A stretch of DNA of 64,000 nucleotides from an uncultured Bacteroidales bacterium (lineage in GTDB: Bacteria; Bacteroidota; Bacteroidia; Bacteroidales; Muribaculaceae): assembly GCA_902776435.1 (NCBI GenBank), contig CACYQB010000011.1:310001-374000 (forward strand), in the 5' to 3' direction. Below are positions 1 to 64,000 of this stretch, one piece after another. The position numbers and the translations under genes are program-made. Below the pieces are notes generated by a model. The model ran no database searches. It had not been told where the DNA came from and saw only the letters and a program-made list of their open reading frames with translations. The first letter of the stretch is position 1, and every line of letters starts with the position of its first letter.

Positions 1-1527
1 CTGCACGTAAGCGATGGTGTCATTTCCCATGACGAAGTATTAAAGGTTGCCAAATACATGTTTAATCATTACCCAAAATTACGTGATGTCGTAAAAGGCT
101 CGTACCCATTCATACTAATTGATGAATACCAAGATACCAGCCCATTGGTGATAGAAATATTACTTCACTCTTTTGACGAAGATGATAAGCGTCGAACTAT
201 AATCGGTTTTTTCGGCGACACCATGCAAGCAATTTATGATGATGGCGTTGGAGACATAGATACTTATAAGTATCCTTCGGGGAAAGTCTATGAAGTCAAA
301 AAGGAGCAAAATCGTCGTTCGCCCCAGGTTATTATAGACCTTGCTAACAAGATTAGGTTTGACGGGTTAATACAACGTCACTCTGAAGATTCTAATGCAA
401 CAAATATGAAAGATGGCCAAGTAAAAACAGGCAGGGCTTATTTCTTGTATTCAAACTCAGAATCAACAACCATTGATGATGTGAGGTTTTTTTTGCAAAA
501 TGAACAGGGGTGGGATTTTAGTAATCCCCAAACAATTAAGGAACTAAATCTAACGCATAGGCTAATTGCAGGAAAGGCAGGTTTTGCTACACTAATGGAA
601 ATACATAGCAGTGATGGAATAATGAAATATCGCGATAAGGTCCATAGATTTGTTAAACGACATGATGTTGACACGACAGATAAAACCTTTGGAGACGTTC
701 TTCATTTTTTAGAAAACACTTTTACTGATGATCGAACCAAAAGAGGCTTTTCACAAACTTCCGACATGGAGTCTTTTATCAATAACAATCAGGCATTATA
801 TCGACAGGCATTAGATTATTCATATGATGAGTTTATTAAAATGTATGTTTCAAATGACCAACTCATTGATGATAAAAAACAAGAAGAGGACGACAAAAGC
901 AAAACGGGTTCGAAACGATCAGAATTGGTTCAACATTTAATGAAGATAGAAAACTGCATTTATTTATATTCATGTGGGGAAGTCGGCGATTTCCTGAAAA
1001 TTACAGAGAAAAAGGTGTTAAGCATATCTGATAAGCGCACCTTACACGAGGCTATAGACCAATTAATCAACTCAAGTGAAATGAGAATTGGTGAGGTTAT
1101 AGACTTAGCAGATGAATTAGGTATCGTCAGAAAGGACGAAGCTTTAGAGCGATATAAGGAGCATAATCCCTATGTTTATTATCGTGTTATGGACGTCCCT
1201 TATAGGGAGGTGCAATCTCTATATAAATATTTGGAAGGCATGACCCCATTTTCAACTCAACATAAGACAAAAGGAGCTGAATATGACAATGTTTTTGTGA
1301 TTTTGGATAACGGGAAATGGAACAATTATAATTTTGAGAAACTCTTTACTGCATCAGGAGACGAACTTAATAATTCTGTCGTAAAACGAACACGAAAAAT
1401 ATTCTACGTCTGCTGTACTAGAACAAAAGAGAATTTAGCTGTTTTCTATCATCTGCCATCAAGGGATGTTCTAATAAAAGCTCGTGAATGGTTTGGCATT
1501 GATAACGTTATTTTAATATCAAAATAG
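1..1527 (+). CDS. UvrD/GajB-like superfamily 1 helicase, C-terminal part
   Basis: The reading frame is already open at base 1, so the N-terminus with Walker A lies outside the window. The visible part has a UvrD-type Walker B/motif II (ILIDEYQDTSP), a motif III-like region (GFFGDTMQAIYDDGVG) and a late motif resembling VI (KIFYVCCTRTKENLAVFYH). SF1 helicases of this size with DEYQDT are common in phage-defence loci such as Gabija (GajB), where an OLD nuclease sits directly upstream; that partner cannot be seen here. The next gene on the same strand is an AbiH protein, which fits a defence island. Helicase identity is confident; the Gabija assignment is speculation. Confidence 0.85.
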   Translation: MHVSDGVISHDEVLKVAKYMFNHYPKLRDVVKGSYPFILIDEYQDTSPLVIEILLHSFDEDDKRRTIIGFFGDTMQAIYDDGVGDIDTYKYPSGKVYEVKKEQNRRSPQVIIDLANKIRFDGLIQRHSEDSNATNMKDGQVKTGRAYFLYSNSESTTIDDVRFFLQNEQGWDFSNPQTIKELNLTHRLIAGKAGFATLMEIHSSDGIMKYRDKVHRFVKRHDVDTTDKTFGDVLHFLENTFTDDRTKRGFSQTSDMESFINNNQALYRQALDYSYDEFIKMYVSNDQLIDDKKQEEDDKSKTGSKRSELVQHLMKIENCIYLYSCGEVGDFLKITEKKVLSISDKRTLHEAIDQLINSSEMRIGEVIDLADELGIVRKDEALERYKEHNPYVYYRVMDVPYREVQSLYKYLEGMTPFSTQHKTKGAEYDNVFVILDNGKWNNYNFEKLFTASGDELNNSVVKRTRKIFYVCCTRTKENLAVFYHLPSRDVLIKAREWFGIDNVILISK

Positions 1528-1685
1528 AAGAGGAATCCAATAAGAGGTTTTCTAGTATAAGTTTTGTTATAAAAAATGAGGTTGGATAACAGTTTTAGTC
1601 AAGTGTGACAATATACCAAAACAACGGATCCATTTCTTTCGTTCCTATATATTCTCAAATAATAGTAAATGTAGTTTGTGATTGT

Positions 1686-2909
1686 ATGAATAGGATAGTT
1701 TTAATCGGCAACGGATTTGATTTAGCTCATGGACTCCCAACCAGATATGAAGATTTCATAAACTGGTATTGGGGAAAGCGGGCTTTTGAGTTTAATGGAA
1801 CAATAAGTAATGTTTCCAAAGATATTCTGTGCGAATTCGAGATCTTTTATCCAAAGACATGGAATGAGTTTGCATTCCATAACTCTTTACCAATAGCGAG
1901 AGACTCAGGGAAACAAGTTATTCAATACTTGAAAAACAATCCTGATTATTACAAGATTCATCCAACTCCATTTTATGAGAGTATTTGCCGGAGTATAGAA
2001 ACAAAAGGCTGGGTGGATATAGAAAATGAATACTATCGTTTGTTGACAAAATATGTCCTTTCTGCTGTGCGTGATGATAGAATTGGGGAACTTAACGGAC
2101 AACTTGATTATATAACTAGTTTACTAGTAGAGTATCTACTTTCAGTAGAATCATCTAACCCAATTCAAGCAATTGAAAAAAACTACAACCATATTTATTC
2201 TCCAATTAAATCTAATGACATATCAATTGAAGGCAGCTCAGTAATAAAAGATTGTGTTGATTATTGGATAAACCAAGAAGATAATGTAATGAGGTCGAAG
2301 ATTCAAAGATATCATTTTGATGAATTCAATTACCTTGAGGAAGTGACATCATACAAAAGGAATCGTGATCATGTGTTCTATTCTGACTACCCCAGTTTAT
2401 TTATGTTGCCAGAATATATTATGCTCTTGGATTTTAATTACACATCAACATCAAAGTTGTACGCAAATAATGACGTGTGTATGAATGTTCATATCCATGG
2501 CGAATTGAATCATCCTGAAAGCATGATATTTGGTTACGGAGATGAACTGGATGATAACTATAAGGCTCTTAAAGAATATGACAACAATGAATGCCTCAGA
2601 AAAATTAAAACAGCAAAATACCTTGAAGCATCCAATTATCGTAGTTTATTGAGTTTTATGGAGTGGTCTCCATTCCAAGTCTTAATAATGGGACATTCGT
2701 GCGGTAATTCAGATCGGACTTTGCTGAACACTTTGTTTGAACACAAGAACTGTATTTCCATTAAGCCCTACTATCACCAAAAGGCCGATGGCTCAGATAA
2801 TTACTTGGATATAATTCAAAACATCAGTAGAAACTTCTCTGATATGAAACGGATGAGGGACAGGGTAGTAAACAAAGCATTCTGTGAACCTTTGGCACAA
2901 GCCAAGTAG
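1686..2909 (+). CDS. AbiH-family abortive infection protein
   Basis: The N-terminus MNRIVLIGNGFDLAHGLPT is the hallmark of the AbiH family (PF14253), a predicted nucleotide-binding abortive phage infection protein first found in Lactococcus; the reaction is unknown. I chose the ATG at 1686 because it places this motif at residue 1; an in-frame GTG at 1605 would add 27 residues without family resemblance. Length is 407 aa, normal for the family. A C-terminal segment (FQVLIMGHSCGNSDRTLLNTLF) is also typical. It lies 158 bases after the helicase on the same strand and probably has its own promoter. Confidence 0.85.
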   Translation: MNRIVLIGNGFDLAHGLPTRYEDFINWYWGKRAFEFNGTISNVSKDILCEFEIFYPKTWNEFAFHNSLPIARDSGKQVIQYLKNNPDYYKIHPTPFYESICRSIETKGWVDIENEYYRLLTKYVLSAVRDDRIGELNGQLDYITSLLVEYLLSVESSNPIQAIEKNYNHIYSPIKSNDISIEGSSVIKDCVDYWINQEDNVMRSKIQRYHFDEFNYLEEVTSYKRNRDHVFYSDYPSLFMLPEYIMLLDFNYTSTSKLYANNDVCMNVHIHGELNHPESMIFGYGDELDDNYKALKEYDNNECLRKIKTAKYLEASNYRSLLSFMEWSPFQVLIMGHSCGNSDRTLLNTLFEHKNCISIKPYYHQKADGSDNYLDIIQNISRNFSDMKRMRDRVVNKAFCEPLAQAK

Positions 2910-2913
2910 TATA

Positions 2914-3162
2914 CTACATATACAGATTCGTTATCTCAAACTCTTCAAAACCATTTCTGATGAATGTTTTTCTATCCTCGTTCAGCTTCTCACATAGTCG
3001 CTCTGCATCTTCTTTGTCGTTGAAAACCATAGCATCTGAGATATCGAACCCCACGATAGTGTTCATGGCGAAAGATACCCCTTCCTCATTAGCAGTCCCT
3101 TTGTAGTAGAAAGTAATCTTGGGGTTATCTATCAGGTGAGTCGTTATCACATAGCCTCCCAT
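2914..3162 (-). CDS. Small hypothetical protein (82 aa)
   Basis: I do not recognise the family. The protein is soluble and acidic, with no signal peptide or membrane segment. It is the last gene of a three-gene leftward cluster, beginning one base after the stop codon of the upstream HTH gene. The arrangement of a small HTH regulator with small companions resembles toxin-antitoxin or element-control modules, but nothing in this sequence shows a toxin fold. Confidence 0.6.
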   Translation of the reverse strand: MGGYVITTHLIDNPKITFYYKGTANEEGVSFAMNTIVGFDISDAMVFNDKEDAERLCEKLNEDRKTFIRNGFEEFEITNLYM

Positions 3163-3163
3163 C

Positions 3164-3355
3164 TCACCTTAGCCACTCTTCAGGTTTAACATGGAAGACT
3201 CGACTAATGGCCTCTATATCCTCTTGAGTGGCTTCTTCTCTACCATCTTCAACAGCGATAAGATGCCGAAGGTTTATCCCAGCTTTCTCTGCCAGCGCCT
3301 TTCTCGTATAGAGCCTGCTGGTCCTGACTTTTGTTATTGATTTTGCGATATCCAT
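3164..3355 (-). CDS. Small XRE/Cro-type helix-turn-helix regulator (63 aa)
   Basis: The whole protein is one HTH_3-like domain: RKALAEKAGINLRHLIAVE is helix 2, turn and recognition helix, followed by DIEAISRVFHVKPEEW, the usual closing helix. It likely represses its own operon, as such small Cro-like proteins do. Its start overlaps the end of the upstream ORF by 22 bases, which suggests translational coupling. Confidence 0.75.
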   Translation of the reverse strand: MDIAKSITKVRTSRLYTRKALAEKAGINLRHLIAVEDGREEATQEDIEAISRVFHVKPEEWLR

Positions 3356-3579
3356 AATCTTGAGCCTTTATAAGAAACCGTTGACAAGGCTGCATGAGAG
3401 ATCGTACAGGGGCGCTCACCATAGACCAGGAAGGATTTACAACGGACATTATAGCCAGATTCGTGCAGCATACAGCGCTTGTCAATTAAATAGATGGAGA
3501 GATTAGCTATTCGTAGGACTGCCGAGATATTGTGTACACGTTCGGCAGACAAATTTTCGAGCAGAACCTCTTTATCCAT
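3334..3579 (-). CDS. Small hypothetical protein (81 aa) upstream of HTH gene
   Basis: Not recognised. It begins MDKEVLLENLSAERVHNISA with a helical, ordinary-looking composition, and it overlaps the HTH gene by 22 bases, so I read it as the first gene of the 3579 to 2914 operon. The C-terminal half is rich in Cys, Ser and Tyr. It could be a diverged antitoxin or partner protein; there is no direct evidence for this. Confidence 0.5.
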   Translation of the reverse strand: MDKEVLLENLSAERVHNISAVLRIANLSIYLIDKRCMLHESGYNVRCKSFLVYGERPCTISHAALSTVSYKGSRLWISQNQ

Positions 3580-4075
3580 CTAAGTTGGGTTTCCGCTGCA
3601 AAATTATTGCTATTTCATTCCTCCCACAACCGTCTAAAGGTGGCATTTTCAATAAAATGCTTTTTCGCTAAGTATTTGTTATTTTCTTATTTATTATTGT
3701 TATTATCTTTGTTGCAAGAACAAGGCAAGTATAACATGAAAACAAACATAGAAGCCACCATGATTAGTGGAATTTTAGAGGAACTCAAAAGCCCTTTATT
3801 TATCGGGATTTCCAAAGATTTCAAAACACACTAAGGGTACAATAATTGCTGCCACAAAATGAGGCTATTTTCCTTGTTCAGCCAAGGGAAAAAGCCTAAT
3901 ATTTTTTGCTCTAAACAACATAAGAGTAATTCATCTTTTGATTCCCAATTATTCATATCTAACTAATCTCAATATGCAAAGTAGTATCGCTTTAAGTGCC
4001 AATCTTCATGTAAACTTATTCTATTTCTAAATTATTGTTTCCTGTTTATCAAGTAACAAATATTTACTAATAACC
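3580..4075. other. Gene-poor AT-rich spacer with a terminator-like hairpin
   Basis: No convincing gene. A hairpin (GCATTTT, loop CAAT, AAAATGC; 3643-3660) followed by five T reads as a rightward rho-independent terminator, although no rightward gene lies immediately upstream. A short ORF starting at 3736 (32 codons, MKTNIEATMISGILEEL) could be the remnant of a lost gene. Otherwise nothing is seen. Confidence 0.4.
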
Positions 4076-5542
4076 TCATGATTCCATCTGCTCTTTTAAA
4101 AATCCAGTAAGTTTGGTCAAACTAGCATCTTTCTTTTCAAATAAATAATCAACTATAATATTGATCATCTCAGAACGCTCAACTCTTCGTTCTCTTAATT
4201 CGGCATCAATTATCCTGAAAAGTTTTTTACCATCCTTGTCCTTATTGGTATCATATTTCTTCATATATGTCTCTATTAGCTCAGACAAACTCTTATTCAA
4301 GAAGATATAATCATTTAATCTGCGGAATAAAGAGTGATCAACATTCATGAACAATTTGCTTCGCAAATATTTTTCCAGACTCTCTATCGGCAGATAGTTC
4401 AAAGGAATATTATTGCCGATATTATTCTTTATTCTATACTGTTCAGCTCGTTCTTTAATATCCCCGTCTAAAACGATTGAGATAGATGCAATTTTACCCA
4501 ATAAATTATGAGTTATCACATCGTTAGCCAAATCAATAACATTAGTGTATCCACCACATGGAAGAATATGCACCAGTTTATTGTTCAACAATTTTTCATG
4601 TCTTAAAAGTCTTTGAACTATTGCTTTTGCTAAATCATCTTCAACAAGTATCACTTTATCATAACCACTATGGTCATATAGAATACGTGTCGCATAAGCA
4701 GGGTAACAAGGATTAACTATTTCTATTGTGTTATCTGCATGCCTCTCTATAAAGAAAATGTTTGAAGGTGATATACCACTAACTAATTCTATCGAATGAG
4801 TAGAAAAATAAATAGCGTAATTATATTTATTCGACATATCTTCCAGAAAATGGACTAATCTTTTCAAAGATGACGGATGAAGAGCTAATTCAACTTCATC
4901 TAAAAACATCATGCATGGTTTAGACAAACTTGCTCGATCATTATTCCTAATATTCAATGAATTTAAAATACTTATGAGAAGGTTTTCTCCCGTCGACATG
5001 TGAAATTGACTAATTCTTCTCCCATTCTTTTCGTAATAAAAGAAATTCCTTTTAAACTTCACGTGATCCGGAGAAATAAACCATAATTTTTCATAATAAT
5101 TTGCATCCCCCTGCAATATTTGTCCTAGATTATTCCTTATAAAATCATCTGCAACAATTAGTTTACTCTGGTCAATCGAATCAAGCACATTAATTTTATC
5201 ATAAGTCATGTCTCTGAACCGATTACCAAAAATCAAGCTTCCTTCAAAGAATCCTTTTATGTTCATTTTGGGCCCATCGGAATACGTTTTCCATGTATTA
5301 TTTTCATTTGTCCATGCACGTTTTGACGGGCCGAATTCAAATTGGATACTCGCATCTACATCAGTTTTCCCAAAATACTCTTTCATGGGGAAATTAAAAA
5401 ATACACTAGAAGCGCATGCTGCTATAGTGCTCTTGCCAGAACCATTTTGGCCTGTGATTGCGTATAGCCCTTTATCAACTGGCAACTCCAATATTAAATT
5501 ATCAATACACTTAATCTTTTTGATGCAAATTTTTAAATTCAT
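4076..5542 (-). CDS. OLD-like ATPase with C-terminal TOPRIM-like nuclease domain
   Basis: The N-terminal ABC-type ATPase domain has Walker A GQNGSGKST (about residues 31-39), a signature-like segment STGENLL, Walker B CMMFLDEVELALHP and the switch histidine in YFSTHSIEL. The C-terminal third has the TOPRIM pattern: the glutamate in VILVEDDLAKAIV and the DxD in IVLDGDIKERAEQ. That order defines OLD (overcoming lysogenisation defect) nucleases, which include GajA. I chose the ATG at 5542, giving MNLKICIKKIKCI as in related proteins, rather than 5572. The gene stands alone between spacers, so it is probably a single-gene (class 1-like) OLD defence protein. No partner helicase is adjacent; the UvrD fragment lies 2.5 kb away on the opposite strand. 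Confidence 0.75.
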   Translation of the reverse strand: MNLKICIKKIKCIDNLILELPVDKGLYAITGQNGSGKSTIAACASSVFFNFPMKEYFGKTDVDASIQFEFGPSKRAWTNENNTWKTYSDGPKMNIKGFFEGSLIFGNRFRDMTYDKINVLDSIDQSKLIVADDFIRNNLGQILQGDANYYEKLWFISPDHVKFKRNFFYYEKNGRRISQFHMSTGENLLISILNSLNIRNNDRASLSKPCMMFLDEVELALHPSSLKRLVHFLEDMSNKYNYAIYFSTHSIELVSGISPSNIFFIERHADNTIEIVNPCYPAYATRILYDHSGYDKVILVEDDLAKAIVQRLLRHEKLLNNKLVHILPCGGYTNVIDLANDVITHNLLGKIASISIVLDGDIKERAEQYRIKNNIGNNIPLNYLPIESLEKYLRSKLFMNVDHSLFRRLNDYIFLNKSLSELIETYMKKYDTNKDKDGKKLFRIIDAELRERRVERSEMINIIVDYLFEKKDASLTKLTGFLKEQMES

Positions 5543-5572
5543 AATAATTATTCGTTTATGCACCGAGCCCAT

Positions 5573-6427
5573 ACACTATGCAAAGACTGTAATTCGGTTA
5601 GTTACTCTATTATTTATCGATTTGAAGTTTATATTTTTGTACCTTAGTCCCCAGGATAAGGTTATGAATCCGTGAGCGTCAAGATTGGCTACAAAGATAA
5701 GAAAAAAAAGGGAAAAGCAATTATTTTTATTAAAAATATTAAAAAGGACGTATTTTGGGCCCAAATTTCTCCCATTTTCTATCAGATACTTATAATTTTT
5801 TGATAAATATCTTTTTCGAAAACAACACTGAATAATCTTTCTTTGCAATATTTTCAATTCCTCTGCATCAAGACCATACAGTAATGTTTTTATGATGGGT
5901 TAGTTACTTTCATCATGACTTTAATAATGTTTCAGTTTGTAATCTAATGCCTTCATTGCCTCAAGATTGTTATCAACGAACTGTTATAGCAATAGTATGC
6001 AGTTTCGATTTGCTATAAATTCATTATTGCCCCGACCGAACCGAAAAAAAAGAAGAGCGACATCAACACTTCTTCAGCATTGATATCACACTTCGATCGG
6101 ACTCTCTTGATTGAATCGACGGTGGCAGCTTAAGGCCGGTGTCTATCCAAAACAAGATAATAGCGTCCGGGATAGTGGTTTTCCGACTAACTCTTCGCTA
6201 GCCGGTCCTTCTCCATCATTATATTTTTGTCGCCCCTTACATATCCGCCGGCATGTCTCTTCTATTATAGCCAGCAGTCCAAAATAGGGCGTAATACTCT
6301 TTAGTTATTTATAAGGCAGCTGGGGGATTTCAAGCGGAGTAATTTTTTACTACTCAATATATGAGCCTTACATGATACATTATTTAGGGCGTAAAGGTCA
6401 AATCGTAGGATGGAATTACATCACATA
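5573..6427. other. Long intergenic region without a recognisable gene
   Basis: About 850 bases without a supportable gene. Composition changes inside it: the first part is very AT-rich, while roughly 6030-6330 is more GC-balanced and may be old gene debris, with stops in the frames I read. I saw no tRNA, no CRISPR array and no reverse transcriptase nearby that would suggest a retron RNA. Confidence 0.4.
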
Positions 6428-6459
6428 TTTGTTTGTTTGAAATAATATTTATACTTTTG
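6428..6459 (+). promoter_or_regulatory. Bacteroidetes-type promoter for the 447-aa gene
   Basis: TTTG at 6428-6431, a 20-base spacer, then TACTTTTG at 6452-6459. This matches the Bacteroidetes primary sigma consensus (TTTG, 19-21 bases, TAnnTTTG). Transcription should start near 6466, about 25 bases before the ATG at 6491. Confidence 0.7.
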
Positions 6460-6490
6460 AATTCAAATTATCTGTACACTAATAAAGAGC

Positions 6491-7834
6491 ATGATTATGG
6501 GAAACAAAAAAGAAACTAAAAAGAGTAGTCTTGTACTTATTAATGAGGCACAAGATTTCTTATTAAATGATTTCATTAATTCTCTCAAGGGTAAAGACAA
6601 TAAGCCTCTTCAAAGTAGAAAACAATACAGACAGGTTGTCAATGCATTGTCTGTCGATGACGCATTTACATCGAGTAAGACAAAAAACTTCATGGAGTTG
6701 CTGTTAAAATTGTTAGCCATTCAAGGAAGAAAAGATGATTGCACGACAATAAAAGAGCTTATAGCGGACCTAGAAGATGATGTAAAAGAATATGATTGGA
6801 AAAAAAAGGGAAAGAAGAGCTATAAAACTTATATAAACCGGTTTATAAGTTTTCTGAGATATGTCATAGATAATGAGAATGAGCGACTGAAGTATAAGAA
6901 TACGAATCTTAAGATGGATCCAGCATCTGTGGCAGCTCTAGATAATACTGATGGCGAATTATATCTTCACAATATACTATTTACTAAGTTTAAATCTAGA
7001 CTGAGGTGTCAAGATCGTATATCTGGTCAAAAAATATGGTTACCATTACGGTTCATTGCAAAGTTGTACACCAAAGATGATACAGGAAAGAAAGATTCTC
7101 GTTTTTCAAACTGGTTAGATTCTCTGGTCAATGGCATTTGTATTCATTACAATGATGAGGGAGTAATTAAACATGTGAAATTTGGTGATAAAGAAGATAT
7201 TTCGCTATTACTCCTAAAAAATACAAAAGGGAAATATGACGTTCATGTAAGATGGTATGATGGGAAAGAACTTGAAGAGTTCCCAGTTTTGTCTCCTACA
7301 GGAAGGGGGAATGAAAAAGTTCGTATGGTAGTCGAGAAGATATCAGATATAGCTATTGACCATGTAAAGCCAATAGATCAAACATTGAAGGAAAAAGCAA
7401 ACGAACTCACAGAGCTTGAAAAAGTTTCAGAATTTTACAAGGACTTAGTATTACAAGAAGGAAAAGACCCGACGAATGCTGATGCGGAATCTCTTCGAAA
7501 TGATACAGATTTGAATTTGGTCAAGTTAATAGAAGACTTGAAAAAAATAAGAGATGATAGTCCGTTAAGATTGATGTCTGCGGAGTATAATTCTAATAAG
7601 AGTAACGGAGACACATTCAAAGAGATTAGACAAGTTGCAGAAGACAATTACGTAGGCATTTTGCTTGAAGGAATAAGAAAGGATAGCGATGATAATGAAG
7701 AATATATATTATATCAAAAACTAACAAATATTATAACAGAGAATGGTGTCATGCGTATTAGAGCTAAGAAAGATGAAATAGAAGGTGAGAAAGTTGAAAG
7801 TAAGGACTATCTTGAGATAATAGATTTGATATAA
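6491..7834 (+). CDS. Hypothetical protein, 447 aa, orphan in defence island
   Basis: I do not recognise this protein. It is highly charged and rich in Lys, Asp and Glu, with no signal peptide or membrane segment. The first 140 residues look helical; a central part (about 155-260, around GQKIWLPLRFIAKLY and GKYDVHVRWYDGKEL) looks like beta strands; the rest is helical and coiled-coil-like, ending in a mixed domain. It has its own well-formed promoter and terminator and stands between an OLD-like gene and the leftward operon. A stand-alone cargo gene in this position is often an anti-phage factor, but no catalytic motif is visible. Confidence 0.75.
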   Translation: MIMGNKKETKKSSLVLINEAQDFLLNDFINSLKGKDNKPLQSRKQYRQVVNALSVDDAFTSSKTKNFMELLLKLLAIQGRKDDCTTIKELIADLEDDVKEYDWKKKGKKSYKTYINRFISFLRYVIDNENERLKYKNTNLKMDPASVAALDNTDGELYLHNILFTKFKSRLRCQDRISGQKIWLPLRFIAKLYTKDDTGKKDSRFSNWLDSLVNGICIHYNDEGVIKHVKFGDKEDISLLLLKNTKGKYDVHVRWYDGKELEEFPVLSPTGRGNEKVRMVVEKISDIAIDHVKPIDQTLKEKANELTELEKVSEFYKDLVLQEGKDPTNADAESLRNDTDLNLVKLIEDLKKIRDDSPLRLMSAEYNSNKSNGDTFKEIRQVAEDNYVGILLEGIRKDSDDNEEYILYQKLTNIITENGVMRIRAKKDEIEGEKVESKDYLEIIDLI

Positions 7835-7865
7835 TAACACATCAGTCTTTTCTTTAACATAATAA

Positions 7866-7899
7866 AACCCCGAAAGTTTTTGTTTTAACTTTCGGGGTT
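7866..7899. terminator. Bidirectional rho-independent terminator
   Basis: A perfect 13-bp stem (AACCCCGAAAGTT and its complement) with an 8-base loop lies between the convergent 447-aa gene and the leftward operon. The minus strand continues into a T-rich run, so it probably ends both transcripts. Confidence 0.85.
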
Positions 7900-7951
7900 C
7901 ATATCAGTACCTTAATTCTCTTCAATATATAGTATATAGGATAGGTGATTT

Positions 7952-8527
7952 TCAATCCACTATTTCTTCGAATTCGTGGAAGGAGTACCAGGTATCTTCA
8001 TCCTCATGCTCCTCTAAATAATCATCGAGGGCTTGGATGATTGATTCCACGTTGGGCTCCACTTCATTCCCGACGATTTCTGAAACACATCTTGATGCGT
8101 CCCTTATATCGTCAAAATACATGGGTTCTTCATATGAGTCCAAGAAATACCGGTCTGGGAAATGCTCAAAGGAATTCGTAGCATAAACCTCACAGCCAGG
8201 TTCTTCTTCCTGATAATAAACCTTGATACCGGGGAGTTTTTCTTCGATAACCCGTCTGACACCCTCTTGTTCTGCCCAAGCGGTATTTTGCCAGATCATG
8301 AGCGTATTCTTGTCCTGTAGTGAGTAATCGATTATTTCACCACGGCAGGGATAATCTTCCCAGTTACCGCCTAGTTTAGTGACCAGATTACCCAGCCAAA
8401 ACTTTCCAAATCCGTTCTGGACAATGGAGGTCTTTCGATTGCTGATGTATTTAAGTACTCCGTGTAGCTGTCGGATGTCCTTTGGGGTTCCGACGCATTT
8501 GTAGGTTGTATAGCACCAGTTAGGCAT
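7952..8527 (-). CDS. Api92-like / DUF1281-type protein
   Basis: The N-terminus MPNWCYTTYKCVGTPKDI is the conserved opening of the Api92/YubB-like family, which has a ferredoxin-like fold and occurs on phages, plasmids and integrative elements; its function is unknown. The C-terminal half is strongly acidic. It is the last gene of the long leftward operon and overlaps the gene upstream by 8 bases. It supports a phage- or plasmid-derived origin for this segment. Confidence 0.75.
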   Translation of the reverse strand: MPNWCYTTYKCVGTPKDIRQLHGVLKYISNRKTSIVQNGFGKFWLGNLVTKLGGNWEDYPCRGEIIDYSLQDKNTLMIWQNTAWAEQEGVRRVIEEKLPGIKVYYQEEEPGCEVYATNSFEHFPDRYFLDSYEEPMYFDDIRDASRCVSEIVGNEVEPNVESIIQALDDYLEEHEDEDTWYSFHEFEEIVD

Positions 8528-8741
8528 AGCGGTTTGTTTTTAACAGTTTAATGACTCGGATGTGCTTAGCATGCGGGTACTTGATTCGTGCCCTCAAATA
8601 AGCAAACACCCTGTTACTTGCCTCAATGTGAATGGTCTTGTTGTCTACGGTCACCTCCCACACGTAGAGATGCGGTATGGGACACGGATCGACAAAAATT
8701 ACGTCTGACCATTTCAATAGTTTCTCAATAATCTTCTTCAT
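8520..8741 (-). CDS. Small hypothetical protein (73 aa)
   Basis: Not recognised. It is basic, with a short beta-rich centre (HLYVWEVTVDNKTIHIEAS) and a C-terminus rich in Arg, Lys and His. It overlaps the recombinase stop by 4 bases (ATGA) and the downstream Api92-like gene by 8 bases, so all three are likely co-translated. Confidence 0.65.
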   Translation of the reverse strand: MKKIIEKLLKWSDVIFVDPCPIPHLYVWEVTVDNKTIHIEASNRVFAYLRARIKYPHAKHIRVIKLLKTNRYA

Positions 8742-9385
8742 CTTACAAATTGGTTTTTAATGCGTTGTACGGTTGATATGGAGGAGCCTGTTAGTTTCGC
8801 TGTGTTCCTGATGGAGTAGCCTCGTTTCAGCAGCGATATGACTTCTTTGTACTCCTCTCGTTTATTCTCCTCGCTCTTGATGCTGCCGGTTTTGCGTCCG
8901 AGTTTTCCACCGTTCCTCACATATTGGGCACGTCCTGAGTTGAGCCGATATTGGATGTTGGCTCGCTCGATATTGCCCATTTCTGCAAGTACGGTGATGA
9001 GAATGGACGCGATAGGATTCACTTCGCCATTGGGTTGAAGCGAGTAGATACCAAGGTTCTGTATGTAAACTGATACTTTAGCCTCATGTAGCCGTTCAAG
9101 GGATTTCAAAACTTGCAGCGTTGATCTTCCCAGTCGGCTCAGTTCAGATAGCAACAAGTAATCGACATTGTTCACGGTGCAATAGTCCAAGCACTCGGTC
9201 AACACTTGTCTTTCCTCATTTTTCTTCGCCCCTGATATATGCTCCTCGTAGATTTTCACGATTTCCATATTCTGGGCTTCACTGAATTTTTGAAGGTCTG
9301 TAATTTGTCTTGATGTGTCCTGTCTGTCATTCTCAGAACTCACTCGGGCATAGATCACGGCCTTCTTGGTTGATTGTGTTGTCAT
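8738..9385 (-). CDS. Serine recombinase (resolvase/invertase, Pin family)
   Basis: The catalytic domain starts KAVIYARVSSEND with the nucleophile Ser at about residue 16. It continues with LLLSELSRLGRS (the conserved Arg pair region) and the long helix E near MGNIERANIQYRLNSG. The last 45 residues form a HTH_7-like domain (GYSIRNTAKLTGSSISTVQRIK). At 215 aa it is a typical small resolvase/invertase, not a large serine integrase. It may resolve element multimers or invert a segment. Three TGAATACAC sites lie just upstream (9419-9477) and could be its res site or operator. Confidence 0.92.
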   Translation of the reverse strand: MTTQSTKKAVIYARVSSENDRQDTSRQITDLQKFSEAQNMEIVKIYEEHISGAKKNEERQVLTECLDYCTVNNVDYLLLSELSRLGRSTLQVLKSLERLHEAKVSVYIQNLGIYSLQPNGEVNPIASILITVLAEMGNIERANIQYRLNSGRAQYVRNGGKLGRKTGSIKSEENKREEYKEVISLLKRGYSIRNTAKLTGSSISTVQRIKNQFVR

Positions 9386-9418
9386 ATAAATCTTTGATAA
9401 AATTGGTTACACGAAAAG

Positions 9419-9477
9419 GGGTGTATTCATTGGCCCTTGCAGACTTTTTTGAATACACCCATTATTTGAATACACTC
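9419..9477. promoter_or_regulatory. Triple TGAATACAC repeat upstream of serine recombinase
   Basis: GGGTGTATTCA at 9419-9429 is an exact inverted copy of TGAATACACCC at 9450-9460, and a third copy, TGAATACACTC, sits at 9467-9477. The sites lie within 100 bases of the recombinase start. Iterated half-sites like these fit a res/crossover accessory site or an autoregulatory operator. Confidence 0.5.
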
Positions 9478-9485
9478 AGCCGGTC

Positions 9486-9878
9486 TCATTGGGTTGGTTG
9501 GCCGGTGTCGCTTTCACATAACTCGTTCTCTGTGATAATGCCGTATTCCTCACAAATTGATTTCTCATAATTGTCGGTTTTCTCTACAGCACCATCTATC
9601 ACAGCCACGAGATTATCACAAAAGACAGATTCAATGGTATTCACGATTTCCCCATTTTCGTCAATCAGTGAAACCTCAAATAAATCTTCTCCTTCGTTCA
9701 ATGTTACTCTCACTAGGCCTCGATGTTTGAAACCCTGACAGTGGAATTCCAAACCAAGTTCAATCGTCCTTACAGTCTTAGGATCGATTCCCCAGGACAT
9801 AAGGATGATAGGTTGGCTCGTGAGGATGGTCCATATATACTTTGCCAGCCTCACATTGTAATCTTCATTGTCTAGCAT
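9486..9878 (-). CDS. Hypothetical protein (130 aa)
   Basis: Not recognised. It is acidic and soluble, with a probable beta-rich middle (VRVTLNEGEDLFEVSLIDENG) and no membrane segment. It begins one base from the stop of the upstream gene, so it belongs to the leftward operon. Small acidic proteins of this kind are common early genes of Bacteroidales phages and elements. Confidence 0.6.
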   Translation of the reverse strand: MLDNEDYNVRLAKYIWTILTSQPIILMSWGIDPKTVRTIELGLEFHCQGFKHRGLVRVTLNEGEDLFEVSLIDENGEIVNTIESVFCDNLVAVIDGAVEKTDNYEKSICEEYGIITENELCESDTGQPTQ

Positions 9879-9879
9879 A

Positions 9880-10221
9880 TCAGAAAAAGCTTAGGTGGAG
9901 GTAGTCGCTGTCAGGTTCGCTCATGTTCAGCAGGCGTTCCATCTTATCGATTACCTCGTCGGTTGTACAATTTAAGTCTTTAACTCGCATCTCGATCTCC
10001 CCGGCCTCATCGGTGGGTAGGGAGTCAAGTCTCTTCAGTTTGTCGATTACGCGGTTCCAGTCTTGTTTCTGCACCTCAAAATCGACGTCAAACTCTTCGC
10101 AGCTATAATCACAACCACAGGAGTCCAGCAGATTATGGAATTCCTGTACCTTGTGATTAAATCCGATTGCGTTGCCCCATTCTACTCGGTAGGTGGTAGC
10201 AACATGTAGTCTGAATCCCAT
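9880..10221 (-). CDS. Hypothetical protein (113 aa)
   Basis: Not recognised. It starts MGFRLHVATTYRVEWGNA and is acidic, with a CGCDYSCEEF segment that gives three closely spaced cysteines. Three cysteines without a partner pair are not enough to call a zinc site. It sits in the compact leftward operon with 5 bases to the gene upstream and 1 base to the gene downstream. Confidence 0.6.
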   Translation of the reverse strand: MGFRLHVATTYRVEWGNAIGFNHKVQEFHNLLDSCGCDYSCEEFDVDFEVQKQDWNRVIDKLKRLDSLPTDEAGEIEMRVKDLNCTTDEVIDKMERLLNMSEPDSDYLHLSFF

Positions 10222-10226
10222 AATCG

Positions 10227-10475
10227 TTACGCTAAATAAGTCTCATTCATATAACAGGTCTTGTAGAAGCTATTGTCCCGGGGTATCGAAATCCTCCGGA
10301 ATACAACTAGCCAAAAACCATTCTTGATTTCACTCGTCGTCGGTTTCTCGTCGAGCAGCATCTCTACAATGCTTGGTGATATCGGGAAACAATATTTCAA
10401 TGCTCGTTCCCTTGATCCTCTCGATAGGCTACACCAGTATTTAATGGTGAGTTTCTTATTCTTCGTCTTTGCCAT
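10227..10475 (-). CDS. Hypothetical basic protein (82 aa)
   Basis: The frame is open back to 10691, but the sensible start is the ATG at 10475 (MAKTKNKKLTIKYWCSLS), which overlaps the previous gene by 20 bases; the longer version would run across the 163-aa gene. It is basic and not recognised. Its position between small phage-like genes supports it as a coupled early gene. Confidence 0.5.
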   Translation of the reverse strand: MAKTKNKKLTIKYWCSLSRGSRERALKYCFPISPSIVEMLLDEKPTTSEIKNGFWLVVFRRISIPRDNSFYKTCYMNETYLA

Positions 10476-10947
10476 TGTTCTTCGTTGTTTTGTTGTAATA
10501 CTTGCGTTGGATATACTCAAGCAATAAGGATCGGAGTGCTCTAGCCTTATCGCTTGGAGTGTAGGTGAAATAATCCGTATGAGGGTTCCCGTACTTATCG
10601 TCGTATCGGATAGCTCCTCTATAATCTCCTCTTGAGAAAAACTCGCTGAAAGTTTCGCTTCGGTCTGTGTCAGTATTGCTATACTGAACATACAGGTTCA
10701 CATAGAGTTTCCCCTTGATTAGTTCAACGCTGTTAAAAGTACTATTCCAGTGATTTCCGGTTCTGAATCGATCTGATATCCACAGCCGTTTATTTCTGGA
10801 TTTGTAGAAGTTCGTACCCGCTTCTTTGAGAATTCTTGTTACTGTAGCGGGAGTGATAGCCATAAGCTCGTCCTCAGTGAGCGCCATAACGATTTTCATC
10901 TTCCGGGCAGCTCCGTAACGTCGGAATAGTTCGATGTTGATGTTCAT
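10456..10947 (-). CDS. Hypothetical protein (163 aa)
   Basis: Not recognised. A Lys-rich N-terminal half is followed by a beta-rich part (KLYVNLYVQYSNTDTDRSETF) and a basic tail ending KNNGKDEE. There is no signal peptide or membrane segment. It lies 11 bases downstream of the next gene in the leftward operon. Confidence 0.6.
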   Translation of the reverse strand: MNINIELFRRYGAARKMKIVMALTEDELMAITPATVTRILKEAGTNFYKSRNKRLWISDRFRTGNHWNSTFNSVELIKGKLYVNLYVQYSNTDTDRSETFSEFFSRGDYRGAIRYDDKYGNPHTDYFTYTPSDKARALRSLLLEYIQRKYYNKTTKNNGKDEE

Positions 10948-10958
10948 AGTGATTGTTG

Positions 10959-11306
10959 TTAGATGAATGGTAAATAAATCTCGTCCTTATGCTCCTCTAA
11001 GGCTTGGGCAAGGATAACCGCTGCCTCATGGGAACCTTTGTTACGCAGGTCGATGAATCTGTTGCTATCATCGGCCATAAACTTGATACACGTGATAATC
11101 AGCCTCATAAAACTCTGCTCCAGCGTCTTGTGGAACGAAGGGATGGCTGCAGTGAATCGATCAGGGTTGAAGCTGTAGTCGTTGAGGACTCGCTCCAGTT
11201 CCTTAGCCGCTTTATACTCACGGCTCTCATTGATGTTCATGTTCATTTTGTTCAAGTTGTTCATAAGAAAGCCAGGAGAACGTTTGATGGTTGATGTCAA
11301 TTTCAT
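10959..11306 (-). CDS. Hypothetical helical protein (115 aa)
   Basis: Not recognised; predicted almost entirely helical. The start is uncertain: ATG at 11306 gives 115 aa, and an internal ATG at 11264 (MNNLNKMNMNINESREY) gives a protein 14 residues shorter. It sits 27 bases after the exonuclease gene in the recombination operon and may be an accessory factor. Confidence 0.55.
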   Translation of the reverse strand: MKLTSTIKRSPGFLMNNLNKMNMNINESREYKAAKELERVLNDYSFNPDRFTAAIPSFHKTLEQSFMRLIITCIKFMADDSNRFIDLRNKGSHEAAVILAQALEEHKDEIYLPFI

Positions 11307-11333
11307 TCTCCTGGCGTGGTTAGTATTTGTCGG

Positions 11334-12263
11334 TTATACAGTAATCAAAAGGCTGCTCCCGACGGTTGACTTTTTCATGTAATCGTCATAGTTGAATTCG
11401 GGATGATCGCTCTTGAATCTGTTAAGGTCAAAGCTGTATCGGGTAGAAGGAAGCTTTCTCGTCAGCTTCATTGTTTCCGTATTCCAACTTCTCACTTGAG
11501 TCTCCTCCATCCGTGAAAGGATTTCGGATTTCAGTTCATTCAGTCGTTCCTCTACCTCCTTCTTGGTCTGAATAAGGTGTCGGATCTCTTCTTCTTGCTC
11601 TGCTATGTCGGCGGGAATATCATAAGGGTTTTCAAAGATTTCCCCGGCCAAGTCAGTGTCGAGCAGTTTCTTGCAGACCTCACTGGGAATGCGGTCTACT
11701 TCAATCAGGTTTGCGATGTGGTCGGTAGTTTCATCCTTCTTCAGTTTATTACGAAGATGGATAATGTACAGTCTCCCCACAGTCGCTTTCGGGTTCAAAG
11801 TCTCAAACAAGTAAGCATAAATGGAAAGTTGCCATCTTGCTTTTTCTTGTTTCTCGGGAGTCATCGTTCCATATGTCTTCACATCAGCGATATCAAAAAC
11901 TGCATCGCTTTTTCGGAAGACCTTGTCGATGTTGCTTGCCCAGTTCATACCATCGGTTACGGTATATTCTGAGCGTTCATGGATGAGTCCGTTAGTGGTG
12001 CAGATATCGATATAATCTGCTACCTCTTGCGTTCCATCGTTAGTCCAAAAGCTGTCGAACTGTTCTATGCTTTCGTGGACCTCAGTACCATAGTGTGCTG
12101 CCTGTTGAATAGCTTCCTCAGGCACCCCATCAAACTCGTCAGGGAATAGCTGCCGTTGAAGCATATCGGTTATTCCACTGAGAAATTTTCCGTTGAGTTC
12201 ATAGGTATGCTCTTCCCGATTGAAAAGCACACCGGAATCGTTCAGTTGAATGGTCTTGTTCAT
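11334..12263 (-). CDS. PD-(D/E)XK exonuclease, partner of ERF protein
   Basis: The core has His63 in HYGTEVHESIEQF, Asp113 in WASNIDKVF, the D-V-K motif (Asp127, Lys129) in FDIADVKTYG, and a Gln/Tyr helix near WQLSIYAYLF. This is the PD-(D/E)XK order seen in phage exonucleases of the lambda Exo/YqaJ/RecE type. A C-terminal coiled coil (about 215-260) is an addition. The ERF single-strand annealing gene lies 7 bases upstream, so the two form a phage-style recombination pair: the nuclease makes 3' overhangs and ERF anneals them. Confidence 0.78.
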   Translation of the reverse strand: MNKTIQLNDSGVLFNREEHTYELNGKFLSGITDMLQRQLFPDEFDGVPEEAIQQAAHYGTEVHESIEQFDSFWTNDGTQEVADYIDICTTNGLIHERSEYTVTDGMNWASNIDKVFRKSDAVFDIADVKTYGTMTPEKQEKARWQLSIYAYLFETLNPKATVGRLYIIHLRNKLKKDETTDHIANLIEVDRIPSEVCKKLLDTDLAGEIFENPYDIPADIAEQEEEIRHLIQTKKEVEERLNELKSEILSRMEETQVRSWNTETMKLTRKLPSTRYSFDLNRFKSDHPEFNYDDYMKKSTVGSSLLITV

Positions 12264-12270
12264 AGTCTCA

Positions 12271-12918
12271 TCAGAATGTGATTACACGAAGTTCTTGCTT
12301 GCGGCGAGAAAACATGGCCTTGATTTCGGCGTTTCCTTCCACCTCCATCTTATGTTGTTCGTATAAATCGATCAGTCCATCAATATCCTTCACAGCGGAT
12401 AATGCTGCTTGAATGGATTGATAGCGGGGATCCTTGGCTGTGGGCGTGGTAGCCGGGGCCGAGGTCGTGGATGAAGTTCTAGTCCTTCGAGTGGGAGTCT
12501 TCTTGACAGGCTCCTGGGTTTGTTGCATATAGGCGTTCGAGTCCGGATCTTTTGTATCATCTATTGCAAAAAGGCCGTTTAAGCAATACTTCCTTGCATA
12601 ACTTGATGCAGCTCCGGTTATCTGGGCTGAGTCCATTCCGGTTTTTGTTGCTGAATGTTCTGCTTCTGCTGTGGTACTGATGCTCTCCCCCTTATCATTA
12701 AAGAAGAAAAGGGTAGATCTCACAAATGTTCGTCCGCCATGTTCTACCACGTCGTCGGCGAAACGGATTCCACAATGCTGTTGGGCCAATAAAGGCTTCA
12801 GGGCAGCGAGGATCGATTCCAAGCTGCGGTAGTTGTACTTTCCGAATGAATTGTACTCTGATTTCGGTGCTTGAAGATTCTGTTGAATCCAGATTAATGC
12901 TTTAAATAATGCTTCCAT
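12271..12918 (-). CDS. ERF-family single-strand annealing recombinase
   Basis: The N-terminal 135 residues match the ERF superfamily: NSFGKYNYRSLESILAALKP is the conserved opening, followed by ITGAASSYARKYCLNGLFAI and the acidic DDTKDPD end of the domain. A Thr/Pro/Arg-rich linker (about 145-165) and a small C-terminal domain follow, as in phage P22 Erf. It anneals complementary single strands during recombination or replication repair of the element. Confidence 0.9.
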   Translation of the reverse strand: MEALFKALIWIQQNLQAPKSEYNSFGKYNYRSLESILAALKPLLAQQHCGIRFADDVVEHGGRTFVRSTLFFFNDKGESISTTAEAEHSATKTGMDSAQITGAASSYARKYCLNGLFAIDDTKDPDSNAYMQQTQEPVKKTPTRRTRTSSTTSAPATTPTAKDPRYQSIQAALSAVKDIDGLIDLYEQHKMEVEGNAEIKAMFSRRKQELRVITF

Positions 12919-12964
12919 TGTTGTTGATTTTTTAATTGTTTGTAAAAAGGGTTGATATTCAATG

Positions 12965-13012
12965 AAAAAGAGGGAACCAGACCACCATGTTGCAGGTGAT
13001 ATAGTTCCCCTC
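12965..13012 (-). terminator. Terminator or attenuator inside the leftward operon
   Basis: On the minus strand GAGGGGAAC (13012-13004) pairs with GTTCCCTC (12977-12970), enclosing a second small stem, and is followed directly by five T (12969-12965). It lies between DUF3871 and the ERF gene, so it either separates two transcription units or acts as an attenuator. Confidence 0.7.
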
Positions 13013-13053
13013 TTCGGGTGAACGGCGGGGTTTTAGGCCCCTATGTTCGGTTG

Positions 13054-14037
13054 TTAGTTGATAAACCAATTCCAGGCCTCATCGTCCTTACGGATAGCAG
13101 AGGCGATACCTTTGGCGCACTCATAGGCGTTACTTGAACGCTCAAGAGTCACATCAATGTAATTGTTTTTGTAATTGGTTAGCAGCATATAGAATTGCCA
13201 TGCTGTGATCTCTCGACCGAATCCTCCAAAATTCTCATCGGTGTAATAGTCACGGATCATGCTGTTGAGCTGGGCTTCAGGGAGAATAAACTCCGGCAGT
13301 CCAAGCTCGTTCTTCATGCTAGTGGGTAACGCTGCGGCCATTCGTGCACGGCCCAGGAATTGAGCCAGAGTGCTTACATTGACCACAGTGTCGTTAAGTC
13401 GTCTCATTTCGTCAAGGTGCTGCTGATAATCATACTGCCTGAATAGTTCAAAGCAATATTTGTAAAGATCAGCGGTGTTGGTGACCTTGATAGAAAAGTT
13501 GCATCCATCTTGGGATCGGATAAGTCCATTGGTGCATACGGTGTTCAAAAAACCGATGCAGCACTTGAAGACTTGCCGTTGTGATGAATTTCCAAATAGG
13601 TTACAGTCTGCGTAGTTCCTTACGATACAAATCTGTAAGTGACATTCGCAGCCGTTGATTTCATGGGAGATAGATGGGATTTCAATCATCGCCATGCATC
13701 TCTGGTAGTAGGAGTCGCTATCACCAGGTTGTAGGTTCTCGACCAATTTGCCTGCTCCAAAGCGATTCCTCAGTTTCATTTCATGCGATACTCGAATGAC
13801 GGGAGTGTTGATTTCCTGTCCATCGAAGTAAGTGCAGATAGCGTCATGTACTGTGCTGATAGCTTCAGTATGACTTATAGTCTCGACATTGTCCCTGCTG
13901 AATACAGGGGTTAGCATGTCGGAAAGCTCGTTAAGCCCGATTTCCTTCGTGTTGCCGAGGATGAAAGGGCTTCGTGTTACAATCTCAGGCTCCACAGTCT
14001 CAATAGTGGGAGCCGGATAAAAATTGTCGTTGTTCAT
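13054..14037 (-). CDS. DUF3871 family protein
   Basis: Length (327 aa) and features such as RNRFGAGKLVENLQ and CHLQICIVRNYADCNLFG resemble the DUF3871 family found on Bacteroidales integrative elements and prophages; its role is unknown, perhaps DNA metabolism like the distantly similar DUF932 proteins. There is no signal peptide. Its start overlaps the stop of the 48-aa ORF by 4 bases. It is followed by a strong terminator-like hairpin before the recombination genes. Confidence 0.7.
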   Translation of the reverse strand: MNNDNFYPAPTIETVEPEIVTRSPFILGNTKEIGLNELSDMLTPVFSRDNVETISHTEAISTVHDAICTYFDGQEINTPVIRVSHEMKLRNRFGAGKLVENLQPGDSDSYYQRCMAMIEIPSISHEINGCECHLQICIVRNYADCNLFGNSSQRQVFKCCIGFLNTVCTNGLIRSQDGCNFSIKVTNTADLYKYCFELFRQYDYQQHLDEMRRLNDTVVNVSTLAQFLGRARMAAALPTSMKNELGLPEFILPEAQLNSMIRDYYTDENFGGFGREITAWQFYMLLTNYKNNYIDVTLERSSNAYECAKGIASAIRKDDEAWNWFIN

Positions 14038-14180
14038 TGTTGTAATGTATTACGCTGCCTTCTCATTTTACCGATTACAGCAGCAAGTTTCTTACTGTTC
14101 TTAAATATTACACTAGTTGTGTCACTGATTAGGATCACCAGGTCTACAAAGCTCTCAATACTTGTTTTTTGTCTGCTCAT
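14034..14180 (-). CDS. Tiny ORF, 48 aa, hydrophobic centre
   Basis: It starts MSRQKTSIESFVDLVILISD and ends in a basic tail (KMRRQRNTLQQ). The stretch FVDLVILISDTTSVIF is hydrophobic and could be a membrane-associated or amphipathic helix. It overlaps the upstream 43-aa ORF by 26 bases and the downstream DUF3871 gene by 4 bases, a chain of couplings that argues for real translation. Function unknown. Confidence 0.45.
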   Translation of the reverse strand: MSRQKTSIESFVDLVILISDTTSVIFKNSKKLAAVIGKMRRQRNTLQQ

Positions 14181-14286
14181 CTTTCGTGGTGTCCTTTTTG
14201 GAGGCCCAGTGCTTGATAGTCTTTCCAATGTCAATCAAAACCATTAACTGGGCCAGATAGTTGCTAAATTTCAAAAGTCTCTTCAT
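14155..14286 (-). CDS. Tiny ORF, 43 aa, first gene of leftward operon
   Basis: The ATG at 14286 gives MKRLLKFSNYLAQLMVLIDI, then a basic, Lys/Thr-rich tail ending at 14155. The N-terminal half is hydrophobic and amphipathic. It overlaps the next tiny ORF by 26 bases in a different frame. The pair heads the element's leftward operon and could be small control or inhibitor peptides; this is inference from position only. Confidence 0.4.
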   Translation of the reverse strand: MKRLLKFSNYLAQLMVLIDIGKTIKHWASKKDTTKDEQTKNKY

Positions 14287-14443
14287 GTCTTGTTCTTGTT
14301 ATAAAATGGTTAATAAAAATAGTTAGTTAAATCTCTTATATATAAGGGTTTAAAGTAAGAATGAAAAGAGGTGGAAAAAGGAGGTTTTTGTCGCTTTTTG
14401 TAATATAAAATCCATCTCTTTATGTTTGTCTGCAAATATTCCG

Positions 14444-14451
14444 TATCTTTG
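14444..14451 (+). promoter_or_regulatory. -7 box for the nuclease/protease pair
   Basis: TATCTTTG at 14444-14451 matches TAnnTTTG. Transcription should begin at about the ATG at 14456, which makes the mRNA leaderless or nearly so and rules out the longer ORF start at 14426. No good -33 TTTG lies at 19-21 bases. Confidence 0.6.
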
Positions 14452-14455
14452 CAAT

Positions 14456-15631
14456 ATGGCTGAAGGAGTGTATTACATAGGGTTATTACAAAGATGGCAA
14501 AATATAATTGCTGCTTATGAAGAATCTTTGAAGTGTTTTCTCGAGCAGAGCAGCCCTATCTGTCGTGAGTATGAAAGATCGAAACAACAAGATCAAGACG
14601 ATTCTTTTAATGTTTTCTACTTAATCTCAGACTTGTATTATCGAGAGAATTTTCACTCTGATATCATCGCTTTTTTGTTAGATACGCGGGAGAAGCATGG
14701 ATATGGGGCTGAATCTCTCTCAGTATTTATCTCCTTGCTAAACTCAATGGGTTCCGAGATAAAAATAGAAAACTATGTGGATGCTGTTGCCGTAAGAGAA
14801 GAGGGAAAGATTGATATTCTAATAAAATCAGAAAACAGCAAACATGTCATTATCATCGAGAACAAAATTAATAATGCAGGGGATATGCCTCGCCAATTGC
14901 CTCGTTACTATGATTATGTTACTGAATTGGGTTATCGGGTTGACGCTATCGTATATCTTCCATTAGACAACAATAAGAGGCCAGACATGAACGACTGGTC
15001 GAAAGATGATATCACAAAAGTCACTGAAAAGTTAATAACGGTACCAGCTTATGATAAAACTCATAAGAATCTAGTTAATGATTGGCTTCGTCCATTGGAA
15101 TCAATTACAAGTAGTGTCGATGTGCTTTCAACTCTTCGCCAGTATTCCAGATTAATAAAGCAATTAAATTCAAATAATATGGACACAGTTATCTTAAAGA
15201 AGTTTTATGACAGTCTTAAAAATGGAGACAACTTAGAAACGGCTATATCAATCCGTAATATGATAAATGATCTTCCAGGTTATTTAGCAATTTGCATTCT
15301 TAATAAGTTTAGTAACAGGTCTGCTCCGTTTTCTAAAGTATGGATTTATTCTTCCAATTATGTCGTTTTTGAAGGCAATATCAGCAATATCTATCTAAAA
15401 ATCAGTGTAATGTGTTCTGAGAATGGGTACGAAGTCACATTTGAGGCCCCTAAAGCCTATAACCCAGATATAAATATATTTCAAAGAATTATCAGCAATG
15501 TCGATTCATTAAAGGATTTCAGTCCAGTAGCGGATAGACCTACTAGCATTGTCAAGCATTTTGGTATTTTTGACGAATCAGGTCTATATGGTTTTATAGA
15601 TAGCATTTTGAAAGAATTAGCGGGTTTGTAA
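14456..15631 (+). CDS. PD-(D/E)XK nuclease family protein (PDDEXK_4-like)
   Basis: Residues 118-150 carry the nuclease core: Asp120 in GKIDILIKS, then Glu135-Asn-Lys137 in HVIIIENKINNAGDMPRQL, followed by the helix RYYDYV. The N-terminal ENFHSDIIAFLLD segment is also characteristic of PF14281, a family of stand-alone nuclease-like proteins common in Bacteroidetes defence regions. The remaining 230 residues form an uncharacterised C-terminal half. The ATG at 14456 is chosen from the promoter position. The next gene, a C39-like protease, follows after 42 bases on the same strand, suggesting a two-gene unit. Confidence 0.82.
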   Translation: MAEGVYYIGLLQRWQNIIAAYEESLKCFLEQSSPICREYERSKQQDQDDSFNVFYLISDLYYRENFHSDIIAFLLDTREKHGYGAESLSVFISLLNSMGSEIKIENYVDAVAVREEGKIDILIKSENSKHVIIIENKINNAGDMPRQLPRYYDYVTELGYRVDAIVYLPLDNNKRPDMNDWSKDDITKVTEKLITVPAYDKTHKNLVNDWLRPLESITSSVDVLSTLRQYSRLIKQLNSNNMDTVILKKFYDSLKNGDNLETAISIRNMINDLPGYLAICILNKFSNRSAPFSKVWIYSSNYVVFEGNISNIYLKISVMCSENGYEVTFEAPKAYNPDINIFQRIISNVDSLKDFSPVADRPTSIVKHFGIFDESGLYGFIDSILKELAGL

Positions 15632-15673
15632 TAGCTTTAGTTTCTTTGTTAGTATTGAACTCACAGTTATTTT

Positions 15674-16357
15674 ATGAAACAGTTTAAAGTAATTGACCAG
15701 CTCAGTCTCATTGATGGTGTTCTCATGTGTAAAAGGCCATCAGGACGTTCTTATCAAAAGGCTCATTACAAACAAGGAGATCTTGATGGGGCGTGTGGAG
15801 CATATTCTCTATCGATGGTTTTAAATATTCTTGGTGTTTTTGAGGCTGATGAACTTCTAACTCCCACCAATAAACAAAACAAACGCACTGACGAATGGAA
15901 ACTGATAAAAGCGTTAAATCAGTGGGGACTTTATAGAGACGGGCTCAAATCAAGTGATATCCGAACAATCTTAAAAAAGTACTATTCTGATATCGTATCT
16001 GTCTATATCCCTCGTTTGGAAAAGAATGGAAAAGATGTTCCAGAAAAACTCAAATATTGGATTGACCAAAATACACCTGTAATTCTTGGCATTAACTACA
16101 ATTCAGAAGAAGGTCATTGGATCGTGGCTGTAGGTTATGCTTTGGATGAGAATGATAACTACACCTCAATTCTCACTTTGGATCCAGGTGCTGATACTCC
16201 ACGTTATTGTCTATGGAACGGTATCATTGAGTTGGATAAAGAACCACGTAAGAAATATGGTTATCGTTATTATTCTGATAAAGCGGATAAAACGATTCTT
16301 ACTGATGAGCCGGATAAAGTAAGTCTTGATGAAATAATAGTAATAACAAGGAATTGA
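15674..16357 (+). CDS. C39-like papain-fold cysteine protease
   Basis: The triad order of papain-like bacterial C39 peptidases is present: Cys41 in GACGAYSLSMVLN, His148 in EEGHWIVAVGY and Asp170 in LTLDPGAD. There is no signal peptide, ABC transporter or GG-type substrate nearby, so this is a cytoplasmic stand-alone C39-like domain of 227 aa and not a bacteriocin exporter. Its pairing with a PD-(D/E)XK nuclease 42 bases upstream suggests a protease-activated nuclease or a toxin/regulator pair, which is inference only. Confidence 0.78.
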   Translation: MKQFKVIDQLSLIDGVLMCKRPSGRSYQKAHYKQGDLDGACGAYSLSMVLNILGVFEADELLTPTNKQNKRTDEWKLIKALNQWGLYRDGLKSSDIRTILKKYYSDIVSVYIPRLEKNGKDVPEKLKYWIDQNTPVILGINYNSEEGHWIVAVGYALDENDNYTSILTLDPGADTPRYCLWNGIIELDKEPRKKYGYRYYSDKADKTILTDEPDKVSLDEIIVITRN

Positions 16358-16829
16358 CCACAATCCGCTCAAGAACCTGATCGATTCCTCATCATATTCG
16401 GAATCTCTTCAGAACCTTTCACTCTACTTTTACCCTCATTCACTTGTCGCCCCTCTCTCGCTTTTAGGCTTCGAGGGTCTGTGAATGTCGGATAAAAGGC
16501 TTTCGCACTTGTTAGCACAGAAGAAAGGATCGGCTCGCTATCGCTCACCCAATCCGTAAGCAGAGAGACCCACCTGCTGCCGCCTCGCCTCTCGCCCCGT
16601 CCGCCCCTGTCTCTCTTGTTTCGGATGGAGTGCACCCTTCAGGTGCACTGTTCTTTTCCTTCTTTATCTCCTTATCTATCCTTTACCTGTCCATTTTTTA
16701 TTAGAAAATTTGCATAGGTATATAAAAACAGCAAAAAAAAGGACACCTAATAAAAAGGAACAAACAATACCATTTCCTCCCGCTTGTTGAAAGTTAAGTT
16801 TTTATATTAGGAACACCCGGAAATAATTG
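16358..16829. other. Intergenic region with an odd GC-rich block
   Basis: No convincing gene. Bases 16370-16620 are much richer in C, purine-poor on the plus strand and unlike the AT-rich neighbours; an 88-codon leftward ORF through it has a low-complexity Arg/Gly/Ser composition and I do not accept it. The block ends at a clean hairpin (16629-16649). After 16660 the sequence becomes AT-rich and leads into the promoter of the 81-aa gene. Confidence 0.45.
16629..16649 (+). terminator. Probable rho-independent terminator
   Basis: AGTGCACC, loop CTTCA, GGTGCACT: a perfect 8-bp stem followed by a T/C-rich tail (TTCTTTTCC). It could end the nuclease/protease transcript, although it lies 270 bases past the protease stop. 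Confidence 0.5.
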
Positions 16830-16837
16830 TATCTTTG
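16830..16837 (+). promoter_or_regulatory. -7 box for the 81-aa gene
   Basis: TATCTTTG matches TAnnTTTG and lies 50 bases upstream of the ATG at 16888. No clear TTTG is found at the -33 spacing. Confidence 0.5.
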
Positions 16838-16887
16838 TAATCTTAATATAATCTTTAAACTATTATTTCTATTTAATCTTATTTGTT

Positions 16888-17133
16888 ATGGTTGTACAGT
16901 ATATACTTAAAGACAAAATGCCCAAGATTGACATCAGAGGCTATTGGGATTATACCCAGTGGTGGGTAAATATTCATGTTCTAGGTGGTGAAAGAGTCTT
17001 CAGCGAACCCAAAGAAGGAGACATTATTTCATTCAAAGGAAATAGCTATAGAGTAATTCATGTAAAGGAAGACAAAGGTCGGGCAAGGTGGTATAAAGAA
17101 GATTTCTTTTATGTATTTGTGCTAAAATACTAG
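16888..17133 (+). CDS. Small hypothetical protein (81 aa)
   Basis: Not recognised. It is beta-rich and aromatic (GYWDYTQWWVNIHVLGGERV), with a pattern GDIISFKGNSYRVIHV that looks like a small barrel or SH3-like fold. It has its own -7 box and a probable terminator at 17241-17280. It stands alone between the nuclease/protease pair and the KAP module. Confidence 0.65.
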   Translation: MVVQYILKDKMPKIDIRGYWDYTQWWVNIHVLGGERVFSEPKEGDIISFKGNSYRVIHVKEDKGRARWYKEDFFYVFVLKY

Positions 17134-17240
17134 TGTAGGCCTTTATTTGTGTAGAGGCGCAAATACTTTGGATAGTTGTAGTAATTGATCAGAATACCTC
17201 CCGGCTTCAGATTTTATCTTAAGGAACCGAAAAAGAAAAT

Positions 17241-17280
17241 AGACCAACCCCATCATTAATTTGATAGAGTTGGCCTTTTT
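17241..17280 (+). terminator. Probable terminator
   Basis: AGACCAAC pairs with GTTGGCCT, with an inner ATCA/TGAT stem, and a TTTTT run follows at once. It ends the 81-aa gene transcript and abuts the end of a gene remnant on the other strand. Confidence 0.55.
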
Positions 17281-17283
17281 CGT

Positions 17284-17544
17284 TTAGTTGGATTTGGATT
17301 TTGACTTCTTGTATTCGCTGTAGGGCTTGTATTCACCTCTCTTCATCCCGAACATTTCAGCGTTTTTACTATAAGATCGATTCACTTCATATCTCAGTTT
17401 TTCCTTGTCATAACCCGTCGGAAGGAAGCGTGATTCGAGATAGTTTATGGCTTTCTCAATATCAATGCCGGCCTCACATAGTCCTTTAGCTTGGATGAAG
17501 ATGCCATGGGTTCTGTTTCCATCGATGTAATTTTCCTTAAACCC
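17284..17544 (-). pseudogene. C-terminal remnant of a VirE-N/BT4734-like gene (scar A)
   Basis: The minus strand from 17544 to the TAA at 17284 is an 86-codon open stretch with no plausible start, preceded by an in-frame TAG. It reads as the C-terminal region of a VirE-N/BT4734-like element protein: the family-typical GNRTHGIF segment, then ESRFLPTGYDKEKLRYEVNR, and a Lys/Ser-rich end. The bases between 17415 and 17470 closely match 25278-25335, where a second remnant lies. It is the broken end of a gene displaced by the cargo to its right. Confidence 0.6.
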
Positions 17545-17629
17545 CTAGAACCTGATGTCGAGAATTTGAATATTAGAATATACTATAATTAGTATCTTAA
17601 GGAGGACCTTGAATTAGTTCGGGTTAAGG

Positions 17630-18385
17630 CTAAAGTTCGTGTTCGGAATCAAGTCCAGTCTCGGGGTCAGTCTCGGGGTCAGGCTCGGGATCAGGTTCGG
17701 GATCAGGTACAGTCTCGGGGTCAGTCTCGGGGTCAGTCTCGGAATCAAGTCCAGTCTCGGGATCAGGTTCGGGATCAGGTTCGGGATCAGGTACAGTCTC
17801 GGGGTCAGTCTCGGGATCAGGTACAGTCTTGGGGTCAGTCTCGGGGTCAGTCTCGGGATCAGGTACAGTCTCGGGGTCTGTCTCGGGGTCAGTCTCGGGA
17901 TCAGGTACAGTCTCGGGGTCAGTCTCGGGGTCATGTTCGGGATCATGTTTAGATAGTTCTTCTTTTTTTAAAAGGGAAACGAGCAGTGAATTTGCTTTTT
18001 CAAGTAGCTTTAGATGATTATCTGCTTGATCTTTATTGGTGTTCTTGCACGCAATCGGATGTAGAACTTCTTCCAGATATTTTTCTGCGATATTATATTT
18101 CATCCTCTCTTCTTCACTCAAAGACACAGTCTTTTCTTCTTTTTCAGCATTCTCTTTAGGTGATTTATTTGTGGTTTCTATTTTTGATGAAGCCACAATA
18201 CAGACTAGTTCATATGCCAGGATACCAACCAGTATTGCTATAATCAATAGTACAACGAGAATAATAATCTCGGTTGTGATGTTAATGATTTCTTTAAAAT
18301 GGATTTTAAGATACATGTAGAAAGCTAGCACTATACATAATGCAATAGCTAAACACAACAATAGCCAGTTTTTATTAGTATTCAT
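17630..18385 (-). CDS. Two-TM protein with C-terminal Asp-Pro-Glu-Thr repeats
   Basis: 251 aa. Two hydrophobic segments at about residues 7-27 and 38-65 should anchor it in the inner membrane as a hairpin. A charged helical region (about 70-145) follows, then about 100 residues built from DPET, DPETVP and DPEP units. It starts 12 bases after the stop of the KAP NTPase gene and is almost certainly its operon partner. The repeat tail may be an extended, highly acidic spacer; the coding repeat can gain or lose 12-base units without a frameshift. Not recognised as a family. Confidence 0.78.
   Translation of the reverse strand: MNTNKNWLLLCLAIALCIVLAFYMYLKIHFKEIINITTEIIILVVLLIIAILVGILAYELVCIVASSKIETTNKSPKENAEKEEKTVSLSEEERMKYNIAEKYLEEVLHPIACKNTNKDQADNHLKLLEKANSLLVSLLKKEELSKHDPEHDPETDPETVPDPETDPETDPETVPDPETDPETDPKTVPDPETDPETVPDPEPDPEPDPETGLDSETDPETDPETVPDPEPDPEPDPETDPETGLDSEHEL
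17640..17945. repeat. Coding minisatellite, 12-base unit (DPET)
   Basis: About 300 bases are made of near-identical 12-base units (plus strand GTCTCGGGGTCA) mixed with 18-base units that add VP or GL. All units are multiples of three, so changes in copy number keep the frame. It encodes the C-terminal tail of the two-TM protein. Confidence 0.9.
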
Positions 18386-18397
18386 TTTCTAAAATTT

Positions 18398-21300
18398 TTA
18401 TGGTTTATAATAATTATCACTACGCAATAAAGAACTCTTAGCGAAAGAGTATTTTTTCAGATTCTCCATCTTCTTCTGCACATAACCATGATTCAGCAAG
18501 AAACGCTCAATAGCCAGATTGAGATAGTTGGAGTCATTATTTAGATCATCTTCTAGGAAGAATAACGTAGGCATCATTTCTTTATATGCTTTTCCAGATG
18601 TATGCATTTCAACTGCCCGGTTAAAGAAATCTATTGCATTTCCAGTCAAGTAACTACCAGTCAAGAAATTTATTTCATGAGCATGGAAATCATTGTTTTT
18701 ATCTTTATTATTATCGTTTCTATAAATATTGAGTTGCAAGTCGCCAAATGAATCAAACCACTTTACAAGCCTAACGTAATATTCGTCATTTTTGGGCGGA
18801 TAACGTTCCTTGAATTTCTCGATGTATTTATCTTTGTCCTGAATCTCAAGATACTCAGAAATTTCCCTCAGAGTTATCCATAAATGACTCCAATTAAAAA
18901 TCTTTTCATAGATTAATCCAATGTATGCATTGCTATACAGTGTAGTACTAAATAATGGCGCGATCAATTCAGTTATCTTGTTAAGACAGAATAATGTGTC
19001 ATTAACTAGATAATAGAGTACTTCCATTTTGTCCGTTTTTGTTGGATAATCATTCTTTACAATTTTCCACTCTAGTTCATCTATCAGATTCTTAAGATTA
19101 AACTTATTATAGTATTCGCTAAAATACTCCAACGTATTAATCAGGCTATGATGGTATCCTGAGAAAGCTTTTGACACATTTGGAATCATCATAGAAAGCA
19201 GTTCATCATTAACAATCACTTTAAAGTACATGTTTTGAATGTTTTGCGTTAAGGTAGCAATCAATTTGTGCTGCCCCAGTTGTCTTGAATTAATTACATT
19301 CTTCAACGTCTGGTTTCTTACGTCAGTCTTACCCAACATACACAAACGATAATACTTCTCGGTGACTACTTCAATTTCAGGAAATGAACTTAAGTTATGT
19401 AAATTGATATTTTCAGATTGCTTTCTCCCCATTTCATGCTTTAGTGTATCAATTTCTTCACAATTGATGCAATCATAATGCAGGTAGGTACAAGTGATTG
19501 CTTGCTCTGTAATTACTTCACAAAACCGCAAAGAATATTTGTCGATAATGTCATCAGAAACCGCACAAGAATAGGCAAATACAGCATCAAGGATTTGAAT
19601 GTAAATATTATAAGCTAATTTATAATCAGTGAGAAGCTCATAAGTTCTAGCTGCCGCCAAGTAGTATAGAATAGCCTTCGAATAAGGATTCATCACATTT
19701 GCATGCTTTAATTGCTCAATAGCATCAAATGAGACATCCGAGTAACCTTTATGGAAAAAGCCTTCAAGCGTCAAAAAGAAATTTTGAATAGTAACATCTG
19801 CTGCATCTTCCTTAATACAGCCCAATAGCGTATTACCCATGCCTACAAGCAGGTTCGCCATGGTGAGCATGAATACATTTCCTTTTCGCATTACATCTTG
19901 ACAACCTTCAACCTTGAAAAGCAAATCGATGAAAAAAAGTGATCGGCTCTCATCTGTGTATTTCTCCGAGTCTCCATTAAGCTCTTCAAGACATGCGCTG
20001 ATGCTTTTATTGAAACATTGGCATGCAATACATGGTGGATTAATCGTTTTCTCGCCTTTGTTTTGTTGATCCACTATGAATACTTTACAGTATTTAAACT
20101 TATCCTTCAGATGAGCACCCAAGCCCAACTGATTTCTGAATAATTCTACTACTTCGTTAAATTTGCCTCTTGTTAATATCTCGTGAGCAAACACTCCATT
20201 TTTATAATATAAGATGTCTCCAAGTTTTTTGTAAAATTCAATTATTAATACAGGCCTTATTTCATCATTACAAAGCCATCTTTGGATGCAATTAAACTCA
20301 TTGTTCAACACTTCGAGATCTTTTATCCTTATACCTCCCATCCCCATCTTTTCCAAGACAGCGACCTTGGCAAGAACGCATAAAATGCTTATCCGCACAT
20401 TTGTGAAAAACGAAGAATTGCTTCTCAATTCATCATTTATTTGGCTTCCGAAATAATCACGAGGGGCGTTTACTATTGCCAAGATTAGTTTCTCGATATT
20501 CAAATAGGTATTATAGGCTGTGTCAAACGTTTTTCTCTTTTCATAGGCTAAAGCAAGTTTCAGCGAGACACGAATCCGAAACAGCACATTAGTCGCATCT
20601 TCCATATTAGATTGTGACGCTTCATCTTGCCTTAAAACCGCATTAAGAGCCTCATTGAATTCATAAATTGCCTGTTCGTAATTTTCCTCAAGCATATAGA
20701 TATCACCCAATGCGTGATGAATGCTGGCAATTGCAGGTGCTTCGTTCTGCATTCCCTTATAATGCTTGAGTTGTTGTTGATAGAGTTTCTTGATAGAGAG
20801 CAATTCGTCATGCGAGAAATTGAACAAGAAAGATACTTCTTCTGATGACTTGGAAAAATAGGTTATCTCTTCTGAAAGCCGTTGAGGGAATTTGAATCTA
20901 TAGAGATTTATCGTAGCCTCATCTATATGGGTTTGATTCAAAAATTGCATAATGCCTCCAATAAAATCTCTCAACTCAGGCATCTTGTTGATCTCCAACA
21001 ATTCAGGCATATACTCAAGATTTCTCCATGAAAAACCAGACTTATGGAATTTATACAAGTTTGATATCATGAATGATGTTGCGACGAGTAACTTATCGTT
21101 ATAGATACTTGATTTGGCAATCAAGTTTTTTATCATAGGGTAAATCAAGTAATTGACAAACTCTATTTTCTGCATATTGCGAGCATCGAAAAACAGGAAC
21201 CAATTACATTTATCCCAACAGTCTTTGGCGCCTAAACTGAGTTGTTTTATTTCCTCTTTTTTTGTGCCATAGTGCCTCAAGTTGATTTGCTCTTCAACTC

Positions 21301-23101
21301 GGTCTTTGCTACGAATATATTTCTCAAGATACATTGCAAGTTTCTTAGGCGAGCCATTACTCATATAGAAGAGATAGGTCAAGAAATGGCGCAAAAAATT
21401 AATTCGTCGCTCCAATAGCATTTCAAACAAGGGGCGGTCATTATCATCAAAGTATTTGTTAATTGAAGTATCCCATTTTTCTCGAACGGCTTTGGCATAA
21501 AGACTCAAATCTTGGCATTTGCAGTTGTTCGTCTTTTTCTTAAAGTTTTTGCTGAGCAGCATATGGCAAAGGTATTCTTCAATCATAGAATCTGCGCCAG
21601 AATCTTTTCCTGTTTTCCTCAAGAAACTGCTGACGTTGATGTAGCCATTAAAGATGCTATGAATATTAAACTCGCGGCTAGATATATCAGATAATGTTGT
21701 TTCATACATATCGTATCCCGTGATGAAAATAAATTTTGCCTCCGAGCTAGATATGAAATATTTCAAGTTGGCCAATAACTCAGCTAAAGCTTTCTGTCTG
21801 CTACGATAAGTTGAGTTGCCTTTCACTGAGTTGGTGTATTCAAACTCAGGAATTGTCTGCGTTTCCAAATCCTCTGGCGATACTTTGTCCAGTTCATCAA
21901 TTATGAAAATGAATCGAAGGTTGCTTGACGGCATCCTGTTAATTAATGAGAGCTGATCCACAAGCAGGTCCTGAATCTCTGTTGTCTGGGCTATGGGATA
22001 GAAGATCTTCTTGTTTTTGAAACGTTGAAATCCCCATTTTACACTTTCAGTATCCATTTTGCTCTCCACTTGGCCATCAACTCCATTTTGAGTGGTGATA
22101 GTTGTGTCACTTTCTATTCGCTGAAGTATGTGCTTAAAATTTCTTCTTATCTGCCATTTGGTGATGAAAATACTTGAGCCTGTCAATTCATAACAAAAAA
22201 AGAAAATCCGTCTGATAAAACAACACGTGAAAAGTGCTATGAAAAACAGCACATCTTTGAATTGAAACAAGTCTCTGAGGTATGATAAATTGCAGTTTTC
22301 AACACTCGTTTTGTATAGTCCAAGCCATTTATATACAATAAAATGATACAGGTAACTGACAATGCCAATAAAACTTTCTAAAAGTTGTTCTATACCTTGA
22401 ATCAGAGTCACTTTCCCATGGCTAGATGTAAACAAATAAAACATTAATCCAAATAAAGCCAACCTGACAAGCTGAATAGAGTTACTACACAGCAAGTAGT
22501 CAATGCTTCGCCAAGCTTCTTTCCATCTAAATGTGAATACATTTTTTATAAACCGAAGTAAGCGCTTGATGAAATATAAAGTTTTGTGATATAAGCTATT
22601 TGCGGTTAACTTAGTGTCAATTCTGGTATTCTCATCATAGGATTTATTCAACAACCTGCAAATAATATACAATAATTCGCGACTTGTCAATAAATCGTTA
22701 CCAACATTAATGGAGATCGGTACATATTTCTTTTTCGTTAGTTTTTTTGTTTGAATCTCGTGAATTGCTTTATGAACAAAAGAACTTTTGCCCATGCCCC
22801 TAAAGCCTGTGATTAAATATGCTCCTGAATATTTTGTTTTATGCCTTCTATTATCCTCTCTTGCATCGTAGAGCCATCCTTTCAGTTTGTCAATGATACT
22901 CTCACGGCCGATAAAGTCTTCAAATTCTTCTTTTGAATCGGTGCTGCTAGCATGATGAAACCCATTGAAACCCATCAATGGAATAATCACTTCGTGCATC
23001 TTTGAATCATAACTGCTGTCGTACATAATGGTATCTTTATTGCAATCAGGTTCGTCGGCATCCAACCACACTTCACCTGGGTTTATAATAATGCATCCCA
23101 A
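18398..23101 (-). CDS. Giant KAP-type P-loop NTPase with inserted membrane segments and TPR-like C-terminus
   Basis: 1567 aa. Walker A is GFRGMGKSS at residues 99-107, and Walker B is FIFIIDELDKVSPED at about 397-411. Between them lie about three hydrophobic segments (about 209-225, 240-262 and 281-304). A membrane insertion inside the P-loop domain together with an IDxLDxxxPE Walker B is the signature of KAP NTPases (the Kidins220/ARMS and PifA group; PifA blocks phage T7 on the F plasmid). The C-terminal 1,000 residues are helical, with TPR-like stretches (ALGDIYMLEENYEQAIYEFN near 800) that would suit a sensor. The start is TTG at 23101, 17 bases after the predicted transcription start; ATG at 23026 is the alternative. 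It is followed after 12 bases by the two-TM DPET-repeat protein. Confidence 0.8.
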   Translation of the reverse strand: MGCIIINPGEVWLDADEPDCNKDTIMYDSSYDSKMHEVIIPLMGFNGFHHASSTDSKEEFEDFIGRESIIDKLKGWLYDAREDNRRHKTKYSGAYLITGFRGMGKSSFVHKAIHEIQTKKLTKKKYVPISINVGNDLLTSRELLYIICRLLNKSYDENTRIDTKLTANSLYHKTLYFIKRLLRFIKNVFTFRWKEAWRSIDYLLCSNSIQLVRLALFGLMFYLFTSSHGKVTLIQGIEQLLESFIGIVSYLYHFIVYKWLGLYKTSVENCNLSYLRDLFQFKDVLFFIALFTCCFIRRIFFFCYELTGSSIFITKWQIRRNFKHILQRIESDTTITTQNGVDGQVESKMDTESVKWGFQRFKNKKIFYPIAQTTEIQDLLVDQLSLINRMPSSNLRFIFIIDELDKVSPEDLETQTIPEFEYTNSVKGNSTYRSRQKALAELLANLKYFISSSEAKFIFITGYDMYETTLSDISSREFNIHSIFNGYINVSSFLRKTGKDSGADSMIEEYLCHMLLSKNFKKKTNNCKCQDLSLYAKAVREKWDTSINKYFDDNDRPLFEMLLERRINFLRHFLTYLFYMSNGSPKKLAMYLEKYIRSKDRVEEQINLRHYGTKKEEIKQLSLGAKDCWDKCNWFLFFDARNMQKIEFVNYLIYPMIKNLIAKSSIYNDKLLVATSFMISNLYKFHKSGFSWRNLEYMPELLEINKMPELRDFIGGIMQFLNQTHIDEATINLYRFKFPQRLSEEITYFSKSSEEVSFLFNFSHDELLSIKKLYQQQLKHYKGMQNEAPAIASIHHALGDIYMLEENYEQAIYEFNEALNAVLRQDEASQSNMEDATNVLFRIRVSLKLALAYEKRKTFDTAYNTYLNIEKLILAIVNAPRDYFGSQINDELRSNSSFFTNVRISILCVLAKVAVLEKMGMGGIRIKDLEVLNNEFNCIQRWLCNDEIRPVLIIEFYKKLGDILYYKNGVFAHEILTRGKFNEVVELFRNQLGLGAHLKDKFKYCKVFIVDQQNKGEKTINPPCIACQCFNKSISACLEELNGDSEKYTDESRSLFFIDLLFKVEGCQDVMRKGNVFMLTMANLLVGMGNTLLGCIKEDAADVTIQNFFLTLEGFFHKGYSDVSFDAIEQLKHANVMNPYSKAILYYLAAARTYELLTDYKLAYNIYIQILDAVFAYSCAVSDDIIDKYSLRFCEVITEQAITCTYLHYDCINCEEIDTLKHEMGRKQSENINLHNLSSFPEIEVVTEKYYRLCMLGKTDVRNQTLKNVINSRQLGQHKLIATLTQNIQNMYFKVIVNDELLSMMIPNVSKAFSGYHHSLINTLEYFSEYYNKFNLKNLIDELEWKIVKNDYPTKTDKMEVLYYLVNDTLFCLNKITELIAPLFSTTLYSNAYIGLIYEKIFNWSHLWITLREISEYLEIQDKDKYIEKFKERYPPKNDEYYVRLVKWFDSFGDLQLNIYRNDNNKDKNNDFHAHEINFLTGSYLTGNAIDFFNRAVEMHTSGKAYKEMMPTLFFLEDDLNNDSNYLNLAIERFLLNHGYVQKKMENLKKYSFAKSSLLRSDNYYKP

Positions 23102-23124
23102 TCATAATGGGAATTTATTTTTTG

Positions 23125-23132
23125 CAAATATA
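23125..23132 (-). promoter_or_regulatory. -7 box for the KAP operon
   Basis: On the minus strand TATATTTG matches TAnnTTTG exactly. Transcription should start near 23118, giving a 17-base leader to the TTG at 23101 or about 92 bases to the ATG at 23026. Confidence 0.5.
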
Positions 23133-23284
23133 TAGATAATTTTTGGTTTATTAGTAAAATTAAATAAAATGTGCAATTTTTTTGTTTAAAAACCCGAATC
23201 AAGTAATACTTAATTCTATGATAGCCCCATAATAATAAACAACCTAATATGGCAGTGTTGGTGCTGACGGTCTTTGACTTCTTC

Positions 23285-23416
23285 ATCATTTATGTGACTT
23301 GAACTTCATCCGATCACCGCCGTAAGGATTGTGAGTATAGGCCCATCCAGCTACATGTGTTACATCTTCTTCAGCGCTGGTCCATGTAGGGAAGAGTGAA
23401 ACAAAAAACTCTATGG
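23285..23416 (-). pseudogene. Possible 3' fragment of a lost gene
   Basis: The minus strand reads as a protein-like tail ending in TGA at 23285 (VTHVAGWAYTHNPYGGDRMK, then a short basic end), with no ATG to begin it. The composition is unlike random translation of AT-rich spacer. I do not recognise the family. It lies between the KAP operon promoter and the ATPase operator, again as debris next to a cargo boundary. Confidence 0.3.
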
Positions 23417-23524
23417 CCTTAATCACTAGACAGGAGGTTGGTGAGCTATAAGTCCCAAAAAAATCGGGTTATAGCTCACTTTCTCATTTCAAACCTGCCG
23501 AATCATACTAAAAACACCTCTTTG

Positions 23525-23592
23525 CGGCAGAATATAGTACGTTATATTTTGCCGATTTGATACTTTTTACTACCTTTGCGGCAGAATATAAC
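23525..23592 (+). promoter_or_regulatory. Promoter with palindromic operator, copy 1
   Basis: TTTG (23548-23551), 19 bases, TACCTTTG (23571-23578) is a full Bacteroidetes promoter. An inverted repeat CGGCAGAATATA / TATATTTTGCCG (23525-23536 and 23543-23554) covers the -33 element, and a third half-site CGGCAGAATATAAC (23579-23592) starts just after the -7 box. A protein bound to these sites would block the promoter. Confidence 0.7.
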
Positions 23593-23610
23593 CACAAAAT
23601 CATATAGAAT

Positions 23611-25050
23611 ATGAGCGCAATCATCGGAAGAAAACAGGAAATGGAAGAGCTCGAAAGGCTCTACAGGAGTGACCGGCCTGAATTTGTGGCCGTGTATGGC
23701 AGACGGCGTGTCGGGAAAACATTCTTGATCAAGCAAGCATTTAAAGACCGTATCACTTTCCAGCATACGGGTGTATCTCCCGTTGACCAGGATGACGAGA
23801 AAAGCCGAATGAAGACCCAGTTGGAGAGCTTCTATTATTCCATGCTGAATCATGGACTTGAGGGGTTCAAGATGCCCAAGTCCTGGATGGAAGCATTCTA
23901 CCAGTTGGAGCAGCTGCTTGCAGGCTTGGATGACGGCAAACGCCAGGTAGTGTTCATCGACGAAATGCCATGGATGGATACTCCGCGTTCCGGCTTCCTT
24001 CCCGCTTTTGAGAACTTCTGGAACGGTTGGTGCTCTGGTCGTGATAACATGATGCTCATTGTCTGCGGCAGTGCTACCTCCTGGATTCTTGGGAACCTGT
24101 CCCGGAGCCGTGGGGGGCTTTACGGGCGTTTGACAGATGAAATCAAACTGATGCCCTTCACGCTGAAAGAATGTGAGGAGTATTTTGAGGGTGAGGGTGT
24201 AGAACTGTCCCGTTACGATATCGTGCAGAGCCACATGGTGTTTGGTGGCATACCGTACTATCTCAGTTTCTTCAGGAAAGGAGAGAGTTTTGAGAAGAAC
24301 ACCGACCGGATTCTTTTCGGGCGCAATCCAAGGCTGAAAGACGAGTTCAACCGCTTGTTTAATGCCATCTTTGGTAATCCCGAGGATTGCAAAAAGATTA
24401 TCCGCCTGCTTGCGACTCGTCATAACGGTTTCACACGGGAAGAGATTGCTAAATCCACCGGGGTACCACTCGGTGGAGGGCTTTCAGATACACTTGCGGC
24501 CTTGGCTGAGAGCGACTTCATTTTACGTTATATGCCCTACCGCCAATCCAAAGTCGAGCACTATAAACTCATTGATAACTTCTGTCTTTTCTGGCTGAAA
24601 TATGTAGAACCCAACCTGACTGATGTGGATTTCATGACCGACAATATCACTTCTGATGTGATGAGGTCCTGGAAGGGTGTGGCTTTTGAGGAGGTCTGCT
24701 GGCAACATAGCACTCAGATCAAACGCGCTCTTGAAATTGGCGGCGTCAAATCATCCCTGTCTGCTTGGAGCGTTAAAGGTGATGAAGAAAATGAGGGAGC
24801 CCAGATAGACCTTCTTATCAACAGGGCCGACAACGTGGTAAACCTTTGTGAAATGAAGTTCTCCGGTGGTGAATACGTGATCAGCAAGGACGAAGAGAGC
24901 AAACTCCGAAACAGAATTGAAATGCTTAAAAAGACTTTGTCCCCCAAACAGACTGTTCATCTCACCATGATCACGACTTACGGTGTTGCATACGGTAAAC
25001 ATAGTGGCATCGTCCAAAAGCAAGTGGTTATGGACGATCTTTTCGAGTGA
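23611..25050 (+). CDS. AAA ATPase with C-terminal DUF234/nuclease-like domain
   Basis: 479 aa. Walker A is GRRRVGKT (30-37), preceded by FVAVYG. Walker B is VVFIDEMPWMD near 113-123, and sensor motifs LIVCGSATSWI and GGLYGRLTDEI follow. A winged-helix part (NGFTREEIAKSTGVPLGGG) leads to a C-terminal domain with a PD-(D/E)XK-like pattern (GAQIDLLINR, then LCEMKFSGGEY). This is the archaeal/Bacteroidetes ATPase plus DUF234 family, found in many copies per genome, function unknown. The gene is more GC-rich than its neighbours, which suggests separate acquisition. It is bracketed by two copies of the same operator block. Confidence 0.85.
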   Translation: MSAIIGRKQEMEELERLYRSDRPEFVAVYGRRRVGKTFLIKQAFKDRITFQHTGVSPVDQDDEKSRMKTQLESFYYSMLNHGLEGFKMPKSWMEAFYQLEQLLAGLDDGKRQVVFIDEMPWMDTPRSGFLPAFENFWNGWCSGRDNMMLIVCGSATSWILGNLSRSRGGLYGRLTDEIKLMPFTLKECEEYFEGEGVELSRYDIVQSHMVFGGIPYYLSFFRKGESFEKNTDRILFGRNPRLKDEFNRLFNAIFGNPEDCKKIIRLLATRHNGFTREEIAKSTGVPLGGGLSDTLAALAESDFILRYMPYRQSKVEHYKLIDNFCLFWLKYVEPNLTDVDFMTDNITSDVMRSWKGVAFEEVCWQHSTQIKRALEIGGVKSSLSAWSVKGDEENEGAQIDLLINRADNVVNLCEMKFSGGEYVISKDEESKLRNRIEMLKKTLSPKQTVHLTMITTYGVAYGKHSGIVQKQVVMDDLFE

Positions 25051-25106
25051 GTAAACAATATCTCACTTTTTTCAATTATCACGAGTAACTCTATCACCCT
25101 CATTTA

Positions 25107-25173
25107 CGGCAGAATATAATATATTATATTTTGCCGAATCGATGCTTTTTGTGCTCTTGCGGCAGATTATAAG
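25107..25173 (+). repeat. Promoter/operator block, copy 2 (decayed)
   Basis: Downstream of the ATPase the same arrangement recurs: CGGCAGAATATAAT (25107-25120), ATTATATTTTGCCG (25123-25136), and a third half-site CGGCAGATTATAAG (25160-25173), at the same spacing as copy 1. The -7 box has decayed to TGCTCTTG. No gene follows that would use it, so it is either the other end of a cassette or the promoter of a lost paralogue. Confidence 0.7.
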
Positions 25174-25222
25174 GCTATGAAATGTCCAACCTGCACGTAT
25201 TTTTGTATTCGTTGGACTGTTT

Positions 25223-25395
25223 TCATTCGTTTTTATCAGATGATCTTAGGTTAATAATCTGATTAATTTTCCCATCATATCCCGTTGGAAGGAAACCTGA
25301 CTCGAGACGGTTTGTGGCTGCTTCAATATCTGTATTCAAGACACATTTATAAAAACCAGAGCCGGGAATATGGAAAGAAGAAAACCGAGTCAGAT
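25223..25395 (-). pseudogene. C-terminal remnant of a VirE-N/BT4734-like gene (scar B)
   Basis: The minus strand encodes a fragment containing NRLESGFLPTGYDGKIN, matching scar A in both protein (ESxFLPTGYD) and DNA (CCCGTYGGAAGGAA and CTCAATATC-like blocks). The fragment lacks a start and runs into unrelated frame on both sides. It lies just before the promoter of the next cargo gene. The repetition of the same gene end at 17284-17544 and here suggests that cargo was inserted at, or recombined through, this gene. Confidence 0.5.
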
Positions 25396-25435
25396 TTCTT
25401 TTTGTGATTTTGCTTACTATATCAAAGAAATGCAT

Positions 25436-25443
25436 TAACTTTG
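25436..25443 (+). promoter_or_regulatory. -7 box for the ATPase/TOPRIM-like pair
   Basis: TAACTTTG fits TAnnTTTG and ends 5 bases before the ATG at 25449, so the mRNA should be leaderless. This placement excludes the longer ORF start at 25404. Confidence 0.6.
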
Positions 25444-25448
25444 CAATT

Positions 25449-26507
25449 ATGAAACATATCAAGATACGAAATTTGGGCCCAATCAAAGAGGCTGATATTG
25501 AATTGAAGCGAATCAATGTAATCATTGGTCCGCAGAGTTCAGGTAAAAGTTGTGTCCTGAAAACCGCTTGTTATTGTACCTGGGTAGAGAAGCGTATTGA
25601 ACTGACTCAGTCAGCAGATTTCTTTGCGAAAGACGGTAACTTCACAAAGGAATTTGAGCGTTTTCACAAGTTGAAAGGATATATCAAACCTGATACCTTT
25701 ATCAGCTATGAGTCTGAATTCATGTCTTTTTCATTTGATAATGCTTCAAACAAATTCAATTTTAAGTGGAAAGAAGGCAGATGGGACTACCATCGCTCCA
25801 AAGTGACATATATCCCCGCCGAGCGCAATCTTGTTGCAGCTATTCCAAACTGGTTCCAAGTCAAATTTGCTGATGACAATATTCGTGACTTTATGGCAGA
25901 TTGGGAATCTGCCCGTCAAGCGACGAAAGAAGATTTAGAGGTTTTAAATCTTGGAGTGTCTTACAGATATGATGCTGCTACAAAGTCTGATAAAGTTCAG
26001 GTATCCGAAGGCGTTACACTTGACTTTACCAATACATCAAGTGGTTTACAGTCAGTCATTCCGTTGTTTATACACCTTAGTCATATCACTAACATTAGGC
26101 ACTCAAGGATAGAGAGTTTTGCAAATTTACAAGAACAAGGAGTTTTGTTAGCGAAATTGGATGAGGAGGATAAGAAAGATGTCTTTACGAACTATGTTCA
26201 TACTCATCATTGTGATATCTTTTTGGAAGAGCCTGAAGCTAATCTTTTTCCTCCGACCCAGGCAAACCTTGTGGAATGGCTGTTGACTAAGACTGAGGGC
26301 AAACATCCCAATAGTCTTTTTATTGCTACTCATAGTCCATATATTTTAAATGCCTTTATTGAGAAGCAAGAGATTGATATGACTTTGTTGTACACCAAAA
26401 CTACTGATGATGGTTTTATGACAGTAAAGAGCGCCATAGAAGAAGATATTCAGGCTATATATGACTTTGGTGTAGATGCATTCTTTAACATAGAGACCTT
26501 AGGCTGA
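25449..26507 (+). CDS. ABC-type ATPase (AAA_15/AAA_21-like), first gene of a defence-like pair
   Basis: 352 aa, starting MKHIKIRNLGPIKEADIELK. Walker A is IIGPQSSGKS; a signature-like SSGLQSVIP and Walker B CDIFLEEPEANLFP follow, then SLFIATHSPYIL with the switch histidine. This is the SMC-like/RecF-like ATPase group used in OLD, PARIS, Septu and AbiEii-type systems. It carries no nuclease domain of its own; the next gene, one base away, supplies a candidate TOPRIM-like effector. A two-gene ATPase-effector defence unit is the most natural reading. Confidence 0.82.
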   Translation: MKHIKIRNLGPIKEADIELKRINVIIGPQSSGKSCVLKTACYCTWVEKRIELTQSADFFAKDGNFTKEFERFHKLKGYIKPDTFISYESEFMSFSFDNASNKFNFKWKEGRWDYHRSKVTYIPAERNLVAAIPNWFQVKFADDNIRDFMADWESARQATKEDLEVLNLGVSYRYDAATKSDKVQVSEGVTLDFTNTSSGLQSVIPLFIHLSHITNIRHSRIESFANLQEQGVLLAKLDEEDKKDVFTNYVHTHHCDIFLEEPEANLFPPTQANLVEWLLTKTEGKHPNSLFIATHSPYILNAFIEKQEIDMTLLYTKTTDDGFMTVKSAIEEDIQAIYDFGVDAFFNIETLG

Positions 26508-26508
26508 T

Positions 26509-27051
26509 ATGAAAATGAAAGACTGGCATGTAGTCCCAGAATGCTACATTGACACAAGCCTTACTGAATTTCTGCTAAATTCATCTGGTGTAAACCATAA
26601 AAAAGGCTGTAATGAAGTAGCTAGAAGCATGAAGGAGACAAATCTAAAGGATCAGTTCTCTATCGGCATCATTGATAACGACAAGCGCAAGCCCTCGTAT
26701 GTGAATGAGTTTATAGAAATTGCTAATACAAAGCATATCTCACTACTTAAACACAGGGATCGTCCTCACTACTTGGTCATGGTAAGCCCAGCTATGGACC
26801 GTTTCATATTGGATTGCTCAGCTGAATTAGGCGTTCATCTTGAAGAGTATGGTCTTCCTACTAGATTGGAAGAGTTTATAAAAGTCACAAAAGATGTCAA
26901 AGCCAAGAAAGATCCTCGTTTTAAATCCCTTTTTGGAGCATTGATCAAAGCGGAAGAGATGAATAAGCTTTACTCCGCATTAAATTATCTGAACGAGAAT
27001 CAATATAGATCTGATACAGCGGAACTACAAAAGATATTTGAAAACAAGTGA
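26509..27051 (+). CDS. Putative TOPRIM-like effector paired with the ATPase
   Basis: 180 aa. An acidic residue in HVVPECYIDTSLTEFLL and a D-x-D in FSIGIIDNDKRKP stand in the order expected for a TOPRIM fold (Glu, then DxD). The rest is helical with a LVMVSPAMDRFIL segment. It begins one base after the ATPase stop. PARIS (AriA/AriB) and OLD-like systems pair the same two activities. I infer the TOPRIM fold from few residues, so this remains uncertain. Confidence 0.55.
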   Translation: MKMKDWHVVPECYIDTSLTEFLLNSSGVNHKKGCNEVARSMKETNLKDQFSIGIIDNDKRKPSYVNEFIEIANTKHISLLKHRDRPHYLVMVSPAMDRFILDCSAELGVHLEEYGLPTRLEEFIKVTKDVKAKKDPRFKSLFGALIKAEEMNKLYSALNYLNENQYRSDTAELQKIFENK

Positions 27052-27076
27052 TACATATAACGTTTTCTACTAGTAA

Positions 27077-27106
27077 AATAAGCATGTTTCAACGTGCTTA
27101 TTTTTT
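27077..27106 (+). terminator. Rho-independent terminator
   Basis: AATAAGCATG, loop TTTCAA, CGTGCTTATT, followed by TTTT: a 10-bp stem with one G-T pair. It ends the ATPase/TOPRIM-like transcript 26 bases after the stop codon. Confidence 0.8.
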
Positions 27107-27887
27107 ATTTACCCTTTATTCACCCGAATGACAATTTCAAAAATGAAACTGAAATTCGGCCAAAAAACCTCTTTAAAAATCAGCGAAAACGGAGCTTTTT
27201 TATTGAATTTCGCTGAGTTTTCAAATCAAAAAATGTGCTTTTATTTTTCTGAGAACGGGGTAAATTAGGTTGTTCCAGAAAAATAAAACGATATTTTGCT
27301 TATGAATCTCGACGGTGTTTTGGCTTGAATTCCTAGCATATAATCATCATATCAGGTATTAAAGAGGGAAAAAGAAAACAGGCTTATATCCACCTCTTCG
27401 GTGGGTATATAACCTGTAATCCTCCTTGACTCTCTATACAGAAATCAGGTCGCACGAGTGGCAATTTGAAAACTGCTAGATTCTAACGTCAAGATGTGAT
27501 CAAAAGCGCATCAACTCTTCGCTGAGGGCTATGATCACGGTATGATATATAGTCATGGCCCAAATAAAGCCGCCTCCTTTTATGTGATCTGGGCGGCACA
27601 TGAATGGACCATGTGTTATATTCTTGTATATAAGGGATTTATGCCACTCTTGGACGGCATCTTTTAGTACCCTTTAAGTCTAATAACATCTTCCCCAAAA
27701 ATCACTGAAATGGACATCGTACAAGTGTCTATAAATCAATGCACTGTACTACAATCCACTACAGTTCACTACAGTTCACTACAAGCTATGGTCACCCGAA
27801 TTTGCGGCTGTAATTTTGCCAGTGCTAAGGGCGAACGAGCATCTTAAACAATGCACGTGAAACCATAGCAGAAGTGTTACAGCCGAG
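27107..27887. other. Long structured noncoding region, candidate origin/control region
   Basis: About 780 bases with no gene. It contains several inverted repeats, including a long interrupted hairpin at 27379-27416 (CAGG, TTATAT, CCACC and complements), a GCCGCC/GGGCGGC hairpin near 27569-27596, and iteron-like direct repeats at 27741-27785. It lies directly upstream of the ParB-like, helicase and primase-like genes. This is the part of the element I would expect to hold a replication or transfer origin. Confidence 0.45.
27741..27785. repeat. Iteron-like direct repeats
   Basis: Short repeats CACTACAGTT are arranged in tandem: CACTGTACTACAAT, CCACTACAGTT, CACTACAGTT, CACTACAAG. The 10-base period (one helical turn) and the position about 100 bases upstream of the ParB-like gene fit binding sites for a replication or partition protein. 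Confidence 0.6.
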
Positions 27888-27938
27888 TTGAAGCATTTCA
27901 CAATATACATTATTAATCAACAACAAAAAATTGAAGAA

Positions 27939-29132
27939 ATGAAGAATTCTATTGATCCGGCTCCTGAGAGCCACAGTGTAAACGAGACTGAGCAGAACAT
28001 TAACGCTCAGGAAACAAAAAACTCAAACAACGAAGTTATGAAAGAGAAGAATGCTGTACAGGTATCGACTCCGAATGACATCCCTACTGCTCTGGATGCA
28101 AATGAGCAGGCCACCACAGCGGGCAGTCCTGTGGATAAAATCGCTAACCAGGCCAGTGTTATTCCCATCGGTCTTGACCCACGCAGAATCTACACATGGG
28201 ACGAGCTCTCTTCTCATGGATTCAAGAAAGCCGGCCTGAGAAATAACCGCGAAGTCAACGACAAGGTTGTTAAGAAAAAAATGATGTCCATCAAGCGTAG
28301 CAATGGTATCATTAGTCCGATCTTGGTCGTATCCGCAAGAGCCTGTTTAGAGCAAGGTCTTGAGGTCGTGGACGAGAACGGCAATCAACTTTCACTCGAC
28401 GATCCCGATATAGACAGTTATCTCGTCATCATCGATGGTCAACACCGAGATGACGCAGTTACGCGCCTCAATCTGGAACGCAAGCCCGATGAGCGTCCTT
28501 ACGACCTTCCTGTTATCTTTCCTCAGATCGAGCGCCCCAAAGTCCTCACCATGTTAGGGGAGTCCAACATCTCGACTCGCCCTTGGAAGGGTACTGATTA
28601 CCTGGTATCCCTCCTGAATAGCAGCAACCTTCCTGGGGTCAACAAGGAAGTAACCGAGACTCTTGAGCTCGTAAAAAAATACACCACAGAGGGTTGCTCT
28701 GAAATCGCAGCTTGGGGCTATGCCACCGGAACATACAAACGTCAACCCACGGCTAACCGCCTCTATAAGGCACAGAGTGATGTTGAGACTAGAAATAGAC
28801 TCACCGAGGGGAGCAACAAGTATGGTCGCGAAATCTACGAGACACTCAAGTCTGCAGGAGTCGATTCCAGGATGATCGGCTCAAAGGAGGTATCTAAGTA
28901 TCTTATTGAAAAGATGCATAGCCTTTTAGCTGATGGTACAACGACCTTGGAGGATGCCGCTAATGTCATCACAAAGTTTATCGGCTCCCTCACACAAGGC
29001 GAGGTTACAGCTATTAATCAGTCAGCTGGTAAGACTGAGGATGTGGACGGCGTTCCTCATAAGTTCTCTCGCTATGACGTGGCTCGTTCAAAAATCCACC
29101 AACTCTTTGAGGAATACCAAAGCAAAGAGTAA
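27939..29132 (+). CDS. ParB/Srx-fold protein of the element
   Basis: 397 aa from the ATG at 27939 (a TTG at 27888 would add 17 residues). After a low-complexity, Asn/Gln-rich N-terminal 60 residues comes the ParB-like core: SPILVVSA, then LVIIDGQHRDDAVTRL, the G-x-H-R box region of ParB/Srx proteins. A helical C-terminus follows (to KIHQLFEEYQSKE). It could act in partition, replication control or transcription of the element. Iterons lie upstream and a strong terminator directly after. Confidence 0.75.
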   Translation: MKNSIDPAPESHSVNETEQNINAQETKNSNNEVMKEKNAVQVSTPNDIPTALDANEQATTAGSPVDKIANQASVIPIGLDPRRIYTWDELSSHGFKKAGLRNNREVNDKVVKKKMMSIKRSNGIISPILVVSARACLEQGLEVVDENGNQLSLDDPDIDSYLVIIDGQHRDDAVTRLNLERKPDERPYDLPVIFPQIERPKVLTMLGESNISTRPWKGTDYLVSLLNSSNLPGVNKEVTETLELVKKYTTEGCSEIAAWGYATGTYKRQPTANRLYKAQSDVETRNRLTEGSNKYGREIYETLKSAGVDSRMIGSKEVSKYLIEKMHSLLADGTTTLEDAANVITKFIGSLTQGEVTAINQSAGKTEDVDGVPHKFSRYDVARSKIHQLFEEYQSKE

Positions 29133-29141
29133 TCTCTAATT

Positions 29142-29174
29142 ATCCCGCTCTGCGGCGTATCTGCGGAGCGGGAT
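29142..29174 (+). terminator. Rho-independent terminator
   Basis: ATCCCGCTCTGC pairs with GCGGAGCGGGAT (one G-T pair), 9-base loop, then TTTTTCTTCT. It ends the ParB-like gene and separates it from the helicase gene. Confidence 0.85.
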
Positions 29175-29228
29175 TTTTCTTCTGCTCAATCTTGTGTTAT
29201 ATCGTTAATTTAAACATATTATTTCACA

Positions 29229-30872
29229 ATGCATTCTCATCAACAACCGATAAAGCTTATCGAAACCAGAGGAAAACCGATGATGCAGTTCCTTAATTGC
29301 AGCATTGACTTTCCCCAGAGCAATGGGCTATATTTTGTCTCTTCAGGTTGCGGGGCAGGCAAAACGACAATCATAGCAGAAATCGCCCAGAGATATAGAA
29401 GTGACGGTGTTCTTATTGTTGTCCCCACTATAGATGCGGCTGAAGACTTGAGGTCCCAACTCCAACCGATAGGCACCTATATTCTTCATAGCGGCGAGTT
29501 ATCTAGTGACAGACTTCTCAACTACCGTAACGACCCAGAATCATTACGTAATTTTGATGTCCTGGTTATCACATCAGCACGGTTTCAGTTAGATCCTATA
29601 CCTTTATTTACCGCTTACCGTAACGGTTGTAGAGGATTGATACTCGTGGATGAATTGATAAATTTCTATCCAGAACAGCCTGTGGACCCGATAGAGCTGA
29701 AGAACGTATTAACCTATATTGATGACCAGCCCGGGATAAATGGAAAACTAATCGATCCAGAAAACAAGTTATACCAACACATTTATCAGGATATGGTCAT
29801 GATGAACGCAGCATACAAGTGTAGTGGGTTGAATCTGATGAAACTGGGTAATAAGCTCGAGAAATACAAGCTGAATTATCTGTTTTCTCAAATTCGACAG
29901 AACAACAGCTTTAAATTGGCTAAAGTAAACTTGGATTCACTCAAGGGCAATTCGCGTGTTGTTCTTTTTGACGGAACAATCGATTGTTTGGCCAGTAGCA
30001 CCGATTCAAGAATTCTCCCCATTACAGGTTCAAAATACAGCAGTGATATCTCCTTCACTGAATTTCCGCTTCCATTCACCAGAAAGAGTTTAACAGGGTG
30101 GAACAAAAGCGAGGTATCTAAGTATCTCAAAGGCCTGGTGGAAATTGTAAAAAAAGAATCTCAACAAGGTCGCGTTCTGATTATTACCTGGATGAGCTTG
30201 TATCTCCAGCGGACAAGCATTGATGAACTGGAAGCAGACAAGAAGCCGGAAAGCGATTTTTGTAAGTTGCTGAGCGATTATCTTGCTTCTGATGCTGGAA
30301 TAAATCAAGATAAATTCAGCGTTATCTATCGTGGGAGTGGCCATGACAGGGGAACAAATGAATTCAGAGATTATACTACGGTCGTTTTCTTCGGAGAATG
30401 GAATATTCCTGAGAATATTGTCAACGACATCAATCACATGTTCGGGCTCAATTGCGACTATGAGCAGTATATGGAATCACTGCTTATTCAGACTATATGC
30501 AGGCTAAGGATCAGGCAGCACAAAGGATTACCTATCAGAGTGTACTATACTGATGATTTGAGAAAGGACAGAATTTATAAAGTTCAAGAATACTTCAGAT
30601 CAAACTCACTGTCAACATGTACTATCAGTGGGGTACCTAAGCCTATCGTAGCGAAGAAAAAGCCGGAAAAGAAATACATCATGGATTTGGTTGCTCTTTA
30701 TTCATACGACAGTAAGATTAGAGATGCTATAGAAAGTAACTTACCCTATAACATCACTATCTCGCTTGATGAATTATATAATATCATACCAAGGGACAGA
30801 AAAGCAAAATCGCGCTACGATAATCTAATAAACTATCTCTCTCATTATCAGATTAAGTTAACTGTTTTATAA
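29229..30872 (+). CDS. SF2-type DEAD-like helicase of the element
   Basis: 547 aa. Walker A is SSGCGAGKTTII, motif II is LILVDELINF, and motif VI is QTICRLRIRQ; VLFDGTIDCLASS is the usual motif III/IV region. No other domains are seen. It sits between the ParB-like and VirE-like genes and probably unwinds DNA for element replication. An alternative is an RNA-helicase-like regulator, but the neighbours favour replication. Confidence 0.75.
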   Translation: MHSHQQPIKLIETRGKPMMQFLNCSIDFPQSNGLYFVSSGCGAGKTTIIAEIAQRYRSDGVLIVVPTIDAAEDLRSQLQPIGTYILHSGELSSDRLLNYRNDPESLRNFDVLVITSARFQLDPIPLFTAYRNGCRGLILVDELINFYPEQPVDPIELKNVLTYIDDQPGINGKLIDPENKLYQHIYQDMVMMNAAYKCSGLNLMKLGNKLEKYKLNYLFSQIRQNNSFKLAKVNLDSLKGNSRVVLFDGTIDCLASSTDSRILPITGSKYSSDISFTEFPLPFTRKSLTGWNKSEVSKYLKGLVEIVKKESQQGRVLIITWMSLYLQRTSIDELEADKKPESDFCKLLSDYLASDAGINQDKFSVIYRGSGHDRGTNEFRDYTTVVFFGEWNIPENIVNDINHMFGLNCDYEQYMESLLIQTICRLRIRQHKGLPIRVYYTDDLRKDRIYKVQEYFRSNSLSTCTISGVPKPIVAKKKPEKKYIMDLVALYSYDSKIRDAIESNLPYNITISLDELYNIIPRDRKAKSRYDNLINYLSHYQIKLTVL

Positions 30873-30990
30873 GAATATAACATTTGGCAATAGCTAACTT
30901 GCTGAACCAAAAATATTTACCACCCTATATAGGGATATGAAATGATAAAAATAAATGGTCATTAGTTGTACTTTTTAAAAACATAATAAT

Positions 30991-31884
30991 ATGGTAAAGA
31001 TGGATATTGTTGTAAGCTTGTTTTCTAACATCAAAGCCGTAAACTATCCCAGCCACGTATCTTTGATGGAATTACTGGGAAAAATTGGCGACTGTGATAG
31101 GTCAATTAAAAGACTTGTTGATGTTATCTCGAAAGAAGAAAACAAATCTAAAAGAAACGAGCTGAAGCAGAAGCTCTTACCGGTATTCTGCCCGAATGGA
31201 ACTTTTGAAAAGCGAGACGATGATGCTTTAATTGAAATGTCTGGAGTTGTCTGTATCGATCTGGACGACGTGGCCGACCTACAAGGTGAGAAAAATAGAC
31301 TTAAAACATTTCCATGTGTGCTGTCCATTTTCAAATCACCGTCCCAAAATGGATTAAAGGTTTTAGTGCTTCATGACCTCATTGACCCTATGCGATTCCA
31401 TGATATGTATTCTTATTTGGGTGAAAGATTGGGGCTCACAGGGCGGACGGATCTGATTTTTGATACCAGTTGCGGACATGTATCCAGAGCTTGCTTCATG
31501 AGTGTGGACAAGGATATTTATATCAATGATAGCGCTGTCGCTTATCATGTGGACATAGATACACTTCCTCTATTCACGTCCAAACTAGAAAAAAAGCATA
31601 GGAAAAGCCAGGGTAGTTCGAGTAATGTCTCTGTGCTTACCGATAGCGTAGAAATTCGGAAAAAAGTCCTTGAAGAACATGAATTGTTCGAAAAATACTT
31701 CTCAATGCAGAAGGGGAACCGGAACTGTAACCTTTTCATCTTAGCTTCATTCTTTAAAGACAGCGGAATCCCAGAACAATTTGCTGAAGACTATCTAGTA
31801 ATATACTATCAAGACAATGCAAACGGATTTACTGCTGAAGAAATAAAGAAAACAGTGCAATCAGCATATAGTACTAACATTTAA
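30991..31884 (+). CDS. VirE-N/BT4734-like (primase-related) protein
   Basis: 297 aa. The segment SGVVCIDLDDVADLQGEKNRL and the following SIFKSPSQNGLKVLVLHD match the BT4734-like/VirE_N domain (PF08800), considered a relative of archaeo-eukaryotic primases, with the D-x-D as the metal site. The C-terminal GNRNCNLFILASFF region is the same module that survives in the scars at 17284 and 25223, although those have a different sequence (FLPTGYD). It is likely involved in initiating element replication. Confidence 0.75.
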   Translation: MVKMDIVVSLFSNIKAVNYPSHVSLMELLGKIGDCDRSIKRLVDVISKEENKSKRNELKQKLLPVFCPNGTFEKRDDDALIEMSGVVCIDLDDVADLQGEKNRLKTFPCVLSIFKSPSQNGLKVLVLHDLIDPMRFHDMYSYLGERLGLTGRTDLIFDTSCGHVSRACFMSVDKDIYINDSAVAYHVDIDTLPLFTSKLEKKHRKSQGSSSNVSVLTDSVEIRKKVLEEHELFEKYFSMQKGNRNCNLFILASFFKDSGIPEQFAEDYLVIYYQDNANGFTAEEIKKTVQSAYSTNI

Positions 31885-31895
31885 AAAGATTTATT

Positions 31896-32330
31896 ATGGA
31901 GAAAAAAACAATTATTTGGACAAATACTTTTGAATCATTTGCTGGAGAAATCAGTTTCTCAATCGAGCAGAAAGGAAAGCAAAGGTTTCTAGTTATTAGT
32001 CAAAGAAAAGCAGAAATAGAAGGCGATCCAGAATCCCGCTTTATAATCATTAAGCCTGATGAGTTGGATGGTTTCATGAAATTGCTTTATAACAGCATTA
32101 AAAAGGATGTTGAGATTGCCGCCCAACAATCAAAGATATCAAGTGAATATCTGAAAAAAATGAAAGAAAAGTATGGTCAGAATTCTCATGAAAGGTGGAG
32201 CAAAGAGGAAGAAGATCTTGTCTCTTCCCTATATAAAAAGGGCGTCCCTATTAGCAAGATATCAAAACAGGTACAACGAAGTGATGGCGGTGTAATAGCT
32301 CGACTCAAAAAACTTGGGTTTAGCCTTTAG
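31896..32330 (+). CDS. PUR-like nucleic-acid-binding protein with SANT/Myb-like tail
   Basis: 144 aa. The first 75 residues (FAGEISFSIEQKGKQRFLVI, then DELDGFMKLLYN) look like a single PUR repeat, as in Bacteroidetes DUF3276 proteins. The last 45 (RWSKEEEDLVSSLYKKGVPI, then VIARLKKLG) resemble a Myb/SANT DNA-binding motif. It lies 11 bases after the VirE-like gene. A single-strand or replication-associated binding role is inferred. Confidence 0.6.
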   Translation: MEKKTIIWTNTFESFAGEISFSIEQKGKQRFLVISQRKAEIEGDPESRFIIIKPDELDGFMKLLYNSIKKDVEIAAQQSKISSEYLKKMKEKYGQNSHERWSKEEEDLVSSLYKKGVPISKISKQVQRSDGGVIARLKKLGFSL

Positions 32331-32377
32331 AATAAAAATTTTGGTTTGGTTGTGACCGTTTCGTACGGACACAAATA

Positions 32378-32406
32378 TCCCCTGGAACTTGGCTTGCTCC
32401 AGGGGA
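32378..32406. terminator. Bidirectional terminator
   Basis: TCCCCTGGA, 11-base loop, TCCAGGGGA lies between the convergent PUR-like gene and the left tyrosine recombinase. The tails are only moderately T-rich on either side. Confidence 0.65.
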
Positions 32407-32417
32407 ATTATTGTCAC

Positions 32418-35156
32418 CTATAATCCACGATGTTCCTTTATTGTAAAAACATCAGGATAAAGTTTGCTGAGTTTTACCCTAAAATCTTGAGGAGCACTAT
32501 CTGCATAGGTTCTAATCATTGAAATATCGCTCGGGAACTTTGGCCCCTCGAAGAATTCTGGAACCTTCTTGTATTTTCCACTAACTCTTATTGTAGAATA
32601 CAGTATTATATATGCTAATTCATTCAATTTATCCGGGTTCCAAGGAATTTTCTCCAGTTCTCCTTGAGGACGGCATTTCCCTGTGAATCTATAAACCAGT
32701 AACTGCTTAACCGCGTCATCATCATCTATACAACTCGAAAGAGCTAGATAGTTAACAAACTCCTTAAACACATCATCTCCACGTTTGACTATTCCTGTAT
32801 TAAGACTCGGTAGCAACTCTTTCGTTTTCATATCGCTAAAATTCGATTCCGAGTTAAAAATTTCAAGATCCAGAAATGCCACATCTGGCTTTTCCTTAAT
32901 TATTCTTTTGCTGCAGCTTTCTTCTGGTAGTTGTTGTGTATCAGATTGCAAGTTCTCTTGGGATTTAAAAACATTATATGCAGTCTTTAGCTCTGGATAA
33001 TTATCAATGAGACGTAATAACTTATTGTATATTTTTATCTCTTTCGGATAAGCACGTTTCTTGAGTTGCCCAATAAGACTGAAACCATTGTCTATCATCT
33101 GCAAATAATGTTCACTTTGGTCAGATGACACTAAAGAAAATATATCAATATCTATATTTCCAAATGGATTTTGGGATGAGAAAAAATCTTGAACTTGTAC
33201 TATTTTTTCATTTGGCTTTCCTGTTAGCTCTAACGGCTTCTCCAGCTTCTGTTTCATCTGATTGACAAAGTCCACAAGATACGCAAATTTGATTATCTCG
33301 TACGTTTCTCTATCATACGATTCGATTGTGTTTGCAAATAAATCCACATTACCAGAGACAATGGACTTGTATAATGCAACCTTCACTTCTTGTGGACAAT
33401 TCGTGTTTTGAATCATAGCCTCTAATCTCAAGGGTGGAAATTTGCATAATTCCCTATAAACTAATCTCCAATCAGGGATGCGAATTAAAGAATAGCTATT
33501 CGCGCTTTCGGAAAAACGATCAACAAAGGGTCTATTATAGAGAGCATACAAAATAGCCTCAATAATTGGGGCCAAAACAGCCATAGCTGGGATGCTTATT
33601 TTGATTGTGGAATGAGCTGACAGCATTAGCTTTATGGCCGGATTCTCTTCGCATATTTCATTACGGAATCCATCTAGTTTATTTATTAAACCTTTTCCAA
33701 ATTGATTCTCTTTAGAGTAACCAATAAGAGCTGCTAGGAAATTAATCTTTACTAAATCTATAGAATCCTCACTGGATTGTGGCGCATTGTCCAAATCGTC
33801 TTCACAAAACTGTTTAAAATCATACCATAATTCAATTGTTTCCTCTTCCGATTTTGGACAAGAGTCCTCAATCATTTCTAAAAAATCATTATATTCATAA
33901 TCTAGGCGTTCTTTTATTTGATCTATCTTCGATGTATCAATCCCACTCCAAAACTCTACTAGTGCTTGAGCGGATTCTGTTGCATTCTCAAGCCCTTTAA
34001 TATAGCTATCAGGATTAAAAGCATCTGTCTGGTTATAATTAGGTAAATCACTTATAAATGGTGATGGTTTTGCCACATTAACAGCAGCGGTATTTTGAGG
34101 GGCAATCGTTGTGGGCGGTAGTTCCTCCATAGGGGCTTCATCGTCGTCAACGTCACTATACAGGTCGGATTCAATAAGGTTAATTTCATCATCTTCTGTG
34201 AGCTGAGCATAGACCCTCTTGATCATTTCATCACTGGCATGTCCGGTCATCTTGCTCAACCGCTCAGTACTCACACCCTTTTTGAGCATATTTGTTATAA
34301 ATGTGCAACGAGCTGCATGGTTGGTAATCTCTTCATACAATGGTCCTCTCACTTCCAATAGTAAAGAATCAACTCTAACAATCTCTCTATCCAGTCCCGC
34401 TTTCTTTACTATTCTTCTAATTGCTTGATTGTATGTGCCATTACCTTTACCGTTAACTCTCTTTTCAAATTTAACTGGGGTTATAAGCTTATGAGAATTA
34501 ACTTTTTCCATCCACATTCTCATTTTAGGTCTCAAAGGAATATGGGCTTTAATATTCTCTTTAATGGTTGAAATTATAATGTACTTATATTTCTTTCCTT
34601 GTTTAACTCGATATTTGCCTGTAAGTATTTTTGCCAAGTCGGAGACCCTTTGCCCACACTCGATTTGAAGTAAGAATATGTCGCGATACTCTTCTTCTAC
34701 AGGGGTTAGTCCCGAACAATTCTCTATTGCAGTTACTTCATTGTCGAGCAGGGGAAAATGCCCCTTTTGGTCCTCTCGACGAGTATCTTCTACTTTCATC
34801 CAATCCACATGATTGGGAACGACTTCTTCGGGTTTTAGCACATTGTTTATCAGACGGGCAATCATGGAGCCACAACGGTTCAGTTGGCCAACACCAAAAT
34901 TCCTCTTTTTACCATCAGTTTTGCTGCGCTCCATCTTATCAATCAGATACTCCTTGTACCGATTCAGTCCTTTCTGGCTAAAGATCTTCATCGTCCTGTC
35001 TCTTGCCGGTAAAGTATCAACAAAACGATAGAACTCGCTCAAGAGAGATTCATTCTGCCGTTTTGTACTTTCTTTTATTGAAGGCTTCATCTTATGATAA
35101 CGCTCTAATGCGTCAGCAATAACCTGTTTGATGTCTTTCTTATCTTTCTTGGCCAT
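32418..35156 (-). CDS. Tyrosine recombinase with an extra ~570-residue C-terminal region
   Basis: 912 aa. The first 340 residues are a tyrosine recombinase: Arg170 in CGQRVSDLAK, Lys199 in TIKENIK, His280-Ala-Ala-Arg283 in NHAARCTF, His306 in TGHASDEM and Tyr316 in KRVYAQL. The first residues align with the second domain of the neighbouring integrase, so the N-terminal arm-binding domain is missing. After a Pro/Thr linker come about 550 residues I do not recognise, mostly helical, without catalytic motifs. It is a close duplicate of the recombinase at 35304. Confidence 0.85.
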   Translation of the reverse strand: MAKKDKKDIKQVIADALERYHKMKPSIKESTKRQNESLLSEFYRFVDTLPARDRTMKIFSQKGLNRYKEYLIDKMERSKTDGKKRNFGVGQLNRCGSMIARLINNVLKPEEVVPNHVDWMKVEDTRREDQKGHFPLLDNEVTAIENCSGLTPVEEEYRDIFLLQIECGQRVSDLAKILTGKYRVKQGKKYKYIIISTIKENIKAHIPLRPKMRMWMEKVNSHKLITPVKFEKRVNGKGNGTYNQAIRRIVKKAGLDREIVRVDSLLLEVRGPLYEEITNHAARCTFITNMLKKGVSTERLSKMTGHASDEMIKRVYAQLTEDDEINLIESDLYSDVDDDEAPMEELPPTTIAPQNTAAVNVAKPSPFISDLPNYNQTDAFNPDSYIKGLENATESAQALVEFWSGIDTSKIDQIKERLDYEYNDFLEMIEDSCPKSEEETIELWYDFKQFCEDDLDNAPQSSEDSIDLVKINFLAALIGYSKENQFGKGLINKLDGFRNEICEENPAIKLMLSAHSTIKISIPAMAVLAPIIEAILYALYNRPFVDRFSESANSYSLIRIPDWRLVYRELCKFPPLRLEAMIQNTNCPQEVKVALYKSIVSGNVDLFANTIESYDRETYEIIKFAYLVDFVNQMKQKLEKPLELTGKPNEKIVQVQDFFSSQNPFGNIDIDIFSLVSSDQSEHYLQMIDNGFSLIGQLKKRAYPKEIKIYNKLLRLIDNYPELKTAYNVFKSQENLQSDTQQLPEESCSKRIIKEKPDVAFLDLEIFNSESNFSDMKTKELLPSLNTGIVKRGDDVFKEFVNYLALSSCIDDDDAVKQLLVYRFTGKCRPQGELEKIPWNPDKLNELAYIILYSTIRVSGKYKKVPEFFEGPKFPSDISMIRTYADSAPQDFRVKLSKLYPDVFTIKEHRGL

Positions 35157-35303
35157 ATCTTGATCGGTTTATTGTTTAAAGGAATAAGCGATGTTGTTGA
35201 TTTTGTTACCGCAAATATAATCAATAAAAAACAAACAACTACTTATTAGCCTAATTAATTGTTCATTGACAATGCCATCGCTTGCACGAGAGGATGGAAT
35301 CAT

Positions 35304-36680
35304 CTATTCATCGTCTTCGACATCGCTATACAGGTCGGACTCGATACGGTTGATTTCATCATCGACTGTGAGTTGGGCATAGACTCTCTTAATCATCTCA
35401 TCATTAGCATGGCCTGTCATCCTGCACAACCGTTCGGGGCTGACGCCCTTTCTGATCATGTTTGTAATGAACGTGCATCGAGCGTCGTGACTGGATACCG
35501 TCTTGTATAGCGGTTTCCTTACTTCCTTTTGAGTTGAATCAATCTTGACGATCTCCCTATCTAATCCTGCCTTCTTGGCAATCCGACGAATCGCTTCATT
35601 ATATGTGTTATTGCCTTTACCCCTTGTCTTTTCTTCAAACTCTACTGGGTCAACAAGCTTTTGGCTCTTAATCCTTTCCATCAACATTGTCATCCTGGGC
35701 GTTAAGGGTATGATCGCTTTGATATTCTCCTTCATTGTCGAAACGACAATATACTTGTATTTTTTGCCTTGCTTTACCTTGTAGTTCCCAGTAAGCAGCT
35801 TGGCCAAGTCCGAGACACGCTGACCACACTCTAGATGAAGCAAGAACACGTCGCGGTATTCTTCTTCAACAGGGGTTAGGCCAGTACAATTCTCAATCGC
35901 AGTGACTTCTTCGTCCAACAGAGGGATGTGTCCTACCTGGTCTTCTCGACGGGGATCCTCCACCTTGATCCAGACGACAGGGTTTGAGACCTCTTCTTTA
36001 GGGACAAGTACTTTGTTAATTAGCAAGGCGATGATAGCCCCACAACGGTTCAACTGGCCAACACCAAAGTTTCTCTTGGTGTCACCAGCTTTGCTTTTGT
36101 TCATTTTGTTAATCAGGTATTCCTTGTACATGTTCAATCCACTTTGACTGAAAATCTCCATCGTCTTATCTTTTTCAGGCAGAGTGTCAACGAAACGAGC
36201 AAATTCACTCAAGAGGGATTCACTCTGCCGTTTTGTGCTGTCCTTAATTGATGGCTTGACGTAATTATGGTAATGATACAGTGCGTCCATAATAGTCGCG
36301 TACGGATCGAAGTTCGTTTTAGCGACATCCTGATAAATGAATTGTTTGAGCGTTGCCACAATATCCGTGACATCATTTTCACATAGATACTCAATAAATT
36401 CAGCAAAATAGCGTCTGAACCGGGCTAATCTTTCATTGGCAATCATGTTATTCTGATTGTCCTGCTTGCTCAAGGTGTTTGATACCACTGCGAGTTCCTT
36501 CTTGGAATTCCACTGTTTTGGATAAACCCTCACCCCGGTTGAGTACCGATACTGCTTGCCTTCAATAAAAGCAACGAAGTAGATTTTTCGGGGCCCGGAG
36601 GCTGTAGATCTACGCAGGTAAAATCTTGACTTGATTTCACCATAGTACTTCTGACGCTTGTCATTGATAATCATGCTCAT
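35304..36680 (-). CDS. Tyrosine recombinase (site-specific integrase)
   Basis: 458 aa from the ATG at 36680 (MSMIINDKRQKYYGEIKSRF); the longer ORF start lies over direct repeats and a hairpin and is unlikely. Domain order: arm-binding domain with the YFVAFIEGKQYRYSTGVRVY strand pair, SAM-like core-binding domain, catalytic domain with CGQRVSDLAK, SSHDARCTF, TGHANDEM and the nucleophile Tyr in KRVYAQL. This is the usual Bacteroidetes integrase layout. As the last gene of the element it probably drives integration and excision at the boundary just to its right. Confidence 0.92.
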   Translation of the reverse strand: MSMIINDKRQKYYGEIKSRFYLRRSTASGPRKIYFVAFIEGKQYRYSTGVRVYPKQWNSKKELAVVSNTLSKQDNQNNMIANERLARFRRYFAEFIEYLCENDVTDIVATLKQFIYQDVAKTNFDPYATIMDALYHYHNYVKPSIKDSTKRQSESLLSEFARFVDTLPEKDKTMEIFSQSGLNMYKEYLINKMNKSKAGDTKRNFGVGQLNRCGAIIALLINKVLVPKEEVSNPVVWIKVEDPRREDQVGHIPLLDEEVTAIENCTGLTPVEEEYRDVFLLHLECGQRVSDLAKLLTGNYKVKQGKKYKYIVVSTMKENIKAIIPLTPRMTMLMERIKSQKLVDPVEFEEKTRGKGNNTYNEAIRRIAKKAGLDREIVKIDSTQKEVRKPLYKTVSSHDARCTFITNMIRKGVSPERLCRMTGHANDEMIKRVYAQLTVDDEINRIESDLYSDVEDDE

Positions 36681-36692
36681 AATTCTCAAAAG

Positions 36693-36717
36693 TGTGTTAG
36701 TAAACTGTGTTAGTAAA
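36693..36717. repeat. 12-bp direct repeat upstream of the integrase
   Basis: TGTGTTAGTAAA occurs twice (36693-36704 and 36706-36717), with a 13-base period, 13 bases upstream of the integrase start. It is followed by a GCCC/GGGC hairpin (36730-36744). It could be arm-type integrase or excisionase binding sites. Confidence 0.55.
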
Positions 36718-36744
36718 GTGTACAAAAACGCCCAAAAAATGGGC

Positions 36745-36863
36745 AAAAATTGACTGTTTTCGGTAGTATTTGAACACTTCTTATCACGTCACTCTTGAGC
36801 CGATTTGGTTTAAATTTTTATCACAATCGCTTGTAATATAGACAATTACATCAACTAAAAAGT
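36745..36863. other. Right boundary region of the mobile element
   Basis: The integrase promoter region ends here and base composition shifts from AT-rich to GC-rich beyond 36,960. No tRNA or tmRNA gene is present, so the target is intergenic. The left end is not in the window, so the attachment repeat cannot be identified. Confidence 0.4.
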
Positions 36864-36879
36864 TGGCACGGTAATTGCA
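36864..36879 (+). promoter_or_regulatory. Sigma-54 (-24/-12) promoter
   Basis: TGGCACG, four bases, TTGCA matches the RpoN consensus TGGCACGN4TTGCW at every position. The -12 GC predicts a start near 36890. An activator binding site upstream would lie within or beyond the element boundary, so insertion may have changed its control. Confidence 0.6.
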
Positions 36880-36889
36880 GATATAGATA

Positions 36890-36969
36890 CGAACTCATAA
36901 TTTTTGGAGGTTTTTTAGGGTTAAACATGATTGTCAGCATCCCTCGTGAGAGTCGTGCTGATTTTTTTT
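36890..36969 (+). ncRNA. Possible sigma-54-dependent small RNA
   Basis: From the predicted start near 36890 to the T-run of the terminator at 36969 is a transcript of about 75-80 bases with no convincing ORF. It is inferred only from a promoter and a terminator; it could instead be a leader that is read through into the acetyltransferase gene. Confidence 0.3.
36934..36969 (+). terminator. Rho-independent terminator with GNRA loop
   Basis: TCAGCA pairs with TGCTGA; an inner CTC/GAG stem is capped by a GTGA tetraloop; eight T follow at 36962-36969. It lies between the sigma-54 promoter and the acetyltransferase promoter. Confidence 0.75.
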
Positions 36970-36970
36970 G

Positions 36971-36978
36971 TATTTTTG
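36971..36978 (+). promoter_or_regulatory. -7 box of the acetyltransferase gene
   Basis: TATTTTTG at 36971-36978 fits TAnnTTTG and lies 25 bases upstream of the ATG at 37004. Confidence 0.5.
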
Positions 36979-37003
36979 TGGTCATAATCATCATGATGAG
37001 ACT

Positions 37004-37570
37004 ATGACAGAGAAAGAGAAAATGCTGGCGGGTCTGCCCTACAGCGCTATCGATACTGAATTGCTGAAGGAGTTGAATGAGTGTAAGGATGTCATCCACC
37101 GCTACAATGAGTTGTTGCCGTCGATGCGGGCTGAGCGCACTGAGATGCTCAAGGCGCTGCTGGGGCATGTGGGCGACGACAAGATCTTGATTAACCAGCC
37201 GTTCTACTGCGACTATGGCAAGCACATCAGCGTTGGCAAGCGGTTCTTTGCCAACTTCAACTTCACGGTACTGGACGAGGCGCTGGTGACCATCGGCGAC
37301 GATTGCTTCATCGGTCCCAATGTGGGCATCTACACGGCCTGCCACAGCACTGACCCTGTGGAGCGCAATACGCGGCGCGAGTGGGCGCTACCGGTGACGA
37401 TTGGTGACAACGTGTGGATCGGGGGCTCGGTAACCATCCTGGCTGGCGTGACCATCGGCGACAATGTGACCATTGGTGCTGGTTCGGTGGTGACGCGCGA
37501 CATCCCGAGCGATTCCGTCGCTGTGGGTAACCCCTGCCGTGTCATCAAAAGACTCAATAATAATAAATAG
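37004..37570 (+). CDS. maa: Maltose/galactoside O-acetyltransferase (LbH family)
   Basis: 188 aa from the ATG at 37004 (MTEKEKMLAGLPYSAIDTEL), the usual start of Maa/NodL/LacA proteins. The N-terminal maltose-acetyltransferase domain is followed by left-handed beta-helix hexapeptides (VTIGDNVWIGGSVTILAGVT, then GDNVTIGAGSVVTRDIP). The active-site histidine is in YTACHSTDP. It transfers acetyl from acetyl-CoA to sugar hydroxyls in the cytoplasm. It is the first clear chromosomal gene beyond the element. Confidence 0.88.
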   Translation: MTEKEKMLAGLPYSAIDTELLKELNECKDVIHRYNELLPSMRAERTEMLKALLGHVGDDKILINQPFYCDYGKHISVGKRFFANFNFTVLDEALVTIGDDCFIGPNVGIYTACHSTDPVERNTRREWALPVTIGDNVWIGGSVTILAGVTIGDNVTIGAGSVVTRDIPSDSVAVGNPCRVIKRLNNNK

Positions 37571-37597
37571 ACTACCCAAGGCCTGAACGCAACAAAT

Positions 37598-37627
37598 GCC
37601 GTTACAGTCCCGTGGGACCATAACGGC
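37598..37627. terminator. Hairpin between maa and rpmH
   Basis: GCCGTTA, inner GTCCC/GGGAC, TAACGGC forms a strong stem between two convergent genes, probably ending rpmH transcription leftward and maa rightward; there is no long T-run. Confidence 0.55.
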
Positions 37628-37675
37628 TTGATGCGTCTGTAGTGCCGCTTGGTGGCGGCAACCCTTTACAGGGGA

Positions 37676-37828
37676 TTACTTGTAAACGGTATCGCTAACA
37701 GTGAGGCTGTAACGACCCTTAGCGCGACGACGGGCCAGAACCTTACGGCCGTCGGCAGTGCGCATGCGATGACGGAAGCCATGCTTGTTGGCTTTCTTGC
37801 GGTTCGAGGGTTGGAATGTTCTTTTCAT
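37676..37828 (-). CDS. rpmH: Ribosomal protein L34
   Basis: A 50-codon gene on the minus strand encodes [20 protein letters not shown] and the following [17 protein letters not shown], the unmistakable L34 sequence. It is a component of the 50S subunit. It is divergent from efp, an arrangement common in Bacteroidales. Confidence 0.97.
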
Positions 37829-37937
37829 TGTTTATCTCTGTTTTTTAGTAATTCCGAAAATTTTTCGCAAAATGCGGTGCAAAATTAGTACTTTTTTTCA
37901 AATTACACAAGAGTAAACGCATTTTTGCGGAAAAGTT

Positions 37938-37968
37938 TTTGTTTTTTTTCTCAAAATCACTACTTTTG
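37938..37968 (+). promoter_or_regulatory. Promoter of efp
   Basis: TTTG (37938-37941), 19 bases, TACTTTTG (37961-37968): a full Bacteroidetes consensus promoter. It leaves a leader of about 60 bases before the ATG at 38033. Confidence 0.75.
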
Positions 37969-38032
37969 CACCCACAAAAGACTGAGGACAAACAATATTT
38001 ACATAAAACAATAGCATAACAACATTTGAATT

Positions 38033-38596
38033 ATGATTAATGCTCAAGACATCAAGAACGGAACGTGCATCCGCTTGGACGGCGATCTGTATTTCTGCAT
38101 CGAATTCCTTCATGTAAAGCCCGGTAAGGGTAACACCTTCATGCGCACCAAGTTGAAAAACGTGGTTGACGGCCGCGTATTGGAGCGCCGCTTCAACATT
38201 GGTGAGAAGCTTGAGGACGTGCGCGTAGAGCGTCGCCCCTATCAGTACCTGTACATGGACGGCCAGGACGCCATGTTCATGAACAACGAGACCTTTGAGC
38301 AGATTCCCATCAGCAAGGACTTGATCACTGGTGCTGACTATATGAAGGAGGGTGACATCGTTGAGGTTGTCAGCGATGCTTCGACCGAGACGGTCCTGTT
38401 CGCTGAGATGCCCATCAAGACCCAGCTGAAGATTACTTATACCGAGCCCGGCGTGAAAGGCGATACCGCCACCAACACCTTGAAGCCCGCTACCGTCGAG
38501 ACCGGCGCCACCGTTCGCGTGCCCCTGTTCATCGACACCGACGAGATCATCGAAGTGGACACCCGTGACGGCAGCTATCAGGGCCGCGTGAGGTAA
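38033..38596 (+). CDS. efp: Elongation factor P
   Basis: 187 aa with the three EF-P beta-barrel domains. The loop KPGKGNTF places Lys32 at the position that enters the peptidyl-transferase centre and is modified in some bacteria. It relieves ribosome stalling at consecutive prolines, relevant here to Pro-rich proteins such as the DPET-repeat and HU-LysM proteins. A terminator follows at 38621. Confidence 0.96.
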
Positions 38597-38620
38597 TCAC
38601 ACCACATACAACAGCAACAC

Positions 38621-38647
38621 AAAGGACGCCCATGCATGGGCGCCCTT
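38621..38647 (+). terminator. Terminator of efp
   Basis: AAAGGACGCCCATG and CATGGGCGCCCTTTG form a long, nearly perfect stem followed by TTATTT. Confidence 0.75.
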
Positions 38648-38834
38648 TGTTATTTAACTGAAGGTTGTCGCCGCCGAAATCAGCGGCGACACTGTGGGAT
38701 TAACGCCCGTTGGCCCCCCCCACCTCAGGCACTTCGTGCCACCCACCCGAGCGGGAAGAGGCTTTTCACTCGTCTTAGAGAGAGTCAGCCACAAAAAACA
38801 GCATGGGTAAGTGTTCGTTGTATTTCTCTGAGAA
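38648..38834. other. Intergenic region with REP-like hairpin debris
   Basis: No gene. It contains a run of C, GGCACTTCGTGCC (38728-38740), and other short inverted repeats of a kind scattered between Bacteroidales genes; similar motifs occur at 45940-45992. Confidence 0.4.
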
Positions 38835-39335
38835 TTATAGTTTACGGAGGATCCAGGGAAGAGGCTCGAGGATCTTAAGGCAGACCTTGCTATTGATGTC
38901 ATGGAGAAAAGCGCCTGCTGATTCCCTGTCGTCGAAACCCTGAGCGATGACGAAGTATTGCTTATCATCACCACCGTAGAGGACGTAGCTGCCTGTCAGG
39001 CCGCACTCTTCGCGCAAGCGGTCACGGTAGCTCTTGGCATTGATGCGCTGGGAGAAAGAGGCAACCACGACATTATAGGGCCTGGCCGTGTCAGTCGAAT
39101 CGATTGCGACGTCGGCATTGACAAAGAGCAGTCTGACGCTATCACCATTGATTACAGTGGTAAACTTCTGGCGCTCAGCCTCGATTTTGGCGTAAGTCTC
39201 TGCTCCGATACCAGTCTGGCGCCGTTCCATCGCTTTCTCGTAGGCTTCACGATAATTCTGCTCGCTACTGTGACAAGCTGTCAACACGACCGTTGCCATC
39301 AGCATCACCGAGATATAATATAATGTCTTTTTCAT
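38835..39335 (-). CDS. SPOR-domain lipoprotein
   Basis: 166 aa from the ATG at 39335 (the longer ORF start is unsupported). A lipoprotein signal (VMLMATVVLTACHSS) ends in Cys about residue 21. The C-terminal 75 residues form a SPOR domain (YNVVVASFSQRINAKSYRDR, then YFVIAQGF), which binds denuded peptidoglycan glycans at division sites. The start overlaps the stop of the upstream phosphodiesterase gene by 4 bases (ATGA), so the two are co-translated. Confidence 0.85.
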   Translation of the reverse strand: MKKTLYYISVMLMATVVLTACHSSEQNYREAYEKAMERRQTGIGAETYAKIEAERQKFTTVINGDSVRLLFVNADVAIDSTDTARPYNVVVASFSQRINAKSYRDRLREECGLTGSYVLYGGDDKQYFVIAQGFDDRESAGAFLHDINSKVCLKILEPLPWILRKL

Positions 39336-39826
39336 TTCGCTAATTCTATCACTTGGGCATGAGTAATGTTGCCATTGTCTAATGTGAGCGTAACGAGGGT
39401 GCGAACCACCTGCCATCCCTGCACACCCGCTGCCCCGGGATTCACCACAAGACAACCCAAGGCACGGTCAGGCATGACCTTGAGGATGTGGCTGTGTCCG
39501 CACACGAAGAGTTTGGGGCGCGACAATTCCAGACGCGACTTGATGCCTGGCGCATATTTGCCAGGATAACCTCCGATATGCGTCATCACGACCTTGACGC
39601 CCTCGACCTCGAAGATTTCCATCTCCTTGAAGCGACGTCTGAGGCTTGCCCCGTCCACGTTACCACAGACGGCGCGGAAAACGGGCGCAATGGCCTCAAG
39701 CCGGTCAGCAAGCTCGTCACTGCCGATGTCACCAGCATGCCACACCTCGTCGCAATCGGCGAAGTGCTGCGCATATCGGTCGTCCCACCAGGCGTGCGTG
39801 TCACTGATGATGCCTATCTTCTTCAT
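39332..39826 (-). CDS. YfcE/MJ0936-type metallophosphoesterase
   Basis: 164 aa. The motifs IGIISDTHAWWDD, EVWHAGDIG, CGNVD, VVMTHIGGYPGKY and LFVCGHSHILK are the complete metal-binding set of calcineurin-like phosphoesterases of the YfcE family. The substrate is unknown; relatives cleave phosphodiesters such as bis-p-nitrophenyl phosphate in vitro. It forms a two-gene operon with the SPOR lipoprotein. Confidence 0.9.
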   Translation of the reverse strand: MKKIGIISDTHAWWDDRYAQHFADCDEVWHAGDIGSDELADRLEAIAPVFRAVCGNVDGASLRRRFKEMEIFEVEGVKVVMTHIGGYPGKYAPGIKSRLELSRPKLFVCGHSHILKVMPDRALGCLVVNPGAAGVQGWQVVRTLVTLTLDNGNITHAQVIELAK

Positions 39827-39885
39827 ATAACTATATCTTGAACAAGGAAATGTGTGACAAAAAGAACCGTCCCTTTTGTCACGGT

Positions 39886-40494
39886 TTAGAGGGCGAATTC
39901 CATGAGGCGGGCAAGGTATTTGCCGATGATGTCAAACTCCAGGTTGACCACGGTGCCGACCTCGATGCAGTGGAAGTTGGTGATCTCGCGGGTGTAGGGG
40001 ATAATGGCGACCTGGAAGGAGTCGCGCTCACTGTTGCAGACCGTGAGTGACACGCCGTTGACAGTCACACTACCCTTCTCTACCGTGACATACCCCTTGC
40101 GGGCCATCTCGGGAGCCACCTCATACTTGAAAGTGAAGTAGTGGCTGCCGTCCACCTCCTTGACGTCGGTGCACACGGCCGTCTGATCGACGTGGCCCTG
40201 GACGATGTGGCCGTCGAGACGCCCCTCGATGAGCATCGAGCGCTCCACGTTGACCTCATCACCCACCTTGAGCAATCCCAGGTTGCTGCGATCAAGGGTC
40301 TCTTGAATGGCCGTAACAGTATAGGTGCCGTCACCAGGCAATTCTACAACCGTGAGGCAGACGCCGTTGTGTGAGACGCTCTGGTCAATCTTCAACTCGT
40401 TGGTAAAGCTACACTTGAGTGTAATGTGCAGGTTACCACCATCCTTGCGCAATGCGACGACACGCGCCGCTTCTTCTACGATTCCTGAAAACAT
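39886..40494 (-). CDS. ribE: Riboflavin synthase, alpha subunit
   Basis: 202 aa with the diagnostic start MFSGIVEEAARV and two homologous barrel halves (SVSHNGVCLTVVEL and SVTVNGVSLTVCNS). It converts two molecules of 6,7-dimethyl-8-ribityllumazine into riboflavin plus a pyrimidine. No FMN riboswitch is evident in the short upstream region. Confidence 0.96.
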   Translation of the reverse strand: MFSGIVEEAARVVALRKDGGNLHITLKCSFTNELKIDQSVSHNGVCLTVVELPGDGTYTVTAIQETLDRSNLGLLKVGDEVNVERSMLIEGRLDGHIVQGHVDQTAVCTDVKEVDGSHYFTFKYEVAPEMARKGYVTVEKGSVTVNGVSLTVCNSERDSFQVAIIPYTREITNFHCIEVGTVVNLEFDIIGKYLARLMEFAL

Positions 40495-40699
40495 TGTTTA
40501 TTATTCTGTTTGTTTTGTTATTCTATTACTCTAATACTAACCTATAAACGGAGCGGGGCAGGCTTTATTGCATCCGTGCGGATGATGTAGCGCCCTACCC
40601 TCAATGCCAGCAAAGAAATCCCCGCCACTCGAAAACCAAGGGCGGGGAGCAAGCTGTTTAGAAGTTAAACTATATACTTATAGTCAGGCGGGAACGCCC

Positions 40700-40760
40700 T
40701 TCGATAAGCCTTTTTTAGGTTTTAGGCGTTAGGTTTTAGGTGTTAGGTGACTCAGCCTAA
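40700..40760. repeat. TTAGG-type short intergenic repeats
   Basis: Five imperfect copies of TTAGG(T/C)(G/T)T lie downstream of pfp. Related TTAGGAG repeats occur at 57747-57770 and GATTAG repeats at 48630-48675. They do not look coding. Confidence 0.5.
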
Positions 40761-40772
40761 TACCTTAATTCC

Positions 40773-42434
40773 TTAGGACTTGCCGAACTGCTCGAAGAAG
40801 AGCGTGTAGGAAGTCTTGTCCACCAACTCCTCGGGACCGAAGAACTGAATGGGACCGGGATAGATGTAACAGGTCTCAAGGGCCCACTGCTCACGGCTCT
40901 CGACAAAATGCTTGAAGGGAGCACCATCGAGGTCCACCAACGCTTTGCGGATAACGGGTTTGTCCTTACCTGAACGACGCTCGATATTCATCATCATCGT
41001 GATGGGCACACCACAAGCAACCCAATCCTGAGCCTTACGTCCCAGATGGGTGATTGCTGACATGTAACCGGTAGCGCCAACAAAGATCAGGTGAGAAGCA
41101 TTATAACCCAGCGAGTAGCAGTAGTCAGCATCAAAGTTGGAGGGGAAGGAACAACGTCCCTCGTAACCGAAGAAGTGATGCTGGGTCTTGAATTTAATGG
41201 GTTCAATCTCGCCAGAGTCGGCACGCATTTCAAGGACATGACCTACCATGCGGCTGAGCAGACGCTCGGACTCGATCTGCGACACCATCACGTTGCCGTG
41301 TTCGTCACGATCCAGGGTGAGCTGACGTGCCACGTCGTCGGGCAGCGAGTCGTAAACATCGCGGTTCTCTTCAGAGAGGTGCTCACGCACGAACTCATTC
41401 TGCTCCAAATCTCGCAATTGTGAAATCTCAGGATACTTGCTGAGCATCTCGTTGAGTTCCGAAATGAGTTTCTTCATCGTGGGAACGAACTCGACAATAC
41501 CCTCAGGAACGAGGACAGTACCGTAGTCCATACCCATATCATGGCGCTTCACCACGATGTCGGCGATCTCCTCGGCGATATTGTGCAAGGTCATGTTGCG
41601 GGCCTCGACCTCCTCACTGATGATGCAGTAGTTGGGGCGGGTCTGCAGGGCGCACTCCAGAGCGATGTGTGACGCGGAACGTCCCATGAGCTTCATGAAG
41701 TGCCAATATTTCTTGGCAGAGTTACAGTCGCGTGCCACGTTGCCGATGAGTTCGCTATACACCTTGGTAGCGGTGTCAAAGCCAAACGAAATCTCGATGT
41801 GCTCGTTCTTGAGGTCGCCGTCGATGGTCTTGGGGACACCGATGACCTGCACGCCAGAGTCGTGAGCCTTGTAGTACTCAGCGAGGATGGCAGCGTTGGT
41901 GTTACTGTCATCACCACCGATGATAACCACAGCGGTGATTTTGAGTTCACGCAGGATGTCCAGTCCAGCCTCGAACTGCTCAGGCTTGTCGAGCTTAGTA
42001 CGGCCCGAACCGATCATGTCAAAGCCACCGGTATTGCGATACTGCTCGATGATGTCCTCGGTGAGTTCGATGTAGCGGTGCTTCACCAGTCCGTTAGGAC
42101 CGCCCAGGAAACCATACAGTCGGCAATACTTGTTCAGCGCCTTGATACCGTCATAGAGACCGCAGATCACATTGTGGCCACCAGGAGCCTGACCACCACT
42201 GAGAATCACACCCACATTGAAGGGCTTCTCGGGGGGCATTGCTGAATCATCGCGCTCAAAGGTCAGCTGAGGCATACCATAAGTACAGGGGAACAAGGCC
42301 TTGATGGCTTCTTGATCGGCCACCGACTGCGTGGGTTCACCTTCGACCGCGCGCACGGGGCATCTGAGCGTAACAGGCAGTTTGGGCCTGTAAGTAAGCC
42401 TCATCTGCTCCAGATAACTCTTATTGTCAGTCAT
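40773..42434 (-). CDS. pfp: Pyrophosphate-dependent phosphofructokinase
   Basis: 553 aa from the ATG at 42434. It carries GVILSGGQAPGGHN (nucleotide/PPi loop), IIGGDDSNTNAA with the Asp of PPi-PFKs, and VPKTIDGDLKN (catalytic Asp and Lys). Its size fits the long PPi-PFK group. It reversibly phosphorylates fructose 6-phosphate with pyrophosphate, the usual glycolytic enzyme of Bacteroidales. It is monocistronic. Confidence 0.95.
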   Translation of the reverse strand: MTDNKSYLEQMRLTYRPKLPVTLRCPVRAVEGEPTQSVADQEAIKALFPCTYGMPQLTFERDDSAMPPEKPFNVGVILSGGQAPGGHNVICGLYDGIKALNKYCRLYGFLGGPNGLVKHRYIELTEDIIEQYRNTGGFDMIGSGRTKLDKPEQFEAGLDILRELKITAVVIIGGDDSNTNAAILAEYYKAHDSGVQVIGVPKTIDGDLKNEHIEISFGFDTATKVYSELIGNVARDCNSAKKYWHFMKLMGRSASHIALECALQTRPNYCIISEEVEARNMTLHNIAEEIADIVVKRHDMGMDYGTVLVPEGIVEFVPTMKKLISELNEMLSKYPEISQLRDLEQNEFVREHLSEENRDVYDSLPDDVARQLTLDRDEHGNVMVSQIESERLLSRMVGHVLEMRADSGEIEPIKFKTQHHFFGYEGRCSFPSNFDADYCYSLGYNASHLIFVGATGYMSAITHLGRKAQDWVACGVPITMMMNIERRSGKDKPVIRKALVDLDGAPFKHFVESREQWALETCYIYPGPIQFFGPEELVDKTSYTLFFEQFGKS

Positions 42435-42799
42435 TTTATTGGAAAATTTTGGTTTGTATAATACAGTTAAACAATCTTTTTTACGTTTTTTTTCGGCCAC
42501 AAAATTACTGCAAATTTATCACCCCCGCATCATAAAACGATAACAATTTTTCGAATAAGGTAGCCCGATTTAGAATTTTTGACACTTTCGGCGGCAAAAA
42601 TGACGATTTTTCGTCTGAATCACGTCTTTTTGTTACAATCTATCAACAGCATTTTAACCCCATCGCCCCACCATGGGGTCATCACAGCAGTGATTTCAAG
42701 ATTTTTTGCCATCAGACTTGGTGCATAAGCAAAAACGTTGTATCTTCGCAAGATTAAACAGAACGATTTATATCACAACTATCAATACAACAACCAACT
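42435..42799. other. Divergent intergenic region between pfp and rfbA
   Basis: 365 bases without a gene. It holds the divergent promoters; a TATCTTCG at 42740-42747 resembles the -7 box for rfbA, whose ATG lies 52 bases downstream. Nothing else is seen. Confidence 0.4.
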
Positions 42800-43681
42800 A
42801 TGAAAGGAATTGTACTGGCAGGCGGCTCTGGGACACGGCTTTACCCAGTGACCAAGGGTATTTCCAAGCAATTGATACCCATCTATGACAAGCCCATGGT
42901 CTATTATCCGATCTCGGTGCTGATGCTCGCCGGCATCCGCGAGATCCTCATCATATCAACGCCTCAAGATCTGCCCCTGTTCAAACGGCTGTTAGGGTCC
43001 GGCGAGGACATCGGCGTGCGCTTTGAGTACGCCGAGCAACCCCGTCCCGAAGGACTGGCCCAGGCCTTTATCATCGGCGAGGAATTTGTCGGCAAGGACA
43101 CCGTGTGCCTCGTCTTGGGTGACAACATCTTCTACGGTCAGAGTTTCACCCGCATGCTCATGGATGCAGTGGAACGCACCGAGCGCGAGAACGTTGCCAC
43201 ATTGTGGGCCTATGCCGTGAAGGACCCCAACCGCTTCGGCGTTGTGGCCTTTGACGAGCATGGCAAGGCAACGAGCCTTGAGGAGAAACCGGAGCATCCC
43301 AAGAGCAACTTTGCCGTGACAGGGCTCTACTTCTATCCCAACGACGTGCTGGAAGTGGCCAAGCATATCAAGCCCAGCGCACGCGGCGAGCTAGAAATCA
43401 CCACTGTCAACCAGGAATTCCTGGCCCAAGACCGCGTACACGTCCAGACATTGGGCCGCGGATTTGCCTGGCTGGACACGGGGACAAGCGACTCGATGGC
43501 CGACGCGTCCAACTTCATCGGCACCATCGTCAACATGCAGGGTGTACAGGTTGCCGCGCTCGAGGAAATTTCCTTCCGCAAGGGCTGGATCAATGCCGAG
43601 CAACTCCTGGCGCTCGCCGAGCCCATGAAGAAAAACCACTACGGCCAGTACCTCATTAAACTTGCCCAGAATGGAATCTGA
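42800..43681 (+). CDS. rfbA: Glucose-1-phosphate thymidylyltransferase
   Basis: 293 aa. The nucleotidyltransferase start [20 protein letters not shown] and the [19 protein letters not shown] segment are diagnostic for RmlA. It forms dTDP-glucose from dTTP and glucose 1-phosphate, the first step toward dTDP-deoxysugars. It is the first gene of a four-gene operon and overlaps the next gene by 11 bases. The 4,6-dehydratase (RmlB), which must act next, is not in the window. Confidence 0.96.
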
Positions 43682-44102
43682 TATTTTCCAGAGTGCGCAT
43701 CTGATAGAATTGCCCAAGGTGAAAGACCCGCGGGGAAACCTCACTTTCATCGAGAGTGAACACCATGTCCCGTTCAAGGTCATGCGCAACTACTGGATTT
43801 ATGATGTACCCAGCGGCATGTGGCGCGACGGGCATGCCTTCATCGAGCAACAGGAATTCCTCGTGGCCCTGAGCGGCAGCTTTGACGTGGTGGTCAATGA
43901 TGGGACCCAAGAGCGGTCCTTCCACCTGGCGCGCCCTCAAATCGGGCTGTACATACCCAAATTGACCTGGCGCCACATCAACAATTTCTCCACCAACTCC
44001 GTTGCTCTGGTGCTCACCAGCACCTATTATAACGAAGACGATTACATCACCGACTTTGAACAGTTCATAGACCTTAAAAAACAACAGAAGCAAAATGGAT
44101 AG
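43671..44102 (+). CDS. FdtA/QdtA-like dTDP-sugar 3,4-ketoisomerase, copy 1
   Basis: 143 aa cupin protein (WxcM-like C-terminal family), starting at the ATG at 43671 inside the end of rfbA. It has [21 protein letters not shown] and [16 protein letters not shown]. These enzymes convert dTDP-4-keto-6-deoxyglucose to the 3-keto sugar. The usual metal-less active-site pair H-x-H reads HAF here ([13 protein letters not shown]), so the second histidine is missing; this copy may be altered in activity or form a heteromer with the next gene. Confidence 0.85.
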
Positions 44103-44559
44103 TATTGACAGAATCCAAATCCACAAGCAGTCACACATCAATGACTGCCGCATTATTACGCTCAACAGGAACCATCATGCCAACGGCAACCTCACAGCAG
44201 TGAATAATGGCGTCGATCTGCCATTCAACATCGAACGCACGTTCTACATCTACGACGTGCCTGGCGGAGCCGAACGTGGCGGCCACAGCCATTACACATG
44301 CCACGAGTTCATCATCGCCATCAGTGGCAGTTTTGATGTCACCGTCGACGATGGCACCGACCAGTATACCTACACGCTCAACCGCCCCTATCAAGGGCTG
44401 CTGGTCGTGCCCGGCATCTGGCGCACGCTGCAGAATTTCTCGTCGGGTTCGGTATGCCTCGCTCTGGCATCCCATCACTATGACGAAGAGGACTATGTGA
44501 GGGATTACGACAGATTCCTCGAGCTGAAAGGTGTAGAAAAAGAAATGGTCGAAGACTAA
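44095..44559 (+). CDS. FdtA/QdtA-like dTDP-sugar 3,4-ketoisomerase, copy 2
   Basis: 154 aa, a paralogue of copy 1 and overlapping it by 8 bases. This one keeps the family motif H-x-H in ERGGHSHYTCHEFIIAISGS, followed by FDVTVDDG, so it is the more likely active isomerase. FdtA gives 3-keto-6-deoxygalactose and QdtA the gluco form; sequence by eye cannot say which. Confidence 0.88.
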   Translation: MDSIDRIQIHKQSHINDCRIITLNRNHHANGNLTAVNNGVDLPFNIERTFYIYDVPGGAERGGHSHYTCHEFIIAISGSFDVTVDDGTDQYTYTLNRPYQGLLVVPGIWRTLQNFSSGSVCLALASHHYDEEDYVRDYDRFLELKGVEKEMVED

Positions 44560-44572
44560 TTAAGTATAGACA

Positions 44573-45694
44573 ATGAAGCAATACCCATTCCTTGACTTGG
44601 CACTTGCCAACGGGCCCTACATGGATGAATTGAAGGCCGCCGCCTGTGAAGTAATTGAGCGGGGCCGATATCTGCACAGCACGCAGACCGAACAGTTCGA
44701 AGAGGAAATCGCTGCATTATGCGAGGCACGGCACTGCGTGAGCGTGAGCAACGGCCTGGATGCCCTGCGGCTCATCCTGCGCGCCTATAAGGAAATGGGA
44801 ATCATGCGCGATGGCGACGAGGTTATCGTTCCCGCCAACACCTATGTGGCCAGTGTCCTTGCCATCAGTGACAATGGGCTGGTGCCGGTGCTGTGTGACC
44901 CACGCGAAGACACCATGAACCTCGATTCCAGTTTGCTGGAGAGTCTGATTACCCCTCGCACCCGCGCCATCATGCCGGTACACTTGTACGGCACCCCGTG
45001 CTGGGATACCGCACTGATGCAAGCGGCCCGCGATCACGGCCTTCGCATCATCGAGGACAACGCCCAGGCTATCGGCGCCAAGAGCAACATTGCCGGATTG
45101 AACGGCACGTTTATTACGGGCGGATTGGGTGATGCGGCCGGTATCAGTTTTTACCCGACCAAGAACCTAGGCGCCCTGGGTGACGGCGGCGCTGTGGTCA
45201 CCAACGATGACGCCCTAGCCACCACCGTGCGCGCCCTGGCTAACTATGGCTCAGATAAGCGCTACCACAATATTTATCCAGGTTACAACTGCCGCCTTGA
45301 CGAAATCCAAGCGGCCATGCTGAGGGTAAAACTGCGTTATCTGGAGAAAGAGAATGAAACGCGTGCCGCCGTTGCACGAGCCTATCATGACGCCATCGAC
45401 AATCCCCGCGTCAAGGCGCCAGTCATCTTTGAGGAATTGAAGCAGATATGGCACCAATTTGTGGTGCGTGTCGAGAATCGCGATGCCTTCCGTGCCCATC
45501 TTGCAGACAACGGCGTGGGTACTGACATCCACTACGCCACCCCACCACACAGGCAACCCTGTTATCACCAGTTGGCACATGGACCACTGCCCGTGACCGA
45601 GCGCTTGGCAGGCGAGGTGGTCTCACTGCCAATCGCACACCCCATCACGCCCGATGATGCCCGCGCCATCGCCAGCATCATCAACCGCTTCTAA
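44573..45694 (+). CDS. DegT/DnrJ/EryC1 aminotransferase (FdtB/QdtB-like)
   Basis: 373 aa PLP-dependent sugar aminotransferase. The PLP-binding lysine is in FYPTKNLGALGDGGAVVTND; the EDNAQAIGA segment supplies the Asp that holds the PLP ring. It starts 14 bases after copy 2 of the isomerase and would add an amino group at C3 of the 3-keto sugar, giving dTDP-Fuc3N or dTDP-Qui3N. An acyltransferase and the glycosyltransferases for such a sugar are not adjacent. Confidence 0.92.
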   Translation: MKQYPFLDLALANGPYMDELKAAACEVIERGRYLHSTQTEQFEEEIAALCEARHCVSVSNGLDALRLILRAYKEMGIMRDGDEVIVPANTYVASVLAISDNGLVPVLCDPREDTMNLDSSLLESLITPRTRAIMPVHLYGTPCWDTALMQAARDHGLRIIEDNAQAIGAKSNIAGLNGTFITGGLGDAAGISFYPTKNLGALGDGGAVVTNDDALATTVRALANYGSDKRYHNIYPGYNCRLDEIQAAMLRVKLRYLEKENETRAAVARAYHDAIDNPRVKAPVIFEELKQIWHQFVVRVENRDAFRAHLADNGVGTDIHYATPPHRQPCYHQLAHGPLPVTERLAGEVVSLPIAHPITPDDARAIASIINRF

Positions 45695-46040
45695 ATCTCA
45701 CGAGAAGCCAGCTATCCCTATTTATTGCGATTTCAAGAGAATAAGCTACAGACAATCAACTGGGGCTGTGTCATAATAGGCCTCTGGGTTTTAATCGGCC
45801 TAACGGCCGAGAAATTAAACAAAATTTAGTATTAAAATTAAACAAATTAAATCTTTATTTTAATTTTATTAATAATTTTGCTTAATTTGGCTTCGCCGAG
45901 CTAAAGGTTCTCGCGCGAAGCGCGATTCAATTTGCGACAAATGAATTATGACGCCCCTGCCCTTCGGGCACCCCCTCTAATCTTAGAGGGGGAAAGGCTA
46001 ACGCATTGAGCCACAATAAATAATTTCGTCAAGTTTGGTG
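45695..46040. other. Intergenic region with REP-like palindromes
   Basis: 346 bases without a gene. It contains TCGGCC/GGCCGA (45795-45810), a GCGCGAAGCGCG palindrome near 45913, and a perfect CCCCCTCTAA/TTAGAGGGGG inverted repeat (45971-45992) just before the convergent HU-LysM gene. The first may end the dTDP-sugar operon; the others look like dispersed repeats. Confidence 0.45.
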
Positions 46041-47207
46041 TTATTTGCCTTTTAGGATTTCCCAGGAACGGCGTTGTGCCTTCTTGAGGCTGGCTTGGTC
46101 ATGTGCATCAATGCCGTATTTCTCGGCAGGCGGTATCACGACCACAGTACCGATAGGCACGTTGTCGGGATTAGCAATTTTATCCTTGTTTTCCTCGTAG
46201 ATATATACCCAGAACCACTGGCTGCCGTAATGCTTGGCGGCCATGGTGCTCAGGACATTCTGATCGGTAACGGTCTCGGTGACTGTTGCAGGTTCATCCA
46301 TCGGTTCCTCGATTGCCAGGGCTACCGTATCGCTGTCGGTACCCGACCCTGCTCCAGATTCGGCCTTGCCACACCCCTTCATCAGGAGCCAGCACAGAAG
46401 GCAGCAAGCCAAGACGCCCACAATCACGCCTATCCAGCGCTTATCCACCTTGCGTGGCATAGCGGCCAATTGTTCGGCCGTCGGCGTATAAGCATTGCGA
46501 GGTGCAGGGCGGTAAAAGTACTCGTCCTTGACGGGTTCCTCGACAGGTTCGGGCTCCGGCTTGGGTTGAGTGGGGCCGTCAATGGGTATGCCGACCAACA
46601 TCGGACGGGAAACCGGCTCCGCATGAGCGGGTTCGACTGCATGGGGCTCTTCGGTCTTTTGAGGTTCAGAAGTTGCATCCGCTTTTGGGGCCTCTGGCTC
46701 TACCTCAGGCTCTGGGGCTTCAGGCTCAGGCTCGGCAACTGGAGTTTCCTGCTGCGGTTCGGGCTCAGGGGCTTCTGGCTTCGACTCGGTCTTGGGAGTT
46801 TCTTGTACGGGTTCATCTTTTTCCACCTCATCAAAGAGCGACGGATATTCCTTATCGATTGCAGCCAGTTTCTCGTCGGTCACCGCATCGTCAAGAAAAA
46901 CGGTCTCAAACTGGGCAAACGGCTGGTTCACAGCTTCGGACAGAGACTTGTCGGGCGTGAAGGTGAGTTTTTTATGACCAGATATCTCAATAGAGCCGCC
47001 AGTGTTTACGCTCACGCTCTTGCGCGGCTTGACACGGGTCACCTTAAAGGTTCCCACACCCTTGATTTTAACGTCCTCGCCATCAATGAGCGACTGAGAT
47101 ACTGTGGCAAACAGTTCTCTCAGGAACAACTCGCACACGCGCTTGGTAGTCGAGGTGGATTCGGCTATCAAGTCAACAATTTCAGGAAATGTAATTTTCG
47201 CGTTCAT
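46041..47207 (-). CDS. HU-domain/transmembrane/LysM fusion protein
   Basis: 388 aa. Residues 1-95 are an HU/IHF-type DNA-binding domain (ELFATVSQSLIDGEDVKIKG then GTFKVTRVKPRK). A Pro/Glu-rich region of about 130 residues (EPEPEAPEPE-like) follows, then one transmembrane segment (WIGVIVGVLACCLLCWLL), then a C-terminal LysM-like domain (NVLSTMAAKHYGSQWFWVYI). The order predicts DNA on one side and peptidoglycan on the other side of the inner membrane. It lies 17 bases after a smaller HU gene, probably in one operon. Confidence 0.85.
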   Translation of the reverse strand: MNAKITFPEIVDLIAESTSTTKRVCELFLRELFATVSQSLIDGEDVKIKGVGTFKVTRVKPRKSVSVNTGGSIEISGHKKLTFTPDKSLSEAVNQPFAQFETVFLDDAVTDEKLAAIDKEYPSLFDEVEKDEPVQETPKTESKPEAPEPEPQQETPVAEPEPEAPEPEVEPEAPKADATSEPQKTEEPHAVEPAHAEPVSRPMLVGIPIDGPTQPKPEPEPVEEPVKDEYFYRPAPRNAYTPTAEQLAAMPRKVDKRWIGVIVGVLACCLLCWLLMKGCGKAESGAGSGTDSDTVALAIEEPMDEPATVTETVTDQNVLSTMAAKHYGSQWFWVYIYEENKDKIANPDNVPIGTVVVIPPAEKYGIDAHDQASLKKAQRRSWEILKGK

Positions 47208-47224
47208 ACCTATCTCCTCCTGAA

Positions 47225-47497
47225 TTATTGCAGTTTGGTTTTGAGCACTTTGCTCACCTTAAATCCCAACACGATTTTGGGCGGAACCAATATGCGACGT
47301 CCCGTTGAGGGGTGAATCATCACGCGCTCGTTGCGTTTCTTGGGCTCGAAGGTCCCAAAGCCGGGTACAAATACACTATCCATTTCTCCGCAACGGGTCG
47401 AAAGCACACCTGCAAAAGCCTCGAGGAGTTTGCTCACATCCTCGGCGCTGCGGCCCATATTGGCGGCAATGGTATCCACCAGTTTCTTGTTATCCAT
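47225..47497 (-). CDS. HU-family DNA-binding protein
   Basis: 90 aa from the ATG at 47497 (MDNKKLVDTIAANMGRSAED). It has the HU helical base, the beta arm region (FVPGFGTFEPKKRNERV) and the NP-like tip TGRRILVPP. It compacts and bends DNA without strict sequence preference. It precedes the HU-LysM gene in the same direction. Confidence 0.93.
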   Translation of the reverse strand: MDNKKLVDTIAANMGRSAEDVSKLLEAFAGVLSTRCGEMDSVFVPGFGTFEPKKRNERVMIHPSTGRRILVPPKIVLGFKVSKVLKTKLQ

Positions 47498-47650
47498 ATT
47501 GTAAAGTAGAACCCTAAAAGTGATAATAATCTGCAAATATAACCATATTTTTTGTCATTTGGCATTTTTCACTTAATTTTGTGAATCCGATTAACCGATT
47601 ACAACCGATTTGAACTGACATTATAATATAAATAAAAACTGAGAAAAATT

Positions 47651-48613
47651 ATGAGAAAAATCGTTATTCTTGACGGATATGCCGGTAATCCTGGCGACCT
47701 CTCATGGGAGCCGATGAAGGCATTAGCCCCCTGTGACATCTACGACTTTGGCACTGCTGATACCGTGCTTGAGCGCTGCCAGGGAGCCGAAATGGTACTG
47801 ACCAACAAGGTTCCTATTGACGCCGAGGCCATAGCGCAGTTGCCTGACCTGAAATACATCGGCGTGATGGCAACCGGATTTAACGTCGTGGATAGCGCCG
47901 AGGCCGCACGCCGAGGCATCATCGTGACCAACGTGCCGGCCTACAGCACCGACAGCGTGGCCCAACTCACTATCGCCCACCTGTTAAACATCTGCTGGCA
48001 GCCCCAGCACTATACCGACGAGGCCCATGACTTGAAGTGGACCAACTGCGGCAGTTACGCTTACTTTAACACGCCTCTTATCGAACTGGCAGGCAAGCAG
48101 ATGGGTATCGTAGGACTTGGAAACATCGGCAGTGCTGTGGCACGCATGGCGCTGGCTATGAACATGCGCGTGATGGCCTTTACCAGTAAGAGCCAAGACC
48201 AGTTGCCCGACGGCATCATCAAGGCCGATAACCTGGAGCACCTGCTGCGCACGAGCGACGTGCTCACCATGCACTGCCCGCTCAATGCCGACACCACCGG
48301 CATGATCAACGCCAAGGGACTGGCACTGATGAAGAAGGGATCCATCGTGCTCAACATGGCACGCGGCGCCCTCATCAACGAGCAAGACCTGGCAGACGCC
48401 TTAAATAGCGGTCACCTGTATGCCACCGCCATCGACTGCACCGCAGTTGAGCCGCCCGCTGCCGACCACCCACTGCTCTCTGCCCGCAACTGCCACATCA
48501 CTCCCCACATCGGTTGGACCAGTTTTGAGGCCCGTGAGCGCCTGATGGATGTCATCACCAGCAACGTTGCCGCTTACCTTGACGGGAAACCCGTGAATGT
48601 TGTAAACAAGTGA
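47651..48613 (+). CDS. D-2-hydroxyacid dehydrogenase (glycerate dehydrogenase-like)
   Basis: 320 aa. The NAD-binding motif is GIVGLGNIGSAVARMAL; the catalytic Arg is in NMARGALINEQDL, the Glu in CTAVEPPAADHPL and the His in ITPHIGWTS. The family reduces hydroxypyruvate or related 2-keto acids with NADH; the exact substrate cannot be told from sequence. Confidence 0.92.
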   Translation: MRKIVILDGYAGNPGDLSWEPMKALAPCDIYDFGTADTVLERCQGAEMVLTNKVPIDAEAIAQLPDLKYIGVMATGFNVVDSAEAARRGIIVTNVPAYSTDSVAQLTIAHLLNICWQPQHYTDEAHDLKWTNCGSYAYFNTPLIELAGKQMGIVGLGNIGSAVARMALAMNMRVMAFTSKSQDQLPDGIIKADNLEHLLRTSDVLTMHCPLNADTTGMINAKGLALMKKGSIVLNMARGALINEQDLADALNSGHLYATAIDCTAVEPPAADHPLLSARNCHITPHIGWTSFEARERLMDVITSNVAAYLDGKPVNVVNK

Positions 48614-48674
48614 GATTCACTTGTTTACAACAGATTAGTGATTAGAGATTAGTGAATTGGATTATTGATTAGAG

Positions 48675-49040
48675 ATGGAAAACAGTTTTTTTAAAGATAT
48701 AGAAGAGGCCCTGGCATGGGCCGAAGGCACGCATTGTGCCATCACCGTGTGCGACCTGGAGGGAAAAGTGATTTTCATGAATGAGCGTTCGCGAGCCACC
48801 TTCGACAAGGAGGGTCGCACAATGCTGGGCCAGAACCTCATGCCCTGCCACAGCGAGAAGTCGCAAGAGAAAATCCGCCACATGATTGCCACCGACACCG
48901 TCAACTGCTACACCATTGACAAACAAGGTGTCAAGAAGATGATTTACCAGACACCCTGGCGCCGTGACGGCAAGGTGTGCGGCATGGTGGAAATCTCCAT
49001 GGTCATCCCCAACGAGATGCCCCACTACGTGAGAGGATAA
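48675..49040 (+). CDS. Single PAS-domain protein
   Basis: 121 aa. The segment HCAITVCDLEGKVIFMNERS begins a PAS fold, with LMPCHSEKSQEKIRHMI and WRRDGKVCGMVEISMVI as the later strands. There is no output domain, so it is a stand-alone sensor or adaptor. Its ligand is unknown. Confidence 0.8.
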   Translation: MENSFFKDIEEALAWAEGTHCAITVCDLEGKVIFMNERSRATFDKEGRTMLGQNLMPCHSEKSQEKIRHMIATDTVNCYTIDKQGVKKMIYQTPWRRDGKVCGMVEISMVIPNEMPHYVRG

Positions 49041-49062
49041 GCAGAATTAGAAATCAGCTATT

Positions 49063-49112
49063 ATTATACTTGTCTATGTTGGCTTTTGAGTACAACTATA
49101 GGCAAGTATAAT
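49063..49112. terminator. Long inverted repeat between convergent genes
   Basis: ATTATACTTGTCTATGTTG and its complement near 49093-49112 form a stem of about 19 bp with one bulge and one mismatch. It lies between the PAS gene and the toxin-antitoxin-like genes and could terminate both; it is longer than most terminators here. Confidence 0.55.
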
Positions 49113-49118
49113 TATATT

Positions 49119-49355
49119 TTACTGCACTCTTGCTGTTTTGAGTTCGTTCTGAAGAAATGAAAAGACGTAACCTGGACTTTGATAATAAAGTCCTGTGGCA
49201 TCGTCCTGCAAGCGTTCAAAGGTTTCAGACGTATATAACACATCAATGGCTTCTTGTGGTGTATAATGGAGGTCATCGACCAGGCAGCCAACCAACTCTA
49301 CACATAGGTCGTCTTTCAGCAGCTGTATTTGCTCAGGAGTCAATTTCTTGCTCAT
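49119..49355 (-). CDS. Small DUF3791-related/antitoxin-like protein (78 aa)
   Basis: The protein is acidic and helical, with LTPEQIQLLKDDLCVELVGC at the N-terminus and a YTPQEAIDVLYTSETFERL segment. It overlaps the DUF3990 gene by 4 bases and is the last gene of a three-gene unit; it looks like a second small partner or antitoxin. The family assignment is tentative. Confidence 0.6.
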   Translation of the reverse strand: MSKKLTPEQIQLLKDDLCVELVGCLVDDLHYTPQEAIDVLYTSETFERLQDDATGLYYQSPGYVFSFLQNELKTARVQ

Positions 49356-49834
49356 AGTCTTTTTAATTGGTTTAAAGCTCGTTCTGTTCCAAAGAAATAC
49401 TGGAAAGTGATGCCTTGGGCGTACTTGAGTTCTTCCACTAACCGCGATAGGGAGATAACACCACCTTCATAACGTCTCAATTGATAGGTAACCCCATCAT
49501 CGGCAATTGGGCCATAGACAATGTCGTAATCATGGACAGGTTGCTGTGTTTTTCTACTGCGGTTAGCAAGTACAAAGCGGGCCCAGTCCTCGCTATAATC
49601 ATCGAAAACCAAAACCTTCAACTCATCAGATAACATCACCGAGTCGTCAAACAAGAACTCGCTGACAGTAGCCTTTCCCGTTTGAGTCTGGTTCACTTTC
49701 TGAAAAGCCATATCCCAAGCCTGCTTTTCGTCGGCTGAAAGATAAAAACCACTTCCAAAGTCCTTGAATGGTTTGGAGTGGGCCAAATCGGGCACATCAA
49801 TACTCACGTTGGAGCCATGATAAAGGTGAATCAT
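49352..49834 (-). CDS. DUF3990 protein, ADP-ribosyltransferase-like putative toxin
   Basis: 160 aa. It starts MIHLYHGSNVSIDVPDLAHS and continues with KDFGSGFYLSADEKQAWDMA, the conserved pattern of DUF3990, a family with an ADP-ribosyltransferase-like fold and often found next to DUF3791. The YHGS and GFYLS motifs correspond to the NAD-binding His and Tyr regions of such folds. It overlaps both neighbours by 4 bases. Confidence 0.78.
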   Translation of the reverse strand: MIHLYHGSNVSIDVPDLAHSKPFKDFGSGFYLSADEKQAWDMAFQKVNQTQTGKATVSEFLFDDSVMLSDELKVLVFDDYSEDWARFVLANRSRKTQQPVHDYDIVYGPIADDGVTYQLRRYEGGVISLSRLVEELKYAQGITFQYFFGTERALNQLKRL

Positions 49835-50055
49835 TTCAATCCTCCTCCGTTATTTGCACAAACTTGTGCCAGCACATCTACCGTATCGGGAAAAGATTGA
49901 GTGTGTAGCACACCAAAATGGTCCAGCAGGTGCTTCATACCCTTAAAACGCTTCAGATAAGCGTAGGCCTGACGTTGTTGGAGATTATAGCGCTTAGCAA
50001 ACTCAGTTATAAGTGCCACAATATATCCTACCATATTTTGTTCTTCACGAGGCAT
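49831..50055 (-). CDS. DUF3791 protein, putative antitoxin/partner
   Basis: 74 aa from the ATG at 50055 (MPREEQNMVGYIVALITEFA). The family pattern is clear: QQRQAYAYLKRFKGMKHLLD, then FGVLHTQSFPDTVDVLAQVC and a GGGLK end. DUF3791 genes accompany DUF3990 in many Bacteroidetes and Firmicutes. It overlaps the DUF3990 gene by 4 bases. Confidence 0.8.
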   Translation of the reverse strand: MPREEQNMVGYIVALITEFAKRYNLQQRQAYAYLKRFKGMKHLLDHFGVLHTQSFPDTVDVLAQVCANNGGGLK

Positions 50056-50255
50056 GACCTTGTATCCATGTAGTTTAGAATTGTGCAAATATAAGATATT
50101 TTTTTCATAACCACACAATAGGGGGCGATTTTAACACATAGAATCCCCCCAAGGGCAAGACTATCCTTAATCGCAAAGTCTGCACTTACACCGTGTTTGT
50201 TAATATCAAGACGAAATAATCAATTAAATGTGTGGGTGAATTATAAGTTTTTTTG

Positions 50256-50263
50256 TACTTTTG
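50256..50263 (+). promoter_or_regulatory. -7 box of glnS
   Basis: TACTTTTG at 50256-50263 fits TAnnTTTG and lies 51 bases upstream of the ATG at 50315. Confidence 0.5.
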
Positions 50264-50314
50264 TGGTTTGATAAGTAGAGAAAACTTTTTAAAACGACAT
50301 ACAGAATATAGAAT

Positions 50315-52027
50315 ATGGCGGAGAATATTAACGCTGGGGGCGAGGAGAAGAAGCCCTTGAATTTTGTGCAGCAGTTTGTAGCCGATGACCTGGCTGCGGG
50401 TAAGAACGGAGGAAGGCTAAACACGCGTTTCCCGCCGGAACCGAACGGTTATTTACACATTGGCCATGCCAAGGCCATCTGCATGGACTTTGGCGTTGCT
50501 GAGAAGTTTGGCGGCACGTGTAACCTGCGCTTTGACGACACCAACCCCCAGAAGGAGGATACGGAGTATGTCGAGGCTATCATGCGCGACATCCACTGGC
50601 TAGGCTATGACTGGGGTAACCGGTTGTACTATGCCAGCGACTACTTCCCCAAACTGTACGACTTCGCCATCCGCCTGATTAAAGAAGGCAAGGCCTATGT
50701 TGACGACCAGACGAGCGAGCAGATTGCCCAGCAAAAGGGCACGCCCACGACGCCTGGCACCAACAGCCCCTATCGTGACCGCACGGTCGAGGAGAATCTG
50801 GACCTGTTCGAGAGGATGAATGCAGGCGAATTTGACGAGGGCAGCCATGTGCTGCGCGCCAAGATTGACATGGCGTCGAGCAACATGCACTTCCGCGACC
50901 CGATCATCTACCGCATCATCAAGACGCCGCACTGGCGCACGGGCAACAAGTGGAACGTCTATCCCATGTATGACTTCGCCCACGGCCAGAGTGACTACTT
51001 TGAGGGCGTGACCCACTCGATCTGCACGCTGGAGTTTGTGCCTCACCGTGACTTGTATGACTACTTCGTGCACGAGTTGGCCGGCGAGAGCGCAGCCGAG
51101 TATTGCCCCCGCCAGATTGAGTTCAACCGCCTAAACCTCACCTATACCGTGATGAGTAAGCGCAAACTGCTGCAACTCGTCAAGGAAGGCCTCGTGGCAG
51201 GTTGGGACGATCCCCGCATGCCGACACTGTGCGGCCTGCGCCGCCGCGGCTACACACCCCAGGCCATCAAAAACTTCATCGAGGATATCGGCTACACCAA
51301 ATATGAGGCCCTGAATGACATCGGCCTGTTGGAACACAACATCCGCGAGGAGCTCAACCACCACGCCAACCGCGTGAGCGCCGTCCTGAATCCCGTCAAG
51401 GTCGTCATCACCAATTATCCCGAAGACAAGGTGGAAATGATGGAGATGGACAACAACCCCGAGCAGGAGAATGCCGGCAAGCACCAGATGCCCTTCTCTC
51501 GCGAACTCTACATCGAGCGTGACGACTTCATGGAGGAACCCCCGAAAAAGTTCTTCCGTCTCACGCCCGGCAAGGAAGTACGCCTCAAGGGTGCCTATAT
51601 CATCATGTGCACCGGCTGCACTAAGGATGCTGACGGCAACGTGACTGAGATCCAGTGCACCTATGACCCCGACACGCTAAGCGGCAGCGCCGGCAGTCAG
51701 CGCAAGGTCAAGGGCACCCTGCACTGGGTGAGCGCACGCCACTGTGTGGATGCCGAAGTTCGCTTGTATGACCGCCTGTTCGCCGTCGAGAATCCCAGTG
51801 CCGACACCGAGCACGACTTCCGCGAACTGCTCAATCCCGACTCGCTGCGTGTCATCGCCGATGCCAAGATCGAGCCGTTCCTGGCCGAGACTGCCAAGGT
51901 GGGCGACACCTTCCAGTTCCAACGCATCGGCTACTTCTGTGTCGATGAGGACTCCGCCGAAGGCCACTTGGTGTTCAACCGCACCATCGGCCTCAAGGAC
52001 AGCTGGGCCAAGCAACAAGGTAAATAA
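50315..52027 (+). CDS. glnS: Glutaminyl-tRNA synthetase
   Basis: 570 aa class I aminoacyl-tRNA synthetase. The HIGH motif is [15 protein letters not shown] and the KMSKS-like motif is [12 protein letters not shown]-terminal anticodon-binding beta-barrel domain completes it, so this is GlnRS and not a discriminating GluRS. It starts a rightward run of housekeeping genes. Confidence 0.97.
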
Positions 52028-52066
52028 AAAGTCAGGAGTTCGGGGCTAACAACCGCATTCAACATA

Positions 52067-52669
52067 ATGAGTTTTAAAAAAGAACACATACAGAAGGACA
52101 AGGCGCAGATGGAAACCGATATCACTCAATGCCTGAAAGTGTTGAGTGCTGGAGGATTGATTCTCTACCCTACTGATACCGTGTGGGGCATCGGTTGTGA
52201 TGCGACCAATGCCGAGGCCGTGAAAAAGGTCTACCAGCTCAAGCAGCGCGATGACAGCAAGGCGTTAATCGTGCTCATCGACAGCGCCGACCATCTGGAC
52301 CACTATGTGGTCGATGTTCCCGCTATCGCCCGCGAACTCATCGATGTGGCTGTCAAGCCATTGACTATCATCTATGAAGGAGCCTACAACTTAGCGTCCA
52401 ACGTGCTTGGCGACGAAGACAGCGTGGGCATCCGCATTCCCGATGACGAATTCTGTCACCGTCTGTGCGAACGATACGGCAAGCCCATCGTTTCCACATC
52501 GGCCAACGTGAGCGGACAGCCCACGGCGAAGCGGTTTGCCGACATTGATGAAGAGATTATTAAGGGCGTGGACTATGCCGTGGAGTACCGCCGTAATGAC
52601 TCGGCTCCCCACCAGCCGTCGAACATCATCCTGCTGAGCCGTGACGGGACGTTTAAGATTATCCGATAA
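52067..52669 (+). CDS. L-threonylcarbamoyladenylate synthase (Sua5/YciO/TsaC family)
   Basis: 200 aa. The core KQRDDSKALIVLI and the upstream GGLILYPTDTVWGIGCDATN are typical; the SVGIRIPDDEF and STSANVSGQPT motifs complete the YrdC fold. It makes threonylcarbamoyl-AMP for tRNA t6A37; the YciO subgroup may have another role. It lies 39 bases after glnS. Confidence 0.92.
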   Translation: MSFKKEHIQKDKAQMETDITQCLKVLSAGGLILYPTDTVWGIGCDATNAEAVKKVYQLKQRDDSKALIVLIDSADHLDHYVVDVPAIARELIDVAVKPLTIIYEGAYNLASNVLGDEDSVGIRIPDDEFCHRLCERYGKPIVSTSANVSGQPTAKRFADIDEEIIKGVDYAVEYRRNDSAPHQPSNIILLSRDGTFKIIR

Positions 52670-52685
52670 TTAATACTTCAACGAT

Positions 52686-54122
52686 ATGAAAATCAGGTTC
52701 GACATCAAAAACAAGGCTCACCTCCAGCGCTTCAAATATGTGCTGGGAGACTTCCTGATGTCTAACCTCGCTTGGTTCACCTATAACTGCGTGAGATGGC
52801 ATATGGGCGCTGTTACCGGCCACGAGTACCTCGTCAGTTACCTCAAGAGTAACATGGTGCTTGCCGGACAGATTTTCTTCCCGATGCTGATGATGGTGGT
52901 TTACGCCTTCAGCGGCTATTATAACAATGTGTGCCGCAAATCCCGCATCCAGGAACTGCTGACCACTGCAGCCAGTTCAGTCATCAACACGCTGCTCATC
53001 TTCTTCCTGGCGCTCATCAACGACGTGATCGGCGTGCGCGGCAGTGACTACGAGATGATTTTCATTCTCTGGGCACTGCTCTTCGGTTTCGTCTATATCA
53101 CGCGCGCCATCATCACCAACTCGGCCTCTAACAGCATCAAGTCCCGCAAGTGGACTTTCCCCGCACTGATTATCGGCAGCGGGTCGGCGGCCGTCGCGTT
53201 TGTCAACAAACTCAACTCGATGCGGCGTTCATCGGGCTACGACATCAGGGGCTACGTCAACATTCCTGGCGAAAACCCCGTCAAGGGTAACCCCCTGCCA
53301 ATCTATGAACTTGACGAGCTCAAGGAGGTGTGCGACAAAGAGGGCATCTGGGAACTCATTGTGGTGCCCACCCGTGATGACCCCCACCGCAACATGGATG
53401 CGCTGAATAAGCTTTTCGGGCTGGGTCTGCCCATCATGATCTCTCCTGAGCGCTTCAATATGATGCAGTCCCAGGTACGCATCTCGGACTTCTATGGCGA
53501 GCCGCTGGTCAACATTTCACGCAGCAGCATGAGCGACAGCGCAAAGAACCTGAAGCGGGCCATCGATGTCATCGTGTCGCTGGCAGCCCTCATCGTGTTG
53601 TTGCCACTCTTTGCCGTCGTGGCTTGTATCATTAAGGCCACGAGTCCAGGACCAGTTTTCTATTTGCAAGAGCGCATCGGCCTCCACAATAAACCCTTTA
53701 ACATCATCAAGTTACGCTCGATGGTGCAGGATGCCGAGGCATCAGGCCGGCCTCAACTGTCCTCGGACGATGACCCGCGAATCACGCCCTTCGGCCGCTT
53801 TATGCGCAAATACCGCATCGACGAGTTGCCGCAATTCTGGAATGTCCTCAAGGGCGAGATGGCCATCGTGGGCCCCCGCCCCGAACGCAAATACTATATC
53901 GACCAGATTACCAAGCGTGTACCATCCTATGCCCTGCTGCATCAAGTGCGCCCCGGCATCACGTCGATGGGCATGGTCAAATTTGGCTACGCTAAAAATG
54001 TGGATGAGATGGTCGAGCGCGTGAAGTATGACCTCATGTATCTGGACAACATGTCGTTGCTCAACGACCTGAAGATACTGATTTACACCATTAGAATCGT
54101 CTTTACCGGACGCGGAATGTGA
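52686..54122 (+). CDS. Polyprenyl glycosylphosphotransferase (WcaJ-like)
   Basis: 478 aa. The N-terminal half has several membrane segments and a CoA-binding-like domain (PALIIGSGSAAVAFVNKLNS). The C-terminal bacterial sugar transferase domain has KRAIDVIVSLAALIVLLPLF, PGPVFYLQERIG and the catalytic region RKYRIDELPQFWNVLKGEMA, then VGPRPERKYY. It transfers a sugar phosphate to undecaprenyl phosphate to start exopolysaccharide or capsule assembly. It overlaps the next gene by one base. Confidence 0.93.
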   Translation: MKIRFDIKNKAHLQRFKYVLGDFLMSNLAWFTYNCVRWHMGAVTGHEYLVSYLKSNMVLAGQIFFPMLMMVVYAFSGYYNNVCRKSRIQELLTTAASSVINTLLIFFLALINDVIGVRGSDYEMIFILWALLFGFVYITRAIITNSASNSIKSRKWTFPALIIGSGSAAVAFVNKLNSMRRSSGYDIRGYVNIPGENPVKGNPLPIYELDELKEVCDKEGIWELIVVPTRDDPHRNMDALNKLFGLGLPIMISPERFNMMQSQVRISDFYGEPLVNISRSSMSDSAKNLKRAIDVIVSLAALIVLLPLFAVVACIIKATSPGPVFYLQERIGLHNKPFNIIKLRSMVQDAEASGRPQLSSDDDPRITPFGRFMRKYRIDELPQFWNVLKGEMAIVGPRPERKYYIDQITKRVPSYALLHQVRPGITSMGMVKFGYAKNVDEMVERVKYDLMYLDNMSLLNDLKILIYTIRIVFTGRGM

Positions 54123-55966
54123 TGGCACCGGATACCGCGACACATCGATCGGCAACAGCCACCAGTGCTCCAAGCAACGAGGGCAACAGCTGGTGGATGC
54201 GTCTGCTGCTATGGCGCGAGAAGCACATTCCCGAGAAGACGTTTGTCGTTATGCTCGCCCTTATTATCGGCATTGCATCGGGCCTGGCGGCAGTGTTGCT
54301 CAAGACTCTTATCAGCCTCATCTCCGGGTTTCTCACCAGCCGCTTTGACCCCGAACGCGATAACCTGCTCTACCTGGTGTTTCCTGCTATCGGTATCCTT
54401 CTGGCCAGCCTTTACGTCTATTATATCGCCAGGGAACCCATATCGCATGGTGTCACGCGTGTACTGTATGCCTTAGCGCTAAAGAAAAGTCGCCTCAAGA
54501 TCCACAACATGTATTCGTCGCTGCTGGCGTCATCGGTGACCATCGGATTCGGTGGTTCGGTCGGTGCCGAGGGTCCTATTGTATTTACCGGAGCCGCCAT
54601 CGGCAGCAACCTGGGCCAAGCCTTCAGACTCTCCCCGCAGACACTTGCCATGCTCGTTGCCTGTGGCGCTGCCGCTGGTATCGCAGGCATCTTCAAGGCG
54701 CCCATTGCCGGCATGCTGTTCACCATCGAGGTGCTCATGCTCGACCTCACAGCCGGCGCCGCAATCCCGCTGATTACCGCTTCGGTGGCAGGTGCTACGG
54801 TAGCCTATGTTTTCACGGGTTACAATGTGGAGTTCTTTTTCTCCCAGAGTGAACCATTTTACGCCTCGCGCATCCCGTTTGTGGTGTTGCTGGGTGTCTT
54901 CTGTGGCTTTGTGTCACTCTATTTCATTACACTGATTGACAGGATTGAGGGCCGTTTCAAGCGGCTTCGCAACCGTTGGGTGAGATTTGCCGTGGGCGGC
55001 ATCACGCTGAGTCTGCTCATTTATCTTTTGCCCCCGCTTTATGGTGAGGGATATGACGGCATTACACGCCTCATCAGTGGCGATGTGACAGGCATTTTCA
55101 ACAACAGCCTCTTCTATGCCTACCGCGAGAACACGGTGGCGGTCCTGTTGTTCCTGTTCGCCCTGGGTGCATTCAAGGTATTCGCGACAGCAGCCACCAA
55201 CGGTGGTGGCGGTGTGGGAGGTACGTTTGCCCCCTCGCTGTTCGTTGGCGTGATGGCAGGCGTCTTCTTCGCCTTCCTGTTCAACCACCTCGGAGTCATT
55301 AATCCCGAGATGCCGCTTAGCATCAAGAACTTTGCCCTCATGGGCATGGCGGGCGTGATGGCAGGCGTGATGCACGCGCCCTTGATGGCCATCTTCCTTA
55401 CCGCCGAGATGACGGGTGGTTACGATTTGTTCCTGCCGTTGCTCATCGTGTCGGGCAGCAGTTATGCCATCTGCCGCATTTTCACCCCCTACGGCATCTA
55501 CTCCCGCCGTCTGGCCAAGCGCGGCGAACTGCTCACCCATCAGAAGGACCGCTCGGTGCTTACCCTGTTGAAAATGGACAGCGTCATCGAGAAGGACTTC
55601 TCCATTGTCCACCCCGACATGAGTCTTAAGGATATGGTGGACACTATCGCCCAGAGCCACCGCAACCTCTTCCCCGTGACCGATGACGAAGGCATGCTGC
55701 TGGGCATCGTCCAGCTCGACGACATCCGCAACATCATGTTCCGGCCTGACCTGTACCGCCGCATGCAAGTGAACCGTTTCATGGCCATTCCTCCTGCCAA
55801 GGTTGTTATCGGCACCCCGATGGAAAAAGTCATGAAGACCTTCGACCAGACCGGTGCATGGAATCTCCCCGTCATCGACGAGGAAGGCCGCTACGTGGGC
55901 TTTGTCTCCAAGAGCAAAATATTCAACAGCTACCGCCAGGTGCTGAAACATTATACATACGATTAA
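54122..55966 (+). CDS. ClC-family chloride channel/antiporter with CBS domains
   Basis: 614 aa; ATG at 54122 overlaps the previous stop (TGATG). The ClC motifs are GGSVGAEGPIV (GxExP) and GGGGVGGTFAPSLF, with about ten membrane helices. The last 140 residues contain two CBS domains (MSLKDMVDTIAQSHRNLFPV, then MEKVMKTFDQTGAWNLPVID) that bind nucleotides and regulate transport. The position between sugar transferase and PAP2/fmt is seen in related genomes. Confidence 0.95.
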   Translation: MAPDTATHRSATATSAPSNEGNSWWMRLLLWREKHIPEKTFVVMLALIIGIASGLAAVLLKTLISLISGFLTSRFDPERDNLLYLVFPAIGILLASLYVYYIAREPISHGVTRVLYALALKKSRLKIHNMYSSLLASSVTIGFGGSVGAEGPIVFTGAAIGSNLGQAFRLSPQTLAMLVACGAAAGIAGIFKAPIAGMLFTIEVLMLDLTAGAAIPLITASVAGATVAYVFTGYNVEFFFSQSEPFYASRIPFVVLLGVFCGFVSLYFITLIDRIEGRFKRLRNRWVRFAVGGITLSLLIYLLPPLYGEGYDGITRLISGDVTGIFNNSLFYAYRENTVAVLLFLFALGAFKVFATAATNGGGGVGGTFAPSLFVGVMAGVFFAFLFNHLGVINPEMPLSIKNFALMGMAGVMAGVMHAPLMAIFLTAEMTGGYDLFLPLLIVSGSSYAICRIFTPYGIYSRRLAKRGELLTHQKDRSVLTLLKMDSVIEKDFSIVHPDMSLKDMVDTIAQSHRNLFPVTDDEGMLLGIVQLDDIRNIMFRPDLYRRMQVNRFMAIPPAKVVIGTPMEKVMKTFDQTGAWNLPVIDEEGRYVGFVSKSKIFNSYRQVLKHYTYD

Positions 55967-55986
55967 TTCACAAACACTTTTAAGAT

Positions 55987-57747
55987 ATGAAACATCTTTA
56001 TTCTCTCTTTATCCTCCTCTGCTTATCCGTCAGTTTCGTGACTGCGGCCCAAGATGAGTCACAACCTGACGAGACCTTTATCACTGCTGATTCCATCGCT
56101 GCTATGGCCGAAGAGACCGCCACTGCCGAGGCAGAAGTACCCGTCACCGCCATGGCCGAAGTACCAGTCGCCCCTGACACCGTAAAGATTGCTGAGAAAC
56201 TGCCAGATGACATGGCTAACTATTACAGGACCTACCGTGGGGTGGACTTCCGCTTCTTGAAAAATACCACCAACCCGGCTGTCAAGCCCTACAAGTTCAT
56301 GCAGGATCAGACATGGGTTGGCATTCCCGTTTTTTTGGCTGGATGGTTTGCCAAGGGCGAGAAAGAGGCATTCAGACAAAACTACAGAAATCCGAACACT
56401 AAGATCCGCCTCATCAAATACAACTTCCATAGCGAGATTGACAACTACACCCAGTTCTCAGGTATCGCGCTGACCGCGGGCCTTAAAATGGCGGGTGTCG
56501 AGGGCCGCTCATCCTGGCCGCGACTGTTTGCCTCGTCACTGGCATCCTATGGTGTGATGGCCCTGTTGGTCAACAGCATCAAATACACCGCAAGCGAGTT
56601 GCGTCCCGATGAATCGACGCACAACTCGTGGCCCTCGGGGCACACCGCGACAGCCTTTGCCGGCGCAACCATCCTGCACAAGGAATATGGCTTGACGCGT
56701 TCACCCTGGTACTCCATTGCCGGCTATACAGTAGCCACTGCCACTGGTGTGATGCGCGTGCTGAACAATAGGCACTGGATTTCGGATGTGCTTTCGGGTG
56801 CCGGCATCGGTATTCTCTCAACCGAGTTGGCTTACGGCATCTGCGACCTGTTTTTCAAACAGAAAGGCTTGCTGATGAACGACCTCGCTTACTATCCCGA
56901 CCTGAGCACGAATCCGTCATTCTTCTCTATCTCGATGGGTATCGGACTGGGTAACAAGAACCTGACATTGCCAGGTTTCAACTTCGGCATCACTCCTGAT
57001 GAAGGACCTAATGCAGACCCCGATACAGACCCTCTTAAACTCCAGTTCCGCTCAGCGACGGCTGTGGGCGCCGAGGGTGCCTGGTTCTTCAACCCCTATA
57101 TAGGCATCGGCGGACGCCTTCGCGTTAAGAGTACCCCTATCAATGGCTGGTCAGAATTTACCGATATTGAGAGAAAAAGTTTGAAAGAAATTGCCGAGCA
57201 ACCTGAATTCCAGGATGCCATCACTTACTTTGACGTCGAAATTGAAAGTGACCATATCACCGAATTTGCCGCCGATGCAGGCATATACTTCAGCCTGCCA
57301 CTATCCAGCCGTTTTGCCATCGGCACCAAGTTACTCGTTGGCCAAAGCATCATGGACGACATTGACGTGAACGCCAAATTCCTTGGAAATAGAATTGACT
57401 ATGATGATGATGGCAATTACTTTCCCGATGGTGAGCAGGTTGCATACTGTGAATGGGACTACATTGATGTCCATGCCTCCAACTCGATGAAATTCGGCAC
57501 AGGCCTTTCACTCACCTACGCTTACAAGAACTCGTTCTCATGGAGGGTATTCTGTGACTATGATTATTCCCACAAAACCTATACAGCCACGTATGCCCCG
57601 TTTATGTACATTGAAAAATTCTGTCCGAGACTACGTAATGATCTCATTGATACTTTTAACTGGGATCCCGTTCAGGAGTTCAAATCCAGTGCAAGCAAGC
57701 ACCTGAACCAGTGGGTATTGGGCGGAGCTTTGTGCATCTCGTTTTAG
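55987..57747 (+). CDS. PAP2-family phosphatase with C-terminal outer-membrane-like domain
   Basis: 586 aa. A signal peptide (residues 1-20) is followed by a Thr/Glu-rich segment, then a PAP2 domain with motifs near KYTASELRP, SWPSGHTATAFAG and GVMRVLNNRHWISDV, which contain the catalytic His pair. The last 280 residues are beta-rich and Gly/aromatic-rich, like an outer-membrane barrel or an autotransporter-like domain. It may dephosphorylate a lipid phosphate such as undecaprenyl pyrophosphate or lipid A in the periplasm; the fusion to a barrel-like domain is notable. Confidence 0.8.
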   Translation: MKHLYSLFILLCLSVSFVTAAQDESQPDETFITADSIAAMAEETATAEAEVPVTAMAEVPVAPDTVKIAEKLPDDMANYYRTYRGVDFRFLKNTTNPAVKPYKFMQDQTWVGIPVFLAGWFAKGEKEAFRQNYRNPNTKIRLIKYNFHSEIDNYTQFSGIALTAGLKMAGVEGRSSWPRLFASSLASYGVMALLVNSIKYTASELRPDESTHNSWPSGHTATAFAGATILHKEYGLTRSPWYSIAGYTVATATGVMRVLNNRHWISDVLSGAGIGILSTELAYGICDLFFKQKGLLMNDLAYYPDLSTNPSFFSISMGIGLGNKNLTLPGFNFGITPDEGPNADPDTDPLKLQFRSATAVGAEGAWFFNPYIGIGGRLRVKSTPINGWSEFTDIERKSLKEIAEQPEFQDAITYFDVEIESDHITEFAADAGIYFSLPLSSRFAIGTKLLVGQSIMDDIDVNAKFLGNRIDYDDDGNYFPDGEQVAYCEWDYIDVHASNSMKFGTGLSLTYAYKNSFSWRVFCDYDYSHKTYTATYAPFMYIEKFCPRLRNDLIDTFNWDPVQEFKSSASKHLNQWVLGGALCISF

Positions 57748-57782
57748 TTAGGAGTTAGGAGTTAGGAATTAATCACGCCATT

Positions 57783-58760
57783 ATGACTAAAGAGGAACTG
57801 AAGATAGTTTTTTTCGGGACTCCCGATTTTGCAGTCGAGAGCCTGAGTCGCTTGGTTGACGGCGGCTATAACGTAGTTGCTGTTGTGACTATGCCCGACA
57901 AGCCAGCGGGACGAGGGCGCCAGCTGCAGCAGAGCGATGTCAAACGTTATGCCGTCGAGCATGGCCTGCCGGTGTTGCAACCCGTGAGCCTCAAGGATGA
58001 GGCATTCATTGAAGAGTTGCGAGGTTACGGCGCCCAACTGTTTATCGTCATCGCCTTCAGGATGCTGCCCGAGGCCGTGTGGCAGATGCCGCCGCTGGGC
58101 ACTTTTAACCTGCATGCCTCGCTGCTACCGCGCTACCGCGGAGCCGCGCCCATCAACTGGGCCGTGATGAACGGCGACACCGAGACGGGTGTGACCACCT
58201 TTTTCCTCAAGCACGAAATCGACACGGGCGATGTGATTCAGCAGCGCAGCTGCCCCATTAGCCGCCATGACGATGTCGAGGCCGTCCATGACCGCCTCAT
58301 GGTCATGGGAGCCGACATGGTGCTTGAGACTGTTGACGCCATCATCGAGAGCACAGTCAAGCCCATCCCCCAAGACCAAATGCTCACCACGGGCCAGCAG
58401 CCCACGCCAGCGCCCAAAATCTTTAAGGACACCTGCCGCATCGATTGGACTCGTCCCGCCGAGGCGCTCTATAACCATATCCGCGGCCTGTCGCCCTACC
58501 CCGCCGCCTGGACCGTCCTCAAGGACGAAAACGGCAACGAAGTGACGACTATCAAGGTCTATAAGACAGGCGAGCCTGAACCATTTGGCGGCTATCCACA
58601 TCCTGCACCAGGCACCATCATGGCCGACCGAAAGACCGTGCGTATTGCCTGTGCTGACGGGTGGCTACAGATACTCACCCTCCAGCAATCAGGCAAGAAA
58701 CGAATGGATACCGACGCTTTCCTGCGCGGTTTCACTTTCCAGCCTAATCATCACTGCTGA
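57783..58760 (+). CDS. fmt: Methionyl-tRNA formyltransferase
   Basis: 325 aa. The motifs KIVFFGTPDFAV, HASLLPRYRGAAPINWAVMN (with the catalytic Asn/His region) and the C-terminal RGLSPYPAAW domain are diagnostic. It formylates initiator Met-tRNA using 10-formyl-THF. A strong terminator follows. Confidence 0.97.
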   Translation: MTKEELKIVFFGTPDFAVESLSRLVDGGYNVVAVVTMPDKPAGRGRQLQQSDVKRYAVEHGLPVLQPVSLKDEAFIEELRGYGAQLFIVIAFRMLPEAVWQMPPLGTFNLHASLLPRYRGAAPINWAVMNGDTETGVTTFFLKHEIDTGDVIQQRSCPISRHDDVEAVHDRLMVMGADMVLETVDAIIESTVKPIPQDQMLTTGQQPTPAPKIFKDTCRIDWTRPAEALYNHIRGLSPYPAAWTVLKDENGNEVTTIKVYKTGEPEPFGGYPHPAPGTIMADRKTVRIACADGWLQILTLQQSGKKRMDTDAFLRGFTFQPNHHC

Positions 58761-58798
58761 AAACGACATATATCATAACTCAGCATAACTGAACAATT

Positions 58799-58828
58799 GC
58801 GGGGCGCCACTTGAGAATGGCGCCCCGC
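58799..58828. terminator. Strong bidirectional hairpin after fmt
   Basis: GCGGGGCGCCA, loop CTTGAGAA, TGGCGCCCCGC, an 11-bp perfect stem between convergent fmt and the C10 protease. A related element with the same outer stem lies at 62422-62452, downstream of the second dockerin protein. Confidence 0.75.
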
Positions 58829-58858
58829 AATGATTATCGGGGGAAATAAGATGCTACC

Positions 58859-61800
58859 TTATCTCTCAGGATTGAATGCGCGCTTGTGTGCGACATTGAA
58901 GGTTGCGTTTTGGCCACCACCAAGTAGCAAGTCGATAAGGGCGGTGACATCACTGATGGCAATGTTACCATCCTGAGTCACATCACCACAAATCTGGCAG
59001 ATGCTGCTAGGATCATCCAACAGGCCATCAATAAGATCAGTAACGTCCTTGATGGTAACGACACCATCGTGGTTTACATCACCCAGTTCATAGCCATGGC
59101 CATTCTCGAACAGGGTTACCTCCTCGATGTTACTCCAATCGCTCTCGGTACCGTCCTGATAGAGGGCTTTCACCTTATAGAGGAAGGTGCCGGCTGCGGT
59201 CAGGTCATTGACTGTGTAGAACTTGTCGGTGATACCGGTAATCAGACGATAGGTAGCATCACCTGACTCGTTGGCCATCAGTTTGGCAACGGTGGCATCG
59301 CCTGCGTAAACCTCGATGAGAGCGATATCAGGCGAGTACTGAGCATCGGGCGTGGTAATCATAATCTGCTCACCAGAGCTGGCGGTTACAACCCATGAGT
59401 AAGTATCTGTCGGGGTGAAGTAGTGAGTTACACCAGCAGTCTGTGGCGTAGATACTGTCAAGTTGCCAATAGCCTCGGTGGCGCTGGTACCAGAGGTAAT
59501 CTTCATCGTGAAGATTGCATTCTCATAACCTGCAGGAACCGTGTAAGCAATGTAACCATAGGAGCCATCATTATCGTAATTATTCCTGAAGTAGATGATC
59601 TCGTTATTATGGCCACGGGTGTTTTGTCCACTCCATGGAGCAGTCAAGGTAACAGCATAATACTGTTGACCTGAGAACTGAGTACCAGAGAGCGAAGCGA
59701 TGAGTTCAGGCTCGGGCTCGGGTTCAACGGCCTTAGCACTTACTTCGAGGGTATAGCTTGCCACGTTAGCGGCGGGCGTCTGATCGGTCCAGTCAGCACG
59801 GAACTTGGTCAGATTGATGTAGGTCTCGTTGGCAGGCAACATAACGGGAGCAAACTTCACGAGGTCGGCCTGGCCATTCAGGGCAACGGTAACAGGCTGC
59901 GCGTTGGGGCTGGTGATCGTCACTACACCAGTGTGGGTACCAAATGCCGTCGGCGTGTAAGTCACGTTGACTGCTGCGTTGTTAGCGGCACCAGGGATAA
60001 TGTCGGTCTTATCAATGGTGAAGCCTTCGCCCTGGACTGCCAGAGCAACATTGCCCTCAAGGTTCGCGGCACTCAGCCTGAATGACTTAGTCACAGGAGT
60101 GCCCACGGTGGTCTGGAAGTCAAGACTTGTCGGAGTTGCCGCGATGGTCGGGGTTGTGGTTGAGGTACCCGACAGGGAAACAGTTACCTGCTGAGCGCCA
60201 TTGCTGGAGATGGCTACGGTACCAGTGTGAACGCCTCCAGTGGTCGGCTTGTAAGTCACGGTCACCGTAGCGCCATTTGCAGCAGCATTCTGAGTAATGT
60301 TGGACTTGTCGATAGTGAAACCTGTGCCAGTGCATGACAGATAAACCCCACCAATCAAGTCGGTACCCGTCACAGTGAAGGTCTTGGTAACAGTCTCACC
60401 TACAGTCGCATTAAACGACAACGAAGTGGGATTAGCAACCAAGGTAGGTTCGCCAACGGCAGTGCCATTCAACGGCAGTGTAACGGTCTCTGCTCCATTG
60501 CTGGTTATGGTTACAGCGCCTGTGTGGGTGCCAGATGCCGTGGGGTTGTAGGTAACAGTAATGGTAGTACCCTGCATTACGGCACTGGCTAGGAGAGCGG
60601 TCTTATCGATAGTAAAGCCAGTACCGCTACATGACAAGCGAACGCTACTAGTCAAGTTAGTACCAGACAAAGTGAATGTCTTGGTGACCGGAGTGCCTAC
60701 AGTGGTGCTCAAGTTCAATGAGGTGGGATTAACTGTGAGTTTCGGGGTCACTGTAGCAGTACCAGAAACATTTACGGTCTTGCTCTCGGCGGAGAGACTT
60801 GAAACCGTGATGACGGCTGTCCTGGTGCCTGACGAAGTGGGCTTGTAGGTCACAGTGACGGTGGCTCCTGCTTGAGCCTGAGCGGCAGTGAGTGTGGAGG
60901 GTGACACAGTGAAAGTGCCACTGTTGGACGTGATGGACACTTCACCGAGCAGGTCGGTACCACTAACGGTAAAGGTCTTGGTGTAAGTCTCACCAACGCT
61001 ACAATCAGTGAATTCAAGCGAAGTGGGATTAACCGTCAATTCCGGGAAGACAGAGGGGACATCGGGAGGCTCAACACCGACAATAGCCTGCTGAGACTGG
61101 TTGAATGTGGCGGAGCCATCGTTGAATGAATTCATTACAAACCAGTTGTTACCTGATCCACTCCAACCCCAGTTAACGTGATACTTACTGTCACTGTCAC
61201 GGTAACCATCGACATTGAAGGCATGACCACCTTCAGATGATACAGCGCAGTAAACAAGAGGACGACCGGCGATAAGCTCAGACTGAATCAAGGTAGCCCA
61301 GTTAGCAGCCGTATAGCTTGACTTCTGGGCATTACGTGCTGTTTCCTTGTAGCCAAAAAGTTTGAACATATCGGCAATCCTATAATTCTCAGATACATAG
61401 ATACCGCTACCGCCAGCACTGGCAGTACCGTACATCATGTTTTCGGCCTGGCCAACATAGCGCATCAGCGTAGCCACAGCATTACCCTGAGCGGTATTAT
61501 AACTAGAGTAGCTGTCCTTCATGTTGTTCCAGTCAAATGCCGTTGCGGGCAGAGCAGGATAGGTATAGTTAACGCTATTATAATAGGAAAGGTCCAATGT
61601 AGCTGTGTAAGACGGAAGGGCTGCTACCTGTAAGGGGTACTTCCAGAAATACAGCACCATTGATGCCGAGGTGGCAGGACAGCCAGTATAGCACTGGTAG
61701 GTAGTGCCGTTGTAAGTGAACTTACACTGGTTCCAATAAGGAGCGTCCTGATCCCAAAGCGCCGTCAACAGCGGGCCGACAGTAACGGCCTTAAGCGAAG

Positions 61801-62218
61801 GAGTGTTCTTGGGTGTGGGCAATGGTTCTACCACCAATCCCGGATGCTCGTGCAAGTAATCAATTTCCTCCTTGTAAATATTCAGCATGTCAATCATGCC
61901 GGGAGGCAGGTTGTTGATGTCCTTCAACGGAGCATCACCTTCCATCAGGATTTCTTCGGCACGGTCGTCACCAGCCACAACAAGGTAGGTAGTTGATGTG
62001 TTGAAAATGTAATAAACAGGCTGGTTAAGTTTTGAATTGCCCATCTCGGCCTTGAGCAGGACAGGATTGAGCGCTGATGGAGACATCACCATGCCAGAAT
62101 ACATCTTGTTCGCTAAATAATTTTTAGCTTTTTTCAGTGCTGTTGCATAGTCCACAGGGGCAGCAGACACTGACATTGCCATAGCAATGGCAATCAATGA
62201 AAGAATGATTTTTTTCAT
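58859..62218 (-). CDS. Secreted C10 (streptopain-like) cysteine protease with repeats and dockerin
   Basis: 1119 aa from the ATG at 62218. A signal peptide ends in VSAAP (about residue 20). A Spi-like propeptide (to about 110) precedes the protease: Cys about 179 in YTGCPATSASMVLYFWKYP, His about 333 in EGGHAFNVDGY and the HVNWGWSG motif. Then come four Ig-like repeats of about 95 residues, each opening xVNPTSLxF, a further beta domain, and a C-terminal dockerin-type module with two calcium-like loops (GDVNHDGVVTIKDVTDLIDG and a second copy). The repeats and dockerin suggest cell-surface or complex attachment. Streptopain-type C10 proteases are common in Prevotella and Bacteroides. Confidence 0.88.
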   Translation of the reverse strand: MKKIILSLIAIAMAMSVSAAPVDYATALKKAKNYLANKMYSGMVMSPSALNPVLLKAEMGNSKLNQPVYYIFNTSTTYLVVAGDDRAEEILMEGDAPLKDINNLPPGMIDMLNIYKEEIDYLHEHPGLVVEPLPTPKNTPSLKAVTVGPLLTALWDQDAPYWNQCKFTYNGTTYQCYTGCPATSASMVLYFWKYPLQVAALPSYTATLDLSYYNSVNYTYPALPATAFDWNNMKDSYSSYNTAQGNAVATLMRYVGQAENMMYGTASAGGSGIYVSENYRIADMFKLFGYKETARNAQKSSYTAANWATLIQSELIAGRPLVYCAVSSEGGHAFNVDGYRDSDSKYHVNWGWSGSGNNWFVMNSFNDGSATFNQSQQAIVGVEPPDVPSVFPELTVNPTSLEFTDCSVGETYTKTFTVSGTDLLGEVSITSNSGTFTVSPSTLTAAQAQAGATVTVTYKPTSSGTRTAVITVSSLSAESKTVNVSGTATVTPKLTVNPTSLNLSTTVGTPVTKTFTLSGTNLTSSVRLSCSGTGFTIDKTALLASAVMQGTTITVTYNPTASGTHTGAVTITSNGAETVTLPLNGTAVGEPTLVANPTSLSFNATVGETVTKTFTVTGTDLIGGVYLSCTGTGFTIDKSNITQNAAANGATVTVTYKPTTGGVHTGTVAISSNGAQQVTVSLSGTSTTTPTIAATPTSLDFQTTVGTPVTKSFRLSAANLEGNVALAVQGEGFTIDKTDIIPGAANNAAVNVTYTPTAFGTHTGVVTITSPNAQPVTVALNGQADLVKFAPVMLPANETYINLTKFRADWTDQTPAANVASYTLEVSAKAVEPEPEPELIASLSGTQFSGQQYYAVTLTAPWSGQNTRGHNNEIIYFRNNYDNDGSYGYIAYTVPAGYENAIFTMKITSGTSATEAIGNLTVSTPQTAGVTHYFTPTDTYSWVVTASSGEQIMITTPDAQYSPDIALIEVYAGDATVAKLMANESGDATYRLITGITDKFYTVNDLTAAGTFLYKVKALYQDGTESDWSNIEEVTLFENGHGYELGDVNHDGVVTIKDVTDLIDGLLDDPSSICQICGDVTQDGNIAISDVTALIDLLLGGGQNATFNVAHKRAFNPER

Positions 62219-62421
62219 AGATAATAAATTAATTATGATTAACAGATCTATTTCATAAAAGACGCCACAAATATACAACAATATTGTTTTTTATTCATAT
62301 TTTTCAAAACAATCTGAAAAAAATCCGTGCATTTTTCCGTAAATTTATCATTTTCGGTTAAGGCCGATTCGCATGAATGAGTCCTCATTTATTTCCATAG
62401 GTGTCCGTTTATAATACACAA

Positions 62422-62452
62422 AGCGGGGCGCCACCTCGTGAGTGACACCCCG
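62422..62452 (-). terminator. Hairpin upstream of the C10 protease and after the next gene
   Basis: GCGGGGCGCCAC and a partner GTGACACCCCGC form a near-perfect stem. It shares its outer sequence with the hairpin at 58799-58828, so both dockerin genes end at copies of the same element. Confidence 0.6.
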
Positions 62453-62490
62453 CAATGGATTTACGTTCTATTTAGAATGCTAATTGATGA

Positions 62491-64000
62491 TCAGAACTTC
62501 AAGAGAAGAGACTTGTTAGCCAGCATCCTGAGATTTGAAGTACTCTCACCAGCGAGCAGCTTGTCGATCAGAGCGGTAACGTCAGCAATCGTCACATCGC
62601 CACTCTCATTAACATCGGCACAGATCTGGCAACCAGTGCCGTTATCAGACAGCAGCAAGTCGATCAGAGCAGTAACGTCAGCGATAGTAACGTCACCACT
62701 GTGGTTAACATCACCCAACTCATAGCCGTGGCCATTCTCGAACAAGGTTACCTCCTCGATGTTACTCCAGTTGCTCTCGGTACCATCGATGTAGAGCGCC
62801 TTAACCCTGTAGAGGAAGGTACCTCCAGCGGCGAGGCCGGTAACGGTGTAGAACTTGTCGGTAATACCAGTGATCAGGCGGCCGTTCTCATCGCCAGTCT
62901 CCTGTGCCATGCGCATGGTGTTGATTGCATTCAGGTCACCAGCATAGATCTTGATGTCCTCAATAGCAAAGAGATTCTCAACACCTTCAAAGACGATCTG
63001 GTCACTCGCTGCTACATCAAGCACGATAGTATAGGTAGTGAAGTCATCGGTAGCAAGAGTGATTTCCTGTGAACCAGCGCTGGTCTTTACACGCATGGTG
63101 CCAGTGCCATAGTTGCTTGCGTAGTAGGAATAAGCGCTCATCACTACAGTCACCTTGTCATAACCAGTAAAGTCATAAGTCTTAGAAGTGATACCACAGG
63201 TGTTATTGCTCAGATAACCCGAAATAATGAATCCATCGTTTACCCACAGACCAATCTGTGCAGTCCAACCAGTGGGCAGATAAGAGCTAGCCGAATTGAC
63301 AACGTTAGTCAAATAGCCATCACCGTCCTCAGCGGCAGCCAGGTTGGTGAAGTCGGCATCCTCAAGCAGGACGGGATCGGGAACATCGGGAGTCTCGGGC
63401 TTGGGAGTTACCTCAAGGGTGTAGCTCTCCACGTTCTCAGCGGGTGTGCCATGGGTCCAGTCAGCACGGAATTGAGTCAGGTTGATGTATTCCTCGATAG
63501 CAGGCTGCATGATGGGAGTTTCCTTCTGCAGGGTGCTCTCGTTGAGGGTTACTTCGTTAACGTTACTCTTGGCAATATCGCCATTAGCGTAGTTAGCTAC
63601 AACATAGAAGTTGAAAGTACCACCCTCGGTGAGGCCGGTAACGGTGTAGCTCTTGTCGGTGATACCGGTAATAATACGATAAGTATCATCGCCAGTTTCA
63701 GTGGACTTGAGCTGACGAGTGGTGAGGTCACCAGCATAAACCTTCATGTACCTCAAGTCAGGCATACCACTGGAGGTGAGCTTCACGTAGTCGCTGTTGG
63801 CACAATCCAGAACGAAGGTGTACCAAGTAAATGAGCTGTTAGACGGAACAGTCTGGGTTTCTGTATCAACACTAGTAGCCACGGTAAGGGTATTGTCGCC
63901 CTGATAAGGATTAGAATAAACCATCACAGTCACCTTGTCATAGCCAGTGAGGTCATAGGTCTTGCTCTGCACATAGCCATCAGTGCTCAGGTAGCATGAG
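62491..64000 (-). CDS. Secreted repeat protein with C-terminal dockerin, N-terminus beyond window
   Basis: The frame is open through base 64000, so only the C-terminal 503 residues are present. Two related beta-domains (SKTYDLTGYDKVTVMVYSN and SKTYDFTGYDKVTVVMSAYS) are separated by Fn3-like segments (ADWTHGTPAENVESYTLEV, as in the C10 protease). It ends in a dockerin-like pair of loops (GDVNHSGDVTIADVTALIDL and DVNESGDVTIADVTALIDK). No enzymatic motif is visible in the part seen; it may be another C10 protease or a glycan-active protein. Confidence 0.8.
   Translation of the reverse strand, partial: SCYLSTDGYVQSKTYDLTGYDKVTVMVYSNPYQGDNTLTVATSVDTETQTVPSNSSFTWYTFVLDCANSDYVKLTSSGMPDLRYMKVYAGDLTTRQLKSTETGDDTYRIITGITDKSYTVTGLTEGGTFNFYVVANYANGDIAKSNVNEVTLNESTLQKETPIMQPAIEEYINLTQFRADWTHGTPAENVESYTLEVTPKPETPDVPDPVLLEDADFTNLAAAEDGDGYLTNVVNSASSYLPTGWTAQIGLWVNDGFIISGYLSNNTCGITSKTYDFTGYDKVTVVMSAYSYYASNYGTGTMRVKTSAGSQEITLATDDFTTYTIVLDVAASDQIVFEGVENLFAIEDIKIYAGDLNAINTMRMAQETGDENGRLITGITDKFYTVTGLAAGGTFLYRVKALYIDGTESNWSNIEEVTLFENGHGYELGDVNHSGDVTIADVTALIDLLLSDNGTGCQICADVNESGDVTIADVTALIDKLLAGESTSNLRMLANKSLLLKF

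Follow-up and report, generated by a model that had tools for sequence, protein, structure and literature searches.

A KAP-like giant membrane NTPase and its small two-transmembrane partner form a candidate immune unit in Bacteroidales

Results

Locus organization and protein architecture

The window is a stretch of 64,000 nucleotides from a contig of an uncultured Bacteroidales bacterium (Muribaculaceae; CACYQB010000011.1). It carries a gene for a giant KAP-like NTPase with predicted membrane segments and, 12 bases downstream on the same strand, a gene for a small partner protein (Table 1). An ORF check confirmed both reading frames, their shared strand and the gap between them, all of which had been proposed in an earlier sequence-only reading. 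The size of 1567 aa given there, counted from the TTG, is corrected to 1542 aa; the ATG at 23026 is the most likely start because the motif MYDS(R/K)YDSK also opens two close homologues. No third, enzymatic gene is present in this gene run, and folding of the transcript 3′ of the partner gene yielded nothing (z −0.54).

Table 1. Features of the NTPase–partner locus (window positions). The 64-sequence alignment excludes 14 split, truncated or duplicate loci.
Feature	Position	Strand	Description
NTPase gene	18398..23026	(-)	KAP-like giant membrane NTPase (predicted), 1542 aa, ATG start (most likely)
Alternative NTPase start	In-frame TTG at 23101, upstream of ATG	(-)	+25 aa, giving 1567 aa
Walker A GFRGMGKS, residues 74-81	22784..22807	(-)	No variation at G77, G79 or K80 across the 64-sequence alignment
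Helical insert with hydrophobic (TM) helices, residues 115-305	22112..22684	(-)	Hydropathy and model; low confidence in parts
Walker B region FIIDELDK, residues 374-381	21884..21907	(-)	No variation in DELDK across the 64-sequence alignment, in part a result of the DELD pattern used to scan for relatives
NGSPKK motif, residues 557-562	21341..21358	(-)	64-sequence alignment
All-helical TPR-like solenoid, residues 715-1542	18401..20884	(-)	Predicted structure, pTM 0.89
Partner gene	17630..18385	(-)	251 aa; N-terminal two-TM hairpin, then long polar tail
Partner two-TM hairpin, residues 8-26 and 40-58	18212..18364	(-)	Both TM segments strong
Tandem repeat encoding acidic DPET tail	17656..17945	(-)	In frame; 42-base unit x 6.9

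The NTPase is AAA+/STAND-like. Its P-loop core has intact motifs, hydrophobic helices separate Walker A from Walker B, and a helical solenoid follows. About three transmembrane (TM) segments had been proposed for the insert; hydrophobic helices do lie between the Walker motifs, and hydropathy resolves them into one strong peak (259-277) and three weaker ones. Among the 61 loci where both Walker motifs were located automatically, the TM count of the insert is even (2 to 8) in 45 and odd in 16. From these peaks and counts we infer that the insert of the window protein contains two real TM helices. The long, TPR-like C-terminal region described earlier is upheld by both sequence and predicted structure, and spans ~830 residues. 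Four of its cysteines (980, 999, 1002 and 1070), each kept in at least 50% of the aligned sequences, might form a metal site.

Relationship to KAP and STAND NTPases

KAP membrane NTPases were reportedly described in 2004, and that description is said to place TM segments in the interval from Walker A to Walker B, a feature named in its title. The window NTPase has predicted TM segments at this position, as judged from hydropathy and the structural model. Seven canonical KAPs from related genomes have none there, so the insert is not universal in the family. The canonical proteins carry GxWGSGK[ST] (7/7), DDLDR (5) or DELDR (2), and NPRxxKR (5); the window NTPase has GFRGMGKS, DELDK and NGSPKK instead, the last of which may be a counterpart of NPRxxKR. 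Its PF07693 score is marginal, at 21.4 bits for the full length and 20.3 for the N-terminal part (cut-off 20), and profile–profile alignment to canonical KAPs extends over just 68 columns surrounding the P-loop (probability 94.9). Of 43 relatives, 42 match AAA_16 and 16 match KAP at E <= 0.01. Because the canonical motifs differ and the profile match is confined to those 68 columns, the protein is better termed KAP-like than KAP: on its sequence it appears to be only a remote relative. The earlier KAP assignment is supported by the predicted TM insert and is marginal by family score.

The sequence-only reading had also considered a STAND/Avs member lacking a membrane insertion. The NTPase does share with such proteins a P-loop domain followed by a helical-repeat region, but the hydrophobic insert is present, and no PADLOC model matches it or its partner at E <= 1 (a library whose Avs content was not established).

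Distribution of relatives and co-occurrence of the pair

A single-protein scan of genome contigs returned no relatives. An alignment-based query reported 109, of which 78 loci were retrieved; L051 was left out as identical to L050, leaving 77. Relatives occur in ~1-3% of sampled Bacteroidales genomes: five samplings, with the own or centre genome counted, gave 4/397, 8/393, 13/395, 3/349 and 4/104. Beside the own genome, the second of these comprises 3 long relatives and 4 short weak matches, and the third comprises 1 long relative and 11 short weak matches. The two-gene unit is patchily distributed. Searches made in plasmid, phage and viral-contig collections found no relatives. In the window's own genome, the site used by two close relatives stands empty; empty-site loci number 10/30, and 9 of these are in the same orientation.

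The tree, which excludes 7 of 77 loci and includes one identical pair (L104, L185), places the window NTPase in a 30-member clade. Co-occurrence of the two genes elsewhere, on which their reading as a pair depended, was found within this clade: in 21/29 testable loci a small TM gene lies next to the NTPase gene on the same strand, 15 times downstream and 6 times upstream, at a gap of 25 bases or less. Such a gene adjoins 28/184 random genes and 85/437 flank genes (Fisher 9e-10 and 5e-9, respectively, uncorrected for shared ancestry). It could be argued that the small TM protein is a mere neighbour and that the NTPase acts alone, as described for Tmn. A partner-type gene accompanies only 5/45 relatives outside the clade, and the adjoining position lacks one in 8/29 testable clade members, as this explanation would have it; the excess over random genes, in both gene orders, speaks against it and makes it improbable.

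Partner protein

The partner had been described as a two-TM protein with an acidic DPET tail; this holds for the window copy, but the DPET repeat does not characterise the family. The DPE[TP] repeat occurs in 18 copies in the window partner, and none of the 20 further partners compared has it. Acidic stretches do occur in the partners of L071 and L072, at other places along the chain. A search for the acidic repeat pattern gave 9 matches in the window and none in 100 shuffles. Within the window subclade, partners share 18-34% identity (partial matches) compared with 53-67% for the NTPases. A near-total absence of similarity among partners was rejected as an artefact of the low-complexity filter. 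With the filter off, weak similarity emerges within the subclade and also for some pairs beyond it, and the partners are therefore regarded as fast-diverging relatives. Pfam SLATT was not matched by the window partner or by the 9 of the 20 other partners that were scanned (L044, L045, L047, L048, L049, L070, L071, L072 and L090). In L062, a C-terminal hydrophobic stretch raised the suspicion of an NTPase–partner fusion, which was ruled out on reading the tails.

Gene neighbourhoods

Effector-type genes lie within the same gene run in 11/30 clade members (a raw count with no control set). GmrSD_N is found in the same-strand run of L067, and by similarity in L045 and L046; PHP/PDC-M49A in L070, and by similarity in L068; patatin in L045 and also in L119, outside the clade, where Exo_endo_phos is present as well. 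Other same-strand runs hold SLOG with a sub-threshold TIR_2 (L076), an AbiLi/AbiLii-like pair (L072), FRG (L074) and a helicase-KAP (L058). In L090 the pair shares its run with a metallophosphoesterase, DO-GTPase2, DO-GTPase1 and GAP1-N1, and L182 has AAA and HNH-like genes without a PDB match. This is the layout of conflict systems, and it is the strongest support for an immune role. Superinfection exclusion, or a block to genome entry at the membrane, would also be an immune function that spares the infected cell. Both proteins have predicted membrane segments and the window run is free of enzymatic genes, in keeping with such exclusion, but coupling of the pair in relatives to enzymes typical of abortive responses makes it a rather unlikely account.

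The wider surroundings are less distinctive. Clustering of neighbours found no third gene recurring beside most copies. The argument from a defence island, made from the window alone, retains only moderate force: PADLOC enrichment among neighbours is modest (45 vs 13 matching models at E <= 1e-20 in 94 vs 94 proteins), with redundant PtuA models making up many of the 45, and the nearest relatives (L047, L048 and L049) adjoin housekeeping-type genes outside any defence island. Polysaccharide-type genes lie near six relatives, and the pair could instead regulate or assemble surface polysaccharide or other envelope parts, with the NTPase serving as a scaffold in the membrane and the effector-type genes present nearby by coincidence, as residents of variable loci. 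Genes named from sequence reading fit this proposal: a WbuC-like cupin gene adjoins or lies two genes from the NTPase gene in L062, L074 and L184, an MBOAT-like gene lies 18 bases downstream in L052, and sugar-transferase-like genes occur within six genes in L062, L066, L072 and L074. However, such genes vary from locus to locus and were spotted at only 6 of them, Bacteroidales polysaccharide loci are common insertion sites, and effector-type genes overlap or closely adjoin in other relatives. An envelope role is considered unlikely.

Discussion

PifA of the F plasmid belongs to the KAP family and acts on phage T7; we know of no partner gene for it. PifA is thought to sense phage proteins and to kill by membrane depolarisation (PMC8594841). 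Compared by description, the window NTPase differs from PifA in being only a remote KAP relative that lacks a PADLOC match. Tmn is described as a KAP NTPase carrying two TM domains, and its mode of action is still called unexplored (PMC11846954). The window NTPase resembles it, by description only, as an NTPase with TM segments; unlike Tmn, which is one KAP NTPase, it has a long solenoid of TPR type and is accompanied by another TM protein that evolves fast. QatA of qatABCD is likewise a KAP-family NTPase coupled to other anti-phage operon genes, but its partners are QatB, the QueC-like QatC and the TatD-type QatD (PMC12424860). RdrA of RADAR, which acts with RdrB, the bearer of the deaminase sites (PMC9994260), has weak core similarity to the window NTPase (Foldseek E 6.5e-3, TM-score 0.20; profile E 0.0072), with a sequence alignment convincing over the P-loop only. 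GTPase-centric conflict systems often include a TM component (PMC7159879); counterparts of the DO-GTPase and GAP1-N1 genes of these systems are present in the L090 run and absent from the window copy. No description of the NTPase–partner pair was found in the open-access literature searched.

Taken together, the pair is probably, though by no means surely, a two-gene immune sensor or switch of the inner membrane, which would act like PifA or Tmn. The solenoid, possibly with the partner tail, would recognise a product of phage or plasmid invasion, NTP binding would make the NTPase assemble in the membrane, and the TM hairpins of both proteins would constitute the output. For the bare pair, as in the window, that output would most likely be loss of membrane integrity, an outcome already proposed for PifA in the literature; where relatives carry additional genes, the output might be passed to nucleases, phospholipases, TIR/SLOG or GTPase modules. 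The membrane-linked defence role first proposed for this locus keeps its basis in the co-occurrence of the genes, the insert and the effector-type genes of relatives, while the KAP relationship has become remote, the DPET repeat local and the island moderate.

More tentatively, the family could be an undescribed immune platform of Bacteroidota. Its core would be a giant KAP-like NTPase threaded through the membrane, equipped with a sensor of TPR type and with a hypervariable two-TM protein as adaptor. This platform would either work by itself at the membrane or drive exchangeable effectors (GmrSD nuclease, PHP, patatin, AAA-HNH, TIR-SLOG, GTPase/GAP1), and the partner would change rapidly because it touches proteins of the invader directly. 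A relative that is widespread, consists of two components with a separable TM partner and is coupled in nature to several effectors would allow sensing, membrane assembly and output to be dissected singly, in gut and rumen Bacteroidales.

Gene pair in the window

The NTPase and partner genes both lie on the minus strand and are separated by 12 bases, as the sequence-only reading had described. The NTPase most likely begins at the ATG at 23026, because MYDS(R/K)YDSK is also the N terminus of its relatives in genomes G328 and G212; a length of 1542 aa is therefore preferred to the 1567 aa first proposed. In genome G061, an in-frame stop codon divides the NTPase gene (locus L024/L044) into two ORFs, and the partner ORF is open.

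Recurrence and divergence of the partner

In a tree of 75 sequences, the window NTPase falls inside a clade of 30 (support 0.974), some members of which are closely related (L045/L046, L068/L070/L108). A partner was defined as a same-strand neighbour at −40 to +60 nt, of ≤420 aa and with ≥1 predicted TM. Such a neighbour occurs in 21 of 29 testable clade members (15 downstream, 6 upstream), L095 being excluded since it ends too close to a contig end. The same rule is satisfied by 28 of 184 control genes (≥250 aa, from 20 stretches of eight genomes), by 85 of 437 flank genes of the loci, and by five of the 45 relatives outside the clade (L059, L084, L118, L119 and L120; the 45 include one identical pair). 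When ≥2 TMs are required, the counts are 18/29 clade members versus 9/184 control genes. Fisher tests gave 9e-10 against random genes and 5e-9 against flank genes, values that overstate the case because the loci share ancestry. Eight clade members lack a partner (L116, L058, L065, L062, L076, L052, L089 and L069); among these, the gene overlapping the NTPase start in L076 encodes a longer TIR/SLOG-type protein, also with predicted TMs, and L052 has a small TM gene that is not adjoining. The NTPase and its small TM partner are thus a real, recurrent pair, and the expectation that the two genes would be found together elsewhere is borne out.

By eye, coiled-coil-like or low-complexity regions can be recognised in many of the partners, small TM proteins whose hairpin is close to the N terminus in some and to the C terminus in others. 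In the window subclade, NTPases are 53–67% identical and their partners 18–34% (partial matches); between L068 and L070 the values are 83% and 47%, respectively. The two-TM partner of the earlier description recurs as a small TM protein, but its DPE[TP] repeat (18 copies) is confined to the window copy among the partners compared. The L072 and L071 partners have acidic stretches without this repeat; the L072 partner shows weak similarity to a portion of the window tail (28% over 110).

Anatomy and KAP relationship of the NTPase

The NTPase alignment comprised 64 sequences, from the window and 63 of 77 loci, with split, truncated and duplicate loci excluded. Walker A residues G77, G79 and K80 are kept in 64/64, as is the Walker B motif DELDK, whose invariance is partly by construction because the locus-finding scan used a DELD pattern. 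Among the 61 loci in which both Walker motifs were located automatically, an even number of hydrophobic helices (2 to 8) lies between them in 45 and an odd number (1, 3 or 5) in 16. The window insert has one strong hydrophobic peak and three weaker ones; that two of them are real TM helices is inferred from the relatives' counts and from both motifs having to face the cytosol. The proposed KAP topology stands as to hydrophobic helices between the Walker motifs, and the "about three" segments are more likely two.

An AlphaFold model of residues 1–745 (43-row alignment) has a mean pLDDT of 76 and a pTM of 0.75, with parts of the insert low. Foldseek returned no PDB match for it at E ≤ 0.001; the first four ranks, all at E > 0.001, include an ORC chain, two RdrA chains (RADAR) and a chain from a BrxC-BrxB-PglZ entry. 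Residues 700–1542 (52 rows) are modelled as almost entirely helical (pTM 0.89), and their best structural matches are TPR-type solenoids (SKI-complex chains, LGN) at low TM-scores, in agreement with the long TPR-like C-terminal region noted earlier.

In Pfam, the window NTPase matches KAP_NTPase at 21.4 bits (cut-off 20), and its matches to NACHT, AAA_22 and TPR fall under their cut-offs; PADLOC returned nothing for NTPase or partner at E ≤ 1. Over 43 sequences, AAA_16 was matched by 42 and KAP by 16. Seven canonical KAPs from related genomes have motifs that the window NTPase lacks, and none has a hydrophobic insert. In a profile comparison with KAPs, 68 columns around the P-loop align and no more. 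Although the topology fits a KAP-type protein, the marginal score, the missing canonical motifs and the limited profile alignment lead to the label "KAP-like", without filed KAP membership; the protein may act as PifA or Tmn do.

Genomic setting and effector-type neighbours

By gene content, the window setting is defence-like, as had been noted, with AbiH, PDDEXK_4, ATPase_2 and AAA_15 genes; two tyrosine recombinases are also present. The ATPase_2 gene is a weak pointer, because its family is many-copied in the genus (matches in 15/21 genomes, up to 12 per genome). It lies between two direct repeats (82%) that themselves contain inverted repeats. The block holding the pair and this gene has on each side a remnant encoding the same peptide (FLPTGYD; about 56–72 bases at 80% identity); these remnants may derive from a single older gene that an insertion split or duplicated.

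Features of the window and neighbours of related loci
Locus	Feature	Position	Remark
Window	AbiH	1605-2909	
Window	PDDEXK_4 gene	14426-15631	PDC-S26
Window	FLPTGYD remnants	17407-17479, 25274-25345	
Window	partner gene	17630-18385 (-)	251 aa
Window	NTPase gene	18398-23026 (-)	
Window	Walker A	residue 74	
Window	Walker B	residue 374	
Window	direct repeats	23517-23591, 25098-25172	
Window	ATPase_2 gene	23611-25050	PDC-S27
Window	AAA_15 gene	25404-26507	PDC-M29A
L067	GmrSD_N		
L045, L046	protein similar to L067 GmrSD_N protein		
L045	patatin	upstream	
L119	patatin, Exo_endo_phos protein	after its partner	outside clade
L070	PHP protein		PDC-M49A, E 1.8e-248
L068	protein similar to L070 PHP protein		
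L090	metallophosphoesterase, DO-GTPase2, DO-GTPase1, GAP1-N1		partly scanned via L026 (same contig)
L076	SLOG cluster 3; TIR_2		above cut-off; below cut-off
L072	AbiLi/AbiLii-like pair	upstream	
L074	FRG	63 nt away	
L058	helicase-KAP protein	50 nt away	
L182	AAA ATPase, HNH-like protein	11776-15119	by eye

Two observations speak against an immune reading: the limited excess of defence models among neighbours and the presence of polysaccharide genes. At E ≤ 1e-20, PADLOC gave 45 matching models for 94 neighbours (27 loci) versus 13 for 94 proteins taken from 272 random ones; the true contrast is smaller, because models rather than proteins were counted and PtuA variants account for many of the 45. 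Polysaccharide-type genes lie near six relatives (L052, L062, L066, L072, L074 and L184). In L062, L074 and L184, a WbuC-like cupin gene (named by eye) of the kind found in polysaccharide loci either adjoins the NTPase or lies two genes away.

When same-strand genes separated by at most 100 nt are counted as one run, effector-type genes share the run of the NTPase in L119, outside the clade, and in 11/30 clade members (the other related loci of the table), a figure with no control count beside it. The L182 genes overlap directly after the NTPase in a layout that looks Septu-like by eye, and are followed by genes resembling mobilisation genes (by eye); neither protein had a PDB match. For other genes in these runs, Pfam returned nothing in L053 and L071 and a non-effector match, Band_7, in L116. 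Bare pairs comprise the window copy, L044, L047, L048, L049, L080 and L184.

Distribution and insertion site

Single-protein searches matched 4/397 genomes of the family, own genome included, and 8/393 of the order (own genome, three long relatives, and four matches that are short and weak). Alignment searches matched 13/395 genomes of the phylum (own genome, one long relative and eleven short weak matches) and 3/349 and 4/104 of two further families, centre genomes included. A contig scan with the alignment query reported 109 relatives, 78 loci of which were retrieved. Most bear Bacteroidota titles; the others include Nitrospirae, Kapaibacterium, Ignavibacteria, Calditrichia and Fibrobacter-type bins, and a few have Firmicutes titles. 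L050 and L051 are an identical contig under titles of different phyla (Bacteroidales, Lachnospiraceae), probably a binning error in public records; bin labels are therefore not all trustworthy.

In L048 and L049, which are closely related to the window copy, the pair sits between acyltransferase-like and RluD-like genes, with small genes in between in L049. Among 30 loci around that acyltransferase within the genus, RluD is within reach and the NTPase absent in 10, including the window's own genome (140–1407 nt between match ends; same orientation in 9). The NTPase is present in one (L195, genome G212), and in the remainder RluD is absent from the stretch covered. The NTPase-free sites thus indicate that the pair's unit is an accessory insertion there.

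Putative mechanism

Published accounts have PifA sensing phage proteins and killing through membrane depolarisation, with immunity as its main role doubted in the same paper (PMC8594841); for Tmn, reported to be a KAP NTPase bearing two TM domains, the mechanism is called unexplored (PMC11846954); and loss of the KAP-family QatA does not fully disrupt defence (PMC12424860). KAP NTPases are also reported to lie next to Orc/Cdc6 genes in counter-invader loci (PMC10853773) and to take the place of STAND domains (PMC8195603). The L090 layout resembles the GAP1-N1 systems, in which calcineurin-type phosphoesterases are reported as common and two-TM SLATT proteins on several occasions (PMC7159879); SLATT models had no match among the partners scanned. 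From this literature, we infer a scheme beyond the anatomy in which the solenoid would sense, NTP would drive assembly in the membrane, and output would pass via TM hairpins or coupled enzymes. The pair is probably immune in function, and is a further form of membrane KAP-type systems.
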